From: Corynebacterium occultum
GTDB lineage: Bacteria; Actinomycetota; Actinomycetes; Mycobacteriales; Mycobacteriaceae
Direction: 5' to 3'
DNA length: 64,000 bases
Assembly (NCBI RefSeq): GCF_009734425.1
Contig: NZ_CP046455.1
Coordinates: 2,542,001 to 2,606,000, forward strand
Under the pieces are notes generated by a model, which searched no databases, was not told the origin of the DNA, and saw only the letters and a list, made by a program, of their open reading frames with translations. The translations under genes and the position numbers were made by a program. This document shows positions 1 through 64,000 of the stretch, piece after piece (positions within the stretch are counted from its first letter, which is position 1; the number at the start of each line of letters is the position of its first letter).

Positions 1-1520
1 GGATCCTCCAGGCGGACGGCGTTGATTCCCACCCCACGGGCGATCTCGGCGAAGTTCACCTGCTCATGATCGGTCTGGTATTCCGGCATGCCCTCCACCA
101 GCATCTCCAATTTGACCATGCCCAGGGAGGAGTTGTTGAAGACCACGGCCTTGAGGGGCAGATCATGCAGTTTCACCGTCAGCAGTTCACCCATCAGCAT
201 GCCCAGCCCGCCGTCACCGCACATGGCGATCACCTGGCGGTCCCGGTCCGCGAACTGTGCACCGATCGCCTGGGGCAGGGCGTTGGCCATGGTGCCGTGG
301 CGGAAGGAACCGAGGAATTCACGTTGCCCGGTGGGGTTGTTGATGTAGCGCGCCTGCCAGACATTGCACATGCCGGTGTCCACCGTGAAGACCGCATCCT
401 CTTCGGCGAACCCATCGAGCAGGTCAGCCGCATATTCGGGGTGGATGGGCACGTGGTCCTTCACATCCTCGGTGTAGGCCGCCACCACCCCGGAGAGCTG
501 CTTCTCATGCTCACGCAGCATGCGGTCCAGGAAACTGCGGTCCTGCTTCTCCTCCAGGTGGGGGAGGATGTTCTGGATCGTGGCGGCCACATCCCCGGTG
601 ACCGGGTGGGTGATGGTGGTGCGACGGCCGATGTTGCGGCCGTTGATGTCCACCTGGGCGACATTCTCGGTGGGCAGGAAATCGGAGTAGGGGAAGTCGG
701 TGCCCAGCAGGATCAGCAGATCCGCCTCCCGGCTGGCCACCAGGCAGGCACCATAACCCAGCAGGCCGGACATGCCGACGTCGAAGGGGTTGCCATGCTG
801 GATGTACTGCTTGCCACCCAGGGCATGACCGACCGGTGCCTTGATCTTCGCCGCCAGTTCCACCACCTCCGCCCGGGCATGTTGCACCCCGGCGCCACAG
901 AAGAGGGTGACGCTCCGGGCCTCATTGATGGCGGCGACCAGCTCGGCGGCCTCCGCCGGATCCGGGAAGACAACGGGACGCCCCCGGGAGATGGTCGAGT
1001 TGGCGAAGGTGCCTTCCGCAGCGGGTTGCTGGGCGATGTCACCAGGGAGGATCGCCACCGACACACCATTGCCGGACATGGTGGACTGGATCGCATGGTG
1101 GATGATGCGTTCCCCCTGGGCCGCGGAGTGGATCATCTCGCAGTAGCCGGAGGCCTCCTGGAAGAGGAACTCAGGGTGGGTCTCCTGGAAGAAGTGGGAA
1201 CCGATCTGCAGGGAAGGGATGTGGCTGGCGATCGCCAGCACCTTCGCCCCATTGCGGTGGGCGTCATAGAGTCCCTGGATCAGGTGGGTGTTACCGGGAC
1301 CGCAGGATGCCGCACATACCGCCAGATTTCCGGTGAGCAGGGATTCTGCCCCGGCCGCGAAGGCGGCTGCCTCCTCATTGCGCACATGCACCCACTCGAT
1401 CTCGGAGCGGCGTACCGCATCCACGATGGGGTTCAGGCTGTCACCGACCAGACCGAAGATCCGCTTGACACCCTGCTTCTCCAGGGTCTTGATCAGTTGT
1501 TCCGCGAAAGTCTGGGCCAT
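1..1520 (-). CDS. pqo: Pyruvate:quinone oxidoreductase (pyruvate oxidase), C-terminus cut by window edge
   Basis: Thiamine-diphosphate flavoenzyme that decarboxylates pyruvate to acetate and CO2 and passes electrons to membrane quinone. The reverse strand gives about 506 of the usual roughly 580 residues; the missing part is the C-terminal membrane-binding end. Visible are the N-terminal ThDP half (GLVGDSLNPIVDA, then the catalytic-type Glu in HVRNEEAAAFAAGAE) and the ThDP/Mg motif MCGDGGLGML followed by the NN of VVFNNSSLGMVK. The ATG at 1520 has an AGGAGA Shine-Dalgarno 9 nt upstream. It is divergent from the MFS gene at 1786; the 265 bp between them hold both promoters. Family assignment is firm; acetohydroxyacid synthase is less likely because the order matches PoxB/Pqo throughout. 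Confidence 0.93.
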   Translation of the reverse strand, partial: MAQTFAEQLIKTLEKQGVKRIFGLVGDSLNPIVDAVRRSEIEWVHVRNEEAAAFAAGAESLLTGNLAVCAASCGPGNTHLIQGLYDAHRNGAKVLAIASHIPSLQIGSHFFQETHPEFLFQEASGYCEMIHSAAQGERIIHHAIQSTMSGNGVSVAILPGDIAQQPAAEGTFANSTISRGRPVVFPDPAEAAELVAAINEARSVTLFCGAGVQHARAEVVELAAKIKAPVGHALGGKQYIQHGNPFDVGMSGLLGYGACLVASREADLLILLGTDFPYSDFLPTENVAQVDINGRNIGRRTTITHPVTGDVAATIQNILPHLEEKQDRSFLDRMLREHEKQLSGVVAAYTEDVKDHVPIHPEYAADLLDGFAEEDAVFTVDTGMCNVWQARYINNPTGQREFLGSFRHGTMANALPQAIGAQFADRDRQVIAMCGDGGLGMLMGELLTVKLHDLPLKAVVFNNSSLGMVKLEMLVEGMPEYQTDHEQVNFAEIARGVGINAVRLED

Positions 1521-1750
1521 GGCAATTTCTCCTGGGGGAAGTTGTTCACTTGTTCTGGTCAGGCTCTTCTCTGGGGCTGCCCTCCAGTGTCCCCGCACCG
1601 GGGGATTTTCGCCATCAGGGTGGGATGAAACGTAGCGGGGCGGGAAATGTAGCAGGCGCATATGTCGCTGGAACGGGTGAAAAATCATGGATTTCACCCT
1701 GGGATGCGCCTGCTGCGCACCCCCAGCCATAAAAACCCCCACCAGAATCA

Positions 1751-1780
1751 GTAACTCTAACGTCCGGTCGGTACAGTTAC
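1751..1780. promoter_or_regulatory. Candidate TetR operator overlapping the MFS promoter
   Basis: GTAAC at 1751-1755 and GTTAC at 1776-1780 form an inverted repeat around a CCGGTCGGT-rich core, and the right arm overlaps the -10 hexamer of the downstream gene. A TetR repressor encoded at the end of the same operon would be the natural ligand. This is inferred from position and symmetry only. Confidence 0.3.
1772..1777 (+). promoter_or_regulatory. -10 hexamer TACAGT, leaderless start of MFS gene
   Basis: TACAGT ends 8 nt before the GTG at 1786, placing the transcription start at or next to the start codon. There is no Shine-Dalgarno, so the mRNA is probably leaderless. Confidence 0.5.
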
Positions 1781-1785
1781 CTCTC

Positions 1786-3279
1786 GTGAGTTCACCCCTG
1801 AGAGATCTCCGGAACATCGATTCCACCCCGGCCCAACGGTGGACCTTCCTGGCGGTGATCAGCACCGGACTGCTGCTCATCGGCCTGGACAACTCCATCC
1901 TCTTCACCGCCCTGCCGGAACTGCGCACCCAGCTCCAGACCTCCGAGCTGGAGGGACTGTGGATCATCAACGCCTACTCCCTGGTGCTGGCCGGTCTTCT
2001 GCTGGGCACCGGCACCTTAGGCGACAAGATCGGGCACCGCCTGATGTTCACCATCGGTCTGACCATCTTCGGCCTGGCTTCCCTCGGCGCCGCCTTCGCC
2101 CCGAGCGCCTGGGCCCTGGTGGCTGCCCGGGCGGTGCTCGGTCTGGGGGCGGCGACGATGATGCCCGCCACCCTGGCACTCATCCAGCTCACCTTCCATG
2201 ATGAGCGGGAGAGAAACACCGCCATCGGTATCTGGGGTGCGGTTGCCGTGGTCGGCGCCGCCCTGGGACCGGTGGTCGGCGGTGCCCTGCTGGAGTTCTT
2301 CTGGTGGGGTTCAGTCTTCCTGATCAATGTGCCCGTCGCCGCCCTCGCCCTAGTGCTGACCATCCTGCTGGCCCCGCCGAACATGCCCAATCCGGCCAAA
2401 CACTGGGACTGGGCCTCCTCCCTCTACTCGCTGCTGGCCATGGCAGGCCTGGTCATGGTGATCAAGGAGTCCGTGAACCCCCACCGACAGCTCTGGTTAC
2501 TGCTCCTGGCCCTGGTCTCCTGCGCCCTCGGATCCCTGCTTTTCCTCCGTCGGCAGCGTCGCCTGGCGGACCCCATGCTGGAGTTCAGCATCTTCCGTTC
2601 CCGGATGTTCAGCGGGGGCGTCATCGCCGCCGCACTGGCGATGTTCCTGGTCATCGGCATCGAACTGATGACCACCCAACGTTTCCAGCTGGCTGGCGGC
2701 TTCAGTCCCTTTCAGGCCGGCCTGTTGGTGGCCATCATGACCATCGCCGCCATGCCGATGTCGGTGATCGGCGGGGCGAACCTGCACCGCCTGGGTTTCC
2801 GCACCTTGATCTCCGGAGGTTTCGCCGCTATCGCACTGGGCACGGGACTGGCCGCCTGGGCCTTCAGCAACGCCCCACTGTGGGCGTTCATCTGTGGACT
2901 GCTGCTGATCGGGCTGGGTTCCGGCTCCGTCATGTCGGTCTCCTCCACCGCCATCCTGGGGGCCGCCCCACCCCGCAAAGCCGGTATGGCCGCCGGTGTG
3001 GAGGAGGTCTCCTATGAGTTCGGCACCCTGCTCTCGGTCTCGATCCTGGGCAGCCTGCTCCCCCTCTTCTACTCCCTGGCCGCCCCACCCGAGATCGGTG
3101 AAAACATCAACGCCGGCCTGGCCCACCCCCAGCTTCACGACGCCGCCGTCAACGCCTATGACTCCGCCTACCTGGGCATCCTGGTGATCCTCACGGTCCT
3201 GGCCCTGCTCGTCACCGCCCTCACCGCCTGGTGTTTCCGCGGCAACCCGAAGGGGGCAATCTCCTATGCGCCCCAATAA
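1786..3279 (+). CDS. MFS drug-resistance-type exporter (DHA2, about 14 TM)
   Basis: Proton-coupled multidrug/solute exporter of the DHA2 family in the cytoplasmic membrane, about 497 residues. The first helix carries the family signature around GLDNSILFTALPEL, followed by a short loop with GDKIGHRLMF and the motif-C-like stretch VVGAALGPVVGGAL. I start at GTG 1786 because the longer frame from 1687 encodes non-hydrophobic, unlikely sequence and a -10 hexamer sits just ahead of 1786. The last 14 nt overlap the TetR gene, so both are on one mRNA, the classic exporter plus own repressor arrangement. The substrate cannot be read from sequence. Confidence 0.88.
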   Translation: MSSPLRDLRNIDSTPAQRWTFLAVISTGLLLIGLDNSILFTALPELRTQLQTSELEGLWIINAYSLVLAGLLLGTGTLGDKIGHRLMFTIGLTIFGLASLGAAFAPSAWALVAARAVLGLGAATMMPATLALIQLTFHDERERNTAIGIWGAVAVVGAALGPVVGGALLEFFWWGSVFLINVPVAALALVLTILLAPPNMPNPAKHWDWASSLYSLLAMAGLVMVIKESVNPHRQLWLLLLALVSCALGSLLFLRRQRRLADPMLEFSIFRSRMFSGGVIAAALAMFLVIGIELMTTQRFQLAGGFSPFQAGLLVAIMTIAAMPMSVIGGANLHRLGFRTLISGGFAAIALGTGLAAWAFSNAPLWAFICGLLLIGLGSGSVMSVSSTAILGAAPPRKAGMAAGVEEVSYEFGTLLSVSILGSLLPLFYSLAAPPEIGENINAGLAHPQLHDAAVNAYDSAYLGILVILTVLALLVTALTAWCFRGNPKGAISYAPQ

Positions 3280-3805
3280 AAAAGAACAGATCCTCCGGAC
3301 AGCGGTCCAGATGATCGGAGCCCACGGACTGGAGGCACTGACCTTCGAGTCCCTGGCCGAGGCCTCCGGATTCTCCAAGTCCGGACTGATCTACCACTTC
3401 CCCTCCCGCCATGAACTCCTGCTCAGCATCCACCGCCACCTGGCACAGGAATGGGAGGAGGATCTGATCTCCTTCGCCGGGGGTCCCGCCGCTGAGATGA
3501 ACCAAGCCACCCGCCTGCGCGCCAGCGTGTTGTCCATGAGCCAGACCGCCACCCGCGCGGATCTGCTGGTCGCCCTGGACGCCCCCAGCCACCCCGATTT
3601 CCGGGCGGTCTGGGCCACGGTCAACCAGCGGTGGATGCCATCCCCGATGCAGATCAACGATGACCCCACCCGGCGCGCCGCCTATCTGGTGCAGCTGATG
3701 GCCGATGGTCTGTGGGTGCATGACCACATCCACGAGGATCCCCTGACACCTGAGCAGCGTGGGGCCCTGGCTGAGGCGATCCTGGCGATGATTCCCGAGG
3801 GGTGA
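3266..3805 (+). CDS. TetR-family transcriptional repressor
   Basis: 179-residue regulator with an N-terminal helix-turn-helix (residues about 5-50: KEQILRTAVQMIGAHGLEAL, then SGFSKSGLIYHFPSRHELL) and an all-helical ligand-binding C-terminus. Its ATG lies inside the last codons of the MFS exporter and is preceded by an AGGGGG stretch, indicating translational coupling. It most likely represses the two-gene operon and releases on binding an exported compound. A candidate operator is noted at 1751-1780. Family is certain; ligand unknown. Confidence 0.9.
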   Translation: MRPNKKEQILRTAVQMIGAHGLEALTFESLAEASGFSKSGLIYHFPSRHELLLSIHRHLAQEWEEDLISFAGGPAAEMNQATRLRASVLSMSQTATRADLLVALDAPSHPDFRAVWATVNQRWMPSPMQINDDPTRRAAYLVQLMADGLWVHDHIHEDPLTPEQRGALAEAILAMIPEG

Positions 3806-3815
3806 GCACCGCAGT

Positions 3816-3825
3816 GTCGATAAGC
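3816..3825 (+). repeat. Recurring oligomer GTCGATAAGC, copy 1 (10/10 core)
   Basis: Exact core copy in the gap between the TetR gene and the next MFS gene; the four flanking bases upstream (CAGT) do not match the extended consensus GGGC. Confidence 0.6.
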
Positions 3826-3861
3826 ATTGCTTTTCCCCGGGCGGAAGGCGCTTTCGACGGT

Positions 3862-3867
3862 TAGGGT
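3862..3867 (+). promoter_or_regulatory. -10 hexamer TAGGGT, leaderless start
   Basis: TAGGGT ends 6 nt before ATG 3874 and no ribosome-binding site is present, so the transcript probably begins at or beside the ATG. Confidence 0.5.
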
Positions 3868-3873
3868 TAGCCC

Positions 3874-5247
3874 ATGATCATCGACACTCCACCACGCTCA
3901 GCCCTGCGTACTGACCGTCGCACCGTCACCGCCTGGGGGCTGTGGGACTGGGGGTCCGCCGCACTCAACGCGGTGCTGATCACCTTCATCTTCGCGGTCT
4001 ACCTGACCGATTCAGTCGGTGCGAACCTCAACGGCAGTGTGAACCTGCTCGGGATGGAGATCGACGCCTCCCCGGCCCAGTGGTACGGCTGGGCGATGGG
4101 CGCGGCCGGGGTGTCGGTGGCGCTGCTGGCCCCGGTGATGGGACAACGCTCCGATATCCGCGGCACCCGCCGCCGCTCGGTGCGATTGTGGACCGTGGTC
4201 ACCGTGCTGCTCATGGCGGTGTTGGTCTCGGTGCGCAATGATGACCTGATCTACTTCTGGATCGGCATCAGCATCCTGGCGATCGCCTCGGTGACCTTCG
4301 AACTGGCCGAGGTCAACTACTTCGCCATGCTCAACCAGATCTCCACGAAAGAGAACGTCGGCCGGGTCTCCGGCTTCGGTTGGGCCATGGGCTATTTCGG
4401 CGGCATCGTGCTGCTCCTGGTGTGCTACTTCGGTTTCGTCGCCGGCTCCGGGGACACCCGGGGATTCCTCGGCCTGCCCGTCGAAGGTGGTTTCAATATC
4501 CGGATGGTCGCCCTCCTCGCTGCGGTCTGGTTCCTGATCTTCGCCCTGCCGGTGTTCTTCCGCGTCCCGGAGATCCCACCCACCGGGGAGAAACAACTCG
4601 GCTTCCTCGCCTCCTACCGCAAACTCTTCCGGGACATCGCCGAACTCTGGCGCGAAGACCGCAACGCGGTGTTCTTCCTGCTCGCCTCCGCCGTCTTCCG
4701 CGACGGCCTGGCCGGGGTGTTCACCTTCGGTGCGATCCTGGCGGTCTCGGTCTACGGCCTCTCCCCCGCCGATGTGCTGCTCTTCGGTGTCGCCGCCAAT
4801 GTCTGCAGTGCCCTCGGCGCAGTCTTCGGCGGCTGGCTCGATGACCGGATCGGCCCCAAACCGGTGATCCTGGGTTCCCTGGGGCTGATGATCCTGGCCG
4901 CCGCCATCCTCTTCTTCGTGGAGGGGCCCCTGATGTTCTGGATCTTCGGCCTCATGCTCTGCCTCTTCGTTGGCCCCGCCCAGTCCGCCTCCCGTTCCTA
5001 CCTCAGCCGCCTGGCACCGGAGGGCCGCGACGGCCAGATGTTCGGCCTCTACGCCACCACCGGACGCTCCGTCAGCTGGATCACCCCGCTGGTCTTCGGC
5101 TGGTTCGTCGGCATCTTCGGCGATGACCGCGCCGGGATCATCGGCATCGGGCTGGTGCTGCTGATCGGTGCGCTGCTGCTGCTCGGGGTGCGCCAACCCA
5201 CCGGGGACACTGCGCAGCTTATCGACGCCCCGGCCAGCCGACCTTAG
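3874..5247 (+). CDS. MFS transporter, UMF1/Atg22-like
   Basis: 457-residue, about 12-TM major facilitator of the bacterial group related to yeast vacuolar Atg22. Typical features are the opening AWGLWDWGSAALNAV, a GQRSDIRGTRRR loop after TM2, the ELAEVNYFAMLNQIS segment, and GRVSGFGWAMGYFGGI. The physiological substrate of these proteins is not established; amino-acid or small-metabolite efflux is a guess from the family. The stop codon overlaps the stop of the convergent hydrolase by 4 bp. The last codons contain one copy of the recurring GTCGATAAGC oligomer on the opposite strand. Confidence 0.85.
   Translation: MIIDTPPRSALRTDRRTVTAWGLWDWGSAALNAVLITFIFAVYLTDSVGANLNGSVNLLGMEIDASPAQWYGWAMGAAGVSVALLAPVMGQRSDIRGTRRRSVRLWTVVTVLLMAVLVSVRNDDLIYFWIGISILAIASVTFELAEVNYFAMLNQISTKENVGRVSGFGWAMGYFGGIVLLLVCYFGFVAGSGDTRGFLGLPVEGGFNIRMVALLAAVWFLIFALPVFFRVPEIPPTGEKQLGFLASYRKLFRDIAELWREDRNAVFFLLASAVFRDGLAGVFTFGAILAVSVYGLSPADVLLFGVAANVCSALGAVFGGWLDDRIGPKPVILGSLGLMILAAAILFFVEGPLMFWIFGLMLCLFVGPAQSASRSYLSRLAPEGRDGQMFGLYATTGRSVSWITPLVFGWFVGIFGDDRAGIIGIGLVLLIGALLLLGVRQPTGDTAQLIDAPASRP
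5217..5230 (-). repeat. Recurring 14-mer GGGCGTCGATAAGC, copy 2 (exact)
   Basis: Exact 14-base match, read on the minus strand, inside the last ten codons of the MFS gene. It is encoded as Gln-Leu-Ile-Asp-Ala-Pro with Leu as CTT, a codon that looks uncommon in this GC-rich gene. Confidence 0.65.
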
Positions 5248-5945
5248 GCAGTGCCCGGCCAGGCACGGAAGAATGCGCGGACCGTCTGGGCGGTGCCCTG
5301 CGGGTCCTCCAGCATCGGCAGGTGTCCGGTGGCCAGCGAAGCCGTGTAATTCACCCTGATGAGATTCTGCAGGAAACCGCGCTGGAGTTTCGGACTCACC
5401 TCGCGGTCCTCGGTGGTGAAGACATAACCGAGGTGGTCCGGATAGCTGAAGTTCCGGACAACGTCCCGGTAGTAGTGCTGACTCTCGGGTTCGAAATCAG
5501 CCAGCAGCCTGGTTGTGGTTTCGGGGTCCAGATGCCCCGCCAGGGTTTTCCGGATCACCGCATCTGGGGGTCCGGTGCCGCTGAATCGCATCAGGGCGCT
5601 GAGCACCAGGCGATTGGGGAAAGGCAGTGCAGAGAGGTAGGAATTACCCGCGTGGGGTACCACCGCGCTGATCTCGAGCACCCCTTTGACCCGTTTCGGG
5701 GCGAGGTGCAGCAGCTCCGCCGCCACCACCCCACCGGAGGAATGGGCCACCACCGTGAATGCTTCGGCGGGGGCGTTCGCCAGGGCGGTACGGGCATAAC
5801 TACGCAGCGTAGCCTGGGGGAGAACCGGGCGGGTGGCCACAGCACTGGGGTTATCGGATGAGAGCAGCTCGCGGACCTGATCCCAGATCCAGGTGGGTAG
5901 CCCGGCACCACTGATGAAGAGGATGGACTGTCGTGTGGGACTCAT
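5244..5945 (-). CDS. Alpha/beta-hydrolase fold protein
   Basis: About 233 residues from ATG 5945; the frame is open to 5984 but the upstream 13 codons look non-conserved. The nucleophile elbow is HSSGG in VVAHSSGGVVAAELL, and the putative acid and His lie near FTTEDREV and ATGHLPMLEDP at the C-terminus, the usual order for this fold. The oxyanion region is near FISGAGLPTWIW. Esterase or amidase activity is likely but substrate is unknown. It is convergent with the MFS gene (4 bp overlap) and follows ddh on the same strand after a strong hairpin at 6041-6082, so it probably has its own promoter. Confidence 0.78.
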   Translation of the reverse strand: MSPTRQSILFISGAGLPTWIWDQVRELLSSDNPSAVATRPVLPQATLRSYARTALANAPAEAFTVVAHSSGGVVAAELLHLAPKRVKGVLEISAVVPHAGNSYLSALPFPNRLVLSALMRFSGTGPPDAVIRKTLAGHLDPETTTRLLADFEPESQHYYRDVVRNFSYPDHLGYVFTTEDREVSPKLQRGFLQNLIRVNYTASLATGHLPMLEDPQGTAQTVRAFFRAWPGTA

Positions 5946-6040
5946 GTAGCTGAGTTTTCTCCATTGGGCGCCCGCTGTCTTCACCCCCCATCCGCTGGCC
6001 CTGGGAGTGGTGGCATCTCAAACCGGGGGCCCGGACTTTA

Positions 6041-6082
6041 AGGAACCACCACCATTTCACAAGGGAAATGGTGGTGGTTCCT
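6041..6082 (-). terminator. Perfect 18-bp hairpin downstream of ddh
   Basis: AGGAACCACCACCATTTC at 6041-6058 pairs perfectly with 6065-6082 around a 6-nt loop. The minus-strand tail after it is only weakly U-rich (TTAAAG), so it may be a terminator, a processing site or an attenuator between ddh and the hydrolase. Confidence 0.6.
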
Positions 6083-6128
6083 GTGGTTCCAGGGGGGTGG
6101 TTGCCCTCCGGGGGAGTTATCCGGAGTT

Positions 6129-7091
6129 TTAGACGTCCCGGGCGATCAGCTCATCCAGCGGGGTGGGCGAGATCAGGTAGGGGGCGACCTCCAGCACGGT
6201 GAAGGCACCGGTCTGACCCAGCTCGCGCATCCGGTGAGCGGCACGGCCGTAGGCGACCTGAACCGCAGCGGTGAAGTCCGGGTTACGGTCCAGCTTCAGG
6301 ATGTACTCCACGGTGTGGTTGAAACCTCCGGTGTCACCGGTGGTGATCACATGGCCGCCATGCGGCATGCCGTTGTGCTCCGCGTCGAAGGTGGCTTCGT
6401 CGATGAAGTTGACCTCGACCTCATAGCCGACGAAGTAGTCCGGCATGGTGCGGATATCCTTCTCGATGCGCTCCCGGTCCGCCTCATCGGCGACGATCCA
6501 GCACTGACGCTTATGCGCGCTCTTGCCGTCCAGATCCCCGGCCTCACCCTTGCGGGCGGCTTCCAGGCCTGCCTCGGAGGGCAGGGTGTACTGGACGCCC
6601 TTCTTCACACCTTCGATGCGACGGACCGCATCCGAGTGTCCCTGGGACAGGCCCGGGCCCCAGAAGCTGTGCTGCTGGGCGTTGGGCAGAACTGCGCTGG
6701 CCAGGGTGCGGTTGAGGGAGAACATGCCCGGATCCCAGCCGGTGGAAACCAGGGCGACATGGCCGGATTCGCGGGCGGCGGCATCCATGACCTGACGGTG
6801 GCGCGGCACATCACGGTGGTTGTCGTAGGTGTCAACGGTGTTGGCGAACTTGGCGTACTGCGGGGCCTGCTCCGGGATATCGGTGGCGCTGCCCAGGCAG
6901 AGGTAGAGGACGTCAACCTTCTCGGCGTGCTCGGCGATCTCATCGACCGGGAAGACCGGGGTGTCGGTGTCCAGCTCGGCGCGGCGGGAGAAGATGCCCA
7001 CCAGCTCCATGTCAGGCTGCATGCCGATGATCTTCTCGACGCTCTTGCCGAGGTTGCCATAACCGACGATGCCGGCGCGGATCTTGCCCAT
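6129..7091 (-). CDS. ddh: meso-Diaminopimelate D-dehydrogenase
   Basis: NADPH-dependent enzyme that aminates L-tetrahydrodipicolinate to meso-2,6-diaminopimelate in one step, giving corynebacteria a second lysine/peptidoglycan route beside the succinylase pathway. The 320-residue length is that of the family. The Rossmann glycine motif GIVGYGNLGKSVEK is at residues 8-21; substrate-loop segments STGWDPGMFSLNR, FWGPGLSQGHSDAVRRI and GMPHGGHVITTGD follow in order. ATG 7091 has a GGGGAG ribosome site 7 nt upstream. It stands alone between a tRNA terminator and the hairpin at 6041-6082. Recognition is unambiguous. Confidence 0.98.
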   Translation of the reverse strand: MGKIRAGIVGYGNLGKSVEKIIGMQPDMELVGIFSRRAELDTDTPVFPVDEIAEHAEKVDVLYLCLGSATDIPEQAPQYAKFANTVDTYDNHRDVPRHRQVMDAAARESGHVALVSTGWDPGMFSLNRTLASAVLPNAQQHSFWGPGLSQGHSDAVRRIEGVKKGVQYTLPSEAGLEAARKGEAGDLDGKSAHKRQCWIVADEADRERIEKDIRTMPDYFVGYEVEVNFIDEATFDAEHNGMPHGGHVITTGDTGGFNHTVEYILKLDRNPDFTAAVQVAYGRAAHRMRELGQTGAFTVLEVAPYLISPTPLDELIARDV

Positions 7092-7406
7092 GTGTAACTC
7101 CCCTAATCACAAATCTCGATGAAGTTTTCCAAGCACGAGGTTAGCGCACTCAAGTCCCGCACCTCGTCGGCCCGAAAGATCTACCCCAGGATTTTCCAGC
7201 CCCCGCTTTGCGGTGCAGTAGCGGTTCACTGCCCCTGTGAACAGGTGGTTAGGGTTCCATCCGACCCGGCTGACCGGCCGTAGGGATGAAAATGATCTTC
7301 ACCCCCAGCCTGGACTTCCCCCGGTGGAATCACCTCCCCGGGGTGTTATCTGGGGACTTTAAACACAGGAAGGCCGGGCAGGGATGTCCCTGGCCGGCCT
7401 AGTCAG
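7092..7406. other. Intergenic region upstream of ddh
   Basis: Holds the ddh promoter and the terminator of the upstream tRNA (7371-7400). I see no convincing ORF and no clear operator. Confidence 0.6.
7371..7400 (-). terminator. Terminator of tRNA-Thr
   Basis: AGGCCGGGCAGGGA and TCCCTGGCCGGCCT pair with one mismatch directly after the 3' end of the tRNA on the minus strand. Confidence 0.6.
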
Positions 7407-7479
7407 AGCTGGAGACGAGACTTGAACTCGCAACCTACGGTTTACAAGACCGTTGCGCTACCAATTGCGCCACTCCAGC
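7407..7479 (-). tRNA. tRNA-Thr, anticodon TGT
   Basis: A 73-nt cloverleaf reads on the minus strand. Acceptor arms GCTGGAG (7479-7473) and CTCCAGC (7414-7408) pair fully, the anticodon loop is CTTGTAA giving TGT (reads ACA), and the T-loop is GTTCAAGTC. CCA is not encoded. Its closeness to thrE matches the arrangement in related corynebacteria. Confidence 0.95.
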
Positions 7480-7948
7480 ATCGTGTCCGCAGGTTGTACC
7501 CCGGACACCCTGAGGGATGTTACCTGAGGTCGGAATAACTAGTCCAAATCTGGGAGGAATCAGGGGCGGACACCGGGCTGCGGCACCGCCGGAAACCCAC
7601 CACACCACAGCCCGGTGGCACCCCGCCGGGAAGTTTTAAAGGCCCAGCTCAGAACCCTGCCCACGGACCTTCCCGATCCTGCGCCGCCGCGATTTCTGCA
7701 AATAGCGGGGTGAGCGGCTAAGGTGCCCTCTGCCCCTGCTGCACATGGTGCTCTTTCCACTTCAATTCTGCTTGCTGTTCCGGCTCCCCTCAAGGGTGGG
7801 CACGTGACAGCCGCTCCAGGGTCGTGGATCTCCCCCTACCCTGGCAGAGGACATCCTTTTCCATTTCGTCGACGCCCCCCATCCCCCTGTGCGCCGTCGA
7901 TTTCGTCCAGAAAGCCCCGTCGACGTGTCCCTAATTGAACGCCTCAGA
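7480..7948. other. Intergenic region between tRNA-Thr and thrE
   Basis: About 470 bp with GC-rich unstructured sequence; it holds the tRNA promoter and the thrE promoter. The thrE frame stays open from GTG 7889, so part of it may be coding. No other feature seen. Confidence 0.5.
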
Positions 7949-9532
7949 ATGCTACTCATCGGCAGCTCCGGGCGCCTCGCCACCATTGACTCCGCCAAGG
8001 CGGCCCCACCTCCCTCCCCGCTGGCCCCGGTTGATCTGACCGATCCCGGCCAGGTCACCGCCGTAATGGAGCTGGCCTCCCGGATCGGTGAGATCCTGCT
8101 GTCCTCAGGCACCTCCAATAGTGACTCCAAGACGCAGATCCATGCGGTGACCTCTGCTTTTGGTCTGCACTACGTGCACGTGGACATCACGATGAACACC
8201 ATCACGCTGCACACCTCCATCGGCACGACCCGACGCACCCCCATCAACGTGTTCCGGGTGGTGCGCCGGATGACCACGGATTTCTCCAAGCTCTCCGAGG
8301 TGGACCGGCTGATCCGTTCAATCCAGGCGGGTGCCACCCCGCCGGAGGTGGCGGAAAATATCCTCGATGACATCGTCACCTCCCCCGCCTCCTACGGGGC
8401 AGTGACCGCGGTGCTGGGCTGGGGCCTGATGGGCGGCTCGGTGGCGACGCTGCTCGGTGGTGGTGTGCTGGTGGCGATCACCGCCACACTCACGGCAATG
8501 CTGCTGATCGGTGTCAACATGTTTTTGGACCGGCACCGCCTGCCGGTGTTCTTCCAGAATGTCTTCGGCGGCATCATCGCCACCGTCCCGGCCGCGATCA
8601 TCTATGAGGTGGCCGCCGAGCTCGGGACGGAGATCCTGCCGAGCCAGATCATCGCCTCCGGCATCGTCGTCATGCTGGCGGGACTGACCCTGGTGCAGTC
8701 CCTGCAGGACGGGATCACCGGGGCTCCGGTGACCGCCAGTGCCCGCTTCTTCGAGACCCTGCTCTACACGGGTGCGATCATCGCGGGTGTGGCCATCGGT
8801 ATCCAGGCCTCCGGGCTCATCGGCATCACTCTGCCCCCCTTGGAGGCCATCGCCCTGCCGAACTTCAGTTCCTCCTCGGTGAAGGTGCTCGCCGGCGGGT
8901 TGGCGGCCGCCGGTTTCGCCATCGCCTGTTATGCGGAGTGGTCCTCGGTGCTGGTGTCCTCGATCACCGCGACCGCCGGGTCGGTCTGCTACTACTTCAT
9001 CTTCCTGCAGATCGGCCTGGGCGAGGTCTTCGCCTCTTCACTGGCGGCGGTGATCATCGGGCTCGCTGGTGGTCTGCTGGCACGTCGTTTCCTGATCCCC
9101 CCGCTGATCACCGCCGTGGTGGGCATCACCCCGATGCTGCCCGGCCTGGCCGTCTACCGCGGCATGTACGCCTCCCTGAATGAGCAGATGCTGATCGGTT
9201 TCACCAATATCGCCCTCGCCCTAGCCACCGCCTGTGGCCTGGCCGCGGGTGTGGTGCTCGGTGAGTGGGCGGCCCGTCGAATCCGTCGTCCCGCCCGTTT
9301 CAACCCCTACCGGGCTTTCCGCACCGCCCGCCGGGTCTCCTTCGGGAAGTTGGCGGTGGCCGCCAACCAGAGTGTCAAACGTCTGCCGCGCCGTGTCAAC
9401 CGTCCGATCGGCCCGGTGCCGCCGGCGGAGGCCGCCCACTCCGGGTTCCACCCGGGCGGTGGGCACCTGCAGGCGGTCGCCCAGGAGGGCGTCGATAAGA
9501 TCCAGGAGGTTGGGGAGCAGCAGGATACCTGA
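7949..9532 (+). CDS. thrE: Threonine/serine exporter ThrE
   Basis: Inner-membrane secondary exporter of L-threonine and L-serine. The N-terminal soluble half contains ILLSSGTSNSDSKTQIHAV and KLSEVDRLIRSIQAGATP; the C-terminal half has about 10 TM helices, with IASGIVVMLAGLTLVQSLQD and ITPMLPGLAVYRGMY as landmark segments, the ThrE then ThrE_2 domain order. I chose ATG 7949 because the product then begins at the position recalled for C. glutamicum ThrE (before SGRLATIDSAKAAPPPSPLAP-like sequence); GTG 7889 and GTG 7925 are in-frame alternatives and no candidate has a good ribosome site. The charged C-terminal tail beyond the last helix is about 75 residues. Confidence 0.95.
   Translation: MLLIGSSGRLATIDSAKAAPPPSPLAPVDLTDPGQVTAVMELASRIGEILLSSGTSNSDSKTQIHAVTSAFGLHYVHVDITMNTITLHTSIGTTRRTPINVFRVVRRMTTDFSKLSEVDRLIRSIQAGATPPEVAENILDDIVTSPASYGAVTAVLGWGLMGGSVATLLGGGVLVAITATLTAMLLIGVNMFLDRHRLPVFFQNVFGGIIATVPAAIIYEVAAELGTEILPSQIIASGIVVMLAGLTLVQSLQDGITGAPVTASARFFETLLYTGAIIAGVAIGIQASGLIGITLPPLEAIALPNFSSSSVKVLAGGLAAAGFAIACYAEWSSVLVSSITATAGSVCYYFIFLQIGLGEVFASSLAAVIIGLAGGLLARRFLIPPLITAVVGITPMLPGLAVYRGMYASLNEQMLIGFTNIALALATACGLAAGVVLGEWAARRIRRPARFNPYRAFRTARRVSFGKLAVAANQSVKRLPRRVNRPIGPVPPAEAAHSGFHPGGGHLQAVAQEGVDKIQEVGEQQDT
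9487..9500 (+). repeat. Recurring 14-mer, copy 3 (13/14)
   Basis: GGGCGTCGATAAGA, one mismatch at the last base, within the last 15 codons of thrE (reads Gly-Val-Asp-Lys-Ile). Confidence 0.55.
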
Positions 9533-9618
9533 TCCTGCGCGTCCCCGGTTCGGGTGGATAGCGTATTATGGAAGCCCTGAACTCTGTTTGACCACCCGCT
9601 GAAACACCAGGAGGATCC

Positions 9619-9939
9619 TTGCCGCCCAAGGTCACCGAAAATCGCCCTTCCCCCGAGTCACTGCATGCCGTGGAGGAGGAGACCGCCCGCGCAGCCCGTC
9701 GGATCGTCGCCACTTATTCCCAGGATTTCCTGGATGGCGTGACCCTGATGTGCATGCTCGGTGTCGAGCCGGAGGGCCTGATCTACAAGAAGGTCGCCGC
9801 GGAGCACGAGGAAACTACGGCGCCGAAGAAGACGACGAAGCGCACCCGCAAGGCCCCCGCGAAGAAGACCACCAAGAAAACCACCGCTAAAAAGACCACC
9901 AAGAAGGCCCCCGCCAAGAAGACCACGAAGAAGTCCTAA
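9619..9939 (+). CDS. Small protein with histone-H1-like lysine-rich tail
   Basis: 106 residues from TTG 9619, which is preceded by an AGGAGGA ribosome site 5 nt upstream; no ATG would fit. Residues 1-65 form a helical, acidic/neutral domain (SPESLHAVEEETARAARRI, then SQDFLDGVTLMCMLGVEP). From about residue 67 the chain is almost only Lys, Thr, Ala and Pro in repeats of KKTTKK and KAPAKK type, like the tails of actinobacterial HupB or histone-H1-like proteins. Binding to nucleic acid or to polyanionic wall polymers is likely from composition only. It ends 5 nt before otsA, so the two are probably cotranscribed. Confidence 0.82.
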   Translation: MPPKVTENRPSPESLHAVEEETARAARRIVATYSQDFLDGVTLMCMLGVEPEGLIYKKVAAEHEETTAPKKTTKRTRKAPAKKTTKKTTAKKTTKKAPAKKTTKKS

Positions 9940-9944
9940 CGCGT

Positions 9945-11471
9945 ATGAGCGGCGACAATAGTTTTGTGGTGGTGGCCAACCGGCTGCCCGTCGACCTGGT
10001 CACCCATCCGGATGGAAGGGAAGAATGGTCCCCCTCCCCCGGTGGGCTGGTGGCTGCCCTCTCCCCGGTGCTCGAGGAGCATCAGGGCTGCTGGGTGGGG
10101 TGGCCCGGGGTGTCCGATGCTGCTCCGGAGCCCTTCCGCAATGAGGCCGGGGTGCTGCTGCACCCCGTCAAACTCACGGAAGCTGATTTCGAGGGCTTCT
10201 ATGAAGGTTTCTCCAACGCCACCCTCTGGCCGCTCTACCACGACCTGATCGTCGAGCCGGTCTACAACAATGACTGGTGGGACGCCTACCGCGAGGTGAA
10301 CCTGAAGTTCGCCGATGAGGTGGCCGAGGTCGCCGCGGAGGGTGCGACGGTGTGGGTGCAGGACTATCAGCTGCAGCTTTTGCCCGGAATTCTCCGCCAG
10401 CTCCGCCCCGATCTGAAGATCGGTTTCTTCCTGCACATCCCCTTCCCCTCCCCGGACCTGTTCCGCCAGCTGCCCTGGCGGGAGGAGATCATCCGTGGCC
10501 TGCTCGGTGCCGACCTGATTGGCCTGCACCTGCCCAGCTATGTGGAGAACTTCCTCAACCTGACCCGTCAGGTGTCCGGCCACACCGGTTCCCACACCGG
10601 CCAGCCCGATGAACTACAGGTCAGTGGTGAGCCGAAGGTGCGGGAGATCGGGGCCCACATCACCGCCGCCGATGGGCGCCGCGTCGGGGTCGCCGCCTTC
10701 CCCATCTCCATCGACCTTTCCAGTGTGCGCCAGCCCGCCGTTGAGGAGATCACACAGCTGCGGGAGAAGATCGGTTCCCCGCACACCGTGATGCTGGGCG
10801 TGGATCGGTTGGATTACACCAAGGGCATCCTGCAGCGACTGCTGGCTTTCGAGGAGCTGCTGGAATCCGGTGCGCTGGATCCGGCTGAGGTGGTGCTGCT
10901 GCAGATCGCCACCCCCTCCCGGGAACGCATCGAGCAGTACCGGGTCGCCCGTTCCCAGGTGGAGGAGGCGGTCGGGCGGATCAACGGCCGTTTCGCCACC
11001 ATCGGCCGACCCGTGGTGCACTACCTGCACAAGTCGGTGCCCAAGTCTGAGCTGAGCGTCTACTACGCCACCGCCGATGTCATGCTGGTCACCGCCTTCA
11101 AGGACGGCATGAACCTGGTGGCCAAGGAGTATGTCGCCCTGCACGGGGACGGTTCCGGCGCCCTGGTGCTCAGTGAGTTCGCCGGTGCCTCCCAGGAGCT
11201 GGATGAGGCCTACCTCTGCAACCCCTTCGACCTGGAATCCCTCAAACGCGCCATCAACACCGCGGTGCAGGCCCTGGCGCAGAACCCGGAGTCCGCGCAG
11301 GATCGGATGCGGGAACTCCATGAGCAGGTACGCACCCATGATGTGCACCTGTGGGCCAGCAGCTTCGAGGACTGCATGGCCGGGTTCTCCGGCGAGGCAG
11401 TCCACACACCCAGCGGGGACACCCCTGGTGGGTCGTCGGGCAGGGTTGCCGGGAAGGTGAGCAGGGACTGA
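9945..11471 (+). CDS. otsA: Trehalose-6-phosphate synthase
   Basis: GT20 glycosyltransferase making trehalose-6-phosphate from UDP- or ADP-glucose and glucose-6-phosphate, in the cytoplasm. 508 residues. N-terminal VVVANRLPVDLVT and SPGGLVAAL, the WVQDYQLQLLPGILR segment, FFLHIPFPSPDLFRQLPWR, GVDRLDYTKGILQRLLAFE, and TAFKDGMNLVAKEYVA (donor-site Asp/Gly/Met/Asn) appear in family order. It is the second gene of a run of four with the Lys-rich protein, a lipoprotein (ATGA overlap) and otsB; trehalose serves as osmolyte and as mycolate acceptor in this group. Confidence 0.97.
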   Translation: MSGDNSFVVVANRLPVDLVTHPDGREEWSPSPGGLVAALSPVLEEHQGCWVGWPGVSDAAPEPFRNEAGVLLHPVKLTEADFEGFYEGFSNATLWPLYHDLIVEPVYNNDWWDAYREVNLKFADEVAEVAAEGATVWVQDYQLQLLPGILRQLRPDLKIGFFLHIPFPSPDLFRQLPWREEIIRGLLGADLIGLHLPSYVENFLNLTRQVSGHTGSHTGQPDELQVSGEPKVREIGAHITAADGRRVGVAAFPISIDLSSVRQPAVEEITQLREKIGSPHTVMLGVDRLDYTKGILQRLLAFEELLESGALDPAEVVLLQIATPSRERIEQYRVARSQVEEAVGRINGRFATIGRPVVHYLHKSVPKSELSVYYATADVMLVTAFKDGMNLVAKEYVALHGDGSGALVLSEFAGASQELDEAYLCNPFDLESLKRAINTAVQALAQNPESAQDRMRELHEQVRTHDVHLWASSFEDCMAGFSGEAVHTPSGDTPGGSSGRVAGKVSRD

Positions 11472-11989
11472 TGGCCGCCACTCCCCTGGCCCGGGTCGGG
11501 ACACTTGGTGCTGCCCTGCTGCTGGCTGTTCCCCTCCTCAGTGCCTGTGGCGCTGAGGAGGGCTCCCGCATCTCCGGGGGCTCCTGGCAGATCAGCAATA
11601 TCCATCTTGACCCGGACACCCCGAGCGGGATCCCGGAATCCGTGATGGGTCGGGCCTCCCTGGTTTTCGGCGAAACCTCAGTGGTCGGTGACACCGGCTG
11701 TGCCTCCTTCCAGGGGGTGGTGAACTTCACCAGGGACGGTGAGGCCTCCCGTGCGGATGAAGCCGATGCCGTGCAGTTCGAGGAGGTCCGTTTCGATGAC
11801 CCGGATCCGACCACCTGCACCGGCCAGGCCGTGTATGTGGACATGCAGCTGCGCGAGCTGCTGAAGGAGAACTTCCTGCTGAGCGAACCGGAGGAGTTCC
11901 AGCTGGTACTCACCCGGGACAGCGATGAATTTGATCCCCCCGCCATCGTCCTCTCCGCGAAGTCCATCCCCGTGGAGGAGAACGAATAG
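11471..11989 (+). CDS. Lipoprotein between otsA and otsB
   Basis: 172 residues from ATG 11471, whose A is the last base of the otsA stop codon (TGATG), so it is translationally coupled. The signal peptide runs to a lipobox LLSAC (Cys at about residue 27), predicting a lipid-anchored exported protein. The rest is hydrophilic with two Cys in DTGCASF and PTTCTGQ that may form a disulfide, and resembles META/heat-shock-type small beta domains only loosely. No function recognised. A gene at this place between otsA and otsB is typical for corynebacteria, which hints at a link with trehalose or envelope stress. Confidence 0.85.
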   Translation: MAATPLARVGTLGAALLLAVPLLSACGAEEGSRISGGSWQISNIHLDPDTPSGIPESVMGRASLVFGETSVVGDTGCASFQGVVNFTRDGEASRADEADAVQFEEVRFDDPDPTTCTGQAVYVDMQLRELLKENFLLSEPEEFQLVLTRDSDEFDPPAIVLSAKSIPVEENE

Positions 11990-12002
11990 TCAGCTCCCCC
12001 GG

Positions 12003-12008
12003 TATCTT
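12003..12008 (+). promoter_or_regulatory. -10 hexamer TATCTT, leaderless otsB start
   Basis: TATCTT ends 7 nt before ATG 12016, and no Shine-Dalgarno is present, suggesting a second, leaderless transcript for otsB. Confidence 0.45.
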
Positions 12009-12015
12009 CGGGGTC

Positions 12016-13326
12016 ATGACTGTCTCACTCCATGATCTGGCCACCACTGATCAGCTGTTGCTGGTCTCTGATTTCGACGGCACCATCGCGGGCCTGAGCC
12101 CGGATGCCTATGACGTTCCGGTCAACCGGGATTCGCTGGCCGCCCTGAGCAGGCTGGCCGGCCTGCCGAACACCACGGTGGCGGTTCTCACCGGCCGACA
12201 TCTCGCCGGCCTGGCCAGGGTGTGCGAGCTGAGTGATCCGGTGGTGCTGGCGGGGTCCCATGGGGCGGAAAACAGTGAGCACGGGGTGGTGCTCACCGAG
12301 GAGCAGAGTACCGCGCTGGCGGGGGTGGAACGACAGCTGCGTGCCATCACCGAGCAGCACCCCCCGGCTTTCGTGGAGCTCAAACCACTGCAGCGGGTGG
12401 TGCATGTGGCTGCGCTGGCGGAGCAGGATCCGGATGCTGCGGCCCGGGTGCTGGCGAGGGCCGCACTGGTGGAGCATCCCGGCGCGACCATGGCCCCGGG
12501 TAAGAACATCATCGAATTTTCGGTTTCCACGGTGGATAAGGGTGATTGGATCGCCGCGGAGCGGGAGCGTCGTGGGGCGAGTGCCACAGTGTTCATCGGG
12601 GATGACACCACCGATGAGAATGGTTTCCGCGTGCTGGGGTCTGCTGATCTGGGGATCAAGGTCGGTGAGGGTGCGACGGCTGCGGGGATGCGGGTGGCGG
12701 ATCGCGCTGCAGTGGCCGCTTTCCTGGCTGAGTTGGCTGGGGCGCGGGCCCGTCACACCGGCATCCCGGTGGAGCTGGGGCCGGGGTTCCGGGCGATTGC
12801 GGCCGGGATGACTGCGGAGGTGTTGCGCGTCCATGACTGGGATGCGCAGACCCCTTGTGAGCAGTGGGTGGCCCGTGACATCATCTGCCATCTCTGCGAC
12901 TGGTATCCCCGGAATCTGCGGTTGGCCGGGGTTGAGCTGGACCTGCGGTGCCAGGCAGCCACTGATCCCGTGGGGGCCTGGCAGGAGTTGGTGGCCAAGG
13001 TGCAGTTGCTTCTCGACGACCCCGTCACCGCCCAGGCGGTGTTCGCTGACGGTCCCGACCGGGGCAGTACCGTGGGGGCGGCGACGAAGGGGTATTTCCT
13101 GCCCGATGTGTTCATGCACACCTGGGATCTGGCGCGTTCCCAGGGTCATGATGTTGAGCTGGATGAGGATTATGCCCAGCGTAATCTGCATGGTCTGGAG
13201 TCCCAGGGGGAGTTGCTGCAGGATGGCGGAAAGTTCGGGGTGCCGCAGCGTACCCCGGAGGGTGCTTCGGCGGGGTTGCGGCTGATGGCGCATGTCGGGC
13301 GCCGCCCGGATTTCGGATTGTCTTAA
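12016..13326 (+). CDS. otsB: Trehalose-6-phosphate phosphatase fused to a DinB/mycothiol-isomerase-like domain
   Basis: 436 residues, far longer than the roughly 250 of ordinary OtsB. Residues 1 to about 245 are the HAD phosphatase: the nucleophile motif is SDFDGTIAG near residue 19, GSHGAE is in the cap, and FIGDDTTDENGF closes the site. From about residue 255 a second domain begins (LRVHDWDAQTPCEQWVARDI, then ICHLCDWYPRN, later DVFMHTWDLARSQGHD). Its WxxxTPCxxW...H and ...HTWDLA pattern is that of the TIGR03086/MDMPI-type DinB superfamily, whose His residues bind metal and whose known members use mycothiol. The frame is continuous across the junction, with no internal stop. The fusion is unusual and its role unknown. 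Confidence 0.9.
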   Translation: MTVSLHDLATTDQLLLVSDFDGTIAGLSPDAYDVPVNRDSLAALSRLAGLPNTTVAVLTGRHLAGLARVCELSDPVVLAGSHGAENSEHGVVLTEEQSTALAGVERQLRAITEQHPPAFVELKPLQRVVHVAALAEQDPDAAARVLARAALVEHPGATMAPGKNIIEFSVSTVDKGDWIAAERERRGASATVFIGDDTTDENGFRVLGSADLGIKVGEGATAAGMRVADRAAVAAFLAELAGARARHTGIPVELGPGFRAIAAGMTAEVLRVHDWDAQTPCEQWVARDIICHLCDWYPRNLRLAGVELDLRCQAATDPVGAWQELVAKVQLLLDDPVTAQAVFADGPDRGSTVGAATKGYFLPDVFMHTWDLARSQGHDVELDEDYAQRNLHGLESQGELLQDGGKFGVPQRTPEGASAGLRLMAHVGRRPDFGLS

Positions 13327-13330
13327 AGAG

Positions 13331-14443
13331 TTAGTGCCGCGGGGCGGCGATGGTCTGTCCCGCCTGGAAGTGGGTGGCCAGGATTTCCCGGGCCGGGGTC
13401 TGCGGTGGGGGCTGGTCATTGACCCGGGCTTCCACCAGTTCCAGCAGCATCCGGCCAGCTGCCGCCCCTTTGGCCCGGTTGGGTTGCACCACGGTGGAAA
13501 GGCCGTGGTCGAGGGCGGGGCCCACGCCGTCGAAGCCGGTGACAGAGAGTTCGGCGGGTACGGAGATGCCCTTTTCGCGGGCGTAGTCCAGCATGCCGAA
13601 GGCCATGGAGTCGGTGGTGCAGAGCACGGCGGTCAGATCGGGGTTGCTTTCGAGTAGTTCCCGGGCGGCTTCGAGGCTGTTGGTGCGGTCATTGATGTGC
13701 CGGGTGACCACGGGGATGGACTCAGGGGCCAGGCCGGCTGCCGCGAAGGTGTCCAGGGCCCCGAGGACCCGGGAGCGTTGCACGTGGAGGGAGGCGTCAC
13801 GGATATTGTCGTGGCTGATCAGGCCATCTGACCGGAGGCGGTGCATGCGGATGGAGAGGATGCCGATGCGGCGGTGCCCGGCTGCCAGCAGCGCGTGGGC
13901 GGCGGGCTGGATGGCGGCGTAGTCGTCGATGCCGACGAAGGGGAGGTCCCTGATGTCGGTGGGCTGGTCGCAGATGACCACCGGTAGGCGGCGGGCCCGG
14001 ACCGCGGCCAGGTGGGGGTCTCCCTCGGCCACGGAATAGACCACGAAGCCGTCGACGGCGGTCTGGTTGACCTGGCGGATGGCGCGTGCCTCATCGGTGT
14101 CTGAGCTGGGGCCGGCGGGGACCAGGGTGAGGGCGGTGTCAGAACCATAGGAGGCTTCGGCCATGCCGGCGAGGAAGTCCACGGAGGCCAGGTCCTCGAA
14201 GGCGTAGGAGAGATGTTCGGTGAGCAGTACCCCGAGGGCGCCGACACGCCGGGTGCGGAGGCTGCGTGCGGTGGGGTCGGGGCCCGGGTAACCCATTTTT
14301 TCTGCGGCGGCCAGGATGCGGGTCCGCAGTGCCGCCGATAACTGCTCGGGGCGGTTGTAGGCGTTGGAGACGGTGGTGCGGGAAACCCCCAGCTCCGCGG
14401 CCACGGAGGCCAGAGTGCCCCGGTGTTGCGGACGTTTAACCAT
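13331..14443 (-). CDS. LacI-family transcriptional regulator
   Basis: About 370 residues. The N-terminal HTH is complete (TLASVAAELGVSRTTVSNAY, residues about 9-28) with the hinge-helix region ILAAAEKMGYPGPDPTARSL, followed by a periplasmic-binding-like ligand domain ending in VTGFDGVGPALDHGLSTV. I start at ATG 14443 because a TAGATT -10 hexamer lies 7 nt upstream, which fits a leaderless mRNA; ATG 14449 is the alternative. It is divergent from the metal ABC importer and tail-to-tail with otsB (4 bp gap). The ligand is probably a sugar or derivative; the neighbourhood does not identify it. Confidence 0.92.
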   Translation of the reverse strand: MVKRPQHRGTLASVAAELGVSRTTVSNAYNRPEQLSAALRTRILAAAEKMGYPGPDPTARSLRTRRVGALGVLLTEHLSYAFEDLASVDFLAGMAEASYGSDTALTLVPAGPSSDTDEARAIRQVNQTAVDGFVVYSVAEGDPHLAAVRARRLPVVICDQPTDIRDLPFVGIDDYAAIQPAAHALLAAGHRRIGILSIRMHRLRSDGLISHDNIRDASLHVQRSRVLGALDTFAAAGLAPESIPVVTRHINDRTNSLEAARELLESNPDLTAVLCTTDSMAFGMLDYAREKGISVPAELSVTGFDGVGPALDHGLSTVVQPNRAKGAAAGRMLLELVEARVNDQPPPQTPAREILATHFQAGQTIAAPRH

Positions 14444-14450
14444 GCTCATC

Positions 14451-14456
14451 AATCTA
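14451..14456 (-). promoter_or_regulatory. -10 hexamer TAGATT of the LacI-type gene
   Basis: On the minus strand TAGATT ends 7 nt before ATG 14443, supporting a leaderless start there. Confidence 0.45.
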
Positions 14457-14481
14457 TCAGTTGCTTTTCTCAGCTCTATTT

Positions 14482-14500
14482 TCAATTCATTTCCAATTGA
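14482..14500. promoter_or_regulatory. 19-bp palindrome, candidate operator in divergent region
   Basis: TCAATT and AATTGA flank a 7-bp centre between the divergent LacI-type gene and the metal-binding lipoprotein gene. It could bind the LacI-type protein or a metal regulator such as Zur; the sequence does not decide. Confidence 0.4.
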
Positions 14501-14523
14501 CAACTCTTTTCACTAAGAGTTTG

Positions 14524-15501
14524 ATGGAAGCCATGCACCGAATCACCCGCCTCCCCACCCTGGCGCTCCTGACCACCAGCGCGCTTCTCCTTGGCGCCTG
14601 CAGCTCCGCCGAATCCACCGCGGACAACGGGGAAGAGGCGGGCATCAACGTCATCACCTCCACCGCCATCTGGGGTGATGTCGCCGAAGCCGTCCTCAAC
14701 CCCGGGGCTGTTGCGGTCCAGGCCATCGTCGAGGGCAATGGCCTGGACCCCCACAGCTTCGAGCCCTCGGCCGCGGACATGGTCCGCGCCCGGGAAGCTG
14801 ATGTCGTGGTCGTCGGAGGTGGCGGTTATGACGCCTGGCTCTACCGCTCCGTGGATGAGGAGAAGATCATCCACGGCCTGCCCCTGGCCGATCATGACCA
14901 CAGCCACGGTTCTGAGGACGAGGAACACAGCCATGAGCACGGCGATGACCACGGCGGCCACGACCATGAATCCGCTGGTTTCCGGGGCATGGATTCCAAT
15001 GAGCACATCTGGTACGACACCGCCACGGTCTCCCGCATGGCTGAGGAGATCGCCGCGAAGGTCGCCGAGCTGGACCCCGCTGCCGCCGGGGATGCCGCGG
15101 ACTTCCAGGCCGAGCTGAGCCAGCTCCAGACCCGCATTGAGGCACTGCCGGATCTTCGGGTCGCCCAAACCGAACCGACCGCTGATTATCTACTGCTCCA
15201 CAGCGGTGCCAACGAGGTCACCCCGGCGGATTACCGCGCCACCTCCCTGGGCCATTCCGAGCCGAGTGCCGCAGACCTGGCGGCCTTCCTCGGCCTGATT
15301 GAGGAGGGTGGCCTGGATCTGCTGATCTACAACCCCCAGACCGCCACTGACCTGACCTCCCGGATCCGTCGGGCCGCGGAGGAGGCGGACATCCCCGTGG
15401 TGGAGATCTTCGAGACCCCGGAGGCCGGGGAGGATTACCTCGATTTCTTCCACGCCGCTCTGGACCGCCTGGAAGCCGCCGCCACCGAGGCCGAGGGTTA
15501 A
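14524..15501 (+). CDS. Zn/Mn ABC importer, metal-binding lipoprotein (ZnuA-type)
   Basis: About 325 residues of the cluster A-I (SBP_bac_9) metal-binding family. The start is ATG 14524 (AAGAG just upstream) or ATG 14533; the frame further upstream contains the promoter. A signal peptide ends in lipobox LLGAC. Metal ligands expected of the family are the His in GLDPHSFEPSAAD, a long His/Asp/Glu-rich loop (DHDHSHGSEDEEHSHEHGDD and following), the His in SNEHIWYD and the C-terminal acidic region. The His-rich loop favours zinc over manganese. The ATPase and permease genes follow, though the ATPase has its own candidate promoter. Confidence 0.9.
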   Translation: MEAMHRITRLPTLALLTTSALLLGACSSAESTADNGEEAGINVITSTAIWGDVAEAVLNPGAVAVQAIVEGNGLDPHSFEPSAADMVRAREADVVVVGGGGYDAWLYRSVDEEKIIHGLPLADHDHSHGSEDEEHSHEHGDDHGGHDHESAGFRGMDSNEHIWYDTATVSRMAEEIAAKVAELDPAAAGDAADFQAELSQLQTRIEALPDLRVAQTEPTADYLLLHSGANEVTPADYRATSLGHSEPSAADLAAFLGLIEEGGLDLLIYNPQTATDLTSRIRRAAEEADIPVVEIFETPEAGEDYLDFFHAALDRLEAAATEAEG

Positions 15502-15577
15502 CCCCCCCGCTGCCCCGGGGAGTCTGAAAGCAAGAATTAATTCGGATGGCTGTTAGAAAAATCCGCTCCCCCCTTTC

Positions 15578-15583
15578 TAGAAT
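15578..15583 (+). promoter_or_regulatory. -10 hexamer TAGAAT before ABC ATPase
   Basis: TAGAAT ends 7 nt before ATG 15591. A 10-bp palindrome GAATTAATTC at 15534-15543 lies upstream and could be an operator. Confidence 0.45.
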
Positions 15584-15590
15584 GGACAGA

Positions 15591-16292
15591 ATGCTCGTCA
15601 CTTTCACAGATGCCGCGGTGGATCCGCTCTGGTCCGGGCTGAACCTTGAGGTTCAGCCCGGCGAATTCATCGCCATCCTCGGCCCCAACGGGGTGGGAAA
15701 GTCCACTCTGCTGGGCACCGTCCTGGGCACCCGGAAACTCACCGCCGGCCGGGTGGATGTCCCGGCGCGGGTGGGGTTCATTCCCCAGCAGCGGATGTTC
15801 CCCCAGGATCTGCCGATGCGGGCCCGGGATCTGGTGAGCCTCTCCCTGGCCCACGGGGTGTTCCGGAAGCGGGCACCGCAGCACGGGGCCGTCGATGAGC
15901 TCCTGGAGCAGGTGGGTGCCACCGGCCTGGCGGATCGTCGGGTGGGCAAGTTATCCGGTGGGCAGCAGCAGCTGATCCGTCAGGCGCAGGCCCTGGCGGT
16001 GGATCCGCAGGTGCTCCTGGCCGATGAGCCCTTGTTGAGCCTGGATCTGGCCCGCCAGCAGGCGACCGTGGCGATGCTGGACAAGCGTCGTAGGGAATCA
16101 GGTACCTCGGTGCTTTTTGTCACTCACGGCATCAACCCGGTGCTGGATGTGGTGGATCGGGTGCTTTATCTCGCCCCCAATGGGCATATGCTGGGCACCG
16201 TGTCGGAGGTGATGCGTTCCGAGACGCTGTCCCAGCTCTATGACACCCGCGTCGACGTCGTCGAGGTCGACGGCAGAATGATTGTGATTTAA
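15591..16292 (+). CDS. Zn/Mn ABC importer, ATPase subunit (ZnuC-type)
   Basis: 233-residue ABC ATPase. Walker A is GPNGVGKSTLLG, the signature is KLSGGQQQLIRQAQAL, and Walker B is VLLADEPLLSLD, with the switch His in FVTHGINP. ATG 15591 is chosen because a -10 hexamer sits 7 nt upstream and the frame ahead is not conserved-looking. The permease starts 3 nt after its stop. It forms the energy module of the metal importer with the lipoprotein before and the permease after it. Confidence 0.92.
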   Translation: MLVTFTDAAVDPLWSGLNLEVQPGEFIAILGPNGVGKSTLLGTVLGTRKLTAGRVDVPARVGFIPQQRMFPQDLPMRARDLVSLSLAHGVFRKRAPQHGAVDELLEQVGATGLADRRVGKLSGGQQQLIRQAQALAVDPQVLLADEPLLSLDLARQQATVAMLDKRRRESGTSVLFVTHGINPVLDVVDRVLYLAPNGHMLGTVSEVMRSETLSQLYDTRVDVVEVDGRMIVI

Positions 16293-16295
16293 ACC

Positions 16296-17309
16296 ATGGA
16301 TTTCGCCACCTTCCTCAGTGACACCCAGTTCCTGCTCAGTGTTGACTTCGTGCAGCAGTCCCTGCTCGCCGCCGCCATCCTGGGGCTGCTTTCCGGGGTG
16401 ATGACCCCCCTGATCGTGCTGCGTCAGATGTCCTTCTCCGTGCACGCCACCTCCGAGCTGGCGTTGATGGGTGGTGCCGCCGCGCTGCTCTTCGGCCTGA
16501 ACATCGGCTTCGGTGCCGTGGCCGGTGCGATCATCGCCGCCCTGGTGCTGGCGGTGCTGGGACTGCGCCAACAACAGGACAGTGCGATCGGTGTGGTGAT
16601 GAGCTTCGGCCTGGGCCTCTCGGTGCTGTTCATCCACCTTTATCCGGGCAATTCCTCCACCGCCATGTCCCTGCTGACCGGTCAGATCGTGGCGGTCTCA
16701 GAACAGTCCACCTGGTTGCTGGGGATAGTCACGATCATTGTGGTGGGCACCGTGGTGCTGCTGTGGCGGCCCATGCTCTTCGCCAGTGCGGATCCGGTGA
16801 TGGCTCAGGCCAGTGGGGTTCCGGTGCGCTGGATCTCCCTGGGTTTCGCGATCCTGGTGGGCCTGACCGCCGCCCAGTCGGTGCAGATCGTCGGCGCCCT
16901 GCTGGTGATGGCACTGCTGATCACCCCGGGGGCGGCGGCCGTGCAGGTCACCTCCTCCCCGCTGCGCGCGGTGATCCTCTCGGTGGTCTTCGCCGAGATC
17001 GCCGCCGTCGGTGGCCTGATCCTCTCGCTCGCTCCGGGCCTGCCGATCTCGGTGTTCGTGACCACCATCAGTTTTGTGATTTACCTGATCTGCCGCCTCC
17101 TCGGCTGGGCCCGCAACCGCAACGCCACCCGCGATGAGGTCGCTTTCCGACGCCGCGGTCACCGGGGCGCCCTCGCCCTCCCCGGAGACACCCCGGCTAC
17201 CGTTGTGGGGACCACGGCCACGCTGGGCACCCCCGCCAGTGCCGAGGAGAACCCCGCCGAGCACCACCATCAGCCGGAAACTCCGGCGCGCAACCCGGAA
17301 CGCTACTGA
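16296..17309 (+). CDS. Zn/Mn ABC importer, permease subunit (ZnuB-type)
   Basis: 337-residue ABC-3 family permease with about 8 TM helices; characteristic segments are GVMTPLIVLRQMSFSVHATS near the N-terminus, and GALLVMALLITPGAAAVQ in the second half. The last 60 residues are hydrophilic and rich in Pro, Ala, Thr and His (AEHHHQPETPARN), an extension longer than usual that might contact metal. It begins 3 nt after the ATPase gene. Confidence 0.92.
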   Translation: MDFATFLSDTQFLLSVDFVQQSLLAAAILGLLSGVMTPLIVLRQMSFSVHATSELALMGGAAALLFGLNIGFGAVAGAIIAALVLAVLGLRQQQDSAIGVVMSFGLGLSVLFIHLYPGNSSTAMSLLTGQIVAVSEQSTWLLGIVTIIVVGTVVLLWRPMLFASADPVMAQASGVPVRWISLGFAILVGLTAAQSVQIVGALLVMALLITPGAAAVQVTSSPLRAVILSVVFAEIAAVGGLILSLAPGLPISVFVTTISFVIYLICRLLGWARNRNATRDEVAFRRRGHRGALALPGDTPATVVGTTATLGTPASAEENPAEHHHQPETPARNPERY

Positions 17310-17331
17310 CACCAGGCGGAACCAGGCTGAC

Positions 17332-17337
17332 TACACT
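17332..17337 (+). promoter_or_regulatory. -10 hexamer TACACT, leaderless esterase start
   Basis: TACACT ends 8 nt before GTG 17346 and no ribosome site is seen. Confidence 0.45.
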
Positions 17338-17345
17338 CTTTCCCC

Positions 17346-18206
17346 GTGAGTACTTACCGTGTAGCCAAGCAGACCCTGCACCACCAGGGACGGGAACGCA
17401 GCTTCCAGATCGTCGCCCCCACCGAGCTCTCCCCCGGCGCGCCGGTCCTGCTCTACTTCCACGGTTCCCGGCAGTCCGCAAATGTCTCCCGCAGCTTCAC
17501 GGCGCACACCTTCGATGATCTCGCGGAGCGCAGCGGCGCCCTGATCGTCTACCCGGAGGGCGTGGAACGCCACTTCAATGACGCCCGCGAGGGACTGACT
17601 GAATCGGCCCGCACCTTGGGGATCGATGATGTGGGTTTCACCCGCGCACTCATCGACCACCTCTCCCACACCTACCGCATCGACACCTCCCGGGTTTTCG
17701 CCGCCGGTTATTCCAATGGCGGTCAGATGGTCATCCGCCTGCTTCACGATGCCCCCGAACTCCTCGCCGGTGCCGCCACCCTGGCTGCCCCGGTGCCGGT
17801 GGGTGACAATCTCCTCGACAGTTCCCTGGCCGCCCCCGTGGTACCCCGGAAGGTGCTGATCATGCACGGCACCGGTGATCCGATCGTGCCCTATCAGGGT
17901 GGCCCGGCAGGCACGCCGGCCACCGGGATCCGTGGTTATGTCCGTTCCGCACCGGCTTCGGCGGAGTATTTCGCCACCCGTAATGGCATCACCGCCCCGC
18001 CGACCCGTTCGGTACCCGCGCCCGGCATTGCGGTGGACACCTGGGCCGCCCCCGGCCGGGAACCCGTCCAGTTGTGGACCCTGGCCGGGGTGGGCCATGT
18101 GGTGCCCGCTCCGAAGTCCCTGCCCGCCACCCTGGGGGCCACCACTGGGCAGCTGATCGCCGCGGATGTGATCGCCGAGTTCTTCGGCCTCAGGTCCCGC
18201 GGCTGA
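17346..18206 (+). CDS. Polyhydroxybutyrate-depolymerase/feruloyl-esterase-like hydrolase (LpqC type)
   Basis: 286-residue alpha/beta hydrolase of the esterase-PHB family. The oxyanion/strand motif is LLYFHGSRQSANVSR near residue 38, the nucleophile elbow is AAGYSNGGQM, the acid is in HGTGDPIVPYQGG, and the His is in AGVGHVVPAP. No signal peptide is visible, so it appears cytoplasmic, unlike mycobacterial LpqC, which is a lipoprotein. GTG start supported by a -10 hexamer 8 nt upstream. The next gene begins 7 nt after the stop and may be cotranscribed. Substrate unknown. Confidence 0.8.
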   Translation: MSTYRVAKQTLHHQGRERSFQIVAPTELSPGAPVLLYFHGSRQSANVSRSFTAHTFDDLAERSGALIVYPEGVERHFNDAREGLTESARTLGIDDVGFTRALIDHLSHTYRIDTSRVFAAGYSNGGQMVIRLLHDAPELLAGAATLAAPVPVGDNLLDSSLAAPVVPRKVLIMHGTGDPIVPYQGGPAGTPATGIRGYVRSAPASAEYFATRNGITAPPTRSVPAPGIAVDTWAAPGREPVQLWTLAGVGHVVPAPKSLPATLGATTGQLIAADVIAEFFGLRSRG

Positions 18207-18213
18207 ACCGGGG

Positions 18214-19416
18214 ATGAACCGCCCCAGATCCCTGCTGGGGATACTCGCCGTGGCACTGATCTCCTTCGCCTATCTGCTTATCGACGACCCCGCCAGCGCC
18301 GCGGCCCTGGCACTGCGGCTTGCCCCGATCATGGCTTTCCTGGCGCTGATCTCCATCGTGGTGAACCTGGCTGCCCCCGCCGGCGCCTTCAATGCGGTCA
18401 TCGCCGCCACCACCCGCAGCCCGGGCCGGGACAGGGGCCGGTCCCGGCCCTGGGTGATCTGGTTGACGGTGCTCTCCCTCAGCCTGATCGCCACGATCTT
18501 CCTCTCCCTGGACACCACCGCGCTGCTGATGACCCCGGTGGCGGTGGCCCTGGCCCGGCGTGAAGGACTCCATCCCGTGGGGGCTGCCCTGGCAGTGATC
18601 TGGGTGGCCAATATCGGTTCCATGCTGCTGCCGGTCTCTAACCTGACGAACCTGCTGGCCGTGGAGTCCCCGCACTTCAGTGGAGGGGGTGAGTTCCTGC
18701 GCTACTCCGGCGCACCGGCGGTGATGGCGATTCTGGTGGTGTCACTGGCCACGGCCCTGCGTTTCCGGGCTTCCCGCACCAGCGTGGAAACGGATGCCCC
18801 ACCCCGCCTTAGCGAAGACGGGGCGGTGCTCCCCGCACCGGTGGGTGGGCCGCTGTTGCGGATCTCCCTGATTGTCCTGGCCTTCACCCTGCCACTGCTG
18901 GCCACTCCCATCCCCTACTGGTTGACCGCCGGGGCGGGTGCCCTGATCATGGTGGTGGCTTTTGGGCTGCGCGCCCCCGGACACCTGAAGCTGGGTCTGG
19001 TGCCCTGGTCCTCGATCCTGCTGGCGGTGACCTTCTCCGCCGCGGCCCAGGCTCTGCACAGTGCCGGGCTGAGCCACCTCATTGAGGGGATGTTCACCGG
19101 GTGGGATGATTCCCCGGTGGGTCTGCTGGGTATCGCCTTCACCGGGGCGGGGTTGTCCAATGTCCTCAACAACATCCCCGCCTTCCTCGCCCTGGAACCC
19201 GGGGTCACCTCCCCCACCGCAATGATGGCGCTGCTGATCGGCACCAATATCGGCCCCTTGATCACGCCCTGGGCTTCCCTGGCCACCCTGCTCTGGTGGG
19301 ATCAGCTGCGCCGCCACCAGGTTCAGGTCAGCTGGTCGGCGTTCATCCTGCCCGGCCTGCTGCTGGCGCCCACAGCCGTCGCCCTGTCCACGATGGCGCT
19401 CTGGATCGTCAGCTGA
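18214..19416 (+). CDS. SLC13/ArsB-NhaD type ion transporter
   Basis: 400-residue membrane protein of about 11 TM helices in the ion-transporter superfamily. Repeated halves are visible: SLDTTALLMTPVAVALA with WVANIGSMLLPVSNLTNLL in the first, and GLSNVLNNIPAFLALEP with LIGTNIGPLITPWASLATLL in the second, the typical inverted-repeat hairpins. Candidate substrates are arsenite, sodium/proton or dicarboxylate; the sequence alone does not choose, although the ArsB-like order is suggestive. No arsR or arsC lies nearby. Confidence 0.82.
   Translation: MNRPRSLLGILAVALISFAYLLIDDPASAAALALRLAPIMAFLALISIVVNLAAPAGAFNAVIAATTRSPGRDRGRSRPWVIWLTVLSLSLIATIFLSLDTTALLMTPVAVALARREGLHPVGAALAVIWVANIGSMLLPVSNLTNLLAVESPHFSGGGEFLRYSGAPAVMAILVVSLATALRFRASRTSVETDAPPRLSEDGAVLPAPVGGPLLRISLIVLAFTLPLLATPIPYWLTAGAGALIMVVAFGLRAPGHLKLGLVPWSSILLAVTFSAAAQALHSAGLSHLIEGMFTGWDDSPVGLLGIAFTGAGLSNVLNNIPAFLALEPGVTSPTAMMALLIGTNIGPLITPWASLATLLWWDQLRRHQVQVSWSAFILPGLLLAPTAVALSTMALWIVS
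18276..18289 (-). repeat. Recurring 14-mer, copy 4 (13/14)
   Basis: GGTCGTCGATAAGC on the minus strand, within codons 21-26 of the transporter gene (Leu-Leu-Ile-Asp-Asp, with Leu as CTT). Confidence 0.55.
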
Positions 19417-19727
19417 AGCCTCCCTGGGGAGGGTGTGTGGTGCAGGGCGGCCTGCCAGGCAGGGGAAATCCTGGGAATACCCGGTGGCCGCTGGGGGGGG
19501 GTGAGGGGTGGGTCCTGCCTGGGCTTTCCCCGGCGAACAGGGTCTTTGCTGCTCAGCGCAACCCTGAATCCTCCGCCCCTGAAGTTGGTGTCTTGTGGCA
19601 GCGCTCTAAGCATTCTTTAATGTTCCCTGTAATCCAAGACACACCTACCGCCAATCCGGCCTGAGAGAGGCCACCCCCACCCTGATCCATCCCGGGGGGT
19701 TTCCGGCAGTTAGCAGGACCTTAGATC
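19417..19727. other. Intergenic region before DUF1963 gene
   Basis: About 310 bp, GC-rich at its left end with short inverted repeats around 19418-19470 that may end the transporter mRNA, and a more AT-rich right end that would hold the promoter of the next gene. No ORF or RNA recognised. Confidence 0.5.
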
Positions 19728-20621
19728 ATGACCCTCGCAATGGAAGTCTTCCCCGACCATTTCCAACGCCAGCTCAACCAGACCCGGGATTATCTCCTGG
19801 AGACCCTGAGCCCCGAGCAGGTGGAAAACTGGCTGTCCCTGGCCTGCCCCGCCATTGAGCTCCAGGCCATCGGGATGAACTCTCCCGCCAACTCCCCCAT
19901 CGTGGCCCGGATCGGGGGGCGCCCCCACCTGCCAGCGGACATCCCCTGGCCGCGTTCCGCCCGGGGCGTGGCCCTGAACTTCCTGATGCAGATTGATCTG
20001 GGGGTGCTGGCCACCTCGGTCCGGGAGGGTCTTTCCCATGGTCTGAAACTGCCGGAGTCAGGCCTGCTGCTGGTGTTCAGCCTGACCTCCCAATCCGGTG
20101 AGGTGGACCTGGACTGGCGCGACCCGGAGATCATCCAGGGCACCCGGCTGATCTACGTCCCCGAGGGCACGGCCACCCCGCCCCAGCAGACGGCCCGGGG
20201 TGCCTGGCTGTTTCCCATCAAGGAGTTCACCGCCACAGGTGTGATGACCCTCCCCACCGTCGCCCACCCGATATTCCGCAATGCCCTGGGTCTGGGCGGC
20301 CGAGACAGTGCACTGATGAGAGACATGTTCGGCCAGATTGACCGGGGGCTGCAATTCCAGATTGACGGGCCCTTCCCCCGGCACCGCATCGGCGGCTGGT
20401 CCACCCCCCAGCCGGGATACGCGGAGCAGGAGTACCACCGGGTCTGGGCAGGGGATGAACCCCAGGAAAATTGGCAGTCCCTGCTGCAGATCGACTGGGA
20501 ACCAGCTTTTGGCAGGGTGTTCCAGGGCCAGAATTCTACACCGGGCATGATCCACTGGGTCACCGACACCACCTGCCTCAGCGCACTGGACCGCACGGGA
20601 TTTGTCATCCAGCACGGCTGA
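19728..20621 (+). CDS. DUF1963 (YwqG-like) protein
   Basis: 297 residues, cytoplasmic, single domain. Family landmarks are the GGRPHLPADIPWP segment near residue 64, NFLMQIDLG, a central GLLLVFSL strand, and IGGWSTPQPGY late in the chain, followed by LLQIDWEP. YwqG-type proteins are widespread but have no assigned biochemical role. ATG 19728 lies shortly after CAGGACC, a weak ribosome site. It is monocistronic and convergent with rlmB; the strong hairpin at 20660-20703 separates them. Confidence 0.82.
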   Translation: MTLAMEVFPDHFQRQLNQTRDYLLETLSPEQVENWLSLACPAIELQAIGMNSPANSPIVARIGGRPHLPADIPWPRSARGVALNFLMQIDLGVLATSVREGLSHGLKLPESGLLLVFSLTSQSGEVDLDWRDPEIIQGTRLIYVPEGTATPPQQTARGAWLFPIKEFTATGVMTLPTVAHPIFRNALGLGGRDSALMRDMFGQIDRGLQFQIDGPFPRHRIGGWSTPQPGYAEQEYHRVWAGDEPQENWQSLLQIDWEPAFGRVFQGQNSTPGMIHWVTDTTCLSALDRTGFVIQHG

Positions 20622-20659
20622 GCCCCGGGGGGGAGTCTGAACCCACCGAGAATGAGAAA

Positions 20660-20703
20660 ACCGCGGCGGTGCTCTCCTTGATGAAGGAGAGCACCGCCGC
20701 GGT
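20660..20703. terminator. Bidirectional terminator, 20-bp perfect stem
   Basis: A 20-bp perfect stem with a GATG loop, preceded by AGAAAA and followed by GTTCTTT, lies between convergent genes and can stop transcription from both sides. Confidence 0.9.
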
Positions 20704-20729
20704 GTTCTTTCTCAGCTCAACGGCAGCTG

Positions 20730-21677
20730 TTATTGCAGGCGACGCTGGCGGGCGAACTCGCTGAGCACCACCGAGGCTGCGACGGAGGCGTTGAGGGACT
20801 CCACCCAGTCGGTGGTGGGGATGGAGAGGATGTAGTCGCAGTTCTCCTTGACCAGGCGGGAGATGCCCTTGCCCTCGGAACCGAGGACGATGACCACCGG
20901 CTCGGTGCCACCCTTGTAGGTGTCCAGGGTGACATCGCCGTCTCCGTCCAGGCCGATGACCTGGTAGCCGTTCTCCTGGAACTCCTTGATGGTGCGGGTC
21001 AGGTTGGTGGCCTTGGCCACCGGCAGACGGGCTGCGGTACCGGCCGAGGTACGCCAGGCCACCGCGGTGACCGACGCAGAGCGACGCTCCGGGATGACCA
21101 CACCGTGGCCACCGAAACCGGCGACGGAACGGATCACGGCGCCGAGGTTACGGGGGTCGGTGATGTTGTCGAGGACGACCACCAGGCCGGGCTCATTGCG
21201 GCCCTTGATGTCAACCATCAGGTCGTGGACGGTGGTGTACTGGTAGGGCGGGATCAGCAGACCGATGCCCTGGTGCATGCCGTTGCCGGTCATGCGGTCC
21301 ATCTCGTGGCGGGGGACCTCCACCACGGGGATGTTACGGCCGGAGGCGATGCCGACCGCCTCGGAGAGACGGTCATCCTTGCCGGTGCCCTCAGCCAGGT
21401 AGAGGGTGGCTGCCGGCACCTTGGCCTGCAGGCACTCGATCACCGGGTTACGTCCGACGACCAGCTCATTCTGCTCGACACCCCGGTCATGACGACCGGA
21501 GGAGCGACGCTCGGAGACCTGCCTGCGCTTATGTGCTGCGTGGTAGGGACGGTCCTCGGCCTTGGGGGTCGGGCCCTTGCCCTTCAGGGAGCGACGGACC
21601 TGTCCGCCGGATCCCTTGGTGGCACCCTTCTTGTTGCTGGTGCGGAGTGCACCGCGACGTTTGTCATTTCCTGCCAT
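20730..21677 (-). CDS. rlmB: 23S rRNA 2'-O-methyltransferase (RlmB/TrmH family)
   Basis: SPOUT methyltransferase, 315 residues. The basic N-terminal 75 residues ([25 protein letters not shown]) are typical of actinobacterial members. The substrate-binding domain starts at [11 protein letters not shown]; the three SPOUT motifs are [34 protein letters not shown] and [23 protein letters not shown] 21677 has an AAGGAA ribosome site. It follows cysS by 12 nt, the conserved cysS-rlmB pair. The exact methylated guanosine is inferred from family only. Confidence 0.93.
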
Positions 21678-21689
21678 GTGGTTTCCTTC

Positions 21690-23072
21690 TTAGTTCTGCA
21701 GCGACCACTGGGGGCCGTCGGCGGTGTCTGTGATGATGATTCCTGCGCTACTGAGACGCTCACGAACCTCATCTGCGGTGGCCCAGTCCTTTTCAGCCCG
21801 GGCGGTGGTACGGCGCTCAAGTTCCGCCTGGATCAGGGTGTCAAGTGCCTGCGTGGTGGCTTCGGTACCGGATCCAGCGGCAGCAGCGGCCCAGGTGTCG
21901 GACTGCGGGTCCACCCCGAGTACGCCAGTCATGGCACGGACCTGCCCGGCGATGCGGCGGGCTTCAACCTCATCACCGGCGGCGAGTGCGGAGTTACCCG
22001 CACGAACCGCATTGTGCACCTCGGCGAGCGCCTTGGGTACCGAAAGATCCTCGTCCATCGCCTCTTCAAAAGCAAGCGGCCACTGGCCGACCTCCACTGC
22101 CCCGACGCGTTCGAGGAAGTCCTCGATCCGGCGGTAACCGGTGGCGGCCTCCTTCAGGGCCTCCTCCGAGTACTCCAGCATGGAGCGGTAGTGGGCGGAA
22201 CCGAGGTAATAACGCAGTTCCACGGGACGCACCAGTTCAAGGATGTTGGGGACACTGAGCACATTGCCCAGGGACTTCGACATCTTCTCACCCGACATGG
22301 TCACCCAGCCGTTGTGCATCCAGTAGTTGGCGAACTTATCGCCTGCGGCATGTGCCTGGGCCTGCTCATTCTCGTGGTGCGGGAACTTCAGGTCGAGACC
22401 ACCGCAGTGGATGTCGAAATTATCGCCGAGGTACTTGGTGGCCATGGCGGAGCACTCGATGTGCCAGCCCGGACGCCCCCTGCCCCAGGGGGTTGGCCAG
22501 CTCGGCTCCCCCGGTTTGGCAGCCTTCCACATGGTGAAGTCACGCGGATCCTTCTTGCCGGTGCCAGCGGACTCACCCTGATCCAGCTCATCCAGCTTCT
22601 GCCCGGAAAGGGAACCGTAGTCCTCGATGGTGGTCGGCTGGCAGTAGACGTTGCCGTCTGCGGCATAGCCGTGACCATTGTCGATGATGCGGCTGATGTA
22701 TTCGATCATTTCGGTGACATGGCCGGTGGCACGTGGCTCCACACTGGGTGGGCGCACCCCGAGCTGTTCATAGGCCCAGGTGAAGGCGCGTTCATGGGTG
22801 GCTGCCCATTCCCACCAGGGGCGGTTGTGTTCTGCGGCCTTGTTCAGGATCTTGTCGTCGATGTCGGTGACATTGCGCACGAAGGCGACATCAAGGCCCT
22901 TGGCTTCCAGCCAGTTGCGGAGAATCTCGAAGGCCACCCCGGAGCGGACGTGCCCGATGTGGGGCACGGACTGCACCGTGGCACCACACAGGTACACCGA
23001 GGCATGTCCCTCACGAACGGGGACAAACTCGCGGAGCGTTCTGGTACCGGTGTCAAAGATGCGTAGAGTCAC
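21690..23072 (-). CDS. cysS: Cysteinyl-tRNA synthetase
   Basis: Class I synthetase charging tRNA-Cys, 460 residues. The zinc Cys and HIGH motif are in [19 protein letters not shown] (residues about 28-46), with the further zinc ligands in HIECSAMA and [15 protein letters not shown]; the KMSKS loop is [14 protein letters not shown] 23072 is the start: a TACACT hexamer lies 7 nt upstream, so translation is leaderless. A one-operon pair with rlmB. Confidence 0.97.
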
Positions 23073-23079
23073 GGCTCTT

Positions 23080-23085
23080 AGTGTA
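23080..23085 (-). promoter_or_regulatory. -10 hexamer TACACT of cysS
   Basis: On the minus strand TACACT ends 7 nt before GTG 23072; leaderless start. Confidence 0.5.
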
Positions 23086-23120
23086 GTTCAGCCTGGCGGG
23101 ACTATCCCGCAACCCCGCGT

Positions 23121-23990
23121 TTATCCCCGTCCCAGTTCGGCCGGGGCATCCGGTTCCGCGGACCACTGCGACCAGGAACCCGGGTAGAGGGCCACCTCCC
23201 GGTCGATGGCTGCGGCCGCGGCGATCACCACGCAGGCGGTGACCCCCGAACCACAGTAGGCACCGGTGTCCGTGCCGGCGGTGGCACCGGCGGCGTCGAA
23301 AAGCTCCTCCAATTCCTCCTTCGGGCGGAAGAAACCCTGCTCATCGAGCAGCTCCGCGCTGGGCAGGTTGCGGGCCCCGGGGATATGGCCGGGCGACTCC
23401 CCTTCCGGGTTGGCTTCCCCGGCGAAGCGTTCGCCAGGGCGGGCGTCGAGAAGCGTTCCGGACTGGGCGAGTTCCCCCGCCTGGGTGGGGGTCAACACCG
23501 GCAGCACCGGGTTGCGGTAGAGATCGGGGATGGCAACCGGCTCCGAATCGATGGGTTCCGTCGACTCGCCGCTCTCCACCTCACCTTCAGCGGCCACCCA
23601 GCCGGACCAGCCGCCATCCAGGATGCGGATATCCTTGAGACCGGCGGAGCGCAGCACCCACCAGGCACGGGAGGAACCGGCCCGATTCCAATCGTCATAG
23701 ACCACCACCGAACTGGTGAGGCTGAGCCCCAGACGCTGCATCAGGTCATCGATGGTGCCCGGGTTCGGCAGGGGATGGCGGCCGAGGTGATCCTTGTCCA
23801 GATCCGAGAGATCCCGATCCAGACTCACGTAGCGGGCACCTGGAACATGGCCCGCCTCAAACTCCTCAACCCCCTCGGGTTTGCCGAGGGTCCAGCGCAC
23901 ATCAAGCACCTGGGGCGGATTCTCCCCAGCCAGTTCGGACCGCAATTCCTGGGGACTGATCAGATTCGTGGACACAGCTACATCACGCAC
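23121..23990 (-). CDS. Two-domain thiosulfate/3-mercaptopyruvate sulfurtransferase (rhodanese)
   Basis: About 289 residues from GTG 23990; GTG 23975 is an equal alternative, and the frame upstream to 24140 looks non-coding. The N-terminal inactive rhodanese domain has VLDVRWTLG, EEFEAGHVPGARYVSLD and VVVYDDWNRAGSSRAWW (no catalytic Cys). The C-terminal domain has LLDARPGERFAGE, GHIPGARNLPSAE and the active-site loop AYCGSGVTACV, whose Cys takes up the sulfane sulfur. It would transfer sulfur to cyanide or thiols in the cytoplasm. The GS-rich loop does not separate TST from MST with certainty. Single gene. Confidence 0.9.
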   Translation of the reverse strand: MRDVAVSTNLISPQELRSELAGENPPQVLDVRWTLGKPEGVEEFEAGHVPGARYVSLDRDLSDLDKDHLGRHPLPNPGTIDDLMQRLGLSLTSSVVVYDDWNRAGSSRAWWVLRSAGLKDIRILDGGWSGWVAAEGEVESGESTEPIDSEPVAIPDLYRNPVLPVLTPTQAGELAQSGTLLDARPGERFAGEANPEGESPGHIPGARNLPSAELLDEQGFFRPKEELEELFDAAGATAGTDTGAYCGSGVTACVVIAAAAAIDREVALYPGSWSQWSAEPDAPAELGRG

Positions 23991-24320
23991 TTTCCATTCA
24001 GGTTCACCGGGATCCCCTTCCAGGGGGCGGCATGGCCCCATTGTTCCAAAAACCCCTGTCCCACGCAGCCGCCCTGAGCAAACATGACTGCAGAAGCGCG
24101 GATGGCCAGAAGTATCCCGGGCAATGACCTGAAGCTCCACCTGTGCTCAAAAGGTCGGGAAATAACTCCCGGAATGGAGAATCCCTGAAACCGGGCAGCA
24201 TTCCCCAAAGTGGGGCAAACCGCACTTAATGGACTTCAACCTTGAGAACTACGCCCCCACAGGTCCAGGATGCTCGGCCGAACCAGCCCCGATGGGAGAG
24301 CTTGCTGCTCGAAGCCCACC
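23991..24320. other. Intergenic region between rhodanese gene and nagA
   Basis: About 330 bp containing the rhodanese promoter. A small hairpin CCCC-AAAG-TGGGG lies near 24205-24217, followed by GGGCAAACCGCACTT, which resembles the arm of the inverted-repeat element at 50871-50947. No ORF supported. Confidence 0.5.
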
Positions 24321-25481
24321 TCATGAGGTGCTGTGAGAGCCCTCCCACAGCATTGATTCCATATACACCCGTTCCACCTCACCTTGAGGATTCAGCTGCA
24401 CCAGGTTGGCGCGCAAGCCGGGACGCAGATCCCCCACCTCTCCTACTAGATCCAGTACCGCGGCAGCATTGGTGGCGGTGAAACGGACCGCGGCTGGCCC
24501 ATCATGACGGCGGCGGAAATGATGGAACTGGCGGGCCAGGGTACTGGTGCCACCGGCGAGTGCCCCGCTCCCCTGCGCAGTGGCTAAACGTGCCACCCCA
24601 CCTTTGAGCACCACTTCCAGAGGTCCGAGCTGATAGCTGCCATCGGGCAGCCCGGTGGCCTCCATCGCATCCGTGACGGCATAGGCCCGCTCCCCCGCCA
24701 ACGCGAACACCAGATCCACGGTTCCCGCCGCCAGGTGCACCCCATCCGCAATCAGCTCCAACCCGGTGGCGGTGCCCCCTGCGCTAAGCAGAGCTGCGGC
24801 GGCACCTGGGGTGCGGTGGTGGATCTGCGGCATGGCATTAAAAAGGTGGGTGGCGGTGGTGCGCACCCCCAGCTCAGCGGCTTTCCCGAGTGCCGCAAGA
24901 GTGGTGTCATAATCAGCCTCAGTGTGACCGAAACCGGCGATGATCCCGAACCTGGCGCAGATTTCCAGCAGTTCACCCACGTGCTCGGTTTCCGGGGCCA
25001 GAGTGATCTGGCGGATATTGCCCTGCCCGGCCTCGATGATCCGGCGGAACATCTCCGGGTCACCTGGCTGGATCCGATCCGGGGACTGCGCACCACAACG
25101 GGCGGCATTGATGAAAGGGCCCTCCAGGTGGATACCGTGGATGAGGCCCTCCCCGACCAGCTCCTTGAGCCGCTCAACCTGGTGGGTCAGTTCCCTCTCA
25201 TTCCCGGAAACCAAACTGGCCAACATGGTGGTGGTGCCCTGGCTGCGATGGTATTCCGCGGCGCGGCGGCAGTCCGCAAGACTCCCGGTGGGAAAAGATC
25301 CTCCCTTCCCACCATGATTGTGCAGATCTACGAACCCGGGAATGATGGTGGGCTGCTCCGGTGGGGCTGCCGCGGGGTCAAGTTCTTCGATGCTGAGAAT
25401 GCCGGATTCATCAAAACTGATCTCCGCATGAGGGAGAACCTTCTCGGCGGTGATGATGCGACCACGCACTTGGGTGCTCAA
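24321..25481 (-). CDS. nagA: N-acetylglucosamine-6-phosphate deacetylase
   Basis: Metal-dependent amidohydrolase converting GlcNAc-6-P to glucosamine-6-P and acetate. 386 residues. PGFVDLHNHGGKGG (metal His pair, residues about 48-61), IHLEGPFINAARCGAQSP (metal Glu), GFGHTEADYD, THLFNAMPQIHHRTPG and ADGVHLAAG with the catalytic Asp in VTDAMEATG follow the family order. The start is TTG 25481 with AGGAG 8 nt upstream. It is divergent from a ROK kinase, matching a GlcNAc/sialic-acid amino-sugar catabolic setting, although nagB is not in the window. Confidence 0.95.
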   Translation of the reverse strand: MSTQVRGRIITAEKVLPHAEISFDESGILSIEELDPAAAPPEQPTIIPGFVDLHNHGGKGGSFPTGSLADCRRAAEYHRSQGTTTMLASLVSGNERELTHQVERLKELVGEGLIHGIHLEGPFINAARCGAQSPDRIQPGDPEMFRRIIEAGQGNIRQITLAPETEHVGELLEICARFGIIAGFGHTEADYDTTLAALGKAAELGVRTTATHLFNAMPQIHHRTPGAAAALLSAGGTATGLELIADGVHLAAGTVDLVFALAGERAYAVTDAMEATGLPDGSYQLGPLEVVLKGGVARLATAQGSGALAGGTSTLARQFHHFRRRHDGPAAVRFTATNAAAVLDLVGEVGDLRPGLRANLVQLNPQGEVERVYMESMLWEGSHSTS

Positions 25482-25674
25482 ATATCCTTCTCCTTATCGA
25501 GGACTGCATTCTAGAGTGGTCAAAACGGCCTTTAACTTCCGATTCAGGGGGCTAAAGAGCTGTTTTCCCCACTCAATCCTGCAGGTGTCCCCTCTATAAC
25601 CTAGGCCCGAACTGATCCGCAACAACCCCAAAGGCCACCCCCAAAAGCCACCCCGAAAATCTGAGGAGTCCACC

Positions 25675-26640
25675 ATGAACCAGGACCCGGCCACACCCTG
25701 GACCCTGGCGCTGGACATCGGCGCCACCAAGATCGCCTACGGACTGATCCCAGACACCCACCCCCTGCAGGCCCACCACACCGGAACAGTCCCCACCCAA
25801 CCCCCGGGCGGGGATCCGCTGACACAGGTAGAGGTGGCGGTCCGCCAGGCGCTGGAGACCTCCGGGATCATCCCGACCAGGGTCGGGGTGGGCGCGCCGG
25901 GGATCATCGAGACTCCTGGCGGGCTGGTCAGATATAACGGGGACACCATTCCTGGTTGGGCCGGCACTGATCTGGGGGAGGTCATCTCCCGGCAGCTCAA
26001 GGTGCCGGTGGCCTGCCATAATGATGTCCGCATCTGGGCATATGGGGAGCAGCTGCTGGGGGCTGGCCGGGAGTTTCCCACCGGCCGGGTTCTCTATGTT
26101 TCCCTGGGCACCGGGGTCGGTGGTGCCCTGATCAGTGATGGGCAGTTGGTGGCAGGACCTGCGGGTTCAGGGGGTGAGATCTCGGAGCTGGTCTGCGCGG
26201 ACTTTCGTGGGAGGGCGGACCGGGTGGAGAATATCGCCTCCGGCACCTCCCTGGCCCGCTACTACAACACCCTCCGCGCAGATCCCCGGGTAGGCCGGAT
26301 CCCCTGGCGGGCACCGGTTTCTGGGGAACCTGAACTGCCGGAGATTATCCACCGTCTGGAGGAAGGCGATCAGCTGGCCGGGGAAATCATCGAGGGGAAT
26401 CTGGCAGGGTTAGGTCGCTGCCTGGGGGCGCTGACCAGTGCCTTCGATTTAAGCGCCATCATCATCGGTGGCGGGGTCGCGGACCTCGGGGCACTGGTGC
26501 GGGATCCGATCAGGCGGGGAATCCGGGAAGCAGCACTCCTACCCAACCGGGAGATCCCGGTTCTCGCCAGTGCAATCAACAAGCATGCTCCCCTGGTGGG
26601 GGCTGCGGCCTATGCCCGGGAATGGGCTGTGCAGGAATAG
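25675..26640 (+). CDS. ROK-family sugar kinase lacking the zinc motif (NanK-like)
   Basis: 321 residues. ROK fold: phosphate loop LALDIGATKIAYGLI at residues 9-23, GVGAPGIIETPGG, substrate segment CHNDVRIWAYGE with catalytic Asp, and SLGTGVGGALI. The family zinc motif CxCGxxGCxE and its preceding His (normally GHxxV) are absent: here the region reads GSGGEISELVCADFRGR and runs to VENIASG. The active site otherwise looks intact. ATG 25675 has TGAGGAG 7 nt upstream. Divergent from nagA, so N-acetylmannosamine or N-acetylglucosamine kinase is the best guess; glucokinase cannot be excluded. Confidence 0.85.
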   Translation: MNQDPATPWTLALDIGATKIAYGLIPDTHPLQAHHTGTVPTQPPGGDPLTQVEVAVRQALETSGIIPTRVGVGAPGIIETPGGLVRYNGDTIPGWAGTDLGEVISRQLKVPVACHNDVRIWAYGEQLLGAGREFPTGRVLYVSLGTGVGGALISDGQLVAGPAGSGGEISELVCADFRGRADRVENIASGTSLARYYNTLRADPRVGRIPWRAPVSGEPELPEIIHRLEEGDQLAGEIIEGNLAGLGRCLGALTSAFDLSAIIIGGGVADLGALVRDPIRRGIREAALLPNREIPVLASAINKHAPLVGAAAYAREWAVQE

Positions 26641-26673
26641 TGAACGTTCATCAATGGTGAACGCAATCCCCTT

Positions 26674-27162
26674 TTAAGAAACCGGCTTCCACACCACGGC
26701 AGTGGCCACCGCAGCCCTGCCTTCCTTGCGGCCGGTGAATCCCATGTGGTCGGTGGTGGTCGCAGAGACCGATACCGGGGCACCGAGAATCTCAGAGAGC
26801 ACCTTCTCGGCTTCTTCGCGGCGCGGCCCCATCTTCGGGCTCTGGCCCACCAGCTGGGCGGCGGCATTGCCGATCACATAGCCCTCGCGCTCCAGCTTGG
26901 CGCGGCATTCCTGCAGCAGCTGGGCACCGGAGACGCCGTCATATTCCTTGCGTCCCACTCCAACCAGGGAGCCGAGGTCACCGAGCCCGGCGGCGGAGAG
27001 CAGGGCGTCCACCAGGGCGTGGGAGACCACATCCCCATCGGAGTGGCCCTCACAGCCGTCGACCCCTTCGAAGAGGAGGCCGGCGATCCAGCAGGGTTTG
27101 CCGGCCTCGATCTGGTGGGCGTCGGTGGCGATACCGACCCGGGGGACGATCATCTCATTCAC
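26674..27162 (-). CDS. ispF: 2-C-methyl-D-erythritol 2,4-cyclodiphosphate synthase
   Basis: Fifth step enzyme of the MEP isoprenoid pathway, forming the cyclic diphosphate with release of CMP. 162 residues from GTG 27162; ATG 27153 is the alternative. Metal ligands Asp and His are in [12 protein letters not shown] and the third His in [20 protein letters not shown]; the C-terminal [14 protein letters not shown] is conserved. The start lies inside the last codons of ispD (stop TGA 27157-27155), so translation is coupled, with GAGG 7 nt upstream of the GTG. Confidence 0.95.
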
Positions 27163-27928
27163 GGGGTACCTCAAAAATTGTCGGTTCGGCCTCGTCCACA
27201 ATGGTCTTGGCCAGCATCATGTCGATCGGGGTGGTCACCTTGAAGGCCATCGGATCCCCCTGCACACAGGTCACGGGAACCCCATGCCATTCCATGAGGG
27301 AGGCATCATCGGTGGCCACGAAACCGGGGTCGGTGGCGGCGAAATAGGCTTCATTCGCCGCACGCAGCGCCGCCAGCTCAAAACCCTGGGGGGTCTGCAC
27401 CGCCCTCAGCTCAGACCTGGCGGGGGTGCCCACCACCTGGTCACCGGCGACCTGCTTGATGGTGTCAGCCACCGGGATCACGGGAACCACCGCGGCAGCT
27501 CCACCGAGCACGGCACCGGCCACCCGGGCAATCAGACCGGGTGGGGTCAGTGCGCGGGCGGAGTCGTGGATCAGCACCACGGCATCCTGGCAGTCGATGG
27601 CCTGCAGGCCGGCCCAGACCGAGTCGGCGCGTTCTCCCCCACCGTGCACGAATCGGATCGGGATTTCCGGTTTATCCAGAATGCCCCGGCTGCGTAGCAG
27701 TCCTTGCGCGAAATCAGCCATGTCCGGGCTGACCAGGACAATTATCTCGTCGACCACTTCTGCGGTCATCATCGCCTGCACAGAACGTTCCAGCAGGCTG
27801 CGACCACGTAGGTCAACGAAGGCCTTGGGCACTTCAGCCCCGAGCCGGGTGCCCCGCCCAGCGGCCGCCACCAGGGCGATCACCCGGCGCGGATCATCCG
27901 GCCGGGTGGTGTCAGTGGTGCTTTTCAT
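27155..27928 (-). CDS. ispD: 2-C-methyl-D-erythritol 4-phosphate cytidylyltransferase
   Basis: Third step enzyme of the MEP pathway, adding CMP to MEP. 257 residues. The nucleotide loop is [20 protein letters not shown] (residues about 20-39), with LIHDSARAL for the CTP/metal site and [11 protein letters not shown] near the C-terminus. It lies 14 nt downstream of carD and overlaps ispF, giving the carD-ispD-ispF operon seen across Mycobacteriales. Confidence 0.96.
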
Positions 27929-27942
27929 GGCGCCTGAAGGGT

Positions 27943-28536
27943 TTAGGCGTCGTCTTCGTCGTCGAAGTTGACGTCGTCGAGCTCGTCGATGTCGGCGTCG
28001 GTGGCCTCGATCTTCTTGTCCGGATCCTCGGAGGTGGCGGTGCGGTGGCGCTCGATGGTTTCATCCACCTCGGCAATCACCTGATCTGCCTTTTCCTCAT
28101 CGACGGTGTCGGCCAGGGCCAGTTCACCGACGAGGATCTGTCGGGCCTTGCCCATCATGCGCTTCTCACCGGCGGAGAGACCGCGGTCCTGGTCGCGGCG
28201 CCAGAGGTCGCGGACGACCTCGGCCACCTTGTTGACATCACCGGAGGCGAGTCGCTCCTGGTTGGCCTTGTAACGGCGGGACCAGTTGCCCGCTTCTTCC
28301 ACGTCTTCCTCGCGCAGCACGCCGAAGACCTTCTGCAGGCCTTCCTCACCGACGACGTCACGGACGCCGACCAGCTCTGCGTTCTTGGAGGGAACGCGGA
28401 CGACGAGGTCGGACTGGAGAATCTGCAGTACCACGTACTCCAGTTCTTCTCCGCCTATCTCACGATGCTCGATAGCCTCGATGACGGCGGCTCCGTGATG
28501 CGGATAAACGACCGTGTCCCCGACCTTGAATTCCAT
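27943..28536 (-). CDS. carD: RNA polymerase-binding transcription factor CarD
   Basis: Essential actinobacterial factor that binds the RNA polymerase beta lobe and stabilises the open complex at rRNA and many other promoters. 197 residues from ATG 28536, which has AAGGAG 7 nt upstream; the in-frame codon at 28554 is not needed. N-terminal Tudor-like RID is [20 protein letters not shown]; the DNA-binding helical part includes [13 protein letters not shown] with the conserved Trp. The C-terminal 35 residues are very acidic ([16 protein letters not shown]). Confidence 0.97.
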
Positions 28537-28878
28537 TCCCACTCCTTGGGTCACCCTCGAATGTCACGCTAACCACAGGATTCTACCATGCCTGCGACCT
28601 GCGCCTCTGTCCGGGTCGCCCCGGGGAGCCGGGGGCGGCGCAGCGGGGAGGGACTGCCCCCTGGGGGTTCCTCCCACTGTTCCAGGGGGCGGGGTGCCGG
28701 CAAGCAGGCTGGGTGGGGACATGCCATTTCCAGGTGGGACCGGGGTAGGGTCGGGATGTGAGCGGGGATGGAAGTTTCCCCCCCCACTTTTTCGAGCTAA
28801 GTGTGTGATCGGCTCCGGAAGATACTAAGGTGTAGCGATAACACCTGTGTTTACCCTGAACTGATGGAGGACGAATCC
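28537..28878. other. Intergenic region between carD and lipoprotein gene
   Basis: Divergent promoters for carD and the lipoprotein gene. The central part (28610-28720) is very G/C-rich with runs of G and C. No ORF supported. Confidence 0.5.
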
Positions 28879-29472
28879 GTGATGTCCCTGAAGTCCGCCG
28901 CTCGCCGGGGCGGCATCGCCTCGGTCGCAGCCCTGTCCGCCTTTGCGCTGGCATCGTGCTCGGCAGGCCAGATTACCCAGACCTCTTCGCAGGTCTCGCA
29001 CGTCGACGGCGGCCACGGCGACTCTGAGGATGGAACGGTTGCCGTCCGCGACGTCAGCATCATCCTCGATGAGGAAGGTGGCGCAGCTCTGAAGTTCAAC
29101 GCCATCAACCAGGACTCCTCCATGCAGGAGCACACCCTGGAATCTGTCGAGGTCGCCGGCCAGGAAGTGGAGTTCAGCCCCACCCCCGCGCCGATGCAGC
29201 AGAACTGCTCCATCGTGGGCCACTCCGCTGCCGGTCTCGAGGAGATGCCGCAGTTCGAGAACGGCTGCATCGAGTATGTCGAGACCACCCTGGAGAACGA
29301 GGACTACGCCATCGCCGGCAATGTCGACGTGACCTTCACCTTCGAGAACGCCGTCATCGACCTGGTCGCTTCCGTTGCCTTCGATAACCTGGAGTCCGGC
29401 ACCCTGGATCGTGATGATCAGACCGACACCAACTCGGACAACAATCCGAGCCTCGGTGAGCAGGAGCACTAA
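28879..29472 (+). CDS. Lipoprotein in the LpqE position
   Basis: About 197 residues with a signal peptide ending in lipobox ALASC. GGAGG is 8 nt before GTG 28879 and 11 nt before ATG 28882, so the GTG is slightly preferred. The mature part carries one beta-rich domain (VAVRDVSIILDEEGGAALKF, then two Cys in QQNCSIVGH and ENGCIEYV that may pair) and an acidic, Asn/Asp-rich tail. In mycobacteria the gene between carD and radA is lpqE, and position and architecture agree. Function unknown; a surface metal- or polymer-binding role is conceivable. Confidence 0.85.
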   Translation: MMSLKSAARRGGIASVAALSAFALASCSAGQITQTSSQVSHVDGGHGDSEDGTVAVRDVSIILDEEGGAALKFNAINQDSSMQEHTLESVEVAGQEVEFSPTPAPMQQNCSIVGHSAAGLEEMPQFENGCIEYVETTLENEDYAIAGNVDVTFTFENAVIDLVASVAFDNLESGTLDRDDQTDTNSDNNPSLGEQEH

Positions 29473-29503
29473 AAGCTAATTGGCTTTCGGCCAGTTCAGG
29501 ATC

Positions 29504-29530
29504 AGGACCCCGGTACCCCACCGGGGTCCT
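29504..29530 (+). terminator. Terminator of the lipoprotein gene
   Basis: AGGACCCCGGT and ACCGGGGTCCT pair perfectly around ACCCC, 30 nt after the stop codon. Confidence 0.8.
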
Positions 29531-29552
29531 TCTCCGTTTCCTACCCATGCGC

Positions 29553-29566
29553 GCTTATCGATGCCC
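29553..29566 (-). repeat. Recurring 14-mer, copy 5 (13/14)
   Basis: GGGCATCGATAAGC on the minus strand, in the gap between the lipoprotein terminator and radA. Confidence 0.55.
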
Positions 29567-29632
29567 ACCTCACCCCTCCCCCCGCTGAGCTGCGGGGATG
29601 GGCCGGGGGCAGGGCAGGTCCGGTGCCCTGGC

Positions 29633-29638
29633 TAGGAT
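29633..29638 (+). promoter_or_regulatory. -10 hexamer TAGGAT of radA
   Basis: TAGGAT ends 7 nt before ATG 29646; no Shine-Dalgarno, so radA-disA is probably translated from a leaderless mRNA. Confidence 0.5.
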
Positions 29639-29645
29639 CTGGCTC

Positions 29646-31052
29646 ATGGTTAAAAAGGCACGCAGCATCCACACCTGTTCCGAATGTGGTTATTCCAGTT
29701 CCAAGTGGTTGGGCCGCTGCCCTGATTGCGGGGCCTGGGGTTCCCTGGTGGAATCTGCGGTCTCCAGCGCACCTGCTGCCCGGACCGGCATCTCATCCGG
29801 CATGACCCAGGCCCCGAAGGGCCTGACCCCCACCACCCCGGCCACCCCGATCACCAAGATCGACGCCAAGGCCTCCATTTCGAAGACCACCGGCATCGGG
29901 GAATTGGACCGGGTGCTGGGTAAGGGCATTGTGCCCGGCTCTGTGGTGTTGATGGCCGGTGAACCCGGGGTGGGTAAGTCCACCCTGCTGCTGGAGGTGG
30001 CCAACCGTTGGGCGGCACAGCCGGAGGGTGAGGGCACCCGCAGGGCGCTCTATGTCACCGCTGAGGAATCCGCCGGCCAGGTCAGGGTGCGTGCGGAACG
30101 CACCAATGCCTTAAGAGACACCCTCTACCTGGCGGCGGAATCAAACCTGGACATTGTTTTCGGGCATGTGGAGCAGATCAAACCCTCCCTGCTGATCGTG
30201 GACTCCGTGCAGACCATGCAGGCGTCCGGCATCGAGGGTGTGGCCGGTGGTGTGGCCCAGTCCCGGGCGGTGACCGCTGCGCTGACCACCCTGGCCAAGA
30301 CCACCGGCATCCCCATCCTCCTTGTGGGGCATGTGACCAAGGACGGCAATGTGGCCGGCCCCCGCGTGTTGGAGCACCTGGTGGATGTGGTGCTCAACTT
30401 CGAGGGGGACCGTCACTCCAGCCTGCGGATGTTGCGGGGCATCAAGAACCGTTTCGGTGCCACCGATGAGGTGGGTTGTTTCGAACAGCAGTCGGATGGC
30501 ATCAAGGAGGTGCCGGACCCCTCCGGGCTCTTCCTCTCCCAGCATGGGCGTACCCCGGATGGTTCGGCGGTGACGGTGGCCATGGATGGGGTGCGCCCCA
30601 TCCTGGCGGAGATCCAGTCCCTGGTGGTGGACACCGAAGCCAAGTCCCCCAGGCGGGTGGTCACCGGTCTGGACGCCAACCGGGTGCCCATGGTGCTGGC
30701 GGTGTTGACCAAACGCACCCCGGTGAAAACCGGCCGGCAGGAGGTGTATGTGGCCACCGTCGGCGGAGTCCGGATCAATGAACCAGCCACCGATTTGGCC
30801 GTCGCGTTGGCCACCGCCAGCACCTACCGCGGTAAGGCCCTGCCGGAGAAGACGATCGTGATCGGGGAGATCGGCCTTTCGGGTGAGATCCGCCGCGTCC
30901 CGAATCTGGAACGTCGCCTCCAGGAGGCCGCCCGCCTGGGTTATCACCGCGCGATCGTGCCCGCCGGGGAGAAGTTGAAGGTGAGCGGCATCCGGGTTCA
31001 CCCGGTGCACACCATCGATGAGGCACTCGCTCTGGTGGAGGAACTAAGCTAA
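29646..31052 (+). CDS. radA: DNA repair protein RadA (Sms)
   Basis: RecA-like branch-migration/repair ATPase, about 468 residues. N-terminal zinc finger is CSECGYSS...CPDCGAWG (residues about 9-27), Walker A is GEPGVGKSTLLLE, the RadA-specific motif is KNRFGATDEVG, and the C-terminal Lon-protease-like domain starts around VYVATVGGVRINEPATDLA. ATG 29646 is chosen over the codon at 29598 because of the -10 hexamer. disA begins 6 nt after the stop, the usual radA-disA pair. Confidence 0.96.
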   Translation: MVKKARSIHTCSECGYSSSKWLGRCPDCGAWGSLVESAVSSAPAARTGISSGMTQAPKGLTPTTPATPITKIDAKASISKTTGIGELDRVLGKGIVPGSVVLMAGEPGVGKSTLLLEVANRWAAQPEGEGTRRALYVTAEESAGQVRVRAERTNALRDTLYLAAESNLDIVFGHVEQIKPSLLIVDSVQTMQASGIEGVAGGVAQSRAVTAALTTLAKTTGIPILLVGHVTKDGNVAGPRVLEHLVDVVLNFEGDRHSSLRMLRGIKNRFGATDEVGCFEQQSDGIKEVPDPSGLFLSQHGRTPDGSAVTVAMDGVRPILAEIQSLVVDTEAKSPRRVVTGLDANRVPMVLAVLTKRTPVKTGRQEVYVATVGGVRINEPATDLAVALATASTYRGKALPEKTIVIGEIGLSGEIRRVPNLERRLQEAARLGYHRAIVPAGEKLKVSGIRVHPVHTIDEALALVEELS

Positions 31053-31058
31053 AGCTCC

Positions 31059-32123
31059 ATGACCGAGAAGACGCCGCCGCGGATGAGCCTGGCGGAAGCA
31101 CTGAAGTTCCTGGCACCCGGCACCCCGATCCGGGATGGCCTGGACCGCATCGTCCGGGGCCGTACCGGCGCCCTGATCGTGCTGGGAGATGATGAGAAGG
31201 TTGCCGCCATCTGTGACGGCGGCTTCGAGTTCGATGTGCCCCTGCTGCCCACCAAGCTGCGGGAACTGTCCAAGATGGATGGGGCGGTGATCCTGTCTTC
31301 TGATGGGTCGCGCATCCACCGCGCCAATGTGCAGCTGATGCCGGATTCCAGCTACCACACCGATGAATCCGGCACCCGGCACCGCTCCGCGGAACGTACC
31401 GCCCTGATGACCGGGCATCCCGTGATCGCGGTCAGCCAGTCCATGAACATCATCACCGTCTATGTGGACGGCCACCGCCATGTGCTGCAGGAACCGGCGG
31501 CCATCATGGACCGCGCCAACCAAGCCCTGGCCACCCTGGAACGCTACCGGGAGCGCCTTGATGAGGTCAGTCAGCGACTCTTCGAAGCCGAGATCCACGG
31601 CACCGCCACCGTCACCGATGTGATCGCGGTGCTGCAGCGGGAGATCATGCTGCTGGAGGTCAGCCGCAGCATCGACCGGGATGTCCTCGAACTGGGGGTG
31701 GACGGCAAGCAGCTGGCCATCCAGCTGACGGAACTGCGCGGTGACTCAGACCGGGAGCTGGAACTGCTGCTGCGTGATTATCTGGTGGCCCCGGGGCTGC
31801 CCAGTGATGCGGATATGGCGGAGGTGTTCACCCAGATCGATCAGCTCAGCGAGTCTGAACTGCTCAAGACCTCCACCCTGGCCCGGCTGCTGGGGCTGCC
31901 CACCACCGAGGAGTCCCTGAGCCAGTGGATTCACCCGCGGGGTTATCGGGTGCTGTCCCGCATCCCCAGGGTGCAGACCTTCCTCATGGACAAGATCGTC
32001 GCCGCCCTGGGTGGGGCGCAGGCCCTGCTGGAGGCCAGCGAGGAGGAGCTGGCCGGAATCGACAATGTCGGCTCCCTCTGGGCCCGCCACGTCCATGACG
32101 GGCTCTCCAAGCTGCGGGCCTAG
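31059..32123 (+). CDS. disA: Diadenylate cyclase DisA, DNA integrity scanning protein
   Basis: Makes cyclic di-AMP from two ATP and links it to DNA damage sensing. 354 residues; DAC domain with active-site motifs DGA at residues 74-76 and RHR at 107-109 (GTRHRSAERT). A helical linker follows, and a C-terminal HhH DNA-binding domain has GGAQALLEASEEELAGIDNV. Directly downstream of radA, whose product restrains DisA activity in other bacteria. Confidence 0.97.
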   Translation: MTEKTPPRMSLAEALKFLAPGTPIRDGLDRIVRGRTGALIVLGDDEKVAAICDGGFEFDVPLLPTKLRELSKMDGAVILSSDGSRIHRANVQLMPDSSYHTDESGTRHRSAERTALMTGHPVIAVSQSMNIITVYVDGHRHVLQEPAAIMDRANQALATLERYRERLDEVSQRLFEAEIHGTATVTDVIAVLQREIMLLEVSRSIDRDVLELGVDGKQLAIQLTELRGDSDRELELLLRDYLVAPGLPSDADMAEVFTQIDQLSESELLKTSTLARLLGLPTTEESLSQWIHPRGYRVLSRIPRVQTFLMDKIVAALGGAQALLEASEEELAGIDNVGSLWARHVHDGLSKLRA

Positions 32124-32177
32124 GCTGCGGGCCCCCTGGGGCTTACGGTGCCCCTCCTGGCCCGCTGGGGCGCGTGC

Positions 32178-32900
32178 CTAGCCCAGGTTGAAGGTGTAGG
32201 AGTTCGAGGCGTTCTGCCCGATCACACCGTGCAGGAAGAAAGAGCCGGCCGGAACCAGCTGGCGGTTGCTGCAGCGGTCCGGGGCGGAGGTGGTGCGCGA
32301 CCACACCGCCTGGAAGTTGCGTTCCTCCCCCGCGGAGAAAGTTTCCTCACCGGTGCCGATGGGGGCGTTGCAGTCCACATCGGACCAGATCCGCCGGTTG
32401 CTGGCCAGGTCGTAGACCTCGAAGCGCATGGTGTTCTCGCTCAGGTCAATATCGCAGTCCGCCTCGGTGGGGTTGCGCACCTGCATATAGAAGGTGGGGC
32501 TGGCATCAGCACCATAGCTGGGCCGGTCACTGGAGACACGGATCTCCAGGTCCGCCAGGGTGCAGTCCTGCTTGCCTTCCCCGGCGGCACTGGTGGTCCC
32601 GGTGGTTTCGGACTCGGATTCCGCTTCGCTGCTTTCCGCTCCGCTGCTCTCGGCTTCGCTGGACTTGCTCTCACTGGTCTCCGGGGAGGTCTCGGACTCC
32701 GCCGACTCAGTGGTTTCCTCAGCCTGGGCGGCCTGGGTGGTCTCTGCCGGAGGGGTCTGCTCCCTTTCTTCCCCGTCCCCGCTGGCCAGGGCCACCAGGC
32801 CCCAGACGACCAGGGCGACCACGATGAGAAGACCGACGACGGCCGCGACGCGGCGGCGGACGTAGACTTCTTCGGGCAGTCGCTGATTCTGTGGTGTCAC
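32178..32900 (-). CDS. Membrane-anchored protein with Ser/Glu-rich linker (Rv3587c position)
   Basis: 240 residues. A short cytoplasmic N-terminus (EEVYVRRRVAAV) precedes one TM helix (residues about 17-38), then a low-complexity stretch of about 55 residues made mainly of Ser, Glu and Thr (SKSSEAESSGAESSEAES type), and an extracytoplasmic beta-type domain of about 130 residues with Cys at three points (KQDCTLAD, ADCDIDL, DVDCNAP) and DRCSNRQL. The place between disA and the carbonic anhydrase is that of mycobacterial Rv3587c. Function unknown; the linker length is consistent with spanning peptidoglycan. Confidence 0.85.
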   Translation of the reverse strand: MTPQNQRLPEEVYVRRRVAAVVGLLIVVALVVWGLVALASGDGEEREQTPPAETTQAAQAEETTESAESETSPETSESKSSEAESSGAESSEAESESETTGTTSAAGEGKQDCTLADLEIRVSSDRPSYGADASPTFYMQVRNPTEADCDIDLSENTMRFEVYDLASNRRIWSDVDCNAPIGTGEETFSAGEERNFQAVWSRTTSAPDRCSNRQLVPAGSFFLHGVIGQNASNSYTFNLG

Positions 32901-33048
32901 ACCTCAAGCTTATTCTGACTTCTGTGACGGTGGGGTCAGCACCGGGGTGTGTCTTGGTCCGGGCACCGAAATCGCTCCCCCCGATGCCATTGCTTTTCCC
33001 CTGCCCAGCGCCTGCTTTTCCACACCCCCCTCCAGTCTGGGGCTGCGC

Positions 33049-33672
33049 CTATTCCACGCCCTGGGTAATCACGGTCTCCGCGACCGAATCGGTGAGCCGG
33101 TAACGCAACCCCACAATGCCCACATCCCCGGTGGCCATGCGGTGCTGCATCACCGGGGAACGCGAGATGACCTGATCCACGGTTTCAATGACATGCTCGC
33201 GCTCGAAGTCCTCAATGGTGTTGTACCCCTTGGACTTGGCCACCAGGATGGAGGGGCTGACCTTCTCCACCAGGACGCGCTGCAGTCCGGAGGGGATGTG
33301 TCCCCCGTCCAGCGCATCAGCGGTGGCCTTGACTGCACCACAGGACTCGTGGCCCATGACGACCACCATCGGCACCTTGAGTTCCTCCAGCGCGTACTCC
33401 AGGGAACTGAGTACGGCGAGGTCAAGGATCTCCCCGGCCGTGCGGATCACGAAGAGATCGCCGAGACCCACATCAAAGATCATCTCCACCGGCACGCGGG
33501 AATCCGAGCAGGACAGCACCACCGCGCGGGGGCTTTGTCCGGCACGCAATTCATATCGGCGGGTGGGATCCTGGTTGGGACGCTCTGCCCGGTACTGGAT
33601 GAAGCGCTCGTTGCCTTCTTTGAGTGCTTCCCAGACTGCCTGCGGCGTTCTTTCGACATTTTTCATCGGCAT
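33049..33672 (-). CDS. Beta-class carbonic anhydrase
   Basis: Zinc enzyme interconverting CO2 and bicarbonate, 207 residues. Zinc ligands and catalytic dyad are visible: Cys55-Ser-Asp57-Ser-Arg59 in VVLSCSDSRVP, and His108/Cys111 in VMGHESCGAV. ATG 33672 is used; ATG 33666 is possible. Corresponds to mycobacterial CanB in the same neighbourhood. It is divergent from mutY with 67 bp between them. Confidence 0.95.
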   Translation of the reverse strand: MPMKNVERTPQAVWEALKEGNERFIQYRAERPNQDPTRRYELRAGQSPRAVVLSCSDSRVPVEMIFDVGLGDLFVIRTAGEILDLAVLSSLEYALEELKVPMVVVMGHESCGAVKATADALDGGHIPSGLQRVLVEKVSPSILVAKSKGYNTIEDFEREHVIETVDQVISRSPVMQHRMATGDVGIVGLRYRLTDSVAETVITQGVE

Positions 33673-33739
33673 GGCTCATATTCTTCCATCAGACCTGACC
33701 CGACAGTTACACCGGTCACAGAATTAGACTGGATCAATC

Positions 33740-34621
33740 ATGCATTCCCTGATTCAGCTCCGTCTTCTTGACTGGTTCGATGCCCACGCCCGCGAGATCG
33801 CCTGGCGCTCCCCCGAGACCTCCGCCTGGGGGGTGCTCCTCAGCGAGGTGATGAGCCAGCAGACCCCGGTCGCCCGGGTGGAACCGATCTGGGTGGAGTG
33901 GATCAACCGTTGGCCCACCCCGGCGGATTTCGCTGCCGCCGCCCCCGATGAGGTGCTGCGGGCCTGGGGCAAACTGGGTTATCCGCGTCGCGCGCTGCGC
34001 CTCCTGGAATGCGCCCGCAAGATCGTGGCAGACCATGAGGGTGAGGTTCCCGCGGATGTTGCTGAGCTCCTGGCATTGCCCGGGATCGGTGATTACACCG
34101 CGCGTGCCATAGCTTGTTTCCACTTCGGCCAGAATGTGCCGGTCGTGGACACCAATGTCCGCCGCGTCTACCACCGGCTTATCGACGCCCGTTTCCTCCC
34201 GGGCCCCGCCTCGAAAAAGGAGCTGGGGCAGGTGGCCGAGCTGCTGCCCCAGGATGGCACCGGGCCACAGTTCTCCATCGCCCTGATGGAGCTGGGTGCG
34301 CTGGTGTGCACCGCCGCCAAACCGAACTGCGATATCTGCCCGGTGCGGGCCCAGTGTGCCTGGCAGCAGGCGGGGTGTCCCGCACCTTCCGAGGAGGAGA
34401 AGTCCGCGGCGAAGCGGAGGGTGCAGAAATTTGTGGGCACCGATCGTCAGGTCCGTGGCCTGATCATGTCGGTGCTGCGGGAGGCAGAACATCCCGTGCC
34501 CCAGTCAGCAATCGACGTGGTCTGGCCGGATGCCGTACAGCGTTCCCGGGCCCTGTATTCCCTGCTGGAGGATGGCCTGGCGGAGCAGAATGAGGCCGGG
34601 CTCTTCCACCTGCCGACCTAA
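33740..34621 (+). CDS. mutY: A/G-specific adenine DNA glycosylase
   Basis: Removes adenine mispaired with 8-oxoguanine. 293 residues. Catalytic Glu36 in LLSEVMSQQT, the HhH motif LPGIGDYTARAIACF, catalytic Asp in VVDTNVRRVYH, and the 4Fe-4S ligands in CTAAKPNCDICPVRAQC are all intact. The C-terminal part is short: it lacks the full MutT-like 8-oxoG recognition domain of longer MutY and ends at about 70 residues beyond the cluster. A TAGACT hexamer lies 9 nt before the ATG. Confidence 0.95.
   Translation: MHSLIQLRLLDWFDAHAREIAWRSPETSAWGVLLSEVMSQQTPVARVEPIWVEWINRWPTPADFAAAAPDEVLRAWGKLGYPRRALRLLECARKIVADHEGEVPADVAELLALPGIGDYTARAIACFHFGQNVPVVDTNVRRVYHRLIDARFLPGPASKKELGQVAELLPQDGTGPQFSIALMELGALVCTAAKPNCDICPVRAQCAWQQAGCPAPSEEEKSAAKRRVQKFVGTDRQVRGLIMSVLREAEHPVPQSAIDVVWPDAVQRSRALYSLLEDGLAEQNEAGLFHLPT
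34177..34190 (-). repeat. Recurring 14-mer GGGCGTCGATAAGC, copy 6 (exact)
   Basis: Exact on the minus strand, inside mutY (reads Arg-Leu-Ile-Asp-Ala-Arg, again with Leu as CTT). Confidence 0.65.
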
Positions 34622-34622
34622 G

Positions 34623-34793
34623 TTATTTCCAGCGGCCCCGGTAGTTGAAGCCACCGGGGAGCTTGACCCACAACCCGCCGCGGCTGTTGAGGGTCAGCGG
34701 GCCGAGCTTCGTGGAGGCGGAGGCCCCGGAACCGGAGAGGTTGAGCCAGCTGTTCTTCCCGACCTTCTTGCGTTTCCGGTAGGTGATGCCCAT
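34623..34793 (-). CDS. DUF4236 small protein
   Basis: 56 residues from ATG 34793; an AGGAAG lies upstream. The whole chain is one short domain: basic start GITYRKRKKVGKNSWLNLSG, then the glycine-rich hairpin GGLWVKLPGGFNYRG. This is the pattern of the DUF4236 family of short beta proteins whose role is unknown. It is convergent with mutY, the stop codons being adjacent. Confidence 0.8.
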   Translation of the reverse strand: MGITYRKRKKVGKNSWLNLSGSGASASTKLGPLTLNSRGGLWVKLPGGFNYRGRWK

Positions 34794-34917
34794 GTCTTCG
34801 CCTGCTTCCTGTCCGACCCCAGGGGGTCCTGCCGATGGGTGGTGTTTCTGATACTGCACTGTTTCCCACATGCGGGGGATGCCACCCAGTATACGTTTCC
34901 GATGCTCTCATCTGGAC

Positions 34918-34977
34918 CTGAAAAAAGGTCCCGCCCCGGATCCTTTCCGCAGAGCGGGGATCAGGGGCGGAACCTTT
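34918..34977 (-). terminator. Terminator of clpC
   Basis: Arms at 34924-34943 and 34958-34977 pair at 18 of 20 positions; on the minus strand the stem is followed by TTTTTTCAGG, a good intrinsic terminator 25 nt after clpC. Confidence 0.88.
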
Positions 34978-35001
34978 GAGGTCTCAGCCGTTCAGCTTGT
35001 C

Positions 35002-37761
35002 CTACTTCTGGGGCTGGGCACCCGGCTGGGGGCCGGGCTCACCTTCGTTGTTGCCGGAGTCCGTGGGGGTTACGCGACCCTCATCGATGAGGCGGTCCAG
35101 TTCTTCATCGGTGACCCGATCAGTTTCCGGAACATCGCCGTCAGCGGCGGCGTCGACATCCTGGATGGCCTCGGCAGCCTCAACGGAGAGCTCGGAGAAC
35201 TCGCCCTCCGGCAGCGGCTTCGGACGCGGGGTGAAGTTGAACTTCGCCGCGGTGATGTCCTTGTCCTCGCCATCCCAGCCCTCGACATCCACGGTGACGA
35301 TCTCGCCGGCACCGAGCTCGCCGTAGAGCATCTTCTCGGAGAGAACGTCCTCGATCTCGCGCTGGATGGTGCGACGCAGCGGTCGGGCACCCAGCACCGG
35401 GTCGAAGCCACGCAGGGCCAGGAGAGCCTTGGCCTTGTCCGTGAGCTCGATACCCATGTCCTTGGCTACCAGCGCATTGGCCACGCGGTCGACGAGCAGC
35501 TCCACCATCTGGACGATCTGATCGCGGGTGAGCTGGTGGAAGACCACGATCTCATCGATACGGTTGAGGAACTCAGGGCGGAAGTGCTTCTTCAGCTCAT
35601 CGTTGACCTTGTTCTTCATCCGGTCGTACTGGGCATCGGAGTCCGTTTCGCTGGAGCCACTGAAGCCCAGGCCGACAGCCTTGGAGATGTCAGCGGTACC
35701 CAGGTTCGAGGTGAAGATCAGAACGGTGTTCTTGAAGTCCACGACCCGACCCTGACCATCGGTGAGTCGACCCTCTTCCAGCACCTGCAGGAGGGTGTTG
35801 TAGATCTCCTTGTGTGCTTTCTCGATCTCATCGAAGAGAACCACGGAGAAGGGCTTGCGGCGGACCTTCTCGGTCAGCTGGCCACCCTCTTCGTAGCCGA
35901 CGTATCCGGGGGGAGCACCGAAGAGACGGGAAGCGGTGAAGCGGTCATGGAACTCACCCATGTCGATCTGGATCAGGGCGTCATCCTCACCGAAGAGGAA
36001 CTCAGCCAGGGCCTTCGACAACTCGGTCTTACCCACACCGGAGGGGCCGGCGAAGATGAAGGAACCGGAGGGACGCTTCGGGTCCTTCAGACCGGCACGG
36101 GTACGACGGATCGCACGGGAGACGGCCTCAACAGCCTCGTTCTGGCCGATGATGCGCTTGTGGAGCTCCTCTTCCATGCGCAGCAGACGGGAGGACTCCT
36201 CCTCGGTCAGCTTGAAGACCGGGATACCGGTCCAGGCACCGAGAACCTCGGCGATCTGCTCTTCGCCGACCTCGGCGATCTCCTCCAGGTCACCGGAGCG
36301 CCACTGCTTCTCCTTCTGAGCACGCTCCTCGCCCAGCTTGCGCTCCTTATCGCGCAGGCCAGCCGCCTTCTCGAAGTCCTGGGCGTCGATGGCCGCTTCC
36401 TTCTCACGGCGGACATCGGCGATGCGCTCATCAATCTCACGCAGACCCTCCGGCGCGGTCATGCGCTTGATGCGCATCCGGGCACCGGCCTCATCGATGA
36501 GGTCAACGGCCTTATCCGGCAGGAAGCGGTCGTTGATGTAGCGGTCGGCAAGGTTCGCAGCCGCAACCAGGGCACCATCGGTGATGGACACGCGGTGGTG
36601 CGCCTCGTAGCGGTCACGCAGGCCCTTCAGGATCTGGATGGACTCCTCGACGGAGGGCTCCGGAACCTGAACCGGCTGGAAACGACGCTCAAGTGCCGCG
36701 TCCTTCTCGATGTGCTTGCGGTACTCATCCAGGGTGGTGGCACCGATGGTCTGCAGCTCACCACGGGCCAGCTTCGGCTTCAGCAGCGAGGCTGCATCGA
36801 TGGCACCCTCGGCAGCGCCCGCGCCGACCAGGGTGTGGATCTCATCGATGAAGAGGATGATGTCACCGCGCTGGTTGATCTCCTTGAGCACCTTCTTCAG
36901 GCGCTCCTCGAAGTCACCGCGGTAACGGGAACCGGCCACCAGGGAGCCGAGATCCAGGGAGTAAACCTGCTTGTCCTTCAGGGTCTCCGGGACCTTGCCG
37001 TTGACGATGTCCAGGGCGAGGCCCTCAACCACGGCGGTCTTACCGACGCCGGGCTCACCGATGAGCACCGGGTTGTTCTTGGTACGGCGAGACAGCACCT
37101 GCATGATGCGCTCGATCTCCTTGGTACGACCCACCACCGGGTCAAGCTTGCCGTCGCGGGCAGCCTGGGTCAGGTTGCGGCCGAACTGGTCCAGCACCAG
37201 GGAGTTGGAACGGTCCCCGCCCTGGCCACCACGGCCACCACCGGCACCGCCGGGGGCGGAACCCGCACCCACCGGGCCGGGGCCACCGGCCTGCGGCGCA
37301 TCCGGCTCATCATTCTGGCCACCCTCATAACCGGAGAGCAGCTGGATAACCTGCTGCCGCACCCGCGGCAGATCTGCGCCGAGTTTAACCAGCACCTGTG
37401 CGGCGACACCCTCACCCTCACGGATGAGGCCGAGCAGCAGGAATTCGGTGCCGATGTACTTATGGCCCATCTGCAGGCCCTCCCGCAGGGAGAGCTCCAG
37501 AACCTTCTTGGCACGCGGGGTAAAGGGGATATGACCGGTGTGGGGCTTGGAACCCTGACCGATGATCTCCTCCACCTCCTGGCGCACTGCATCCAGGGAG
37601 ATACCCATGGACTCCAGGGCCTTGGCGGCGACGCCTTCACCCTCGTGGATCAGACCGAGGAGAATATGTTCGGTTCCGATGTAGTTGTGGTTAAGCATGC
37701 GCGCCTCTTCCTGAGCCAGGACGATGACGCGGCGTGCGCGGTCAGTGAATCTCTCGAACAT
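35002..37761 (-). CDS. clpC: ATP-dependent Clp protease ATPase subunit ClpC
   Basis: AAA+ unfoldase feeding ClpP1P2. 919 residues. Two Clp N repeats (residues about 1-150, [19 protein letters not shown] first), first AAA domain with Walker [14 protein letters not shown] near 215, a UVR coiled middle ([20 protein letters not shown]), second AAA domain with [14 protein letters not shown] near 560 and [16 protein letters not shown], and a C-terminal tail of about 90 acidic residues that is probably disordered. A glycine-rich linker ([13 protein letters not shown]) follows the N-domain. Alone in its transcription unit; ATG 37761 follows the weak ribosome site GGGGT. Stress control by ClgR and SigH is known in corynebacteria, but I do not see a clear ClgR box. 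Confidence 0.98.
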
Positions 37762-38669
37762 CTGTTACCCCTAACCTTCACGGTCTATTTAATGTCACCC
37801 ACTTTAACGTTCGGGCGGGGCAATTCCTTGCAGGTTAGTGGGAGGAAAGGGCCGAAAGCCCCCTCGAAAGAGGCATCTGTGCAGGTAGGGGGAACATTCT
37901 TGAGGTGTACGCCGGTAGCGAACAGCGACATATAAGGCACCCCGACCCCTTTAACCCGGCTCTTACCGTCGACCCCACGTTGCCCGAAAGTTCACCTGGG
38001 GCAATAAAGACGCCCCGAACGCCCTCCGCTAGACCGCATTTCAACAGGGGATACCCGCCATTAAGTGGCATGTAACATACTCGAGCGATACTGCTATATA
38101 TAGGCCCGGTTCCACCTTGAAGCTGGGAGCGAGACCTGACAGTGACGGGAATTACGCTTCCCACCACTCCCCCACCCGCGGAAAAGGCGAGCCGAGAGCC
38201 TCAATCACTGAAATTCGCCTGACGAAGAGCAAATTAAAGTTAGGCAAATGCTCAGCAATGGGACTTTTCTCTCTATTTTTCGCAAAAGTTTCTCCTGACA
38301 ATCGACAAAGAATGTCTAATCACCCCCTCAGTTGGTCGCCCGTTCGGATTAATGAATCAACTTTTCCTTAATCATCGAAACGATTGCATTCATGTCACAA
38401 AATGGGCATAACCCCTGCTCATAAGAGCTTTTTCAGTGCTTTTTCGATATTTTCAACCATCCGTTCGGGTGAAAAACTTTGACGGATCAGCAGACAAAAA
38501 ACTGAGAAGTTCCCTAAGGTGTAGCTCAGCGACTGAGTCGCCAGGCATTGCGTCAAGATAAGAACTTCTTTAAGTAATTTTCTTTTCGCGGTGGACTTTC
38601 CTTGCTGGCCCAAAGGCTCGGCCTCGGGTCTTCCAACCCACACCGATTTATCTTCAGGAGTTTCAACTC
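37762..38669. other. 0.9 kb non-coding region between clpC and cspB
   Basis: The stretch is visibly more AT-rich than its surroundings from about 38200 on, and no ORF in it has convincing codon use or a ribosome site. Near clpC (minus) GGAAT at 37827-37823 and GTT at 37808-37806 resemble SigH elements but with a 15-nt spacer. A TATATATAGG run sits at about 38097-38106, and an inverted repeat CTCAG-CGA-CTGAG at 38525-38537. It probably contains the clpC promoter and a long cspB regulatory/leader region. Whether it marks the left border of an inserted S-layer cassette cannot be seen here. Confidence 0.55.
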
Positions 38670-40223
38670 ATGTTCAAGAACCGTCTCCGCACCGCCGCTC
38701 TCGCCGGCGCCGTCGCTGTTGCCACCGGCATGACCGGCATGGCCGTCCCCGCTGTCGCACAGACCGCCATCGATGGCGTTAACAACCAGGATGGCTCCGC
38801 TGCCGCCCCGGTTACCGCACAGAACATCACCGAGGTCCAGCTGCGCACCAAGACTGATGCCACCGCTGCCTACCTGGCTGCTCTGCAGGATCCTTCCAAC
38901 GACCTGCAGGCACTCATCACCGAGTACATCGACCTCGGTTCCGATGGCTTCGACCCCTCCGAGGAAGCTGCCCGCATCGCTTTCGAGGACGCTGAGGCTG
39001 ACGCCGCTGCCCAGCTGGCTACTTCCGCCCAGAACATCAAGGATGCTCGCGCATCTGTGCTCTACGCTCTGGAAAAGGATCAGGCTGCTACCGAGGCTTG
39101 GGACGCACTGGTTAGCAACCTGAATGGTGCAGTTGAGGTCCTCAACCCCCCCGCGCCGAATGCTGTCACCTCCGAGAACAACCTGATCGAGCGCACCAAC
39201 GACGCTAACACTCACGTTGACGAGTTCCAGACCCTTCCCGCGCTGACTGATCTGGAGGGCGAGTACCTCCACTTCGGCTCCCCCGTCACCAACAACCCGG
39301 TCGATCGGGACACCGCTCACAGCGCATACGAGCAGCTGAAGGAACTCAAGGCTGAGGTTGACCGTCAGTACGAGCTCGCTGGCATCTGGAACATCGACAC
39401 TGACGATGGCCAGTACATCAACCGCGAGCACATGGCCGCTTTGGAAGCCCTGAAGATCGAGCTCGACGCCCGCTTCGACTCCGCCAAGACCGTCTACGAT
39501 GCAGCTGTTGCCGCTAACCGCGAGGCTCAGAAGACAGACGTACTGGTTCGCCAGCTCTTCCTGGAGCGCGCAACCGCTCAGCGCGACACCCTGCGCGCCG
39601 TCGAGGCTGTCCTGTCCACCACCGCTCGCTTCGTTGAGCTTCACCAGGACGGCACCCTCTACAACGATGGCGACGAGACCGTCACCCTCGCTTCCCTCTA
39701 CTCCGAGGCAATTGACGCTGCTATCGAGGGCGTCGACTACAACCTGCCGCTCCTGGCAGACGCCGATCAGGCCACCGTCGACTACTTCCTGGCCTGGGAG
39801 TCTGATCTGACCAACAACAACGATGGAGATCAGTACAAGGTCGAGAAGGCTGAGTTCGCGGTCACCACCTACCAGAACCTCCGCGAGAACTCTCGCATTT
39901 GGCAGGACGAGGTCAAGAAGGTTGAGGCCATCGACGCTCAGCTGAAGGCTCAGGGCGAGGCTGCTGCAGCCGAGGCTGAGGCTCTGGCCGCAGAGAAGGA
40001 TCGCCTTGCTAAGGAGGCTGAGGCTGCAGCTGCTCTGCAGAAGCAGATCGCCGAGGCTCTCCAGGCTATCGCCGAAGGCAAGAACAACACCCCGGCTCCC
40101 ATCGAGAACGGTTCCACCGGTTCCTCCGAGAACACCGGCATCATCGGCCTGATCGCTGCCATCGGCGGCATCGTCGGCCTGATCGCTGTTGCTTTCCCCT
40201 TCATCCAGGACTTCCTGCGCTAA
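38670..40223 (+). CDS. cspB: PS2-type S-layer protein
   Basis: Secreted surface-layer subunit, 517 residues. A signal peptide of about 30 residues ends in VPAVAQ. The mature chain is acidic, nearly all helical, with long Ala/Glu-rich coiled coil (KAQGEAAAAEAEALAAEKDR region at about 430-465) and one strongly conserved-looking core, TDVLVRQLFLERATAQRDTL near residue 290, that I recall from C. glutamicum PS2. The C-terminal hydrophobic anchor IIGLIAAIGGIVGLIAVAF is the PS2-type outer-membrane anchor. AGGAG lies 9 nt before the ATG. Low use of rare codons suggests very high expression. A terminator follows at 40287-40321. Confidence 0.92.
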   Translation: MFKNRLRTAALAGAVAVATGMTGMAVPAVAQTAIDGVNNQDGSAAAPVTAQNITEVQLRTKTDATAAYLAALQDPSNDLQALITEYIDLGSDGFDPSEEAARIAFEDAEADAAAQLATSAQNIKDARASVLYALEKDQAATEAWDALVSNLNGAVEVLNPPAPNAVTSENNLIERTNDANTHVDEFQTLPALTDLEGEYLHFGSPVTNNPVDRDTAHSAYEQLKELKAEVDRQYELAGIWNIDTDDGQYINREHMAALEALKIELDARFDSAKTVYDAAVAANREAQKTDVLVRQLFLERATAQRDTLRAVEAVLSTTARFVELHQDGTLYNDGDETVTLASLYSEAIDAAIEGVDYNLPLLADADQATVDYFLAWESDLTNNNDGDQYKVEKAEFAVTTYQNLRENSRIWQDEVKKVEAIDAQLKAQGEAAAAEAEALAAEKDRLAKEAEAAAALQKQIAEALQAIAEGKNNTPAPIENGSTGSSENTGIIGLIAAIGGIVGLIAVAFPFIQDFLR

Positions 40224-40286
40224 ATCAACTGCCCCGCTGATGTGGGACATGTGGTGAGCAAAGGAATCCGCCGAAGGCGATAAAGT

Positions 40287-40321
40287 ACCGGGCTCCCAAG
40301 TCATTGACTTGGGAGCCCGGT
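40287..40321 (+). terminator. Terminator of cspB
   Basis: ACCGGGCTCCCAAGT pairs with ACTTGGGAGCCCGGT and is followed by TTTCGTTTT; a strong rho-independent terminator. Confidence 0.92.
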
Positions 40322-40425
40322 TTTCGTTTTCTCCCTGACGTTGGGCAGAAACTCCACTCCCCTGACATGGCAACGACGTCGGCCGAACAGATGCTGGCTT
40401 AAGTGGTATTCCCCAGGACAGAACA

Positions 40426-40474
40426 AAGAAGGCACCCTCTTCGTACCGGGCTGGTACGAAGAGGGTGCCTTCTT
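40426..40474 (-). terminator. Terminator of the LuxR-type gene
   Basis: A 22-bp perfect stem (arms 40426-40447 and 40453-40474) with a 5-nt loop lies just downstream of the minus-strand HTH gene and is followed on that strand by TTTGTTC. Confidence 0.88.
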
Positions 40475-40499
40475 CTGATGTGAAGAGTGACTTGAGGCC

Positions 40500-40739
40500 T
40501 TAAAGGCTGTAGAGCTTGTCCTGCATCAGACGGATCATCAGATCAGATTTGGTGCTCGCAGAGCGACCGACGCTCATGTACTTGCCACGAACTCGGGCGA
40601 TGTGGGTGCGGATTGTATCTTCCGAAACCCCCAGTTCTTTCGCGGCTTCGCGCTTTGAAGTAGAGGAAAACCAAGTGAGCACAACTTCTAGTTCTCGCTT
40701 ACTCAACTGCGGAGCAACCAGCTCATCACTTTGCAACAT
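40500..40739 (-). CDS. Stand-alone LuxR-type (GerE-like) HTH regulator
   Basis: 79 residues from ATG 40739, which has GGGAGG 6 nt upstream; the frame is open to a TTG at 40757 but that start has no ribosome site. The whole protein is one LuxR-C HTH domain: LSKRELEVVLTWFSSTSKRE, then AKELGVSEDTIRTHIARVRG and a Lys-rich end. There is no receiver or ligand domain, as in GerE. It sits tail-to-tail with the S-layer gene, each having its own terminator. LuxR-type RamA is known to activate cspB in C. glutamicum, but RamA is larger and encoded elsewhere; this one may be a local regulator. Confidence 0.85.
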   Translation of the reverse strand: MLQSDELVAPQLSKRELEVVLTWFSSTSKREAAKELGVSEDTIRTHIARVRGKYMSVGRSASTKSDLMIRLMQDKLYSL

Positions 40740-42551
<1,812 letters not shown>

Positions 42552-42630
42552 AGACGGTGGATGATGCCCTGCGTGGGGCGTCGTCAAGCATCTTCGATAT
42601 TCGATCCAGCTGATCTGGACACTCTCCACA

Positions 42631-42684
42631 CCCTGTACCCCACCGCATTCACCCCCGGATGCGGCAGGCTACAGGGGGTTTTCC
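42631..42684 (+). terminator. Terminator downstream of guaB1
   Basis: Nested stems CCCTGTA/TACAGGG (42631-42637, 42670-42676) and CCGCAT/ATGCGG (42643-42648, 42659-42664) are followed by GGTTTTCC. Confidence 0.6.
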
Positions 42685-42814
42685 TGTGGCAGATGAACCA
42701 TCCCTGATGAAGGGCTCGGCTTTCGCTTTAAATAACGGGGTAACCACGGCAAAGTTCAGGGGCGCCGAGTACGGTGGCACCCATACCTTTCCCCGGAATC
42801 TAGAAAGGCCTTCC

Positions 42815-43453
42815 ATGAAAAGGCTCACCCCTCGTTTCCTCACCACTGTGGCCCTGGCTTCCACTCTCGCTCTGGGGGCCTGCTCCAGTGCTGAGGAGGC
42901 GGACTCTGAACCCACCTCCTCCACCACTGTGACCTCCTCCCTCGAGGAAACCACCACCGAAGCCACGGAAACCGAGACGGAGACCGAGAGCTCCGAGTCC
43001 GAGGAACCCAGCAGCGAGGCATCCTCCGCTAAGGAATCGAACCCTGCGGACGCCCCGGCAGAGGATGAGGCTGAGGCTCCTGCCTCGGCGCGCGATAACC
43101 AGCCCCAGCCCCAGGCGCAGGCCCCTGCCCCGGCTCCCGCACCGCAGGAACAGCAGGCCCCCGCTCCGGAGCAGGCCGCACCACAGCAGAATAGCCCTGC
43201 CAGCCGGGATGCCGTCATCGGTGGTCTGGCGACTGCCGCCCAGGCTTCCGGGGAGGATGTGAACTCCATTCCCCCGGAGATCCTCAACGGTCTTTATGGC
43301 TGCCTGGCTGACAACCTGATCTCCCAGGGCGCGAATGATCTCACCCACGCCATCGCCAATGTGGAGGACAGTGCCTTGACTCCGCAGCAGAGCCAGCAGA
43401 TGCAGGTCGCCTCTGAGACCTGCTACGGCCAGCTGATGAACCAGTTCGGCTAA
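42815..43453 (+). CDS. Lipoprotein with Ser/Thr/Glu and Pro/Ala/Gln linker
   Basis: 212 residues from ATG 42815 (AAAGG upstream). The signal peptide ends in lipobox LALGAC. Two low-complexity segments follow: Ser/Thr/Glu (residues about 25-80) and Pro/Ala/Gln (about 95-130), together a long flexible spacer. The C-terminal 75 residues form a small domain with two Cys (LNGLYGCLADNLI, ASETCYGQLMNQFG) that may pair, likely the functional head at or beyond the cell wall. No family recognised. The gene stands alone with its own hairpin downstream. Confidence 0.8.
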   Translation: MKRLTPRFLTTVALASTLALGACSSAEEADSEPTSSTTVTSSLEETTTEATETETETESSESEEPSSEASSAKESNPADAPAEDEAEAPASARDNQPQPQAQAPAPAPAPQEQQAPAPEQAAPQQNSPASRDAVIGGLATAAQASGEDVNSIPPEILNGLYGCLADNLISQGANDLTHAIANVEDSALTPQQSQQMQVASETCYGQLMNQFG

Positions 43454-43482
43454 TTCTCCGGCGAAACCTCAGCAGGGCATAA

Positions 43483-43523
43483 ACCGCGCCCCCTGCGCCA
43501 GTACCTGGTGCAGGGGGCGCGGT
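43483..43523 (+). terminator. Hairpin, likely terminator of lipoprotein gene
   Basis: ACCGCGCCCCCTGC at 43483-43496 pairs perfectly with 43510-43523; the tail after it is weakly T-rich. Confidence 0.65.
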
Positions 43524-43535
43524 GGCCGTTGGGCG

Positions 43536-43549
43536 GGGCGTCGATAAGC
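43536..43549 (+). repeat. Recurring 14-mer GGGCGTCGATAAGC, copy 7 (exact)
   Basis: Exact copy in intergenic DNA, 13 bp after the hairpin at 43483-43523. Confidence 0.65.
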
Positions 43550-43722
43550 GCCGGCACGGATGGACAGCATGGCGGGTCTTTCCGGTCTCGGGGCCCTTCC
43601 TATGGAGGTGGGCACGACAGGGGGTCAGAACCTCATCATCAGCTATATCTGCGCCCTGTACCCCCGCCATTTCCGCACCATAATGCCCTATTAATGGACT
43701 GGGATTTAGATGCATGATATGT

Positions 43723-43728
43723 TATAAT
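43723..43728 (+). promoter_or_regulatory. Consensus -10 TATAAT of the MFS-CBS gene
   Basis: A perfect TATAAT, inside the inverted repeat GCAT-N11-ATGC (about 43712-43730), which could be a repressor operator. Confidence 0.55.
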
Positions 43729-43808
43729 GCTCTGTGGCCCTTTGGCCATTATGGCGCATCGATGACACGACACGCGAGGTCTCTAGAAGTACCTTCTGAC
43801 ACGGCACG

Positions 43809-43818
43809 GTCGATAAGC
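43809..43818 (+). repeat. Recurring oligomer GTCGATAAGC, copy 8 (10/10 core)
   Basis: Exact core copy in the leader of the MFS-CBS gene, 29 bp before its ATG; the four bases upstream (CACG) differ from the extended consensus. Confidence 0.6.
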
Positions 43819-43846
43819 CTTTCCCCCGCCGAAAGTCAGGAAATCT

Positions 43847-45790
43847 ATGCCTCCATCTCAAACGACCCCTGTGCATTCCCAAAGACGTGCTGTGTGGATG
43901 ATTGCGGTCGCTGCCGCCGCCGCCTTCCTCGCCACCTTCAATGAAACCTTCCTCAATGTGGCTTTCACGCCCATCATGGCGGACTTCAATGTTGATGTGA
44001 ACACCGTCCAGTGGCTGACCACCGGTTACCTGCTGGTTGCCGCCGTGTTCGTCCCGGTCTCCAATGTCCTCTACCACCGATTCCCCACACGGCCGCTATT
44101 CGTCGCCGTTGTTGCGATCATGGTGGTTGGTTCGGTGGTGGGAGCTCTCGCCCCGACCTTCGGTGTGCTGCTCATCGCACGTCTGCTGCAGGCCATCGGC
44201 ACGGGCCTCCTCACGCCCATCGGCATGAACATCACCCTGGCTGTCTCACCGCGCGAGAAGCTGGGTCTGAACATGGGCATCATGGCCGCAATGACCACGC
44301 TTGGGCCGTCACTGGCGATCGTGCTGTCCGGCGCACTGCTGACCGTCGCACCGTGGACCACTCTGATGTGGGTCTTCGGTGGCCTCACCCTCCTCGTGCT
44401 GATTGCCGGCGGAATCATTCTGCGTAACGTTGCTGCCCTGGGCCGCCCGGTTCTGGACATCCTGTCCTTCCTGCTCGTGGCAATCGGCCTGGTCGGCATC
44501 CTCTACGGTGTGTCCGCTGCCTTCGGTGGCGCCGCCCTCTACGCCGGCATTTCCGCCGTCGTCGGACTGATCGCAATGTGGCTCTTCGTCATCCGCCAGC
44601 GTCGCATCGAACATCCCCTGATCGACCTGCGGCCGTTCTCCAACGCCCCGTTCGTCATCGGCGTTCTGATGACCATGCTCGGCCTGGTGTTCGTCTTCGC
44701 CATGAACGTCATCATCCCGCTGTTCCTGCAGTCCGCCCGCGATATGTCGCCGCTGGGTGCTTCGCTCACCCTGGCACCGGGTATCCTCCTCACTGTTGTG
44801 GCGGGTCCCCTGGCCGGCCGTCTCTTCGACCGCCACGGTGGCCGTTGGTCGATCCCCCTCGGGTTCCTGATCATGGCTATCTTCGTCACTCTGGTGGGAG
44901 TGGCCGCTGGCTATTCCTCCATCCTGCTCTTCGGTCTGCTCTACGTTCCCGCTGTGCTGGCTACCGCGCTGGTCATCGGGCCCTCACAGACCTTCGCGCT
45001 GTCCCAGCTCGACCGTGAAACCAGTCCGCATGGCGTCACGGTGGTCTCCACCAGCTTCCAGATCGCCGGTTGTGTGGGCACCTCACTGGCTGCCGGTATC
45101 TACGGCGCTCTGACCGCCTCGAACATCAACGCTGGAAACAGCGAGGTCGATTCCTTGCTCACCGGTTTCCGTGGTGCCGTGGCCCTGGTGGTCATCACCT
45201 CGATCATCGGCATTATCCTGGCATTCCTCGCCCACCGCTCGGCACAGTCCCAGCGTTCGGCTGAGACAGCCCAGGCTGCGCAGAGCCAGGACAACACTGT
45301 TGAGTCGATCATGAAGACCGATGTGTACGCCCTGTCCTCTGATCAGACTGTGCTGAGTGCTCTGCAGACCTTCGCGGAACGCGGAATCTCCGGAGCACCC
45401 ATCCTCAACGCGGATGGCTCCCTGGCGGGTTTCCTCTCCGATGGTGACGTCATGCGTTACCTCTCGGCAACCCACCCCTCCTCCACCTCCATCTATTCCT
45501 ACGCGATCGGTGCTGATGACGACCTGGCCCAGGCCATGTCCGATCTGGCAGGCCTGAATGTCATGAAACTGGCCACCCGCGACGTGCTCACCATCGATGT
45601 CAGCTCATCGATCCCTGACGCCGTTGCCGCATTGTCTGATGCGAATATCAAGAAGGTACCGGTGATACGCGGTGAGAATGGCCCCGTCGTCGGCATCATG
45701 AGCCGCTCGGCAATCAACCGCCTGGCGATCGCCAGCTACCTCAACTCCCGTGATGAGCTGCTGCAGATGGCGGATGCCACGGCAAACTGA
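43847..45790 (+). CDS. MFS multidrug-type transporter with C-terminal CBS pair
   Basis: 647 residues. Residues about 15-470 form a 14-TM DHA2-type exporter (FNETFLNVAFTPIMADF in TM1, QWLTTGYLLVAAVFVPVSN, and motif C at MTTLGPSLAIVLSGALL). From about 485 a cytoplasmic tail carries two CBS motifs (VESIMKTDVYALSSDQTVLS, ISGAPILNADGSLAGFLSDG; then VLTIDVSSSIPDAVAALSDA and VPVIRGENGPVVGIMSR). CBS pairs bind adenine nucleotides or c-di-AMP and usually gate the attached protein. AGGAAA lies before the ATG. The fusion suggests export gated by a nucleotide; disA in the same window makes c-di-AMP a candidate, but that is inference. Confidence 0.9.
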   Translation: MPPSQTTPVHSQRRAVWMIAVAAAAAFLATFNETFLNVAFTPIMADFNVDVNTVQWLTTGYLLVAAVFVPVSNVLYHRFPTRPLFVAVVAIMVVGSVVGALAPTFGVLLIARLLQAIGTGLLTPIGMNITLAVSPREKLGLNMGIMAAMTTLGPSLAIVLSGALLTVAPWTTLMWVFGGLTLLVLIAGGIILRNVAALGRPVLDILSFLLVAIGLVGILYGVSAAFGGAALYAGISAVVGLIAMWLFVIRQRRIEHPLIDLRPFSNAPFVIGVLMTMLGLVFVFAMNVIIPLFLQSARDMSPLGASLTLAPGILLTVVAGPLAGRLFDRHGGRWSIPLGFLIMAIFVTLVGVAAGYSSILLFGLLYVPAVLATALVIGPSQTFALSQLDRETSPHGVTVVSTSFQIAGCVGTSLAAGIYGALTASNINAGNSEVDSLLTGFRGAVALVVITSIIGIILAFLAHRSAQSQRSAETAQAAQSQDNTVESIMKTDVYALSSDQTVLSALQTFAERGISGAPILNADGSLAGFLSDGDVMRYLSATHPSSTSIYSYAIGADDDLAQAMSDLAGLNVMKLATRDVLTIDVSSSIPDAVAALSDANIKKVPVIRGENGPVVGIMSRSAINRLAIASYLNSRDELLQMADATAN

Positions 45791-45823
45791 GCCGTAGCGA
45801 CAACACGCCATTGATGGTGAAGT

Positions 45824-45858
45824 AGGCCGGGTCCCGTTGGACCTGGCCTGCTTTTTTA
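45824..45858 (+). terminator. Terminator of the MFS-CBS gene
   Basis: AGGCCGGGTCC pairs with GGACCTGGCCT (one G-T pair) and is followed by GCTTTTTTA. Confidence 0.88.
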
Positions 45859-45910
45859 TGTGTGCAGAGAACACCCAGCGCAGCCCTATCACCTGCGTTA
45901 ACCTGAACCA

Positions 45911-47905
45911 ATGCAGAGCGTGACTGAATTACTTGAGCTGATCCGCCGGGGTACTGAGAAGCCCACCACCGTTGATCTCCAGATTATTCGCACCCGGGAA
46001 CCGGAGAGCCGCTTCGGCTGGGTCACCCAACCCACCTTCTTCCTGCCTCTCGACGCCACCGGCCTCACCGTCCACCACTCCGCGAGCGGTGTGCACGCCC
46101 TCCGGGGCGAGGTGGACGTGGTGCGCGGTTCCGGTGCCACTCGTTGGGTCTTTGAGGGGCGCGAGGTTCCTGCGCTTGTCGACGTCGCCGATCTCCAAAC
46201 CCTCGGAATAGCAGGCTTCTTCCTCAAACCAGCCGCCGTGATCAAAAATATGAACCTCAATGATGTTGATCTCAGCCTGATCCTCCAGGGTGAGATTGCC
46301 GGTCGTGGCACCTGGGTGATTCCTAGCGCAGCTCATAGCCGTCTCCATCTCGAAGACCATCCCCGGCTGATCGAGGTGGATCAGGAACACGGCACCCTCC
46401 TGGCCGTGGAATCCGAGCGTGAACGCATCGAGGCCGTGAGTGTCCTCTTTCCTTCTGTTATGTCTGATCCCACTTGGGAAGATGCAACCGTCGACTGGAA
46501 AGAAGAATGGGATGCACAGCTGGCCGCGTTGAAGAATCCTGTTGAGCTGCCCGCGCCCGAGGATCTCCCAGGTTTCCTCGAGCAGCTCCCACCGCAGTCC
46601 ACAGATCCCCGCCGACTGCGGATCTGGATCGGCGACGGCTCCCTGGAGGGTTCCTACCCGCAGTACAAGGTTGGTGAATCCGTGCGATTGCCGCTTGCTT
46701 TTCGACGGGGTGAGCCTCCCATGCCAGGGCTGGAGACCACCCGGCGCGGTTGGATCCGCCACCTGGACGAATCCCACCCTGATCCCCTGTGGCCGGTGAT
46801 TTTCACCGGTGATGGCTGGTCCACCTATTCCTCTATTTCTAAGCCCCTGGTTCGCGAGGCTGAACTGGATGGTTGGTTCGGCTATTCCGCCTGGGATCCG
46901 GAGTCGGTGTTTAACGATGTCAAAGTCGAAGGAATCTATGGTTCAGTGGGTGGGTTCACCGATTCACGGCGCCTCTGGCAGAAGCTCGAAGACACCACCG
47001 ATGCCTACAACGAAGGTGAAATCTCGCTTCGCGACATCATCCTGGACGTCACTCTCGACGGTGCCACTCCCCCGCCCCTGATGCCAGAACTTTTCCGCTC
47101 CGGCACCATCCACGCAGTCGGTGAGCATCTGTGGGTGAAGGCTCACTATCTGCCGGTCCTGCGATGCTGGCACACCGGAACGGGCACATATCTGGGGCAG
47201 ACATTCGTGCCTGTTTCACTGCGTGATTCTTTTTCACTCTCCTTCTTCGACAGGGTCGTCCACGATGAGGCGCGGGCCTGGCCCTTAACCCCTGGGGCAG
47301 CCGTGACCACGGAAATTCCGTATTGGACTCCGGCGGTGGAGCCCACGGTTTCCGAACCTGTAGTTCCGGAACCCTGGGAGATCATAACGCGGTTCTCGGA
47401 AGGGCTCTACGCCTTACATGCTTTGACTGAGGAGGGTTCTCGCACCGCACTGGCCCGAACCAACCTTGATGGCGAACTGGAGATCTGCCTCATCCACACC
47501 GAAGGATTTACCATCGGTGAAGCCACCCGCGTTGGTGAACGGTATTACCTCAACTGTTGGGAACTTCACGTGATCGTAGGCCCCGACTTCCGCGTCGAAT
47601 CCGTTGAACACACGGGAATGGGCGAGGCACCCTGGTCCTGGACTGCTGATAAGGGTGTTGCTGTGAACAGCGCCGGGCCGGAACTTGTATTCGTGGACCA
47701 GGACTCCGGTGAGGAAATCACCCGGTGGCCCAAACCGGAAAATAGTGGCGCTACTGTACAGATCATCTCCCCCACCCGCTTCGTGGTGGCGATCCAGCCC
47801 TTCAACGCCGAACCGTGGAATCCCCCGGAAACCACCGGGGTAGCGGTATTCGACGCTGGAAGCTGGTCTGCAGTGGAACTGGAATCTGCGCCACCGGAAA
47901 TCTGA
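45911..47905 (+). CDS. Large unrecognised protein, 664 residues
   Basis: I do not recognise a family. No signal peptide, TM segment or Cys-rich motif is visible; the chain is acidic and Trp-rich. The N-terminal 150 residues look like a beta domain (TVDLQIIRTREPESRFGWVT); the middle has repeated short segments with W and G (GWSTYSSISKPLVREAELDG); and residues about 480-660 read like successive beta blades (GLYALHALTEEGSRTALART, GELEICLIHTEGFTIGEATR, ELVFVDQDSGEEITRWPKP), compatible with a propeller. Codon use is less GC3-biased than its neighbours. It has its own terminator upstream and is convergent with the next gene. Probably cytoplasmic; function unknown. Confidence 0.7.
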   Translation: MQSVTELLELIRRGTEKPTTVDLQIIRTREPESRFGWVTQPTFFLPLDATGLTVHHSASGVHALRGEVDVVRGSGATRWVFEGREVPALVDVADLQTLGIAGFFLKPAAVIKNMNLNDVDLSLILQGEIAGRGTWVIPSAAHSRLHLEDHPRLIEVDQEHGTLLAVESERERIEAVSVLFPSVMSDPTWEDATVDWKEEWDAQLAALKNPVELPAPEDLPGFLEQLPPQSTDPRRLRIWIGDGSLEGSYPQYKVGESVRLPLAFRRGEPPMPGLETTRRGWIRHLDESHPDPLWPVIFTGDGWSTYSSISKPLVREAELDGWFGYSAWDPESVFNDVKVEGIYGSVGGFTDSRRLWQKLEDTTDAYNEGEISLRDIILDVTLDGATPPPLMPELFRSGTIHAVGEHLWVKAHYLPVLRCWHTGTGTYLGQTFVPVSLRDSFSLSFFDRVVHDEARAWPLTPGAAVTTEIPYWTPAVEPTVSEPVVPEPWEIITRFSEGLYALHALTEEGSRTALARTNLDGELEICLIHTEGFTIGEATRVGERYYLNCWELHVIVGPDFRVESVEHTGMGEAPWSWTADKGVAVNSAGPELVFVDQDSGEEITRWPKPENSGATVQIISPTRFVVAIQPFNAEPWNPPETTGVAVFDAGSWSAVELESAPPEI

Positions 47906-47913
47906 GAATGTAG

Positions 47914-48876
47914 CTACCCTGACCGTGGAAGTCGAGCTGAAGGAGTCTCAAGCAGGGTATTCCGGAGGATCTGGAGGAATTCACAATCTTCCCCATTCAA
48001 TTGGTTCGGTTCAATGCGTAACACCGTGTAGCCATGATTGGTGAAGAACTTCTCCCGGTCACGCTCTGCTAAGAGGGCAGTCTCCAGCTGGTCCGAGCTG
48101 TCGGTCTTGTACTTTGAGCGCCCATCGATCTCCACGATGATCCGGTCATTGATCAGGAAATCCACCACGTAATAGCGACCATATTTCCCACGATTGAAAC
48201 GCACCTGGGGCCGGATGGATGTGACTTCCGGCAGGTTTGCCTCATGGAGAATGAGCCTGGCGCGGGTTTCCTGGGCACTGTCGGAATTGGGCACTGACAG
48301 TTCGATGGCTTGTCTGAGGACCGTGAGACCTCGGTAACGGGGATATTCATGAAGTTTGTCGTATAGAGAATCCTTGGTTAGCTTCGGCCACCGACGCCTG
48401 GCGGAATCAAGTACGACCACCGTCGCATGCAGGCCATCATAGTAGGCGATGTCCAGGAGAAACCTGGTGAATGAGGCAACCCGGATACCGTGATATTCAC
48501 GAATATCCTGTGAGTCCATACGCCCATAGCGGTAGATGACGCCCTTGGGCCACAACTTCGGTGAACACGGTGTTCCCATGTCCGGTAGATAACAGGTCAC
48601 AGAATTTTCGATGCTAAGGGTGTGCAGACCCCACAACCGGGCTGCGGCTTGCCCTCCGATCACCGCCTTGTCCACCGTGAGGCCAACGGCGAAAGCTCGT
48701 GCAGTGGCGCGTTCCCACGGTGGAAGCTGTTCATACTTCGCAGCGTCTATCGCCACCTCCGCGGTCAACCTCAGCAAAATCCCTTCATTCAGTTGTTTAA
48801 AGATCTCACGGTCAGTTTGCCTGAGCCGGGTCAGATTAATCAGCCCGAATTTCTCTCCCCAGTTCTTCATGAACAT
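47914..48876 (-). CDS. DUF559 (Vsr-like PD-(D/E)XK) nuclease-like protein
   Basis: About 320 residues; the start is ATG 48876 or 48870, neither with a clear ribosome site. The N-terminal half has a winged-helix-like region (FKQLNEGILLRLTAEVAIDA) and a middle part recalling AbiEi-type proteins (GGQAAARLWGLHTLS, VASFTRFLLDIAYYDGLHAT). The C-terminal 110 residues are a Vsr-like fold: RARLILHEANLPE, then the motif VVDFLINDRIIVEIDGRSKY (Asp and Glu-x-Asp of PD-(D/E)XK) and RDREKFFTNHGYTVLRI. This architecture is common in actinobacteria and often called endonuclease domain protein; activity is unproven. Possibly a defence gene. Confidence 0.75.
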   Translation of the reverse strand: MFMKNWGEKFGLINLTRLRQTDREIFKQLNEGILLRLTAEVAIDAAKYEQLPPWERATARAFAVGLTVDKAVIGGQAAARLWGLHTLSIENSVTCYLPDMGTPCSPKLWPKGVIYRYGRMDSQDIREYHGIRVASFTRFLLDIAYYDGLHATVVVLDSARRRWPKLTKDSLYDKLHEYPRYRGLTVLRQAIELSVPNSDSAQETRARLILHEANLPEVTSIRPQVRFNRGKYGRYYVVDFLINDRIIVEIDGRSKYKTDSSDQLETALLAERDREKFFTNHGYTVLRIEPNQLNGEDCEFLQILRNTLLETPSARLPRSG

Positions 48877-49126
48877 GACAATGAGGGAGCAATCCTGAAG
48901 GCACAAGGAGTTCTGGGCGGGCTGCTTTAGAACCTGTGGATGACGCTGTTCTACCCACAGCTCCGGAACTACTGGGGTTGCGGATTGCCGCGAAAGTGAC
49001 TAACTCGGAATTCCTGACGTCAGAAAGCATAAAAATTAACCCAGAGATCAGTACTGCTTTCTGCAAGCAGGATCTCTGGATTAAGCGGGTTAAATGGGTT
49101 AAGGGAGCAGGAGGCCAGGCCCCAAC

Positions 49127-50710
49127 CTAGTGCTTCTGCTCCGGCTTCACCATGGGGAACAGGACGGTCTCACGGATGCCCAGGCCGGTCAGTGCCATCA
49201 GCAGGCGGTCAATGCCCATGCCATTGCCGGAGGTCGGCGGCATACCCTGCTCCATGGCGGCCAGGAATTCCTCATCCAGGACCATGGCCTCATCATCGCC
49301 GCCGGCGGCCAGGCGGGCCTGATCAGCGAAACGCTCCCGCTGGATGACCGGGTCAACCAGCTCGGAGTAACCGGTGGCCAGCTCGAAGCCACGGACGTAA
49401 AGGTCCCACTTCTCGGTGACGCCCGGCTTGGAACGGTGGTCACGGGTTAGCGGGGAGGTCTCCACCGGGAAGTCCTTGACAAAGATGGGTCCTTCGAGCA
49501 GCTCCTCACAGAGCAGCTCCCAGATCTCCTCCACCAGCTTGCCGTGGCCCCAGCCACCCTTCTCGGGGACCTCCAGGCCGATGACCTGGGCGATCTCCTT
49601 GAGCTCCTCAACGGTGGAGTCGATGGTGACCTCCGGCTGGCCGGGGAACTTCTGCTGCAGCGCTTCATTGAGGGAGGGGTACATCTCGATGACCGGCCAT
49701 TCCCCACCGAGGTCGAACTCGGTGCCGTCCGCCCAGGTGACGGTGGTGGAGCCGAAGACTTCCTGGGCCACGGACTGGACCAGACCCTGGATCAGCTTCG
49801 CGCCATCCCGGTAGTCACCCCAGGCCTGGTAGGTCTCGAGCATCGCGAACTCAGGGCTGTGAGTGGAATCCACACCCTCATTACGGAAGTTGCGGTTGAC
49901 CTCGAAGACGCGGTCGATGCCGCCGACCACGGCGCGCTTGAGGAAGAGCTCCGGGGCGATACGCAGGTAGAGGTCAATGTCCAGGGCGTTGGAGCGGGTC
50001 TCGAAGGGACGTGCCGCCGCACCACCGTGCAGGGTCTGGAGCATCGGGGTCTCGATCTCCAGGAAGTCCTCACCCTCCAGGTAGTTGCGCAGGGCGCGCA
50101 TCACCTTGATGCGGGTCAGGGCGTTCTTGCGGGCCTCCTCACGCATGATGAGGTCGGTGTAGCGGTGGCGGACCCGGGTGTCCTCGTTCATCTCGGCGAA
50201 GGCCACCGGCAGGGGGCGCAGTGCCTTGGCAGCCATCTGCCACCTGGTGGCCATGATGGAGAGCTCACCACGGCGGGAGGCGATCACGCGGCCGCGGACG
50301 GAGATGAAGTCACCCAGATCCACATCCGACTTCCAGGCAGCCAGGGACTCCTCCCCCACCTCGGCCAGGGAAAGCATGGCCTGCACCTGGGTGCCGTCAC
50401 CATCCTGGAGGGTGGCGAAGCAGAGCTTGCCGGTGTTGCGCATGAACATCAGACGACCGGCGATGGCGTGCTCCACATCGGTTTCTGCACCGGCGGTGAG
50501 GTAGGTGACCCCCTCGGTGTTGCCGGCCTCTTCGCCCTCGGCCAGGACCTGGAACTTCTCCCGCAGTTCAGCGATCGAGATGGTGCGGTCCACGGTGACC
50601 GGGTAGGCCTCCGTGCCGGCCTCGATCAGTCGCTCACGCTTCTCACGGCGGATACGCAGCTGCTCGGGAAGATCATTGGTCTGGGCTTGGGTTTCCTTGG
50701 CGTTCGTCAC
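49127..50710 (-). CDS. lysS: Lysyl-tRNA synthetase, class II
   Basis: 527 residues. OB-fold anticodon domain with [20 protein letters not shown], then class II motif 1 region ([20 protein letters not shown]), motif 2 [18 protein letters not shown] and motif 3 [15 protein letters not shown]. The start is GTG 50710: a TACTCT hexamer ends 8 nt before it and covers the TTG at 50719, so the longer reading is excluded if the promoter is right. Confidence 0.97.
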
Positions 50711-50718
50711 GAGTCTCA

Positions 50719-50724
50719 AGAGTA
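50719..50724 (-). promoter_or_regulatory. -10 hexamer TACTCT of lysS
   Basis: On the minus strand TACTCT ends 8 nt before GTG 50710, consistent with a leaderless mRNA. Confidence 0.45.
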
Positions 50725-50870
50725 GTCGATAGCAGCGCTTCTTCCGAAGTGCAGAAGCTGTGAGCTCGAACGCCTACCGAGCTGGGAATTCAGGGTGGAG
50801 TGCTAGCCGCAGGGTGTGGAGCGGGGTGGCGCGGTTTGATGTGCCTGAATTACCGATCCGTGGGCAGGGC

Positions 50871-50947
50871 TGGCAAAAAAGTGCGGTTTGGGACCTTTCC
50901 GACATCGTGCAAACGATCCCAATGGGTCAAATCGCACTTTTTTGCCA
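50871..50947. repeat. 77-bp inverted-repeat element
   Basis: Ends are TGGCAAAAAAGTGCG and its exact inverse, 15 bp, and similarity extends inward to about 20 bp with one mismatch. The centre contains a second small palindrome (TCGTGCAAACGA). It could be a MITE-like or REP-like repeat or a bidirectional terminator; no target duplication is visible. Confidence 0.6.
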
Positions 50948-50976
50948 CCTGACCAACCACTCCGGGAAGAAGTTAT

Positions 50977-50994
50977 TAATCTGATATCACATTA
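50977..50994. promoter_or_regulatory. Operator-like near-palindrome, copy A
   Basis: TAATCTGATATCACATTA; symmetric except for one position pair. An identical copy starts 33 bp downstream. It is a strong candidate for the binding site of the ribbon-helix-helix protein encoded in the operon that follows. Confidence 0.7.
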
Positions 50995-51009
50995 CTTCCC
51001 AGACCCTGA

Positions 51010-51027
51010 TAATCTGATATCACATTA
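51010..51027. promoter_or_regulatory. Operator-like near-palindrome, copy B
   Basis: Identical 18-bp sequence to copy A, starting 33 bp later, about three helical turns, so two dimers could sit on the same face of the DNA. Confidence 0.7.
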
Positions 51028-51098
51028 AAAGGAAGGTTTCGGAGCGCACCTCCGGCAGCCATCCCCCTGGATAACCGGAAAGGCTGGTCTCGACCAAG

Positions 51099-52082
51099 AT
51101 GAGCTCCGCACAACCCCCACAGTCCCCGCCCCCTGAGAATCCTGAAGCTGTTGTCCCCGAGGTCGCTGACCGCCCCGTCGGCCATGAGGGAGTCAAGGTC
51201 GAGGTTGTTGAGCAACCCGTCTGGACCACCGGAGCCGGCATGGCTGGCCTGGCCATCTTGGTGATGCTGCTCTGCATAATCGGTATCGCCGGCGGGATCC
51301 TGCTGATCGGCTTCGAGAGGGCCGCCACCGGCGTGGGTGCCGTGATCGCACTCCTCAGCATCATCCTCATCCTGCTGACCACCATGGTCAAGGTGATCTC
51401 CCCCGGACACACCCAGGTGATCCAGTTCTTCGGCCGCTACCTGGGCACCAACCGCCGCACCGGGCTCTCCCTGGTACCGCCGCTGACCACCGCCAAGAAG
51501 GTCAGTGTGAGGGTGCGTAACTTCGAGACCGAGACCATCAAGGTCAATGACTCCAACGGCAACCCGGTGAACATCGGGGCGATCATCGTCTGGCAGATCG
51601 CCGACACCGCCAAGGCCACCTTCGCGGTGGAGGAGGTCGAGGAGTTCATCAGCACCCAGGCTGAATCCGCCCTGCGCCATGTGGCCACCACCCACCCCTA
51701 TGACGGCGGCACCTCCCACCACCCCTCACTCTCCGGGTCCACCGACCTGGTCTCCCGGGAACTGGCGGATGAGGTTGCGGCCCGGGTGAACCTCGCCGGC
51801 CTGGAGATCATCGAGGCCCGCATCGGTTCCCTCTCCTACGCCCCGGAGATCGCCCAGGCCATGCTGCAGCGCCAGCAGGCCGGTGCGATCGTGGATGCCC
51901 GCGAAACCATCGTCGAAGGTGCCGTCACCATGGTTGAATCGGCCCTGGCACAGCTCGAGGCCCGTCAGATCGTGGACCTGGACCCGGAGCGTCGTGCCGC
52001 CATGGTCTCGAACCTGCTGGTGGTGCTCTGCTCCGACACCAATGCCCAGCCCATGATCAACACAGGCAGTCTCTACACCTAA
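51099..52082 (+). CDS. SPFH (stomatin/flotillin-like) membrane protein
   Basis: 327 residues. Two TM helices near residues 47-68 and 74-92 form a hairpin, followed by a band-7 domain (VIQFFGRYLGTNRRTGLSLV, VRNFETETIKVNDSNGNPV, FISTQAESALRHVATTH) and a C-terminal helical, coiled-coil-like region with LQRQQAGAIVDARETIVEGA. The ribosome site is weak (GGAAAGG, 12-18 nt upstream). The ribbon-helix-helix gene follows after 4 nt. SPFH proteins scaffold membrane microdomains; this subgroup is commonly paired with a small Arc-like protein in actinobacteria, function unknown. Confidence 0.85.
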   Translation: MSSAQPPQSPPPENPEAVVPEVADRPVGHEGVKVEVVEQPVWTTGAGMAGLAILVMLLCIIGIAGGILLIGFERAATGVGAVIALLSIILILLTTMVKVISPGHTQVIQFFGRYLGTNRRTGLSLVPPLTTAKKVSVRVRNFETETIKVNDSNGNPVNIGAIIVWQIADTAKATFAVEEVEEFISTQAESALRHVATTHPYDGGTSHHPSLSGSTDLVSRELADEVAARVNLAGLEIIEARIGSLSYAPEIAQAMLQRQQAGAIVDARETIVEGAVTMVESALAQLEARQIVDLDPERRAAMVSNLLVVLCSDTNAQPMINTGSLYT

Positions 52083-52086
52083 GACC

Positions 52087-52311
52087 ATGGCACGCAAAAA
52101 TGTGCCCCTGCGCATCGACCCGAAGGTCCATGAGGCGATCGCACGGTGGGCAAATGACGAAAGCCGCAGCATCAACGCCCAGATTGAGGTGATGCTGCGG
52201 GATGGTCTGCGTCGGGCCGGTCGCCTACCCCGGGATGCCGGGGAGATCCCCCGCCGGGGTAGACCACCGGCGGTGGTGGCCGAGGACGTCGATAAGCAGC
52301 CAGGGGGTTAG
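52087..52311 (+). CDS. Ribbon-helix-helix (Arc-like) DNA-binding protein
   Basis: 74 residues. The RHH fold is visible at residues 3-45: VPLRIDPKVHEAIARWANDE, then RSINAQIEVMLRDGLRRAGR, the strand residues contacting DNA being in NVPLRID. The C-terminal 28 residues are Pro/Arg-rich. It starts 4 nt after the SPFH stop, so it is coupled, and its own stop overlaps the stop of the convergent FecCD permease gene. An autoregulator of the operon through the two palindromes upstream is the simplest reading. Confidence 0.88.
   Translation: MARKNVPLRIDPKVHEAIARWANDESRSINAQIEVMLRDGLRRAGRLPRDAGEIPRRGRPPAVVAEDVDKQPGG
52284..52297 (+). repeat. Recurring 14-mer, copy 9 (13/14)
   Basis: GGACGTCGATAAGC near the 3' end of the ribbon-helix-helix gene (Asp-Val-Asp-Lys-Gln). 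Confidence 0.55.
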
Positions 52312-53369
52312 AAACCCTTGCGCCATTCCCGGGCCAGCAGCCATATCAGGTAGATCCCGCCCAGGCTGCCGGTGATCACGCCGACCGGCAACTGGGTCGG
52401 GGCGAAGAGACGCTGCGCCAGGATGTCGGAGACCAACACCAGCAGACCACCCATCAGGGCAGCCGCACCGACACCGACCCCACCATGACGAGTCAGACGG
52501 CGCGCCAGCTGCGGGGCGGCCAGCGCGACGAAGGCGATCGGGCCGGCCACCGCCACCGCCAGGGACACCAGGGCCACACCCACCATCACGATCTGGCTGC
52601 GACGCCGCTCCACCTTCACCCCCAGCGCGGTGGCCAGATCATCGCCGCTGAGCATCACATTCAGGGGGCGGGAAAGCGTCAACGCGATCGGCAGCAGCAC
52701 CGCCACACAGATCAACGCCACCCCAGCGGTGCTCCAGGTCATCGCATTGAAGGAACCCGCCTGCCACTGCGTCGCAGTCTGCGCGGCCTCCAGGGAAGCA
52801 CGCACCACCAGCAGGGAGTTCAGCCCCTGCAGCACCGAAGCGACACCGATGCCCACCAGCACCAGGCGGATACCGTTGAGCCCACCCCGCCAGGCGAGGG
52901 CGTAGACGATGCATGCGGTGAGAAAACCACCGGCCAGGGCACCGACGGCAATGGCCAGGGGGCCACCACCGAAAATGATGATCTGCAGCAGCGCGCCGGT
53001 GGCCGCACCCACGGTGAAACCGATGACATCAGGGCTGCCCAGCGGATTGGCGGAAAGAGACTGGAAAAGTGCACCCGAAGCACCCAGGGCGGCGCCCACC
53101 AGAACTGCCGCCACAATGCGCGGAGCACGCTGCTGTTGCACGAAATAGCTGGCCAGGGGATCATTACCCATCCCAAAGAGCGCGGCCACGGCCTCACCGA
53201 TACTCAAGCGGTAGTCCCCCAGCAACAGGGCGATGCCCGCGGCTGACAGGATCAACAGCACCATCAGCAGACACACCTGCACCGTCCGCTTCGGCAGGCG
53301 CAGCACCATGCCGGCCAGGGTGTAGAGGCGGTGATCCGGGGAGGCGGGGGTTCTGGTTTGGTGGATCAC
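52308..53369 (-). CDS. FecCD-family ABC permease (FepG-like)
   Basis: 353 residues, about 9-10 TM helices, of the siderophore/heme/B12 permease family. Landmarks are RAPRIVAAVLVGAALGASGA, FQSLSANPLGSPDVIGFTVG, GPIAFVALAAPQLARRLTRH (the ATPase-coupling region), and the C-terminal PVGVITGSLGGIYLIWLL. ATG 53369 overlaps the stop of the preceding permease (ATGA), so both are translated together. Last gene of the surface/uptake cluster; it runs into the convergent RHH gene with a 4 bp overlap. No ATPase gene follows. Confidence 0.92.
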   Translation of the reverse strand: MIHQTRTPASPDHRLYTLAGMVLRLPKRTVQVCLLMVLLILSAAGIALLLGDYRLSIGEAVAALFGMGNDPLASYFVQQQRAPRIVAAVLVGAALGASGALFQSLSANPLGSPDVIGFTVGAATGALLQIIIFGGGPLAIAVGALAGGFLTACIVYALAWRGGLNGIRLVLVGIGVASVLQGLNSLLVVRASLEAAQTATQWQAGSFNAMTWSTAGVALICVAVLLPIALTLSRPLNVMLSGDDLATALGVKVERRRSQIVMVGVALVSLAVAVAGPIAFVALAAPQLARRLTRHGGVGVGAAALMGGLLVLVSDILAQRLFAPTQLPVGVITGSLGGIYLIWLLAREWRKGF

Positions 53370-54439
53370 AGTGCCTCCAGTCGACGGCGACGGACAATGA
53401 CGATGAAGAAGGGGCCGCCGAGAATCGCGCTCATGATTCCCACCGCGACCTCCGAGGGGGCGAGCACCACCCGGGCCAGCACATCAGCCAGGAGCATCAC
53501 CGCAGGGGCGGCCATGATGCACCAGGGCAAGGCCAGCCGCTGATCCGGACCGCAGATGGCCCGTGCCAGGTAGGGCACCGCTAACCCGATGAACATCACC
53601 GGGCCGATGCCTGCGGTGGCGGCACCCGCCAGCAGGGTCACCGCAACCACCACCACTGCACGGGTCAGATTCACCCGAACCCCGAGGCTACGAGCCGTAT
53701 CCAGGCCCAGTGCCATGGCATTCAGCGCCGGGGTGACCAGCACCGCCAGCGCCAGCCCGGCCACGATGAAGGGGGCCACGGCCGTGATGATGTCATAGCC
53801 CCGGGCCTCGGCGGAACCGGCCGCCCAGAAACGGAACTCATTGAAGGCATCCTGGTTGGAGAGGATGACCGTCTGAACCAGGGCACCCATCGCCATGCTG
53901 ATCGCCACACCCGCCAGTGCCAGTCGCTCCGGGGAAGCAGCTGCCCGGCCGGTGCCGCCGAGGACATAAACCCCCACAGCGGCGATCGCCGCACCACCGA
54001 AGGCGAACCAGAGGTAGAACCACACCGAGCTCAGGCCGAAGACGGCCACCGCCAGCACCACCGCCAGCGAGGCGCCGGCGTTGATTCCCAGGATGCCGGG
54101 ATCCGCCAGGGGGTTACGGGTCAGCGACTGGATCAGGCTGCCGGCCACACCCAGCGCGGCCCCGACCAGGATCAGCAGGATGGTGCGCGGCACCCGCTGC
54201 TCATGCACCACCACCGAGTTGAAGCTCTCATCGGGATGCTGCAGGAGCTGAACCACTTCCCCGACGGGGATCGGGTTGGAGCCGACCAACAGGGAGGCTG
54301 CGATCAGAGCCATCAGCACCAGGAGGGCGGTGATCAACTTGAGGGCGCCCTTCAGCTGGCCTCGGGCCCGGCTGAAGGTGGGTTCCGGGGCTGCTTCCGG
54401 ATTCGGTTGCGGTCTCGGTGGGGTTAGTGCGGTGCTCAT
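53366..54439 (-). CDS. FecCD-family ABC permease (FepD-like)
   Basis: 357 residues, about 9-10 TM helices. RVPRTILLILVGAALGVAGS, IQSLTRNPLADPGILGINAG, GPVMFIGLAVPYLARAICGP and the C-terminal PSEVAVGIMSAILGGPFFIV define the family. It pairs as a heterodimer with the permease encoded after it (overlap ATGA). It lies 53 nt after a membrane-anchored surface protein gene of the same cluster. Substrate is likely a ferric siderophore or a related iron complex, judged by the iron boxes upstream of the cluster. Confidence 0.92.
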   Translation of the reverse strand: MSTALTPPRPQPNPEAAPEPTFSRARGQLKGALKLITALLVLMALIAASLLVGSNPIPVGEVVQLLQHPDESFNSVVVHEQRVPRTILLILVGAALGVAGSLIQSLTRNPLADPGILGINAGASLAVVLAVAVFGLSSVWFYLWFAFGGAAIAAVGVYVLGGTGRAAASPERLALAGVAISMAMGALVQTVILSNQDAFNEFRFWAAGSAEARGYDIITAVAPFIVAGLALAVLVTPALNAMALGLDTARSLGVRVNLTRAVVVVAVTLLAGAATAGIGPVMFIGLAVPYLARAICGPDQRLALPWCIMAAPAVMLLADVLARVVLAPSEVAVGIMSAILGGPFFIVIVRRRRLEAL

Positions 54440-54492
54440 CGTGGGGTGTTCATCTCCGGTGTCATCATGATCCTGCTCAGCCCTGGGGGCTG

Positions 54493-55644
54493 CTACCTCT
54501 GGTCGTCCAGGGTGGGGTGGACAGCGGTGTCCTGCCAGTCATCTGCGGTGTGGTTGCTGTTCCGGGTGTTTCCCTGAGCTGCCTGGGTGGCATAGGCCGG
54601 ACGACGCTGCACGAAGAGCCAGGTGTTGATGGCCGTCATGCCCACCAGCAGGATTGCCCCGCCGATGAAGAGGCCGATCCAGGGAATCGAATTGGACTGG
54701 CTCTGGGAGGCGGTGGTGAGGGTTTCCCCGTTCACCGTGGTGCCAGCGTCGGCGCCGGTTCCGGTTTGGGCATCATCGAGAACTCCCCCGAAAATTCCCT
54801 CATCAGCGCTGACGGCCTGACCGTCGGGGCCGATCGCGGCATCGGCCGCGGTGTCGCTGGTGTTATCCGTGCCGGTATTGGCGGCATTCGCGGTGACTGC
54901 GGTGTTACCGGCGTTGGCGGCATTGGCGGCGTTGGCGGCACCAGCTGCAGCGGCATTCGCCGGAGCGGCCACGGCCTGGTTGACTGCCTGCCCACCGGTG
55001 TTTCCGGTGGCGGCCCGTGCCACGGTGGTGGCGGCCGTGCCACCACGGGTGTTGCTCCCGGCGCTGTTGGCGCGGGCCGCACTGGTGGCGGCAGCTGCGG
55101 GGGTCGCCGCAGCCTGGGTGGTGTTGTTTCGCACCGGGGCCGCAGCCTGGGTGGTTTCCTGCTGCTGCTTCTTCTTCACGCTGAAGGTGGAGTTACCCTT
55201 GTTGGAGTAACCGAGCACACCACCACCGGCGGCATCGTCCATGGGCTCACTGGCCAGGTAACGCAACCAGTGGGATCCTTCGTCCATGTCGCAGGGGATC
55301 TGCACCGAACCGGAGGCCCGGCCCGAGGAGTCGACGCGCTGGGTGGCCACCACGCCGGCACCCTGGATCGACTGGTCGCCATAGCCCTGACCATCATCGA
55401 TCTTGACGTAGACCACTTCACCGGCGGGGAAACCCGTCACCTGGAAGGTAAGGGTCTCGCAGGGGGCAAGGGTCTTCGGGGACACCGAGGAGGAGGTACC
55501 CGGGGTGTCGGCGGTGTTGGCGCCACTCGGTGGGAGGGCGGTGACCGGCGGGACCTGAAGCAGGCTGATGGCCGCAACAGCTCCGGCTGCCAGAACAGCC
55601 AGAGCGTGACGACGCCGCGATCGGGGGGATGCCTTGAGACTCAT
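54493..55644 (-). CDS. Membrane-anchored surface protein with one Ig-like module
   Basis: 383 residues. A basic N-terminus and signal peptide end around PPVTALP. Residues about 50-155 form a compact module (LAPCETLTFQVTGFPAGEVV, VYVKIDDGQGYGDQ, and IPCDMDEGSHWLRYLASEP, two Cys that may pair). A low-complexity Ala/Asn/Thr/Gly spacer of about 150 residues follows, then one TM helix (IPWIGLFIGGAILLVGMTAI) and a short charged tail. Its gene begins 19 nt after the 717-residue gene and precedes the two permeases, so it belongs to that operon. The KIDDG module also appears in the other surface proteins here. Confidence 0.85.
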   Translation of the reverse strand: MSLKASPRSRRRHALAVLAAGAVAAISLLQVPPVTALPPSGANTADTPGTSSSVSPKTLAPCETLTFQVTGFPAGEVVYVKIDDGQGYGDQSIQGAGVVATQRVDSSGRASGSVQIPCDMDEGSHWLRYLASEPMDDAAGGGVLGYSNKGNSTFSVKKKQQQETTQAAAPVRNNTTQAAATPAAAATSAARANSAGSNTRGGTAATTVARAATGNTGGQAVNQAVAAPANAAAAGAANAANAANAGNTAVTANAANTGTDNTSDTAADAAIGPDGQAVSADEGIFGGVLDDAQTGTGADAGTTVNGETLTTASQSQSNSIPWIGLFIGGAILLVGMTAINTWLFVQRRPAYATQAAQGNTRNSNHTADDWQDTAVHPTLDDQR

Positions 55645-55663
55645 GTTTCTTGTCCTTTAGATC

Positions 55664-57817
55664 TTAACTGCGGGGACTACGGTGGGCGGCCCAGAGGGAG
55701 AGGGCGTAGAACACGGGGATCAGAGCACCAACCAGGATCATCCACCAGTCCGTGGCTCCGACCGCACTGGCGGTGGTGACCACGTTCTGCCGGTTCGAGG
55801 CCTCGGTGAGGACCGGGACATCAGCTAGTTCAAGCTGGTCCGCGCCCAGGGTGATCTCCACCCAGCCGAGAATCTCACCGTCTTCCCCCAGAACCGCGAC
55901 CTTGTGCACGCCATTGGGGATGGTGCTGGTGTCCAGTCGGACAGTGTTGTTCTCATCCACCTGCACCCAACCCACCGGAACCACATTCGGGGCGTAGACG
56001 TGGAGGTAGACCCAGTCCCCGGCGGCGACACCTGACAGCTCCATGCTCAGCAGCTCCCCCTCCAGGGATCCCGTGACCTCACCGGCATTGTCCTGGTTGA
56101 GGCCAGCGATATCGGGCACCGGGGCCGCTGGATCGAAGTCCGGGGCCGGCTTGGATTCCACCCCGGCAACCACAGAATCCTCAGCGTCACTGGTGGTCAC
56201 AGCGACGACCGGGGCGTTGGGGGTGACGCTGCCACCGCCGGTGGCCACCGGGAAACTGGCCACACCGGGCGCGGCCACAGAAAAGCCTGCCCCACCAGAG
56301 GTGGAGTCCATGGCGGTGGTGAGGAGGGTCTCTTCAAGCGGGAAGTCCGCAACGATGAGACTGTCATCCTCGGTGCCGTCCTCGCTGGCGGACTGGGGGT
56401 TCCGGCCGGTTCGGTAGTTGCTGATGTCGGTGTCCAACTGCTCCATCGCCACCACAGCGGATTCCAGCTCAGAGACAATGCCCATCAGCTCGCTGGTGAC
56501 GGTCTCGGAGGTGCCGTCATCGGTGGTTCCGTCATCGGTGCCGGAACCCTCCACCTCATACCAGGCCCAGCCGAGCAGCTCATTGCGGCTGTCCTGGTTG
56601 CCGGACTGCACCACCATCTTGTACTCGGCCGCAGCCAGGTTGATGCCCTTCAAGGAGGCGTTGAATTTTCCTTCCCCGTTCACCTGGAACCAGGTTCCCT
56701 GCCAGGGCAGGACCGGGGTGCCGGCCGGGTTGTAGGCGTTGAGGTAAACCCAGTCACCTTCCTTGGTACCGGGAACCGTGACCTCCAGTCCCCCACTCTT
56801 CTCCCTGATCTTGATGCCGTTCTTGTTGGCGTTCTTCAGGTCCTCCGAGTACTGCAGCGGATCCGGGAAGCCATTGGGCTCATAGTCACCGACCACGAAC
56901 TTGAAGGACTCACCACGGCCCGGGAGGGTGGCCACCGGGTCATTTTCCTGGAGGGAGCCACTGAGCAGACGGATGGTGTGCTCACCACTGGTGAAGGCCG
57001 GCACCGAACCGCTGGGACCGGTGGTGCCATCCGGCAGCTGCAGGTCATAGGTCCAGTCACCGGTGGCATCATCAGCCTGGACAATGGCGAAGATGGTCCG
57101 GTTCGCATGCACCGTGTCATCTGCGCGGCTCAGCGAGCCCTCATCGATCTTGATTCCGATCAGGGCCCCACCGCTGAGCGAGTTGCACCAGCCGGTGCCG
57201 GTGATCCGCAGTCTGCCGGAGGAATCCGGTTCGGCAGCGACCGTGGCGGCGGGACGCGGGGTGGAGGCGACACATTCCACATCCTCCCCGGCGGCTTCCC
57301 GGTAGGCGACACCACCGACGGTCAGGGGCTTGGAGATGATGGTGCGCTGAACATCCCCGGCCACCAGTCCGCTGCTGAGGTCAACGATCAACTTCTGGCC
57401 GGCAGTCAGCTCCGGCAGATCAGTGGTGATCTCGAAGTCGCCATCCTGGTCAGCCTGGAACACCTCCCAGAGGGTGGCGTCCGGCGCGCCGGAGGTGGGG
57501 TGTGTGTTGATTTCACCCCCGGTCCGGGTGTACTGCTGGGGAAGCCCATTGGCCTCGTAGTTGAGTTTGATCCGAACCGTGGAGCCACCGCTTTCGGCGG
57601 TCCATCCGGAACCGCTGATCCGCAGTGTGCCCCTGCTGTCCACGTCCTGCTGGATCTTCAGGGTGGCACCCTCGGTGCTGATCTCCTGGACATCAGCGGC
57701 GGAGACCGTCTGTTGGGCGAAGGCCGGTGCCGGTGCTGCGGTGCAGGTGAAGGCCAGAGCTGCAACCAGGGCGATACCGGAGGGAAGGACTCGGGGAAGG
57801 GTGAAAATGAAGTTCAT
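55664..57817 (-). CDS. Large membrane-anchored surface protein with repeated modules
   Basis: 717 residues. Signal peptide to about AFAQQ (residue 36), C-terminal TM helix (MILVGALIPVFYALSLWAA) and a basic tail RSPRS. Four repeated units: two of type A (TLRISGSGWTAESGGSTVRI near 60, and RLRITGTGWCNSLSGGALIG near 205) and two of type B (GDWVYLNAYNPAGTPV...GWAWYEV near 360, and GDWVYLHVYAPNVVPVGWVQ...LGWVEI near 615). A Thr/Asp linker lies between. Type A resembles the module in the two other surface proteins of the cluster. AGGAA 5 nt upstream of the ATG, 8 nt after the binding-protein gene. No HtaA-type heme (CR) domain is seen. Binding partner unknown. Confidence 0.88.
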   Translation of the reverse strand: MNFIFTLPRVLPSGIALVAALAFTCTAAPAPAFAQQTVSAADVQEISTEGATLKIQQDVDSRGTLRISGSGWTAESGGSTVRIKLNYEANGLPQQYTRTGGEINTHPTSGAPDATLWEVFQADQDGDFEITTDLPELTAGQKLIVDLSSGLVAGDVQRTIISKPLTVGGVAYREAAGEDVECVASTPRPAATVAAEPDSSGRLRITGTGWCNSLSGGALIGIKIDEGSLSRADDTVHANRTIFAIVQADDATGDWTYDLQLPDGTTGPSGSVPAFTSGEHTIRLLSGSLQENDPVATLPGRGESFKFVVGDYEPNGFPDPLQYSEDLKNANKNGIKIREKSGGLEVTVPGTKEGDWVYLNAYNPAGTPVLPWQGTWFQVNGEGKFNASLKGINLAAAEYKMVVQSGNQDSRNELLGWAWYEVEGSGTDDGTTDDGTSETVTSELMGIVSELESAVVAMEQLDTDISNYRTGRNPQSASEDGTEDDSLIVADFPLEETLLTTAMDSTSGGAGFSVAAPGVASFPVATGGGSVTPNAPVVAVTTSDAEDSVVAGVESKPAPDFDPAAPVPDIAGLNQDNAGEVTGSLEGELLSMELSGVAAGDWVYLHVYAPNVVPVGWVQVDENNTVRLDTSTIPNGVHKVAVLGEDGEILGWVEITLGADQLELADVPVLTEASNRQNVVTTASAVGATDWWMILVGALIPVFYALSLWAAHRSPRS

Positions 57818-57825
57818 TGCATTTC

Positions 57826-58812
57826 CTAGGTCAGTGCCGCGAGAATGTCATCGACGATTTTGTTCATCAGCAGCGGACCACCGGTGGAGGTCCAGGCGGA
57901 GCCGTCAACCGGAATGATGTGGTTCTGCTGGTAGGCGTTCAGGCTGGTGAAGCCGGGAACACTGCGCGCCTGGGCGATGGATTCCCGGGCGGCGGACTCA
58001 TCCACGGTGCCTCCGGCATCCGGGTTACTTACACTGGATCCACCGAGGGTGCCGAAGAAGAGGAAGTCCGCGTCAATCTCCTGCAGATTCTCCGCGGAGA
58101 CCGGTTCGGAGTGGCCTCGGCCCTCCCGGTTCTGGTTCTCGGGACGCTGCAGTCCGACATCGCTCAGGGCCCGACCTGCCGGAAGTTCCTTGAGGATCAT
58201 CGCGGCGGTGTTACCCTGCCAGCGCACCACCGAGAAGGTCTGATCTGCGTAGCTGTTGAGCTTCTCGCGGGCGTCATTGGTCTTGGCCTCATAGTCAGCG
58301 AGGATCTGCTCACCCTCCGCAACCTTGTTCACCGCCTCGGCGACGAAACCCAGGTTGGCCTTCCAGTCCCCACCGGCGTAACCGGTGTAGACGGTCGGGG
58401 CGATCTGGCGCAGCGCCTCGATCACCGGCGGGTTGTTGTTGATGCTGGTGCCGTCAACCAGGATGAGGTCCGGGGAGATCTCACCGATGGCCTCGAAGTT
58501 GGGCTGCGCCACGGTACCCAGGATCGGGATGTCCCCGGCCTGTTCCGCCAGGTAGTTGGGGACGCTGCTCTGCCCGCGGCCCGAGACGGTGCCTGCCGGC
58601 ACCAGGCCCAGTGCCAGGACGGCATCAAGGGTGGGTTCGGAGAGGGTGATGACCCGTTCCGGCTCCACCGGCACCTCAACCTCGGTGCCTTCAATGTCGG
58701 TGATGGTGCGGGTGGGGCCTTCGGCCTGCCCGGGGGCGGTGGAGCAGCCGGCAAGGCCGAGGGTGGCCACCAGCAGTAGCGCCACCAGACGAAGAATGGA
58801 CCGGGGGTTCAT
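57826..58812 (-). CDS. Siderophore-type ABC substrate-binding lipoprotein
   Basis: 328 residues from ATG 58812, with AGAGGAT 8 nt upstream; the frame upstream to 59040 is not used. Signal peptide with lipobox LGLAGC. The fold is that of cluster A-II (FhuD/FepB-like) binding proteins: EVEVPVEPERVITLSEPTLD, AVLALGLVPAGTVSGRG, SPDLILVDGTS in the first lobe, a long helix, and FSVVRWQGN, VDGSAWTSTGGPLLMNKIVD in the second. It is the receptor for the two FecCD permeases encoded downstream, with two surface proteins in between. Confidence 0.92.
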   Translation of the reverse strand: MNPRSILRLVALLLVATLGLAGCSTAPGQAEGPTRTITDIEGTEVEVPVEPERVITLSEPTLDAVLALGLVPAGTVSGRGQSSVPNYLAEQAGDIPILGTVAQPNFEAIGEISPDLILVDGTSINNNPPVIEALRQIAPTVYTGYAGGDWKANLGFVAEAVNKVAEGEQILADYEAKTNDAREKLNSYADQTFSVVRWQGNTAAMILKELPAGRALSDVGLQRPENQNREGRGHSEPVSAENLQEIDADFLFFGTLGGSSVSNPDAGGTVDESAARESIAQARSVPGFTSLNAYQQNHIIPVDGSAWTSTGGPLLMNKIVDDILAALT

Positions 58813-59160
58813 GAGCGGATCCTCTCGGGGGGGAGTTCGGATATGGACGGGGATGAAATTTTCTGGGGGAAATCTGACCGGGCATGGTGTCCCGGAGGGT
58901 GGGGCGTGATCTGGGGGTTCGCCTCTCCCCTGGGGATGCGGGCAGGGGCGTTCTCCCCTGTTTCCCCCGCTAAAGGCAATAAGAAAGACTTTGGGAATAC
59001 TTTTAGATAAAGAGCCCACTCCGGCCCACAACCCCGACACCGGACATCCGCTTATCGGATGCCCCGTGCCGGGGTGTGGTCAGGGAATTTCAGCTCCAGC
59101 CGTGGCAGGTGCCAGGGCTTTGTGCTGGCCCAGGTTGTCCTGGAATCAGGTGTCCCGGAA
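58813..59160. other. Intergenic region between the beta-propeller and binding-protein genes
   Basis: About 350 bp, so the binding-protein gene may have its own promoter. The part around 58980-59010 is AT-rich with a TAGATA-like stretch. I find no good iron box here. A degenerate copy of the recurring oligomer (CCGATAAGC) is at about 59049 on the minus strand. Confidence 0.5.
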
Positions 59161-61047
59161 CTAGATGTTCAGGGCGCCGCGCAGCCAGGAGGGCAGCACA
59201 TTGGCGCTGATCAGACCGGTGTTGATCAGGGCGCCGAAGATACCGGCTGCGGCACCGACGATGCCCAGGGCTGCCAGCAGTCCGCCGAGTGCGCCACCGA
59301 ATTCGGTGCCCTCGGAGGAGAGCTCGTTGCCCGGTGCAATCGGCTCGACCGGTGCAGCCTTCGGGGTGTAGCGGTACAGGTCGTCGAACTTGGTGTCGTT
59401 CTCGCCCTGGTTACCGGCCTTGTTGACCATGTAGACGGAGCCGCTCGGGCCCACAGCGACGTGGTTGGCGTTCGTGCCGGCCGGCAGGTTCGCAACTTCC
59501 TCGAAGGTGTTGGCGTCGATGACGGTGGTGGTGCCGCCGCCGCGGTTGGAGACGTAGATGTAGCCGTAGGTCGGGTCGTACTCGGCGTTCAGCGCGCCAT
59601 CACCGGTCGGCAGGTCAGCGACAAGCTCACCGGAGTCGACGTTGACTGCCACGACGTTGTTGGTGCCCTGGTTGGCCACCCACAGGTTGCGGTTCTTCGG
59701 GTCGAAGGCGACACCGGAGGCGGTGACGGCATTGTCCCCGAGCTCGTAGATGGTGACCTTGTTGCCGTCGCGGACGTCAATCTTGGCGGCCAGCGGGTTG
59801 GCGAAGCTGGAGGTGAAGAGTTCACCGGTCGCAGCGTTGAAGTCCAGGGACATGGTCACGCCGACGTTGTGCTTGTCATCGCTGACCACAATGTCTTCCT
59901 TGCGCTCCAGGGTGTTGCCGTCGAAGACCGCAATGACAGCGGAATCAGCGTTACCACGAGCCGCGGAGGAAACGTAGACCAGGTTGGTCTGCGGATCGAC
60001 GATGATGTCGCGGGTGTGGTCGATGATGCCGGCGTCGAACTGCTTGACCAGGGAAAGGTCATCCTGCTTGTACACGGCGACGGTGTTCTGGCGGGTGTTG
60101 GTCACCCAGACATAACCGAGCTCGTTGTCCAGGCCGATGCCGTAGACACCGAAGACACCCTTTTCCTCGTTGCCTTCTTCAACGGCACCCGGGAGGATCT
60201 CCTTCTCGATCTCAAGGGTCTCAGCATCCATCTTCACCAGGGAAGACTGCTTGATCGGGGGGCGACCAACCGAGGCAGCGGCGAAGAGCTTGCCGGTCTC
60301 CGGGTTGATGGCGGTCTGGTACATGCCGTTGGGGACGCTGACCCGCTGGATGTCGAAGAGGTTCTCATTGCGGAGGGAGTTGTCGACACCAGACGGTTCC
60401 TCTTCAGGGGTACCCGTGGTCGGCGAAGTGGTGGTGGTGGGGGCGGGCTCGGTGATAACCGGGACAACCGGTGAAGAGGTGGTGGGGGCGGCCGGAGCGG
60501 CGATGGTGCCGCAGGAGCCGTCTGCCGTGCCGTTCTGCACCAGGAAGTAGACGGTCTTGGAGGCGCCGGCGCCACCGTCGTTACCCGCCAGCAGACGGAT
60601 GTTGTGCTGACCGTTGGCAGCGATCTCGGGCAGCTTGAGCTTGATCTCGAAGGTGCCGTCAGCCTTGACCGGGGTATCGACATAAGCGGTACCGGAAGCG
60701 TCGACACCGTTGGAGGTGTCCGCGTCGGAACCGGTCTGATCCTTGGGGAACTGGATGGCACCATCATCGATCTTGAAGGCCAGGGAGCCATTCTTCGGGC
60801 GAACGTCGAAACCGGTGCCGACGAGGGTGATGATGTCACCGCCCTTGTAGTTGCGCTCTGGTTCCTTCAGGGTGATGGTGCCGTTGCCGTTACCCTGGTT
60901 GCGGGCCTCGAAGGTGGAGCACTCCTGGGTCTGGGCGAAGGCGGTACCGGTACCTGCCACGGTGACACCGGCGGTGCTCACTGCCACGGCCATCAGACCG
61001 ACCAGGGCACGCTGCACGGCGTGGTTCTTGAGATTCTGCTGCTTCAT
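59161..61047 (-). CDS. YVTN-type beta-propeller surface protein with C-terminal anchor
   Basis: 628 residues. Signal peptide ends at TAFAQT (about residue 39). An N-terminal module (DIITLVGTGFDVRPKNGSLA, FKIDDGAI, HNIRLLAGNDG; residues about 65-175) resembles the modules of the two other surface proteins. A Thr/Pro linker precedes a seven-bladed-type propeller (residues about 235-555) with repeats such as GYVWVTNTRQNTVAVYKQDD, NLWVANQGTNNVVAVNVDSG and GYIYVSNRGGGTTTVIDANT. The C-terminus has a hydrophobic anchor (GALGGLLAALGIVGAAAGIF) and ends SWLRGALNI. First gene of the cluster, with AGGAG upstream and two iron boxes 91-218 bp before the ATG. Confidence 0.9.
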   Translation of the reverse strand: MKQQNLKNHAVQRALVGLMAVAVSTAGVTVAGTGTAFAQTQECSTFEARNQGNGNGTITLKEPERNYKGGDIITLVGTGFDVRPKNGSLAFKIDDGAIQFPKDQTGSDADTSNGVDASGTAYVDTPVKADGTFEIKLKLPEIAANGQHNIRLLAGNDGGAGASKTVYFLVQNGTADGSCGTIAAPAAPTTSSPVVPVITEPAPTTTTSPTTGTPEEEPSGVDNSLRNENLFDIQRVSVPNGMYQTAINPETGKLFAAASVGRPPIKQSSLVKMDAETLEIEKEILPGAVEEGNEEKGVFGVYGIGLDNELGYVWVTNTRQNTVAVYKQDDLSLVKQFDAGIIDHTRDIIVDPQTNLVYVSSAARGNADSAVIAVFDGNTLERKEDIVVSDDKHNVGVTMSLDFNAATGELFTSSFANPLAAKIDVRDGNKVTIYELGDNAVTASGVAFDPKNRNLWVANQGTNNVVAVNVDSGELVADLPTGDGALNAEYDPTYGYIYVSNRGGGTTTVIDANTFEEVANLPAGTNANHVAVGPSGSVYMVNKAGNQGENDTKFDDLYRYTPKAAPVEPIAPGNELSSEGTEFGGALGGLLAALGIVGAAAGIFGALINTGLISANVLPSWLRGALNI

Positions 61048-61137
61048 GAGTTTTAAGGCTCCTAATAAGTGAACTCGGATCTTTGTCGCTGACCTGCATC
61101 AACCTCCTGAGAGCAGTGAAGGCCAGCCGATTGAGGC

Positions 61138-61156
61138 AAAGCTTAGGCTGTCCTTA
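61138..61156. promoter_or_regulatory. DtxR/IdeR-type iron box 1
   Basis: AAAGCTTAGGCTGTCCTTA matches TWAGGTWAGSCTWACCTWA at 15 of 19 positions, with the central TTAGGCT intact. Confidence 0.6.
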
Positions 61157-61246
61157 TTCAAACCAAAACTGCCCTCAAATCCTGAGACACCCCCCGGAAA
61201 GGCTCCACCTATAGCAAAAAGGACATCCCGATGACCGAAACGCTAC

Positions 61247-61265
61247 AAAGGTAAGCCTTAGCTTT
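61247..61265. promoter_or_regulatory. DtxR/IdeR-type iron box 2
   Basis: AAAGGTAAGCCTTAGCTTT matches the consensus at 16 of 19 positions. With box 1 it suggests repression of the cluster by the iron-loaded regulator. Confidence 0.68.
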
Positions 61266-61418
61266 TTTCTTTGTGCAATTTCGGACCGGATGTCCTTGAA
61301 ATATGATCTGCAACACACCCTGGACGGGTACCCCCTGTCGCAGGCTTGGCCCAACAGAAGATGCCCGGGATCAAGCGTTTCAGACTCAGGGTTGACCACG
61401 CCCCCCTCACAACGACAA

Positions 61419-61454
61419 CCGCCCTCCCCTCGCACATTGGCGAGGGAAGGGCGG
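61419..61454 (-). terminator. Terminator of hmp
   Basis: CCGCCCTCCCCTCGC pairs with GCGAGGGAAGGGCGG (one G-T-type mismatch) around ACATTG, 23 nt after the hmp stop. Confidence 0.75.
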
Positions 61455-61476
61455 AGCGGGAGGAGCCTTCAGCAGA

Positions 61477-62652
61477 TTAACCGAGCAGCCAGTCATTGGG
61501 AGAGAAGAGCTCGAAGCGCACGGACTTCGGCGCCTTCTCCGCCGGGAGCTTGGACAGGTCCTCACGGACGGACTTCAGGAAGCTGTTGCCACCACAGAGG
61601 TAGACATCCGCACCCTTGAGGTCATGCTTGTTCAGGTCGAGACGCTCACCGGACTCACGGTAGGTGGCCTCCGCCCTGACCTTGGGCAGACGCTCCAGCA
61701 GGGCGGTGGTCTGGCCACGCTGGGCATGGTTGCCCTCAGACTCATCAGCATGCAGGTAGATGGCCTCACGCTGCGCGCCGACGCGTGCCATGTAGGCGAG
61801 CATGCCGACCATCGGGGTGGAGCCGATACCGGAGGAGACCAGCACCAGCGGAGCATCACCCTCCTCGAGCACCAGATCACCGGCGGCCAGGGTGGCCTGG
61901 ATAGTGTCGCCGACCTCAACCTTCTCGCGCAGGTGGGTGGACACCTCACCCTCAGTCTCCACGGCAATGGTGTACTGGCCCGGCTGCTGGGCGATAATCG
62001 AGTACTGGCGCAGCTGACGGGCACCGTCCTCAAGCACCACACCGATGGAGGTGTACTGGCCCGGCAGAGGCTTGGTCAGGTCGCCTTCCAGGGTGTAACT
62101 GGTGACGTTGCCTGAGAGAACCTCCTTCTCGATGACCTTGACCTCACGGAAGACATCACCCGGTTTGACATTGTCGGAGGCGTAGAGCTTCTTCTCGAAG
62201 GTGATCAGGACATCCGCCATGATCCAGTAGACCTGACTCCAGGCTGCGGCGACATCCTCGGTGACCACGTCAGCACCGAGCACCTCGACGATGGCGGCGA
62301 AGAGATTCTCATAGACGACCTGGTACTGATCCTCAGTGATGCCCAGGGAGACATGCTTGTGGCCGATGCGGGCCAGCAGGTCGATCGGGTCCGGGGCGTT
62401 GGGGTCGACCAGCATGGAGGCGAAGGTGGCCACGGAGGCGGCCAGCGCCTTCTGCTGCTCGCCGGACTTCTGGTTACCGCGGTTGAAGGTGTTGCGCAGC
62501 AGCTCGGGATGGTTGCCGAACATGGTGCGGTAGAAGGTCTGGGCGATCTCGCCGATGTTCGCACCGACCGCTGGCAGGGTGGCCTTGATGATCTCCTCAT
62601 GCTCCGGAGTGAGCTTGCGGTCACGGGCGGTGGGCTGGTCGGTGATGAACAT
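61477..62652 (-). CDS. hmp: Flavohemoglobin (nitric oxide dioxygenase)
   Basis: Converts NO and O2 to nitrate with NAD(P)H. 391 residues. Globin domain 1 to about 140 (ATLPAVGANIGEIAQTFYRT at the B helix, IGHKHVSLGI with the proximal His), FAD domain with RQLRQYSII (FAD-binding RxYS), NAD(P) domain with SSGIGSTPMVGML and the C-terminal CGGNSFLKSVRED, ending in FSPNDW. Upstream AGGAGG is near ATG 62652. Separated from the surface cluster by a terminator, so it is a distinct unit, divergent from the PhoX gene. Confidence 0.96.
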   Translation of the reverse strand: MFITDQPTARDRKLTPEHEEIIKATLPAVGANIGEIAQTFYRTMFGNHPELLRNTFNRGNQKSGEQQKALAASVATFASMLVDPNAPDPIDLLARIGHKHVSLGITEDQYQVVYENLFAAIVEVLGADVVTEDVAAAWSQVYWIMADVLITFEKKLYASDNVKPGDVFREVKVIEKEVLSGNVTSYTLEGDLTKPLPGQYTSIGVVLEDGARQLRQYSIIAQQPGQYTIAVETEGEVSTHLREKVEVGDTIQATLAAGDLVLEEGDAPLVLVSSGIGSTPMVGMLAYMARVGAQREAIYLHADESEGNHAQRGQTTALLERLPKVRAEATYRESGERLDLNKHDLKGADVYLCGGNSFLKSVREDLSKLPAEKAPKSVRFELFSPNDWLLG

Positions 62653-62913
62653 ATTCAGATCCTCCTGGGTGTGAATTAATCTCTGCAGCCCCTTGAAGAG
62701 GCGACACCCGACACATTAACACTGATTTTCCAGGTTTAAATATTAAGTGCGGGAAATATGGGATCAATCACTTTGGGCGGGGACTCCTTGCATTCGTCGG
62801 CTTAAGGAAGTATTCACCCCCCATCCACCTAGAGCTCTCCGATTGGTCACACTTAGTCCATAGGGTCTTATTTCGTCTCAACTATTCCTCTCAGCAAATA
62901 TTTGGAGTTTTCC

Positions 62914-64000
62914 GTGGCGATCAAGGGCCTCAACCTTCTCAGCAATAAATTTGCCTCCTCCCGCACCAAGATGACCTGCACCTACAAGTGCGGCAACGCC
63001 TGCTTCGGGGAGTGCGCAAATAAGTCCTCCAACCCCTACTTCGGCGACATGATGTCCCGTCGCTCCGCACTGAAGGCCGGCAGCCTCACCGTCCTCACCG
63101 TCGGCACCGGCTCCGTGCTGGCCGCCTGCTCCACCGATTCCAGCTCCACCGAAGCTTCCTCCGGTTCCTCCTCAGCCACCGTGGAACAGGCAGCTACCGA
63201 AGCCCCCACCTACAAGGGCATGCAGTTCACCGTTGTTGAGCCCAACACCGAGGATGCCGTTGTCATCCCCGAAGGTTATGAGCAGTCCGTCCTGGTCGCC
63301 TGGGGCGACCCGGTCATTGAGGGCGCCCCGGAATTCGACATCGATAACCAGACCCCGGAGGCCGCTGAGCAGCAGTTCGGCTTCAACAATGACTTCGCCG
63401 GCCTGGTCGAGCACCCCGACGATGAGAACCGCATGGTCTACGTCTGCTCGCACGAGTATAGCACCGAGCCGAACATGTTCAAGGGCTACGACGCCGAGAA
63501 CCCCACCGAGGAGCAGTTCCTCATCGGCCTGGCCGCCCATGGCCTCACCGTCCTGGAGGTCTCCAAGGTCGGTGACACCGGTGAGCTCAAGCGCGAATTC
63601 GGTCCGCTGAACCGCCGCATCACCGGCACCACCCCCTTCAAGCTGGTCGGCCCGGCTGCCGGCTCTGACCTGGTCAAGACCGAGCAGGACCCCACCGGCG
63701 AGAACGTCCTGGGCACCCTGAACAACTGTGCCGGTGGCGTCACCCCCTGGGGCACCATCCTCTCCGGCGAGGAGAACTTCGACCAGTACTTCGGCAACGC
63801 CGACCTGCTGGATGATGAGCAGGCCAAGGAGCGCCTGGCCCGCATCGGCATCTCCGGTGAGGAGACCGACCGCAAGTGGGAGCGCTTCGATGACCGCTTC
63901 GATGTCTCCAAGACCCCAAATGAGCCGAACCGTTTCGGCTACATCGTGGAGATTGACCCGATGAACCCCGATTCCACCCCGGTCAAGCACACCTCCATGG
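62914..64000 (+). CDS. PhoX-type phosphatase/DUF839 protein, Tat-exported lipoprotein, 3' end missing
   Basis: Runs off the window after 362 codons. GTG 62914 has GGAG 6 nt upstream. The N-terminus holds an unusual pre-signal segment with four spaced Cys (MTCTYKCGNACFGECAN, a C-x3-C-x3-C-x3-C pattern), then a Tat signal with twin arginine SRRSALKAG and a lipobox VLAAC near residue 71. Mature part: EGYEQSVLVAWGDPV, NNDFAGLVEHPDDENRMVYV, and the conserved CAGGVTPWGTILSGEENFDQ of DUF839, whose Cys and acidic residues contact the Ca/Fe cofactor in PhoX. Likely a phosphate-scavenging or phosphodiester-cleaving enzyme at the cell surface. Confidence 0.85.
   Translation, partial: MAIKGLNLLSNKFASSRTKMTCTYKCGNACFGECANKSSNPYFGDMMSRRSALKAGSLTVLTVGTGSVLAACSTDSSSTEASSGSSSATVEQAATEAPTYKGMQFTVVEPNTEDAVVIPEGYEQSVLVAWGDPVIEGAPEFDIDNQTPEAAEQQFGFNNDFAGLVEHPDDENRMVYVCSHEYSTEPNMFKGYDAENPTEEQFLIGLAAHGLTVLEVSKVGDTGELKREFGPLNRRITGTTPFKLVGPAAGSDLVKTEQDPTGENVLGTLNNCAGGVTPWGTILSGEENFDQYFGNADLLDDEQAKERLARIGISGEETDRKWERFDDRFDVSKTPNEPNRFGYIVEIDPMNPDSTPVKHTSM

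What the first reader, a model, noticed from the sequence alone, without database searches (positions are those of the whole stretch)
52308..61265. Iron-box-controlled surface/uptake cluster without ATPase: candidate undescribed system
Seen: in transcription order a beta-propeller surface protein, a FhuD-like binding lipoprotein, two membrane-anchored surface proteins and two FecCD permeases, all on the minus strand, with two DtxR/IdeR-like boxes (15/19 and 16/19 matches) ahead of the first gene. No ABC ATPase lies in or next to the set. Established: FecCD permeases normally sit with a FhuC-type ATPase, and DtxR represses iron uptake genes in corynebacteria. Inference: the surface proteins pass an iron-containing ligand (host or environmental) through the cell envelope to the binding lipoprotein, and the permeases borrow an ATPase from another locus. 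Heme binding through HtaA-type domains is unlikely because that domain is not visible.
Basis: partly seen in the sequence, partly recalled or inferred. Interest (0 to 1): 0.85.

Follow-up and report, generated by a model that had tools for sequence, protein, structure and literature searches.

The report
Catecholate siderophore importer with surface proteins
A corynebacterium carries an iron-regulated gene set, found in about a tenth of the genus and mostly in genomes that also have genes for making catechol iron-scavengers, in which three related surface proteins of unknown function probably help feed the iron-loaded scavenger into a membrane pump whose engine gene is missing in this genome but present in its relatives.

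Summary
On the minus strand at 52308-61047 lie a YncE-like propeller protein, a siderophore-binding lipoprotein, two membrane-anchored surface proteins (S1, S2) and two FecCD permeases. The only two DtxR-like boxes (15/19, 16/19) in the 64 kb precede the first gene. No ATPase gene is nearby.

"Without ATPase" does not define the system. The cassette occurs in 26 further Corynebacterium genomes, each with an ATPase gene (fecE) after fecD, and in three other actinobacterial genomes, also with fecE. The window genome lacks it, and no remnant was found.

Propeller genes occur in 26 of the 27 genomes with S2 and in none of 215 others. The cassette associates with catecholate siderophore synthesis: entB in 19/27 against 28/215 genomes, entE in 20/27 against 29/215, linked within about 25 kb in eight. 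The window genome has entA, entB, entC, entE, an EntF-like NRPS and two enterochelin-esterase-like genes elsewhere.

Best reading: a ferric-catecholate importer whose three surface proteins share one undescribed Ig-like domain and pass ligand to the binding protein, energised here by a borrowed FecE, as FhuC energises IsdF. Ligand, relay and borrowing are inferred.

The parts
59161..61047 (-). Propeller surface protein, 628 aa: signal-like N-terminus (by eye), N-terminal Ig-like domain, YncE-like propeller (about 230-562), C-terminal hydrophobic helix 590-609
   Evidence: Model mean pLDDT 82.0; Foldseek top hit E. coli YncE 3vgz, E 1.7e-20, TMt 0.83-0.84; PDB sequence search 1l0q 2.9e-10 and YncE 3vgz 5.2e-10; family in 26 of 242 Corynebacterium genomes
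57826..58812 (-). Siderophore-binding lipoprotein (FecB/YfiY/SirA type), 328 aa if read from ATG 58812 (the mechanical ORF starts at GTG 59040)
   Evidence: Peripla_BP_2 E 3.5e-18; profile best PDB matches YfiY 3tny 5.3e-42, SirA 7.2e-27, FecB 2.8e-23; 105 of 106 near-invariant cassette residues kept (25 other sequences)
55664..57817 (-). S1, membrane-anchored multi-domain beta-sandwich surface protein, 717 aa; C-terminal helix 689-711
   Evidence: Model mean pLDDT 79.1, pTM 0.55; no Pfam or NCBIfam family at E up to 0.1; homologues named Corynebacterium, Micropruina, Nocardioides, Microbacterium, Aeromicrobium, Rothia aeria
54493..55644 (-). S2, surface protein, 383 aa: one Ig-like domain, low-complexity linker, hydrophobic helix, short tail
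   Evidence: No Pfam family at E up to 0.1; two NCBIfam hits are low-complexity matches far below cut-off; homologous to domains of S1 and the propeller protein; in 27 of 242 Corynebacterium genomes
53366..54439 (-). FecC-type permease; best NCBIfam model PRK10441, Fe(3+)-siderophore permease (FepD by recall)
   Evidence: PF01032 E 1.9e-88; PRK10441 301.7 bits, cut-off 428; 102 of 106 near-invariant residues kept; AxxxG in the coupling helix
52308..53369 (-). FecD-type permease; best NCBIfam model PRK10440, iron-enterobactin permease
   Evidence: PF01032 E 1.1e-76; PRK10440 333.6 bits, cut-off 422; 84 of 87 near-invariant residues kept; AxxxG in the coupling helix
61247..61265 (.). DtxR-like box, 16/19
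61138..61156 (.). DtxR-like box, 15/19
52306..52307 (.). Place where 26 of 26 other Corynebacterium cassettes have fecE after fecD; here fecD converges on a small + strand ORF ending at 52305

Best explanation
It is an iron-repressed importer for a ferric catecholate (probably enterobactin-like) siderophore. Shown by sequence: a conserved cassette propeller-SBP-S1-S2-FecC-FecD(-FecE); boxes for a DtxR-type repressor; strong co-occurrence and, in eight genomes, linkage with 2,3-dihydroxybenzoate siderophore synthesis genes; such genes at other loci of this genome; three surface proteins that share one homologous Ig-like domain; fecE missing in this genome only, with the permeases conserved. Inferred: the surface proteins, anchored in the membrane and reaching outward, capture the ferric siderophore and hand it through their shared domains to the lipoprotein; FecCD import it; an enterochelin-esterase-like enzyme releases the iron. 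With no own ATPase the permeases are driven by a FecE made at another locus, most likely the one at C1:2375874-2376638, the nearest relative of the cassette FecEs in this genome.
For: fecE in 26 of 26 other Corynebacterium genomes with S2 and in 3 of 3 other actinobacterial genomes found. Propeller in 26 of the 27 S2 genomes and 0 of the other 215. entB-type gene in 19/27 cassette genomes against 28/215 others (Fisher p 7e-10), entE-type in 20/27 against 29/215 (p 1e-10); the 14 best-scoring EntE matches (55-100% identity, the query's own genome among them) all lie in cassette genomes; entE and entB lie within about 25 kb of S2 in 8 of the 21 cassette genomes that have either. Own genome: isochorismate synthase (over the TIGR00543 cut-off), isochorismatase (PF00857 2.5e-37), 2,3-dihydro-DHB dehydrogenase and enterochelin-esterase-like genes at C1:~496-500k with boxes of 17/19 and 16/19; a DHB-adenylate ligase and an EntF-like NRPS at C1:~2.253-2.2585M; a second esterase-like gene beside the 2376k FecE. 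The FecD scores best with the iron-enterobactin permease model. Shared surface domain: hhalign probabilities 95.7, 97.5, 98.4%. dN/dS against C. lemuris: FecC 0.285/1.02, FecD 0.24/0.92, SBP 0.205/0.81. Precedent: IsdF energised by FhuC (PMC10147376; abstract and one Results section read).
Against: The best-scoring solved relatives of the SBP (YfiY, SirA, FecB) are not catecholate binders as far as I recall; enterochelin binders score lower. Six of 27 cassette genomes have neither entB nor entE at the thresholds used. In the window genome the ent genes are 340 kb or more from the cassette. The Fisher tests ignore relatedness, and both queries come from a cassette genome. Most ent-type model hits in the own genome fall below the curated cut-offs. 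The 2376k FecE belongs to another FecCD set, and the clade supports are moderate. Pairwise dN/dS averages over both lineages, so recent relaxation after the loss of fecE is not excluded; window FecC and FecD keep 0.962 and 0.966 of near-invariant residues, a little below the leave-one-out medians of 0.991 and 0.988 though above the minima of 0.935 and 0.930. The surface proteins evolve faster. No surface protein is shown to bind anything.
Confidence: 0.67

Rival explanations
1. Heme importer of the Isd or Hta/Cht type.
For: Surface proteins with a shared domain, binding lipoprotein and permeases without an ATPase resemble Isd; the SBP has a weak IsdE match (12.1 bits, cut-off 298.65, E 0.078).
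Against: No HtaA or NEAT match in Pfam at E up to 0.1; the permease models that score best are siderophore permeases; association with catecholate synthesis.
Confidence: 0.06
2. Importer for a non-catecholate or foreign siderophore (citrate, hydroxamate or carboxylate type); the catecholate genes are only a frequent companion.
For: Nearest solved SBP relatives are YfiY and SirA; six cassette genomes lack entB and entE; cassette unlinked to ent genes in the window genome.
Against: Linkage in eight genomes and 14 of 14 for the best EntE matches; FecD best with the enterobactin permease model.
Confidence: 0.18
3. A relic: with fecE lost, the cassette no longer transports and is decaying.
For: fecE missing in this genome only; FecC and FecD keep slightly fewer near-invariant residues than the median relative.
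Against: All six frames open; near-invariant residues kept FecC 102/106, FecD 84/87, SBP 105/106, S1 25/26, S2 25/25; low pairwise dN/dS; boxes present.
Confidence: 0.08
4. The surface proteins are adhesins or envelope-structure proteins that merely share the operon.
For: S1 is made of common beta-sandwich modules; its top Foldseek hit is a biofilm-protein domain, with low TM-scores of 0.12-0.14.
Against: Co-occurrence of S2 and propeller in the same genomes and recurring order SBP-S1-S2-FecC.
Confidence: 0.1

Closest known systems
Enterobactin importer FepB-FepD-FepG-FepC with Fes esterase (names recalled)
   Same: SBP, two FecCD permeases, of which FecD scores best with the iron-enterobactin permease model; FecE in relatives, whose C. 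lemuris copy scores nearly equally with FecE and the iron-enterobactin ATPase (310.8 and 310.6 bits); esterase-like and ent genes in the genome
   Different: No TonB-type receptor in the cassette; three surface proteins; SBP not FepB-like by best match; ATPase missing here
Staphylococcal Isd heme system with FhuC
   Same: Surface proteins and a permease energised by a general ATPase, FhuC (PMC10147376, abstract and section 6 read)
   Different: Different domain, different probable ligand, two permeases, DtxR-type boxes; no LPXTG motif in the three surface proteins
C. diphtheriae ciuABCDE corynebactin system
   Same: DtxR-regulated siderophore SBP, two permeases and ATPase (PMC13001254, passages read)
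   Different: No surface proteins listed with it in the passages read
C. diphtheriae znu cluster with ZnuE, ZnuF, ZnuG
   Same: ABC metal importer encoded with membrane and cell-wall proteins that act in uptake (PMC12445094, abstract and section list read)
   Different: Zinc; other proteins; ZnuG has a sortase signal
E. coli YncE
   Same: Fold of the propeller domain
   Different: The cassette protein adds an Ig-like domain and a C-terminal helix; function not transferred

Membership tests
FecCD-family siderophore ABC importer | FecCD permease pair | tested here: met
   PF01032 E 1.9e-88 and 1.1e-76
FecCD-family siderophore ABC importer | Peripla_BP_2 binding lipoprotein | tested here: met
   E 3.5e-18; lipobox by eye
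FecCD-family siderophore ABC importer | Cognate ATPase encoded with it | tested here: not met
   None here; present in 26 of 26 other Corynebacterium cassettes. So the window copy is an incomplete member; the relatives' cassettes are full members
FecCD-family siderophore ABC importer | Transports ferric siderophore | not testable with these tools
   needs an uptake assay
Enterobactin importer (Fep) | Permeases reach the curated Fep model cut-offs | tested here: not met
   333.6 of 422 and 301.7 of 428 bits; best of the models listed but below the cut-offs
Hta/Cht heme uptake of corynebacteria | HtaA domain in the surface proteins | tested here: not met
   No match at E up to 0.1
Isd | NEAT domain in the surface proteins | tested here: not met
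   No match at E up to 0.1
Isd | Permease without own ATPase, served by a general ATPase | tested here: inconclusive
   Own ATPase absent; candidate at C1:2376k; AxxxG kept, but also in the other FecCD sets printed; interaction untested
DtxR regulon | DtxR-like site upstream | tested here: met
   15/19 and 16/19 against the degenerate consensus, recurrent in relatives; 13 and 12 against the strict one; binding untested

The most novel reading that the evidence does not exclude
The three surface proteins form an Isd-like relay for ferric catecholate siderophores in Gram-positive actinobacteria, built on one new homologous Ig-like domain (K-I-D-[DE]-G once in each of the three window proteins, and a later [LI]-R-x-L, preceded by H in S1 and S2) that binds the negatively charged ferric catecholate; and in this lineage the importer has given up its own ATPase for a general one, as IsdF relies on FhuC in staphylococci.
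Probability: 0.33. Interest if true: 0.78.

Novelty: new variant of a known kind. Interest (0 to 1): 0.6.

Why it matters
How ferric siderophores cross the thick, mycolate-covered envelope of corynebacteria to reach the binding lipoprotein is, to my knowledge, unsettled. A conserved set of three surface proteins that travels with catecholate siderophore genes gives definite genes to test. The same set in Aeromicrobium-like genomes, which to my knowledge lack a mycolate layer, would suggest that the proteins serve the wall or the membrane face rather than an outer membrane. The copy without an ATPase is a natural case for testing ATPase sharing outside the staphylococci.

Tried and rejected
"System without ATPase" as a kind: rejected, since fecE follows fecD in all 26 other Corynebacterium cassettes. 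Relocated cassette fecE: looked for; the best ATPase of the genome (59% identity to the C. lemuris one, next 34%) sits in an SBP-FecC-FecD-FecE-esterase set and in the tree falls with two G031 FecEs (91/93) outside the clade of the 26 Corynebacterium cassette FecEs (91/97, moderate), so it looks like a sister type, not the moved gene. The FecEs of the three other actinobacterial cassettes fall outside that clade too, among long branches, so the tree does not settle their place. Second ATPase-less FecCD pair at C1:600975-602914: tested whether its loss is derived; 20 other genomes hold an SBP match of at most 55% identity; 8 of 20 have FecCD-type permeases and an ATPase beside it, all with the SBP on the other strand, 12 of 20 show no permease, and none has the same arrangement: inconclusive. 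Heme: no HtaA or NEAT match. Function from fold for S1: only generic beta-sandwich matches. Neocarzinostatin, the name one source gives an S2 relative (P0308): no Pfam support. Plasmid look-up to name the organism: no match. Not counted as linkage: weak EntC-like matches (28-29%) near four cassettes (L093, L094, L095, L102), a 25% Fes-like match about 18 kb from the G092 cassette, and Fes-like matches of 28-30% near others. Literature: searches (open-access PMC library only) listed no paper that I could recognise as describing this cassette; I judged by titles and abstract starts, and read passages of five papers and outlines or a section of two. A 2026 survey of siderophore-binding proteins in Gram-positive genera has none of the words surface, propeller, cell wall, accessory or ATPase in its main text (PMC13293324, word search). 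Subscription papers were not searchable.
Full report
What is there. Searches confirm six genes on the minus strand: a propeller protein (59161-61047), a binding lipoprotein (57826-58812), two anchored surface proteins S1 (55664-57817) and S2 (54493-55644) and two FecCD permeases (53366-54439, 52308-53369). From the lipoprotein gene to fecD the gaps are 8, 19, 53 and -4 bases; the propeller gene stands 348 bases ahead of the lipoprotein gene. A 15-pair terminator-like stem follows hmp at 61454-61419, which suggests that the cassette is transcribed apart from hmp. No sigma-70-like promoter was found by the simple scan.

The boxes. Against the degenerate DtxR consensus (recalled) the window has exactly two sites of 14/19 or more, both in this intergenic region: 61138 (15) and 61247 (16). 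Against a stricter consensus they are weak (13 and 12). The cross-species test is stronger: 15 of 23 upstream regions, the window's included, carry a site of 15 or more, against 2.3% of 4000 random pieces of the same loci; 2 of 23 have none of 14 or more. Positions in relatives were taken from open-frame starts, so distances are approximate, and some of the 23 are close relatives of each other.

Distribution. A genus-wide scan (242 genomes) found the propeller family in 26 and S2 in 27; all 26 are among the 27, and the odd one (G218) is a genome of 53% completeness. Context of the 26 other genomes (fetched; annotated): S2-FecC-FecD-FecE in 26 of 26. One (G221) is cut by the end of the fetched stretch inside FecE; in G218 the stretch begins inside S1; in G077 the propeller gene lies elsewhere. 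Some genomes have two or three propeller genes near each other. A class-wide scan of S1 (394 genomes) gave 3 others: G492 and G621, whose contigs match in length (exactly, and within 100 bases) contigs that bear Aeromicrobium proteins, and G607; all three have SBP, S1, S2, FecC, FecD and FecE, and the first two a propeller gene in the opposite direction. Protein searches place S1 relatives in Micropruina, Nocardioides, Microbacterium and Rothia aeria too, without context.

The missing ATPase. C. lemuris has propeller-SBP-S1-S2-FecC-FecD-FecE-hmp, then a band-7 gene and lysS. The window has hmp-propeller-SBP-S1-S2-FecC-FecD, then the band-7 gene and lysS: hmp is on the other side of the cassette and fecE is gone, without remnant. 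How the change came about is not known. The genome has four FecCD pairs: this one; one at C1:2376k with SBP, FecE and an enterochelin-esterase-like gene; one at C1:764k with its own ATPase; and one at C1:601k that also lacks an ATPase. The best match to the C. lemuris cassette FecE is the 2376k one (59%; next 34%). In the tree it lies outside the clade of 26 cassette FecEs, with two FecEs of G031 (moderate supports). A DtxR-like box (15/19) lies about 70 bases upstream of that operon's SBP gene. Both window permeases keep the AxxxG pattern that matters for FhuC contact in S. aureus IsdF; the other own FecCD sequences printed have it too, so it does not single out one partner.

Still functional? 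Against C. lemuris dN/dS is about 0.28 (FecC), 0.26 (FecD), 0.25 (SBP), beside 0.27 for Hmp and 0.18 for LysS; the surface proteins evolve faster (propeller 0.53, S1 0.62, S2 0.42; NG86). These pairwise values average over both lineages. Near-invariant residues of the other cassettes are kept: FecC 102/106, FecD 84/87, SBP 105/106, S1 25/26, S2 25/25; for FecC and FecD this is slightly below the leave-one-out median of the relatives and above their minimum.

The ligand. EntB-type isochorismatase (E to 1e-40) occurs in 19 of 27 cassette genomes and 28 of 215 others; EntE-type ligase (E to 1e-120) in 20 of 27 and 29 of 215; six cassette genomes have neither. The 14 best-scoring EntE matches are all in cassette genomes; the query itself comes from one (G031). 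In eight genomes (G031, G154, G176, G007, G104, G113, G208, G074) entE and entB lie within about 25 kb of S2 (distances for 17 genomes; in the four other cassette genomes with either gene they are on different contigs). In the window genome the pathway is split. At C1:~496-500k lie an enterochelin-esterase-like gene (PRK10439, 158 bits, cut-off 222), an isochorismate synthase (TIGR00543, 229.3 bits, over its cut-off 224.75; best model DhbC below its own), an isochorismatase (PF00857, E 2.5e-37) and a 2,3-dihydro-DHB dehydrogenase (TIGR04316, 263.6, cut-off 300), 31-55% identical to the G031 genes, with boxes of 17/19 and 16/19. At ~2.253-2.2585M lie a DHB-adenylate ligase (TIGR02275, 639.4, cut-off 723.55) and a 1344-aa NRPS whose best model is EntF (587.8, cut-off 2400). 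So the pathway is present by best match, mostly below curated cut-offs. Against a catecholate: the SBP profile scores best with YfiY and SirA, and enterochelin binders come lower. C. variabile was reported to have an entA-entC1-entB-fes cluster (PMC3219685, passages); entF-type genes were noted in respiratory corynebacteria (PMC12188740, passages); 45 Rothia genomes, R. aeria among them, were reported to hold a catechol-siderophore-like cluster (PMC7190385, passages), which fits the R. aeria S1 relatives.

The surface proteins. The S1 model (mean pLDDT 79.1) shows beta-sandwich domains at about 37-170, 185-310, 335-425 and 580-660, a helix at 441-470, a low-confidence stretch and a C-terminal helix at 689-711. 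Foldseek and VIA-align give only generic beta-sandwich matches. The propeller protein has an Ig-like N-domain, a YncE-like propeller and a C-terminal helix. Profile comparison joins the S2 domain with domains of S1 (95.7%) and of the propeller protein (97.5%), and S1 with the propeller N-domain (98.4%); sequence identity is low, 5% for S2 with S1. K-I-D-[DE]-G stands at propeller 92, S1 223 and S2 81, and a later [LI]-R-x-L recurs, preceded by H in S1 and S2; in other propeller proteins the first motif is looser. That such residues bind ferric catecholate is inference. No LPXTG motif is present; one LPPSG occurs near the N-terminus of S2.

How it probably works. Under low iron the repressor leaves the boxes; the cell makes a catecholate siderophore; the ferric form is caught by the surface proteins, passed to the lipoprotein and imported by FecCD, driven by a FecE from another locus; an esterase opens it. 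Shown by sequence: gene set, boxes, co-occurrence, conservation. Inferred: binding, relay, direction, partner ATPase.

What it is not. It meets the FecCD importer features except the encoded ATPase; it does not reach the Fep model cut-offs; it lacks HtaA and NEAT matches (membership table). It works like Fep in its core and, if the relay is real, like Isd at the surface. I recognised no description of the cassette in the nine paper searches named in Tried and rejected; the library holds open-access papers only.

Noticed in passing
L046 (G000 C1:600955-604039): A second FecCD pair with its SBP and no ATPase in the same genome, between a MarR-like gene and a 738-aa ORF (isocitrate-dehydrogenase-like by eye); whether the loss is derived could not be shown.
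   Followed up: partly
window 51099-52082: An SPFH/band-7 protein lies convergent to the cassette here and near it in C. lemuris, with no match in the other fetched cassette stretches; in S. aureus the flotillin FloA is needed for Isd-dependent growth (PMC10147376 abstract).
   Followed up: partly
window 61477-62652 and L005 16250-17467: hmp lies upstream of the cassette here and downstream of it in C. lemuris, on the same strand as the cassette: a local rearrangement seen together with the loss of fecE.
   Followed up: partly
G154 C1:2244498-2281500 (L084, L148, L156): One genome carries a cassette plus a second SBP-S1-S2 set and several propeller-like ORFs beside entA-B-C-E, a Fes-like gene and an NRPS.
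   Followed up: no
L006, L080, L082: An EntF-like NRPS gene converges on the cassette fecE in three related genomes.
   Followed up: no
L090, L092, L100, L101: Two or three propeller genes stand next to each other on the SBP side of the cassette.
   Followed up: no
window about 52087-52305 (+): A small ribbon-helix-helix-like ORF (reading by eye) between the band-7 gene and fecD; in the C. lemuris stretch the band-7 gene ends 70 bases from hmp, with no room for it.
   Followed up: no
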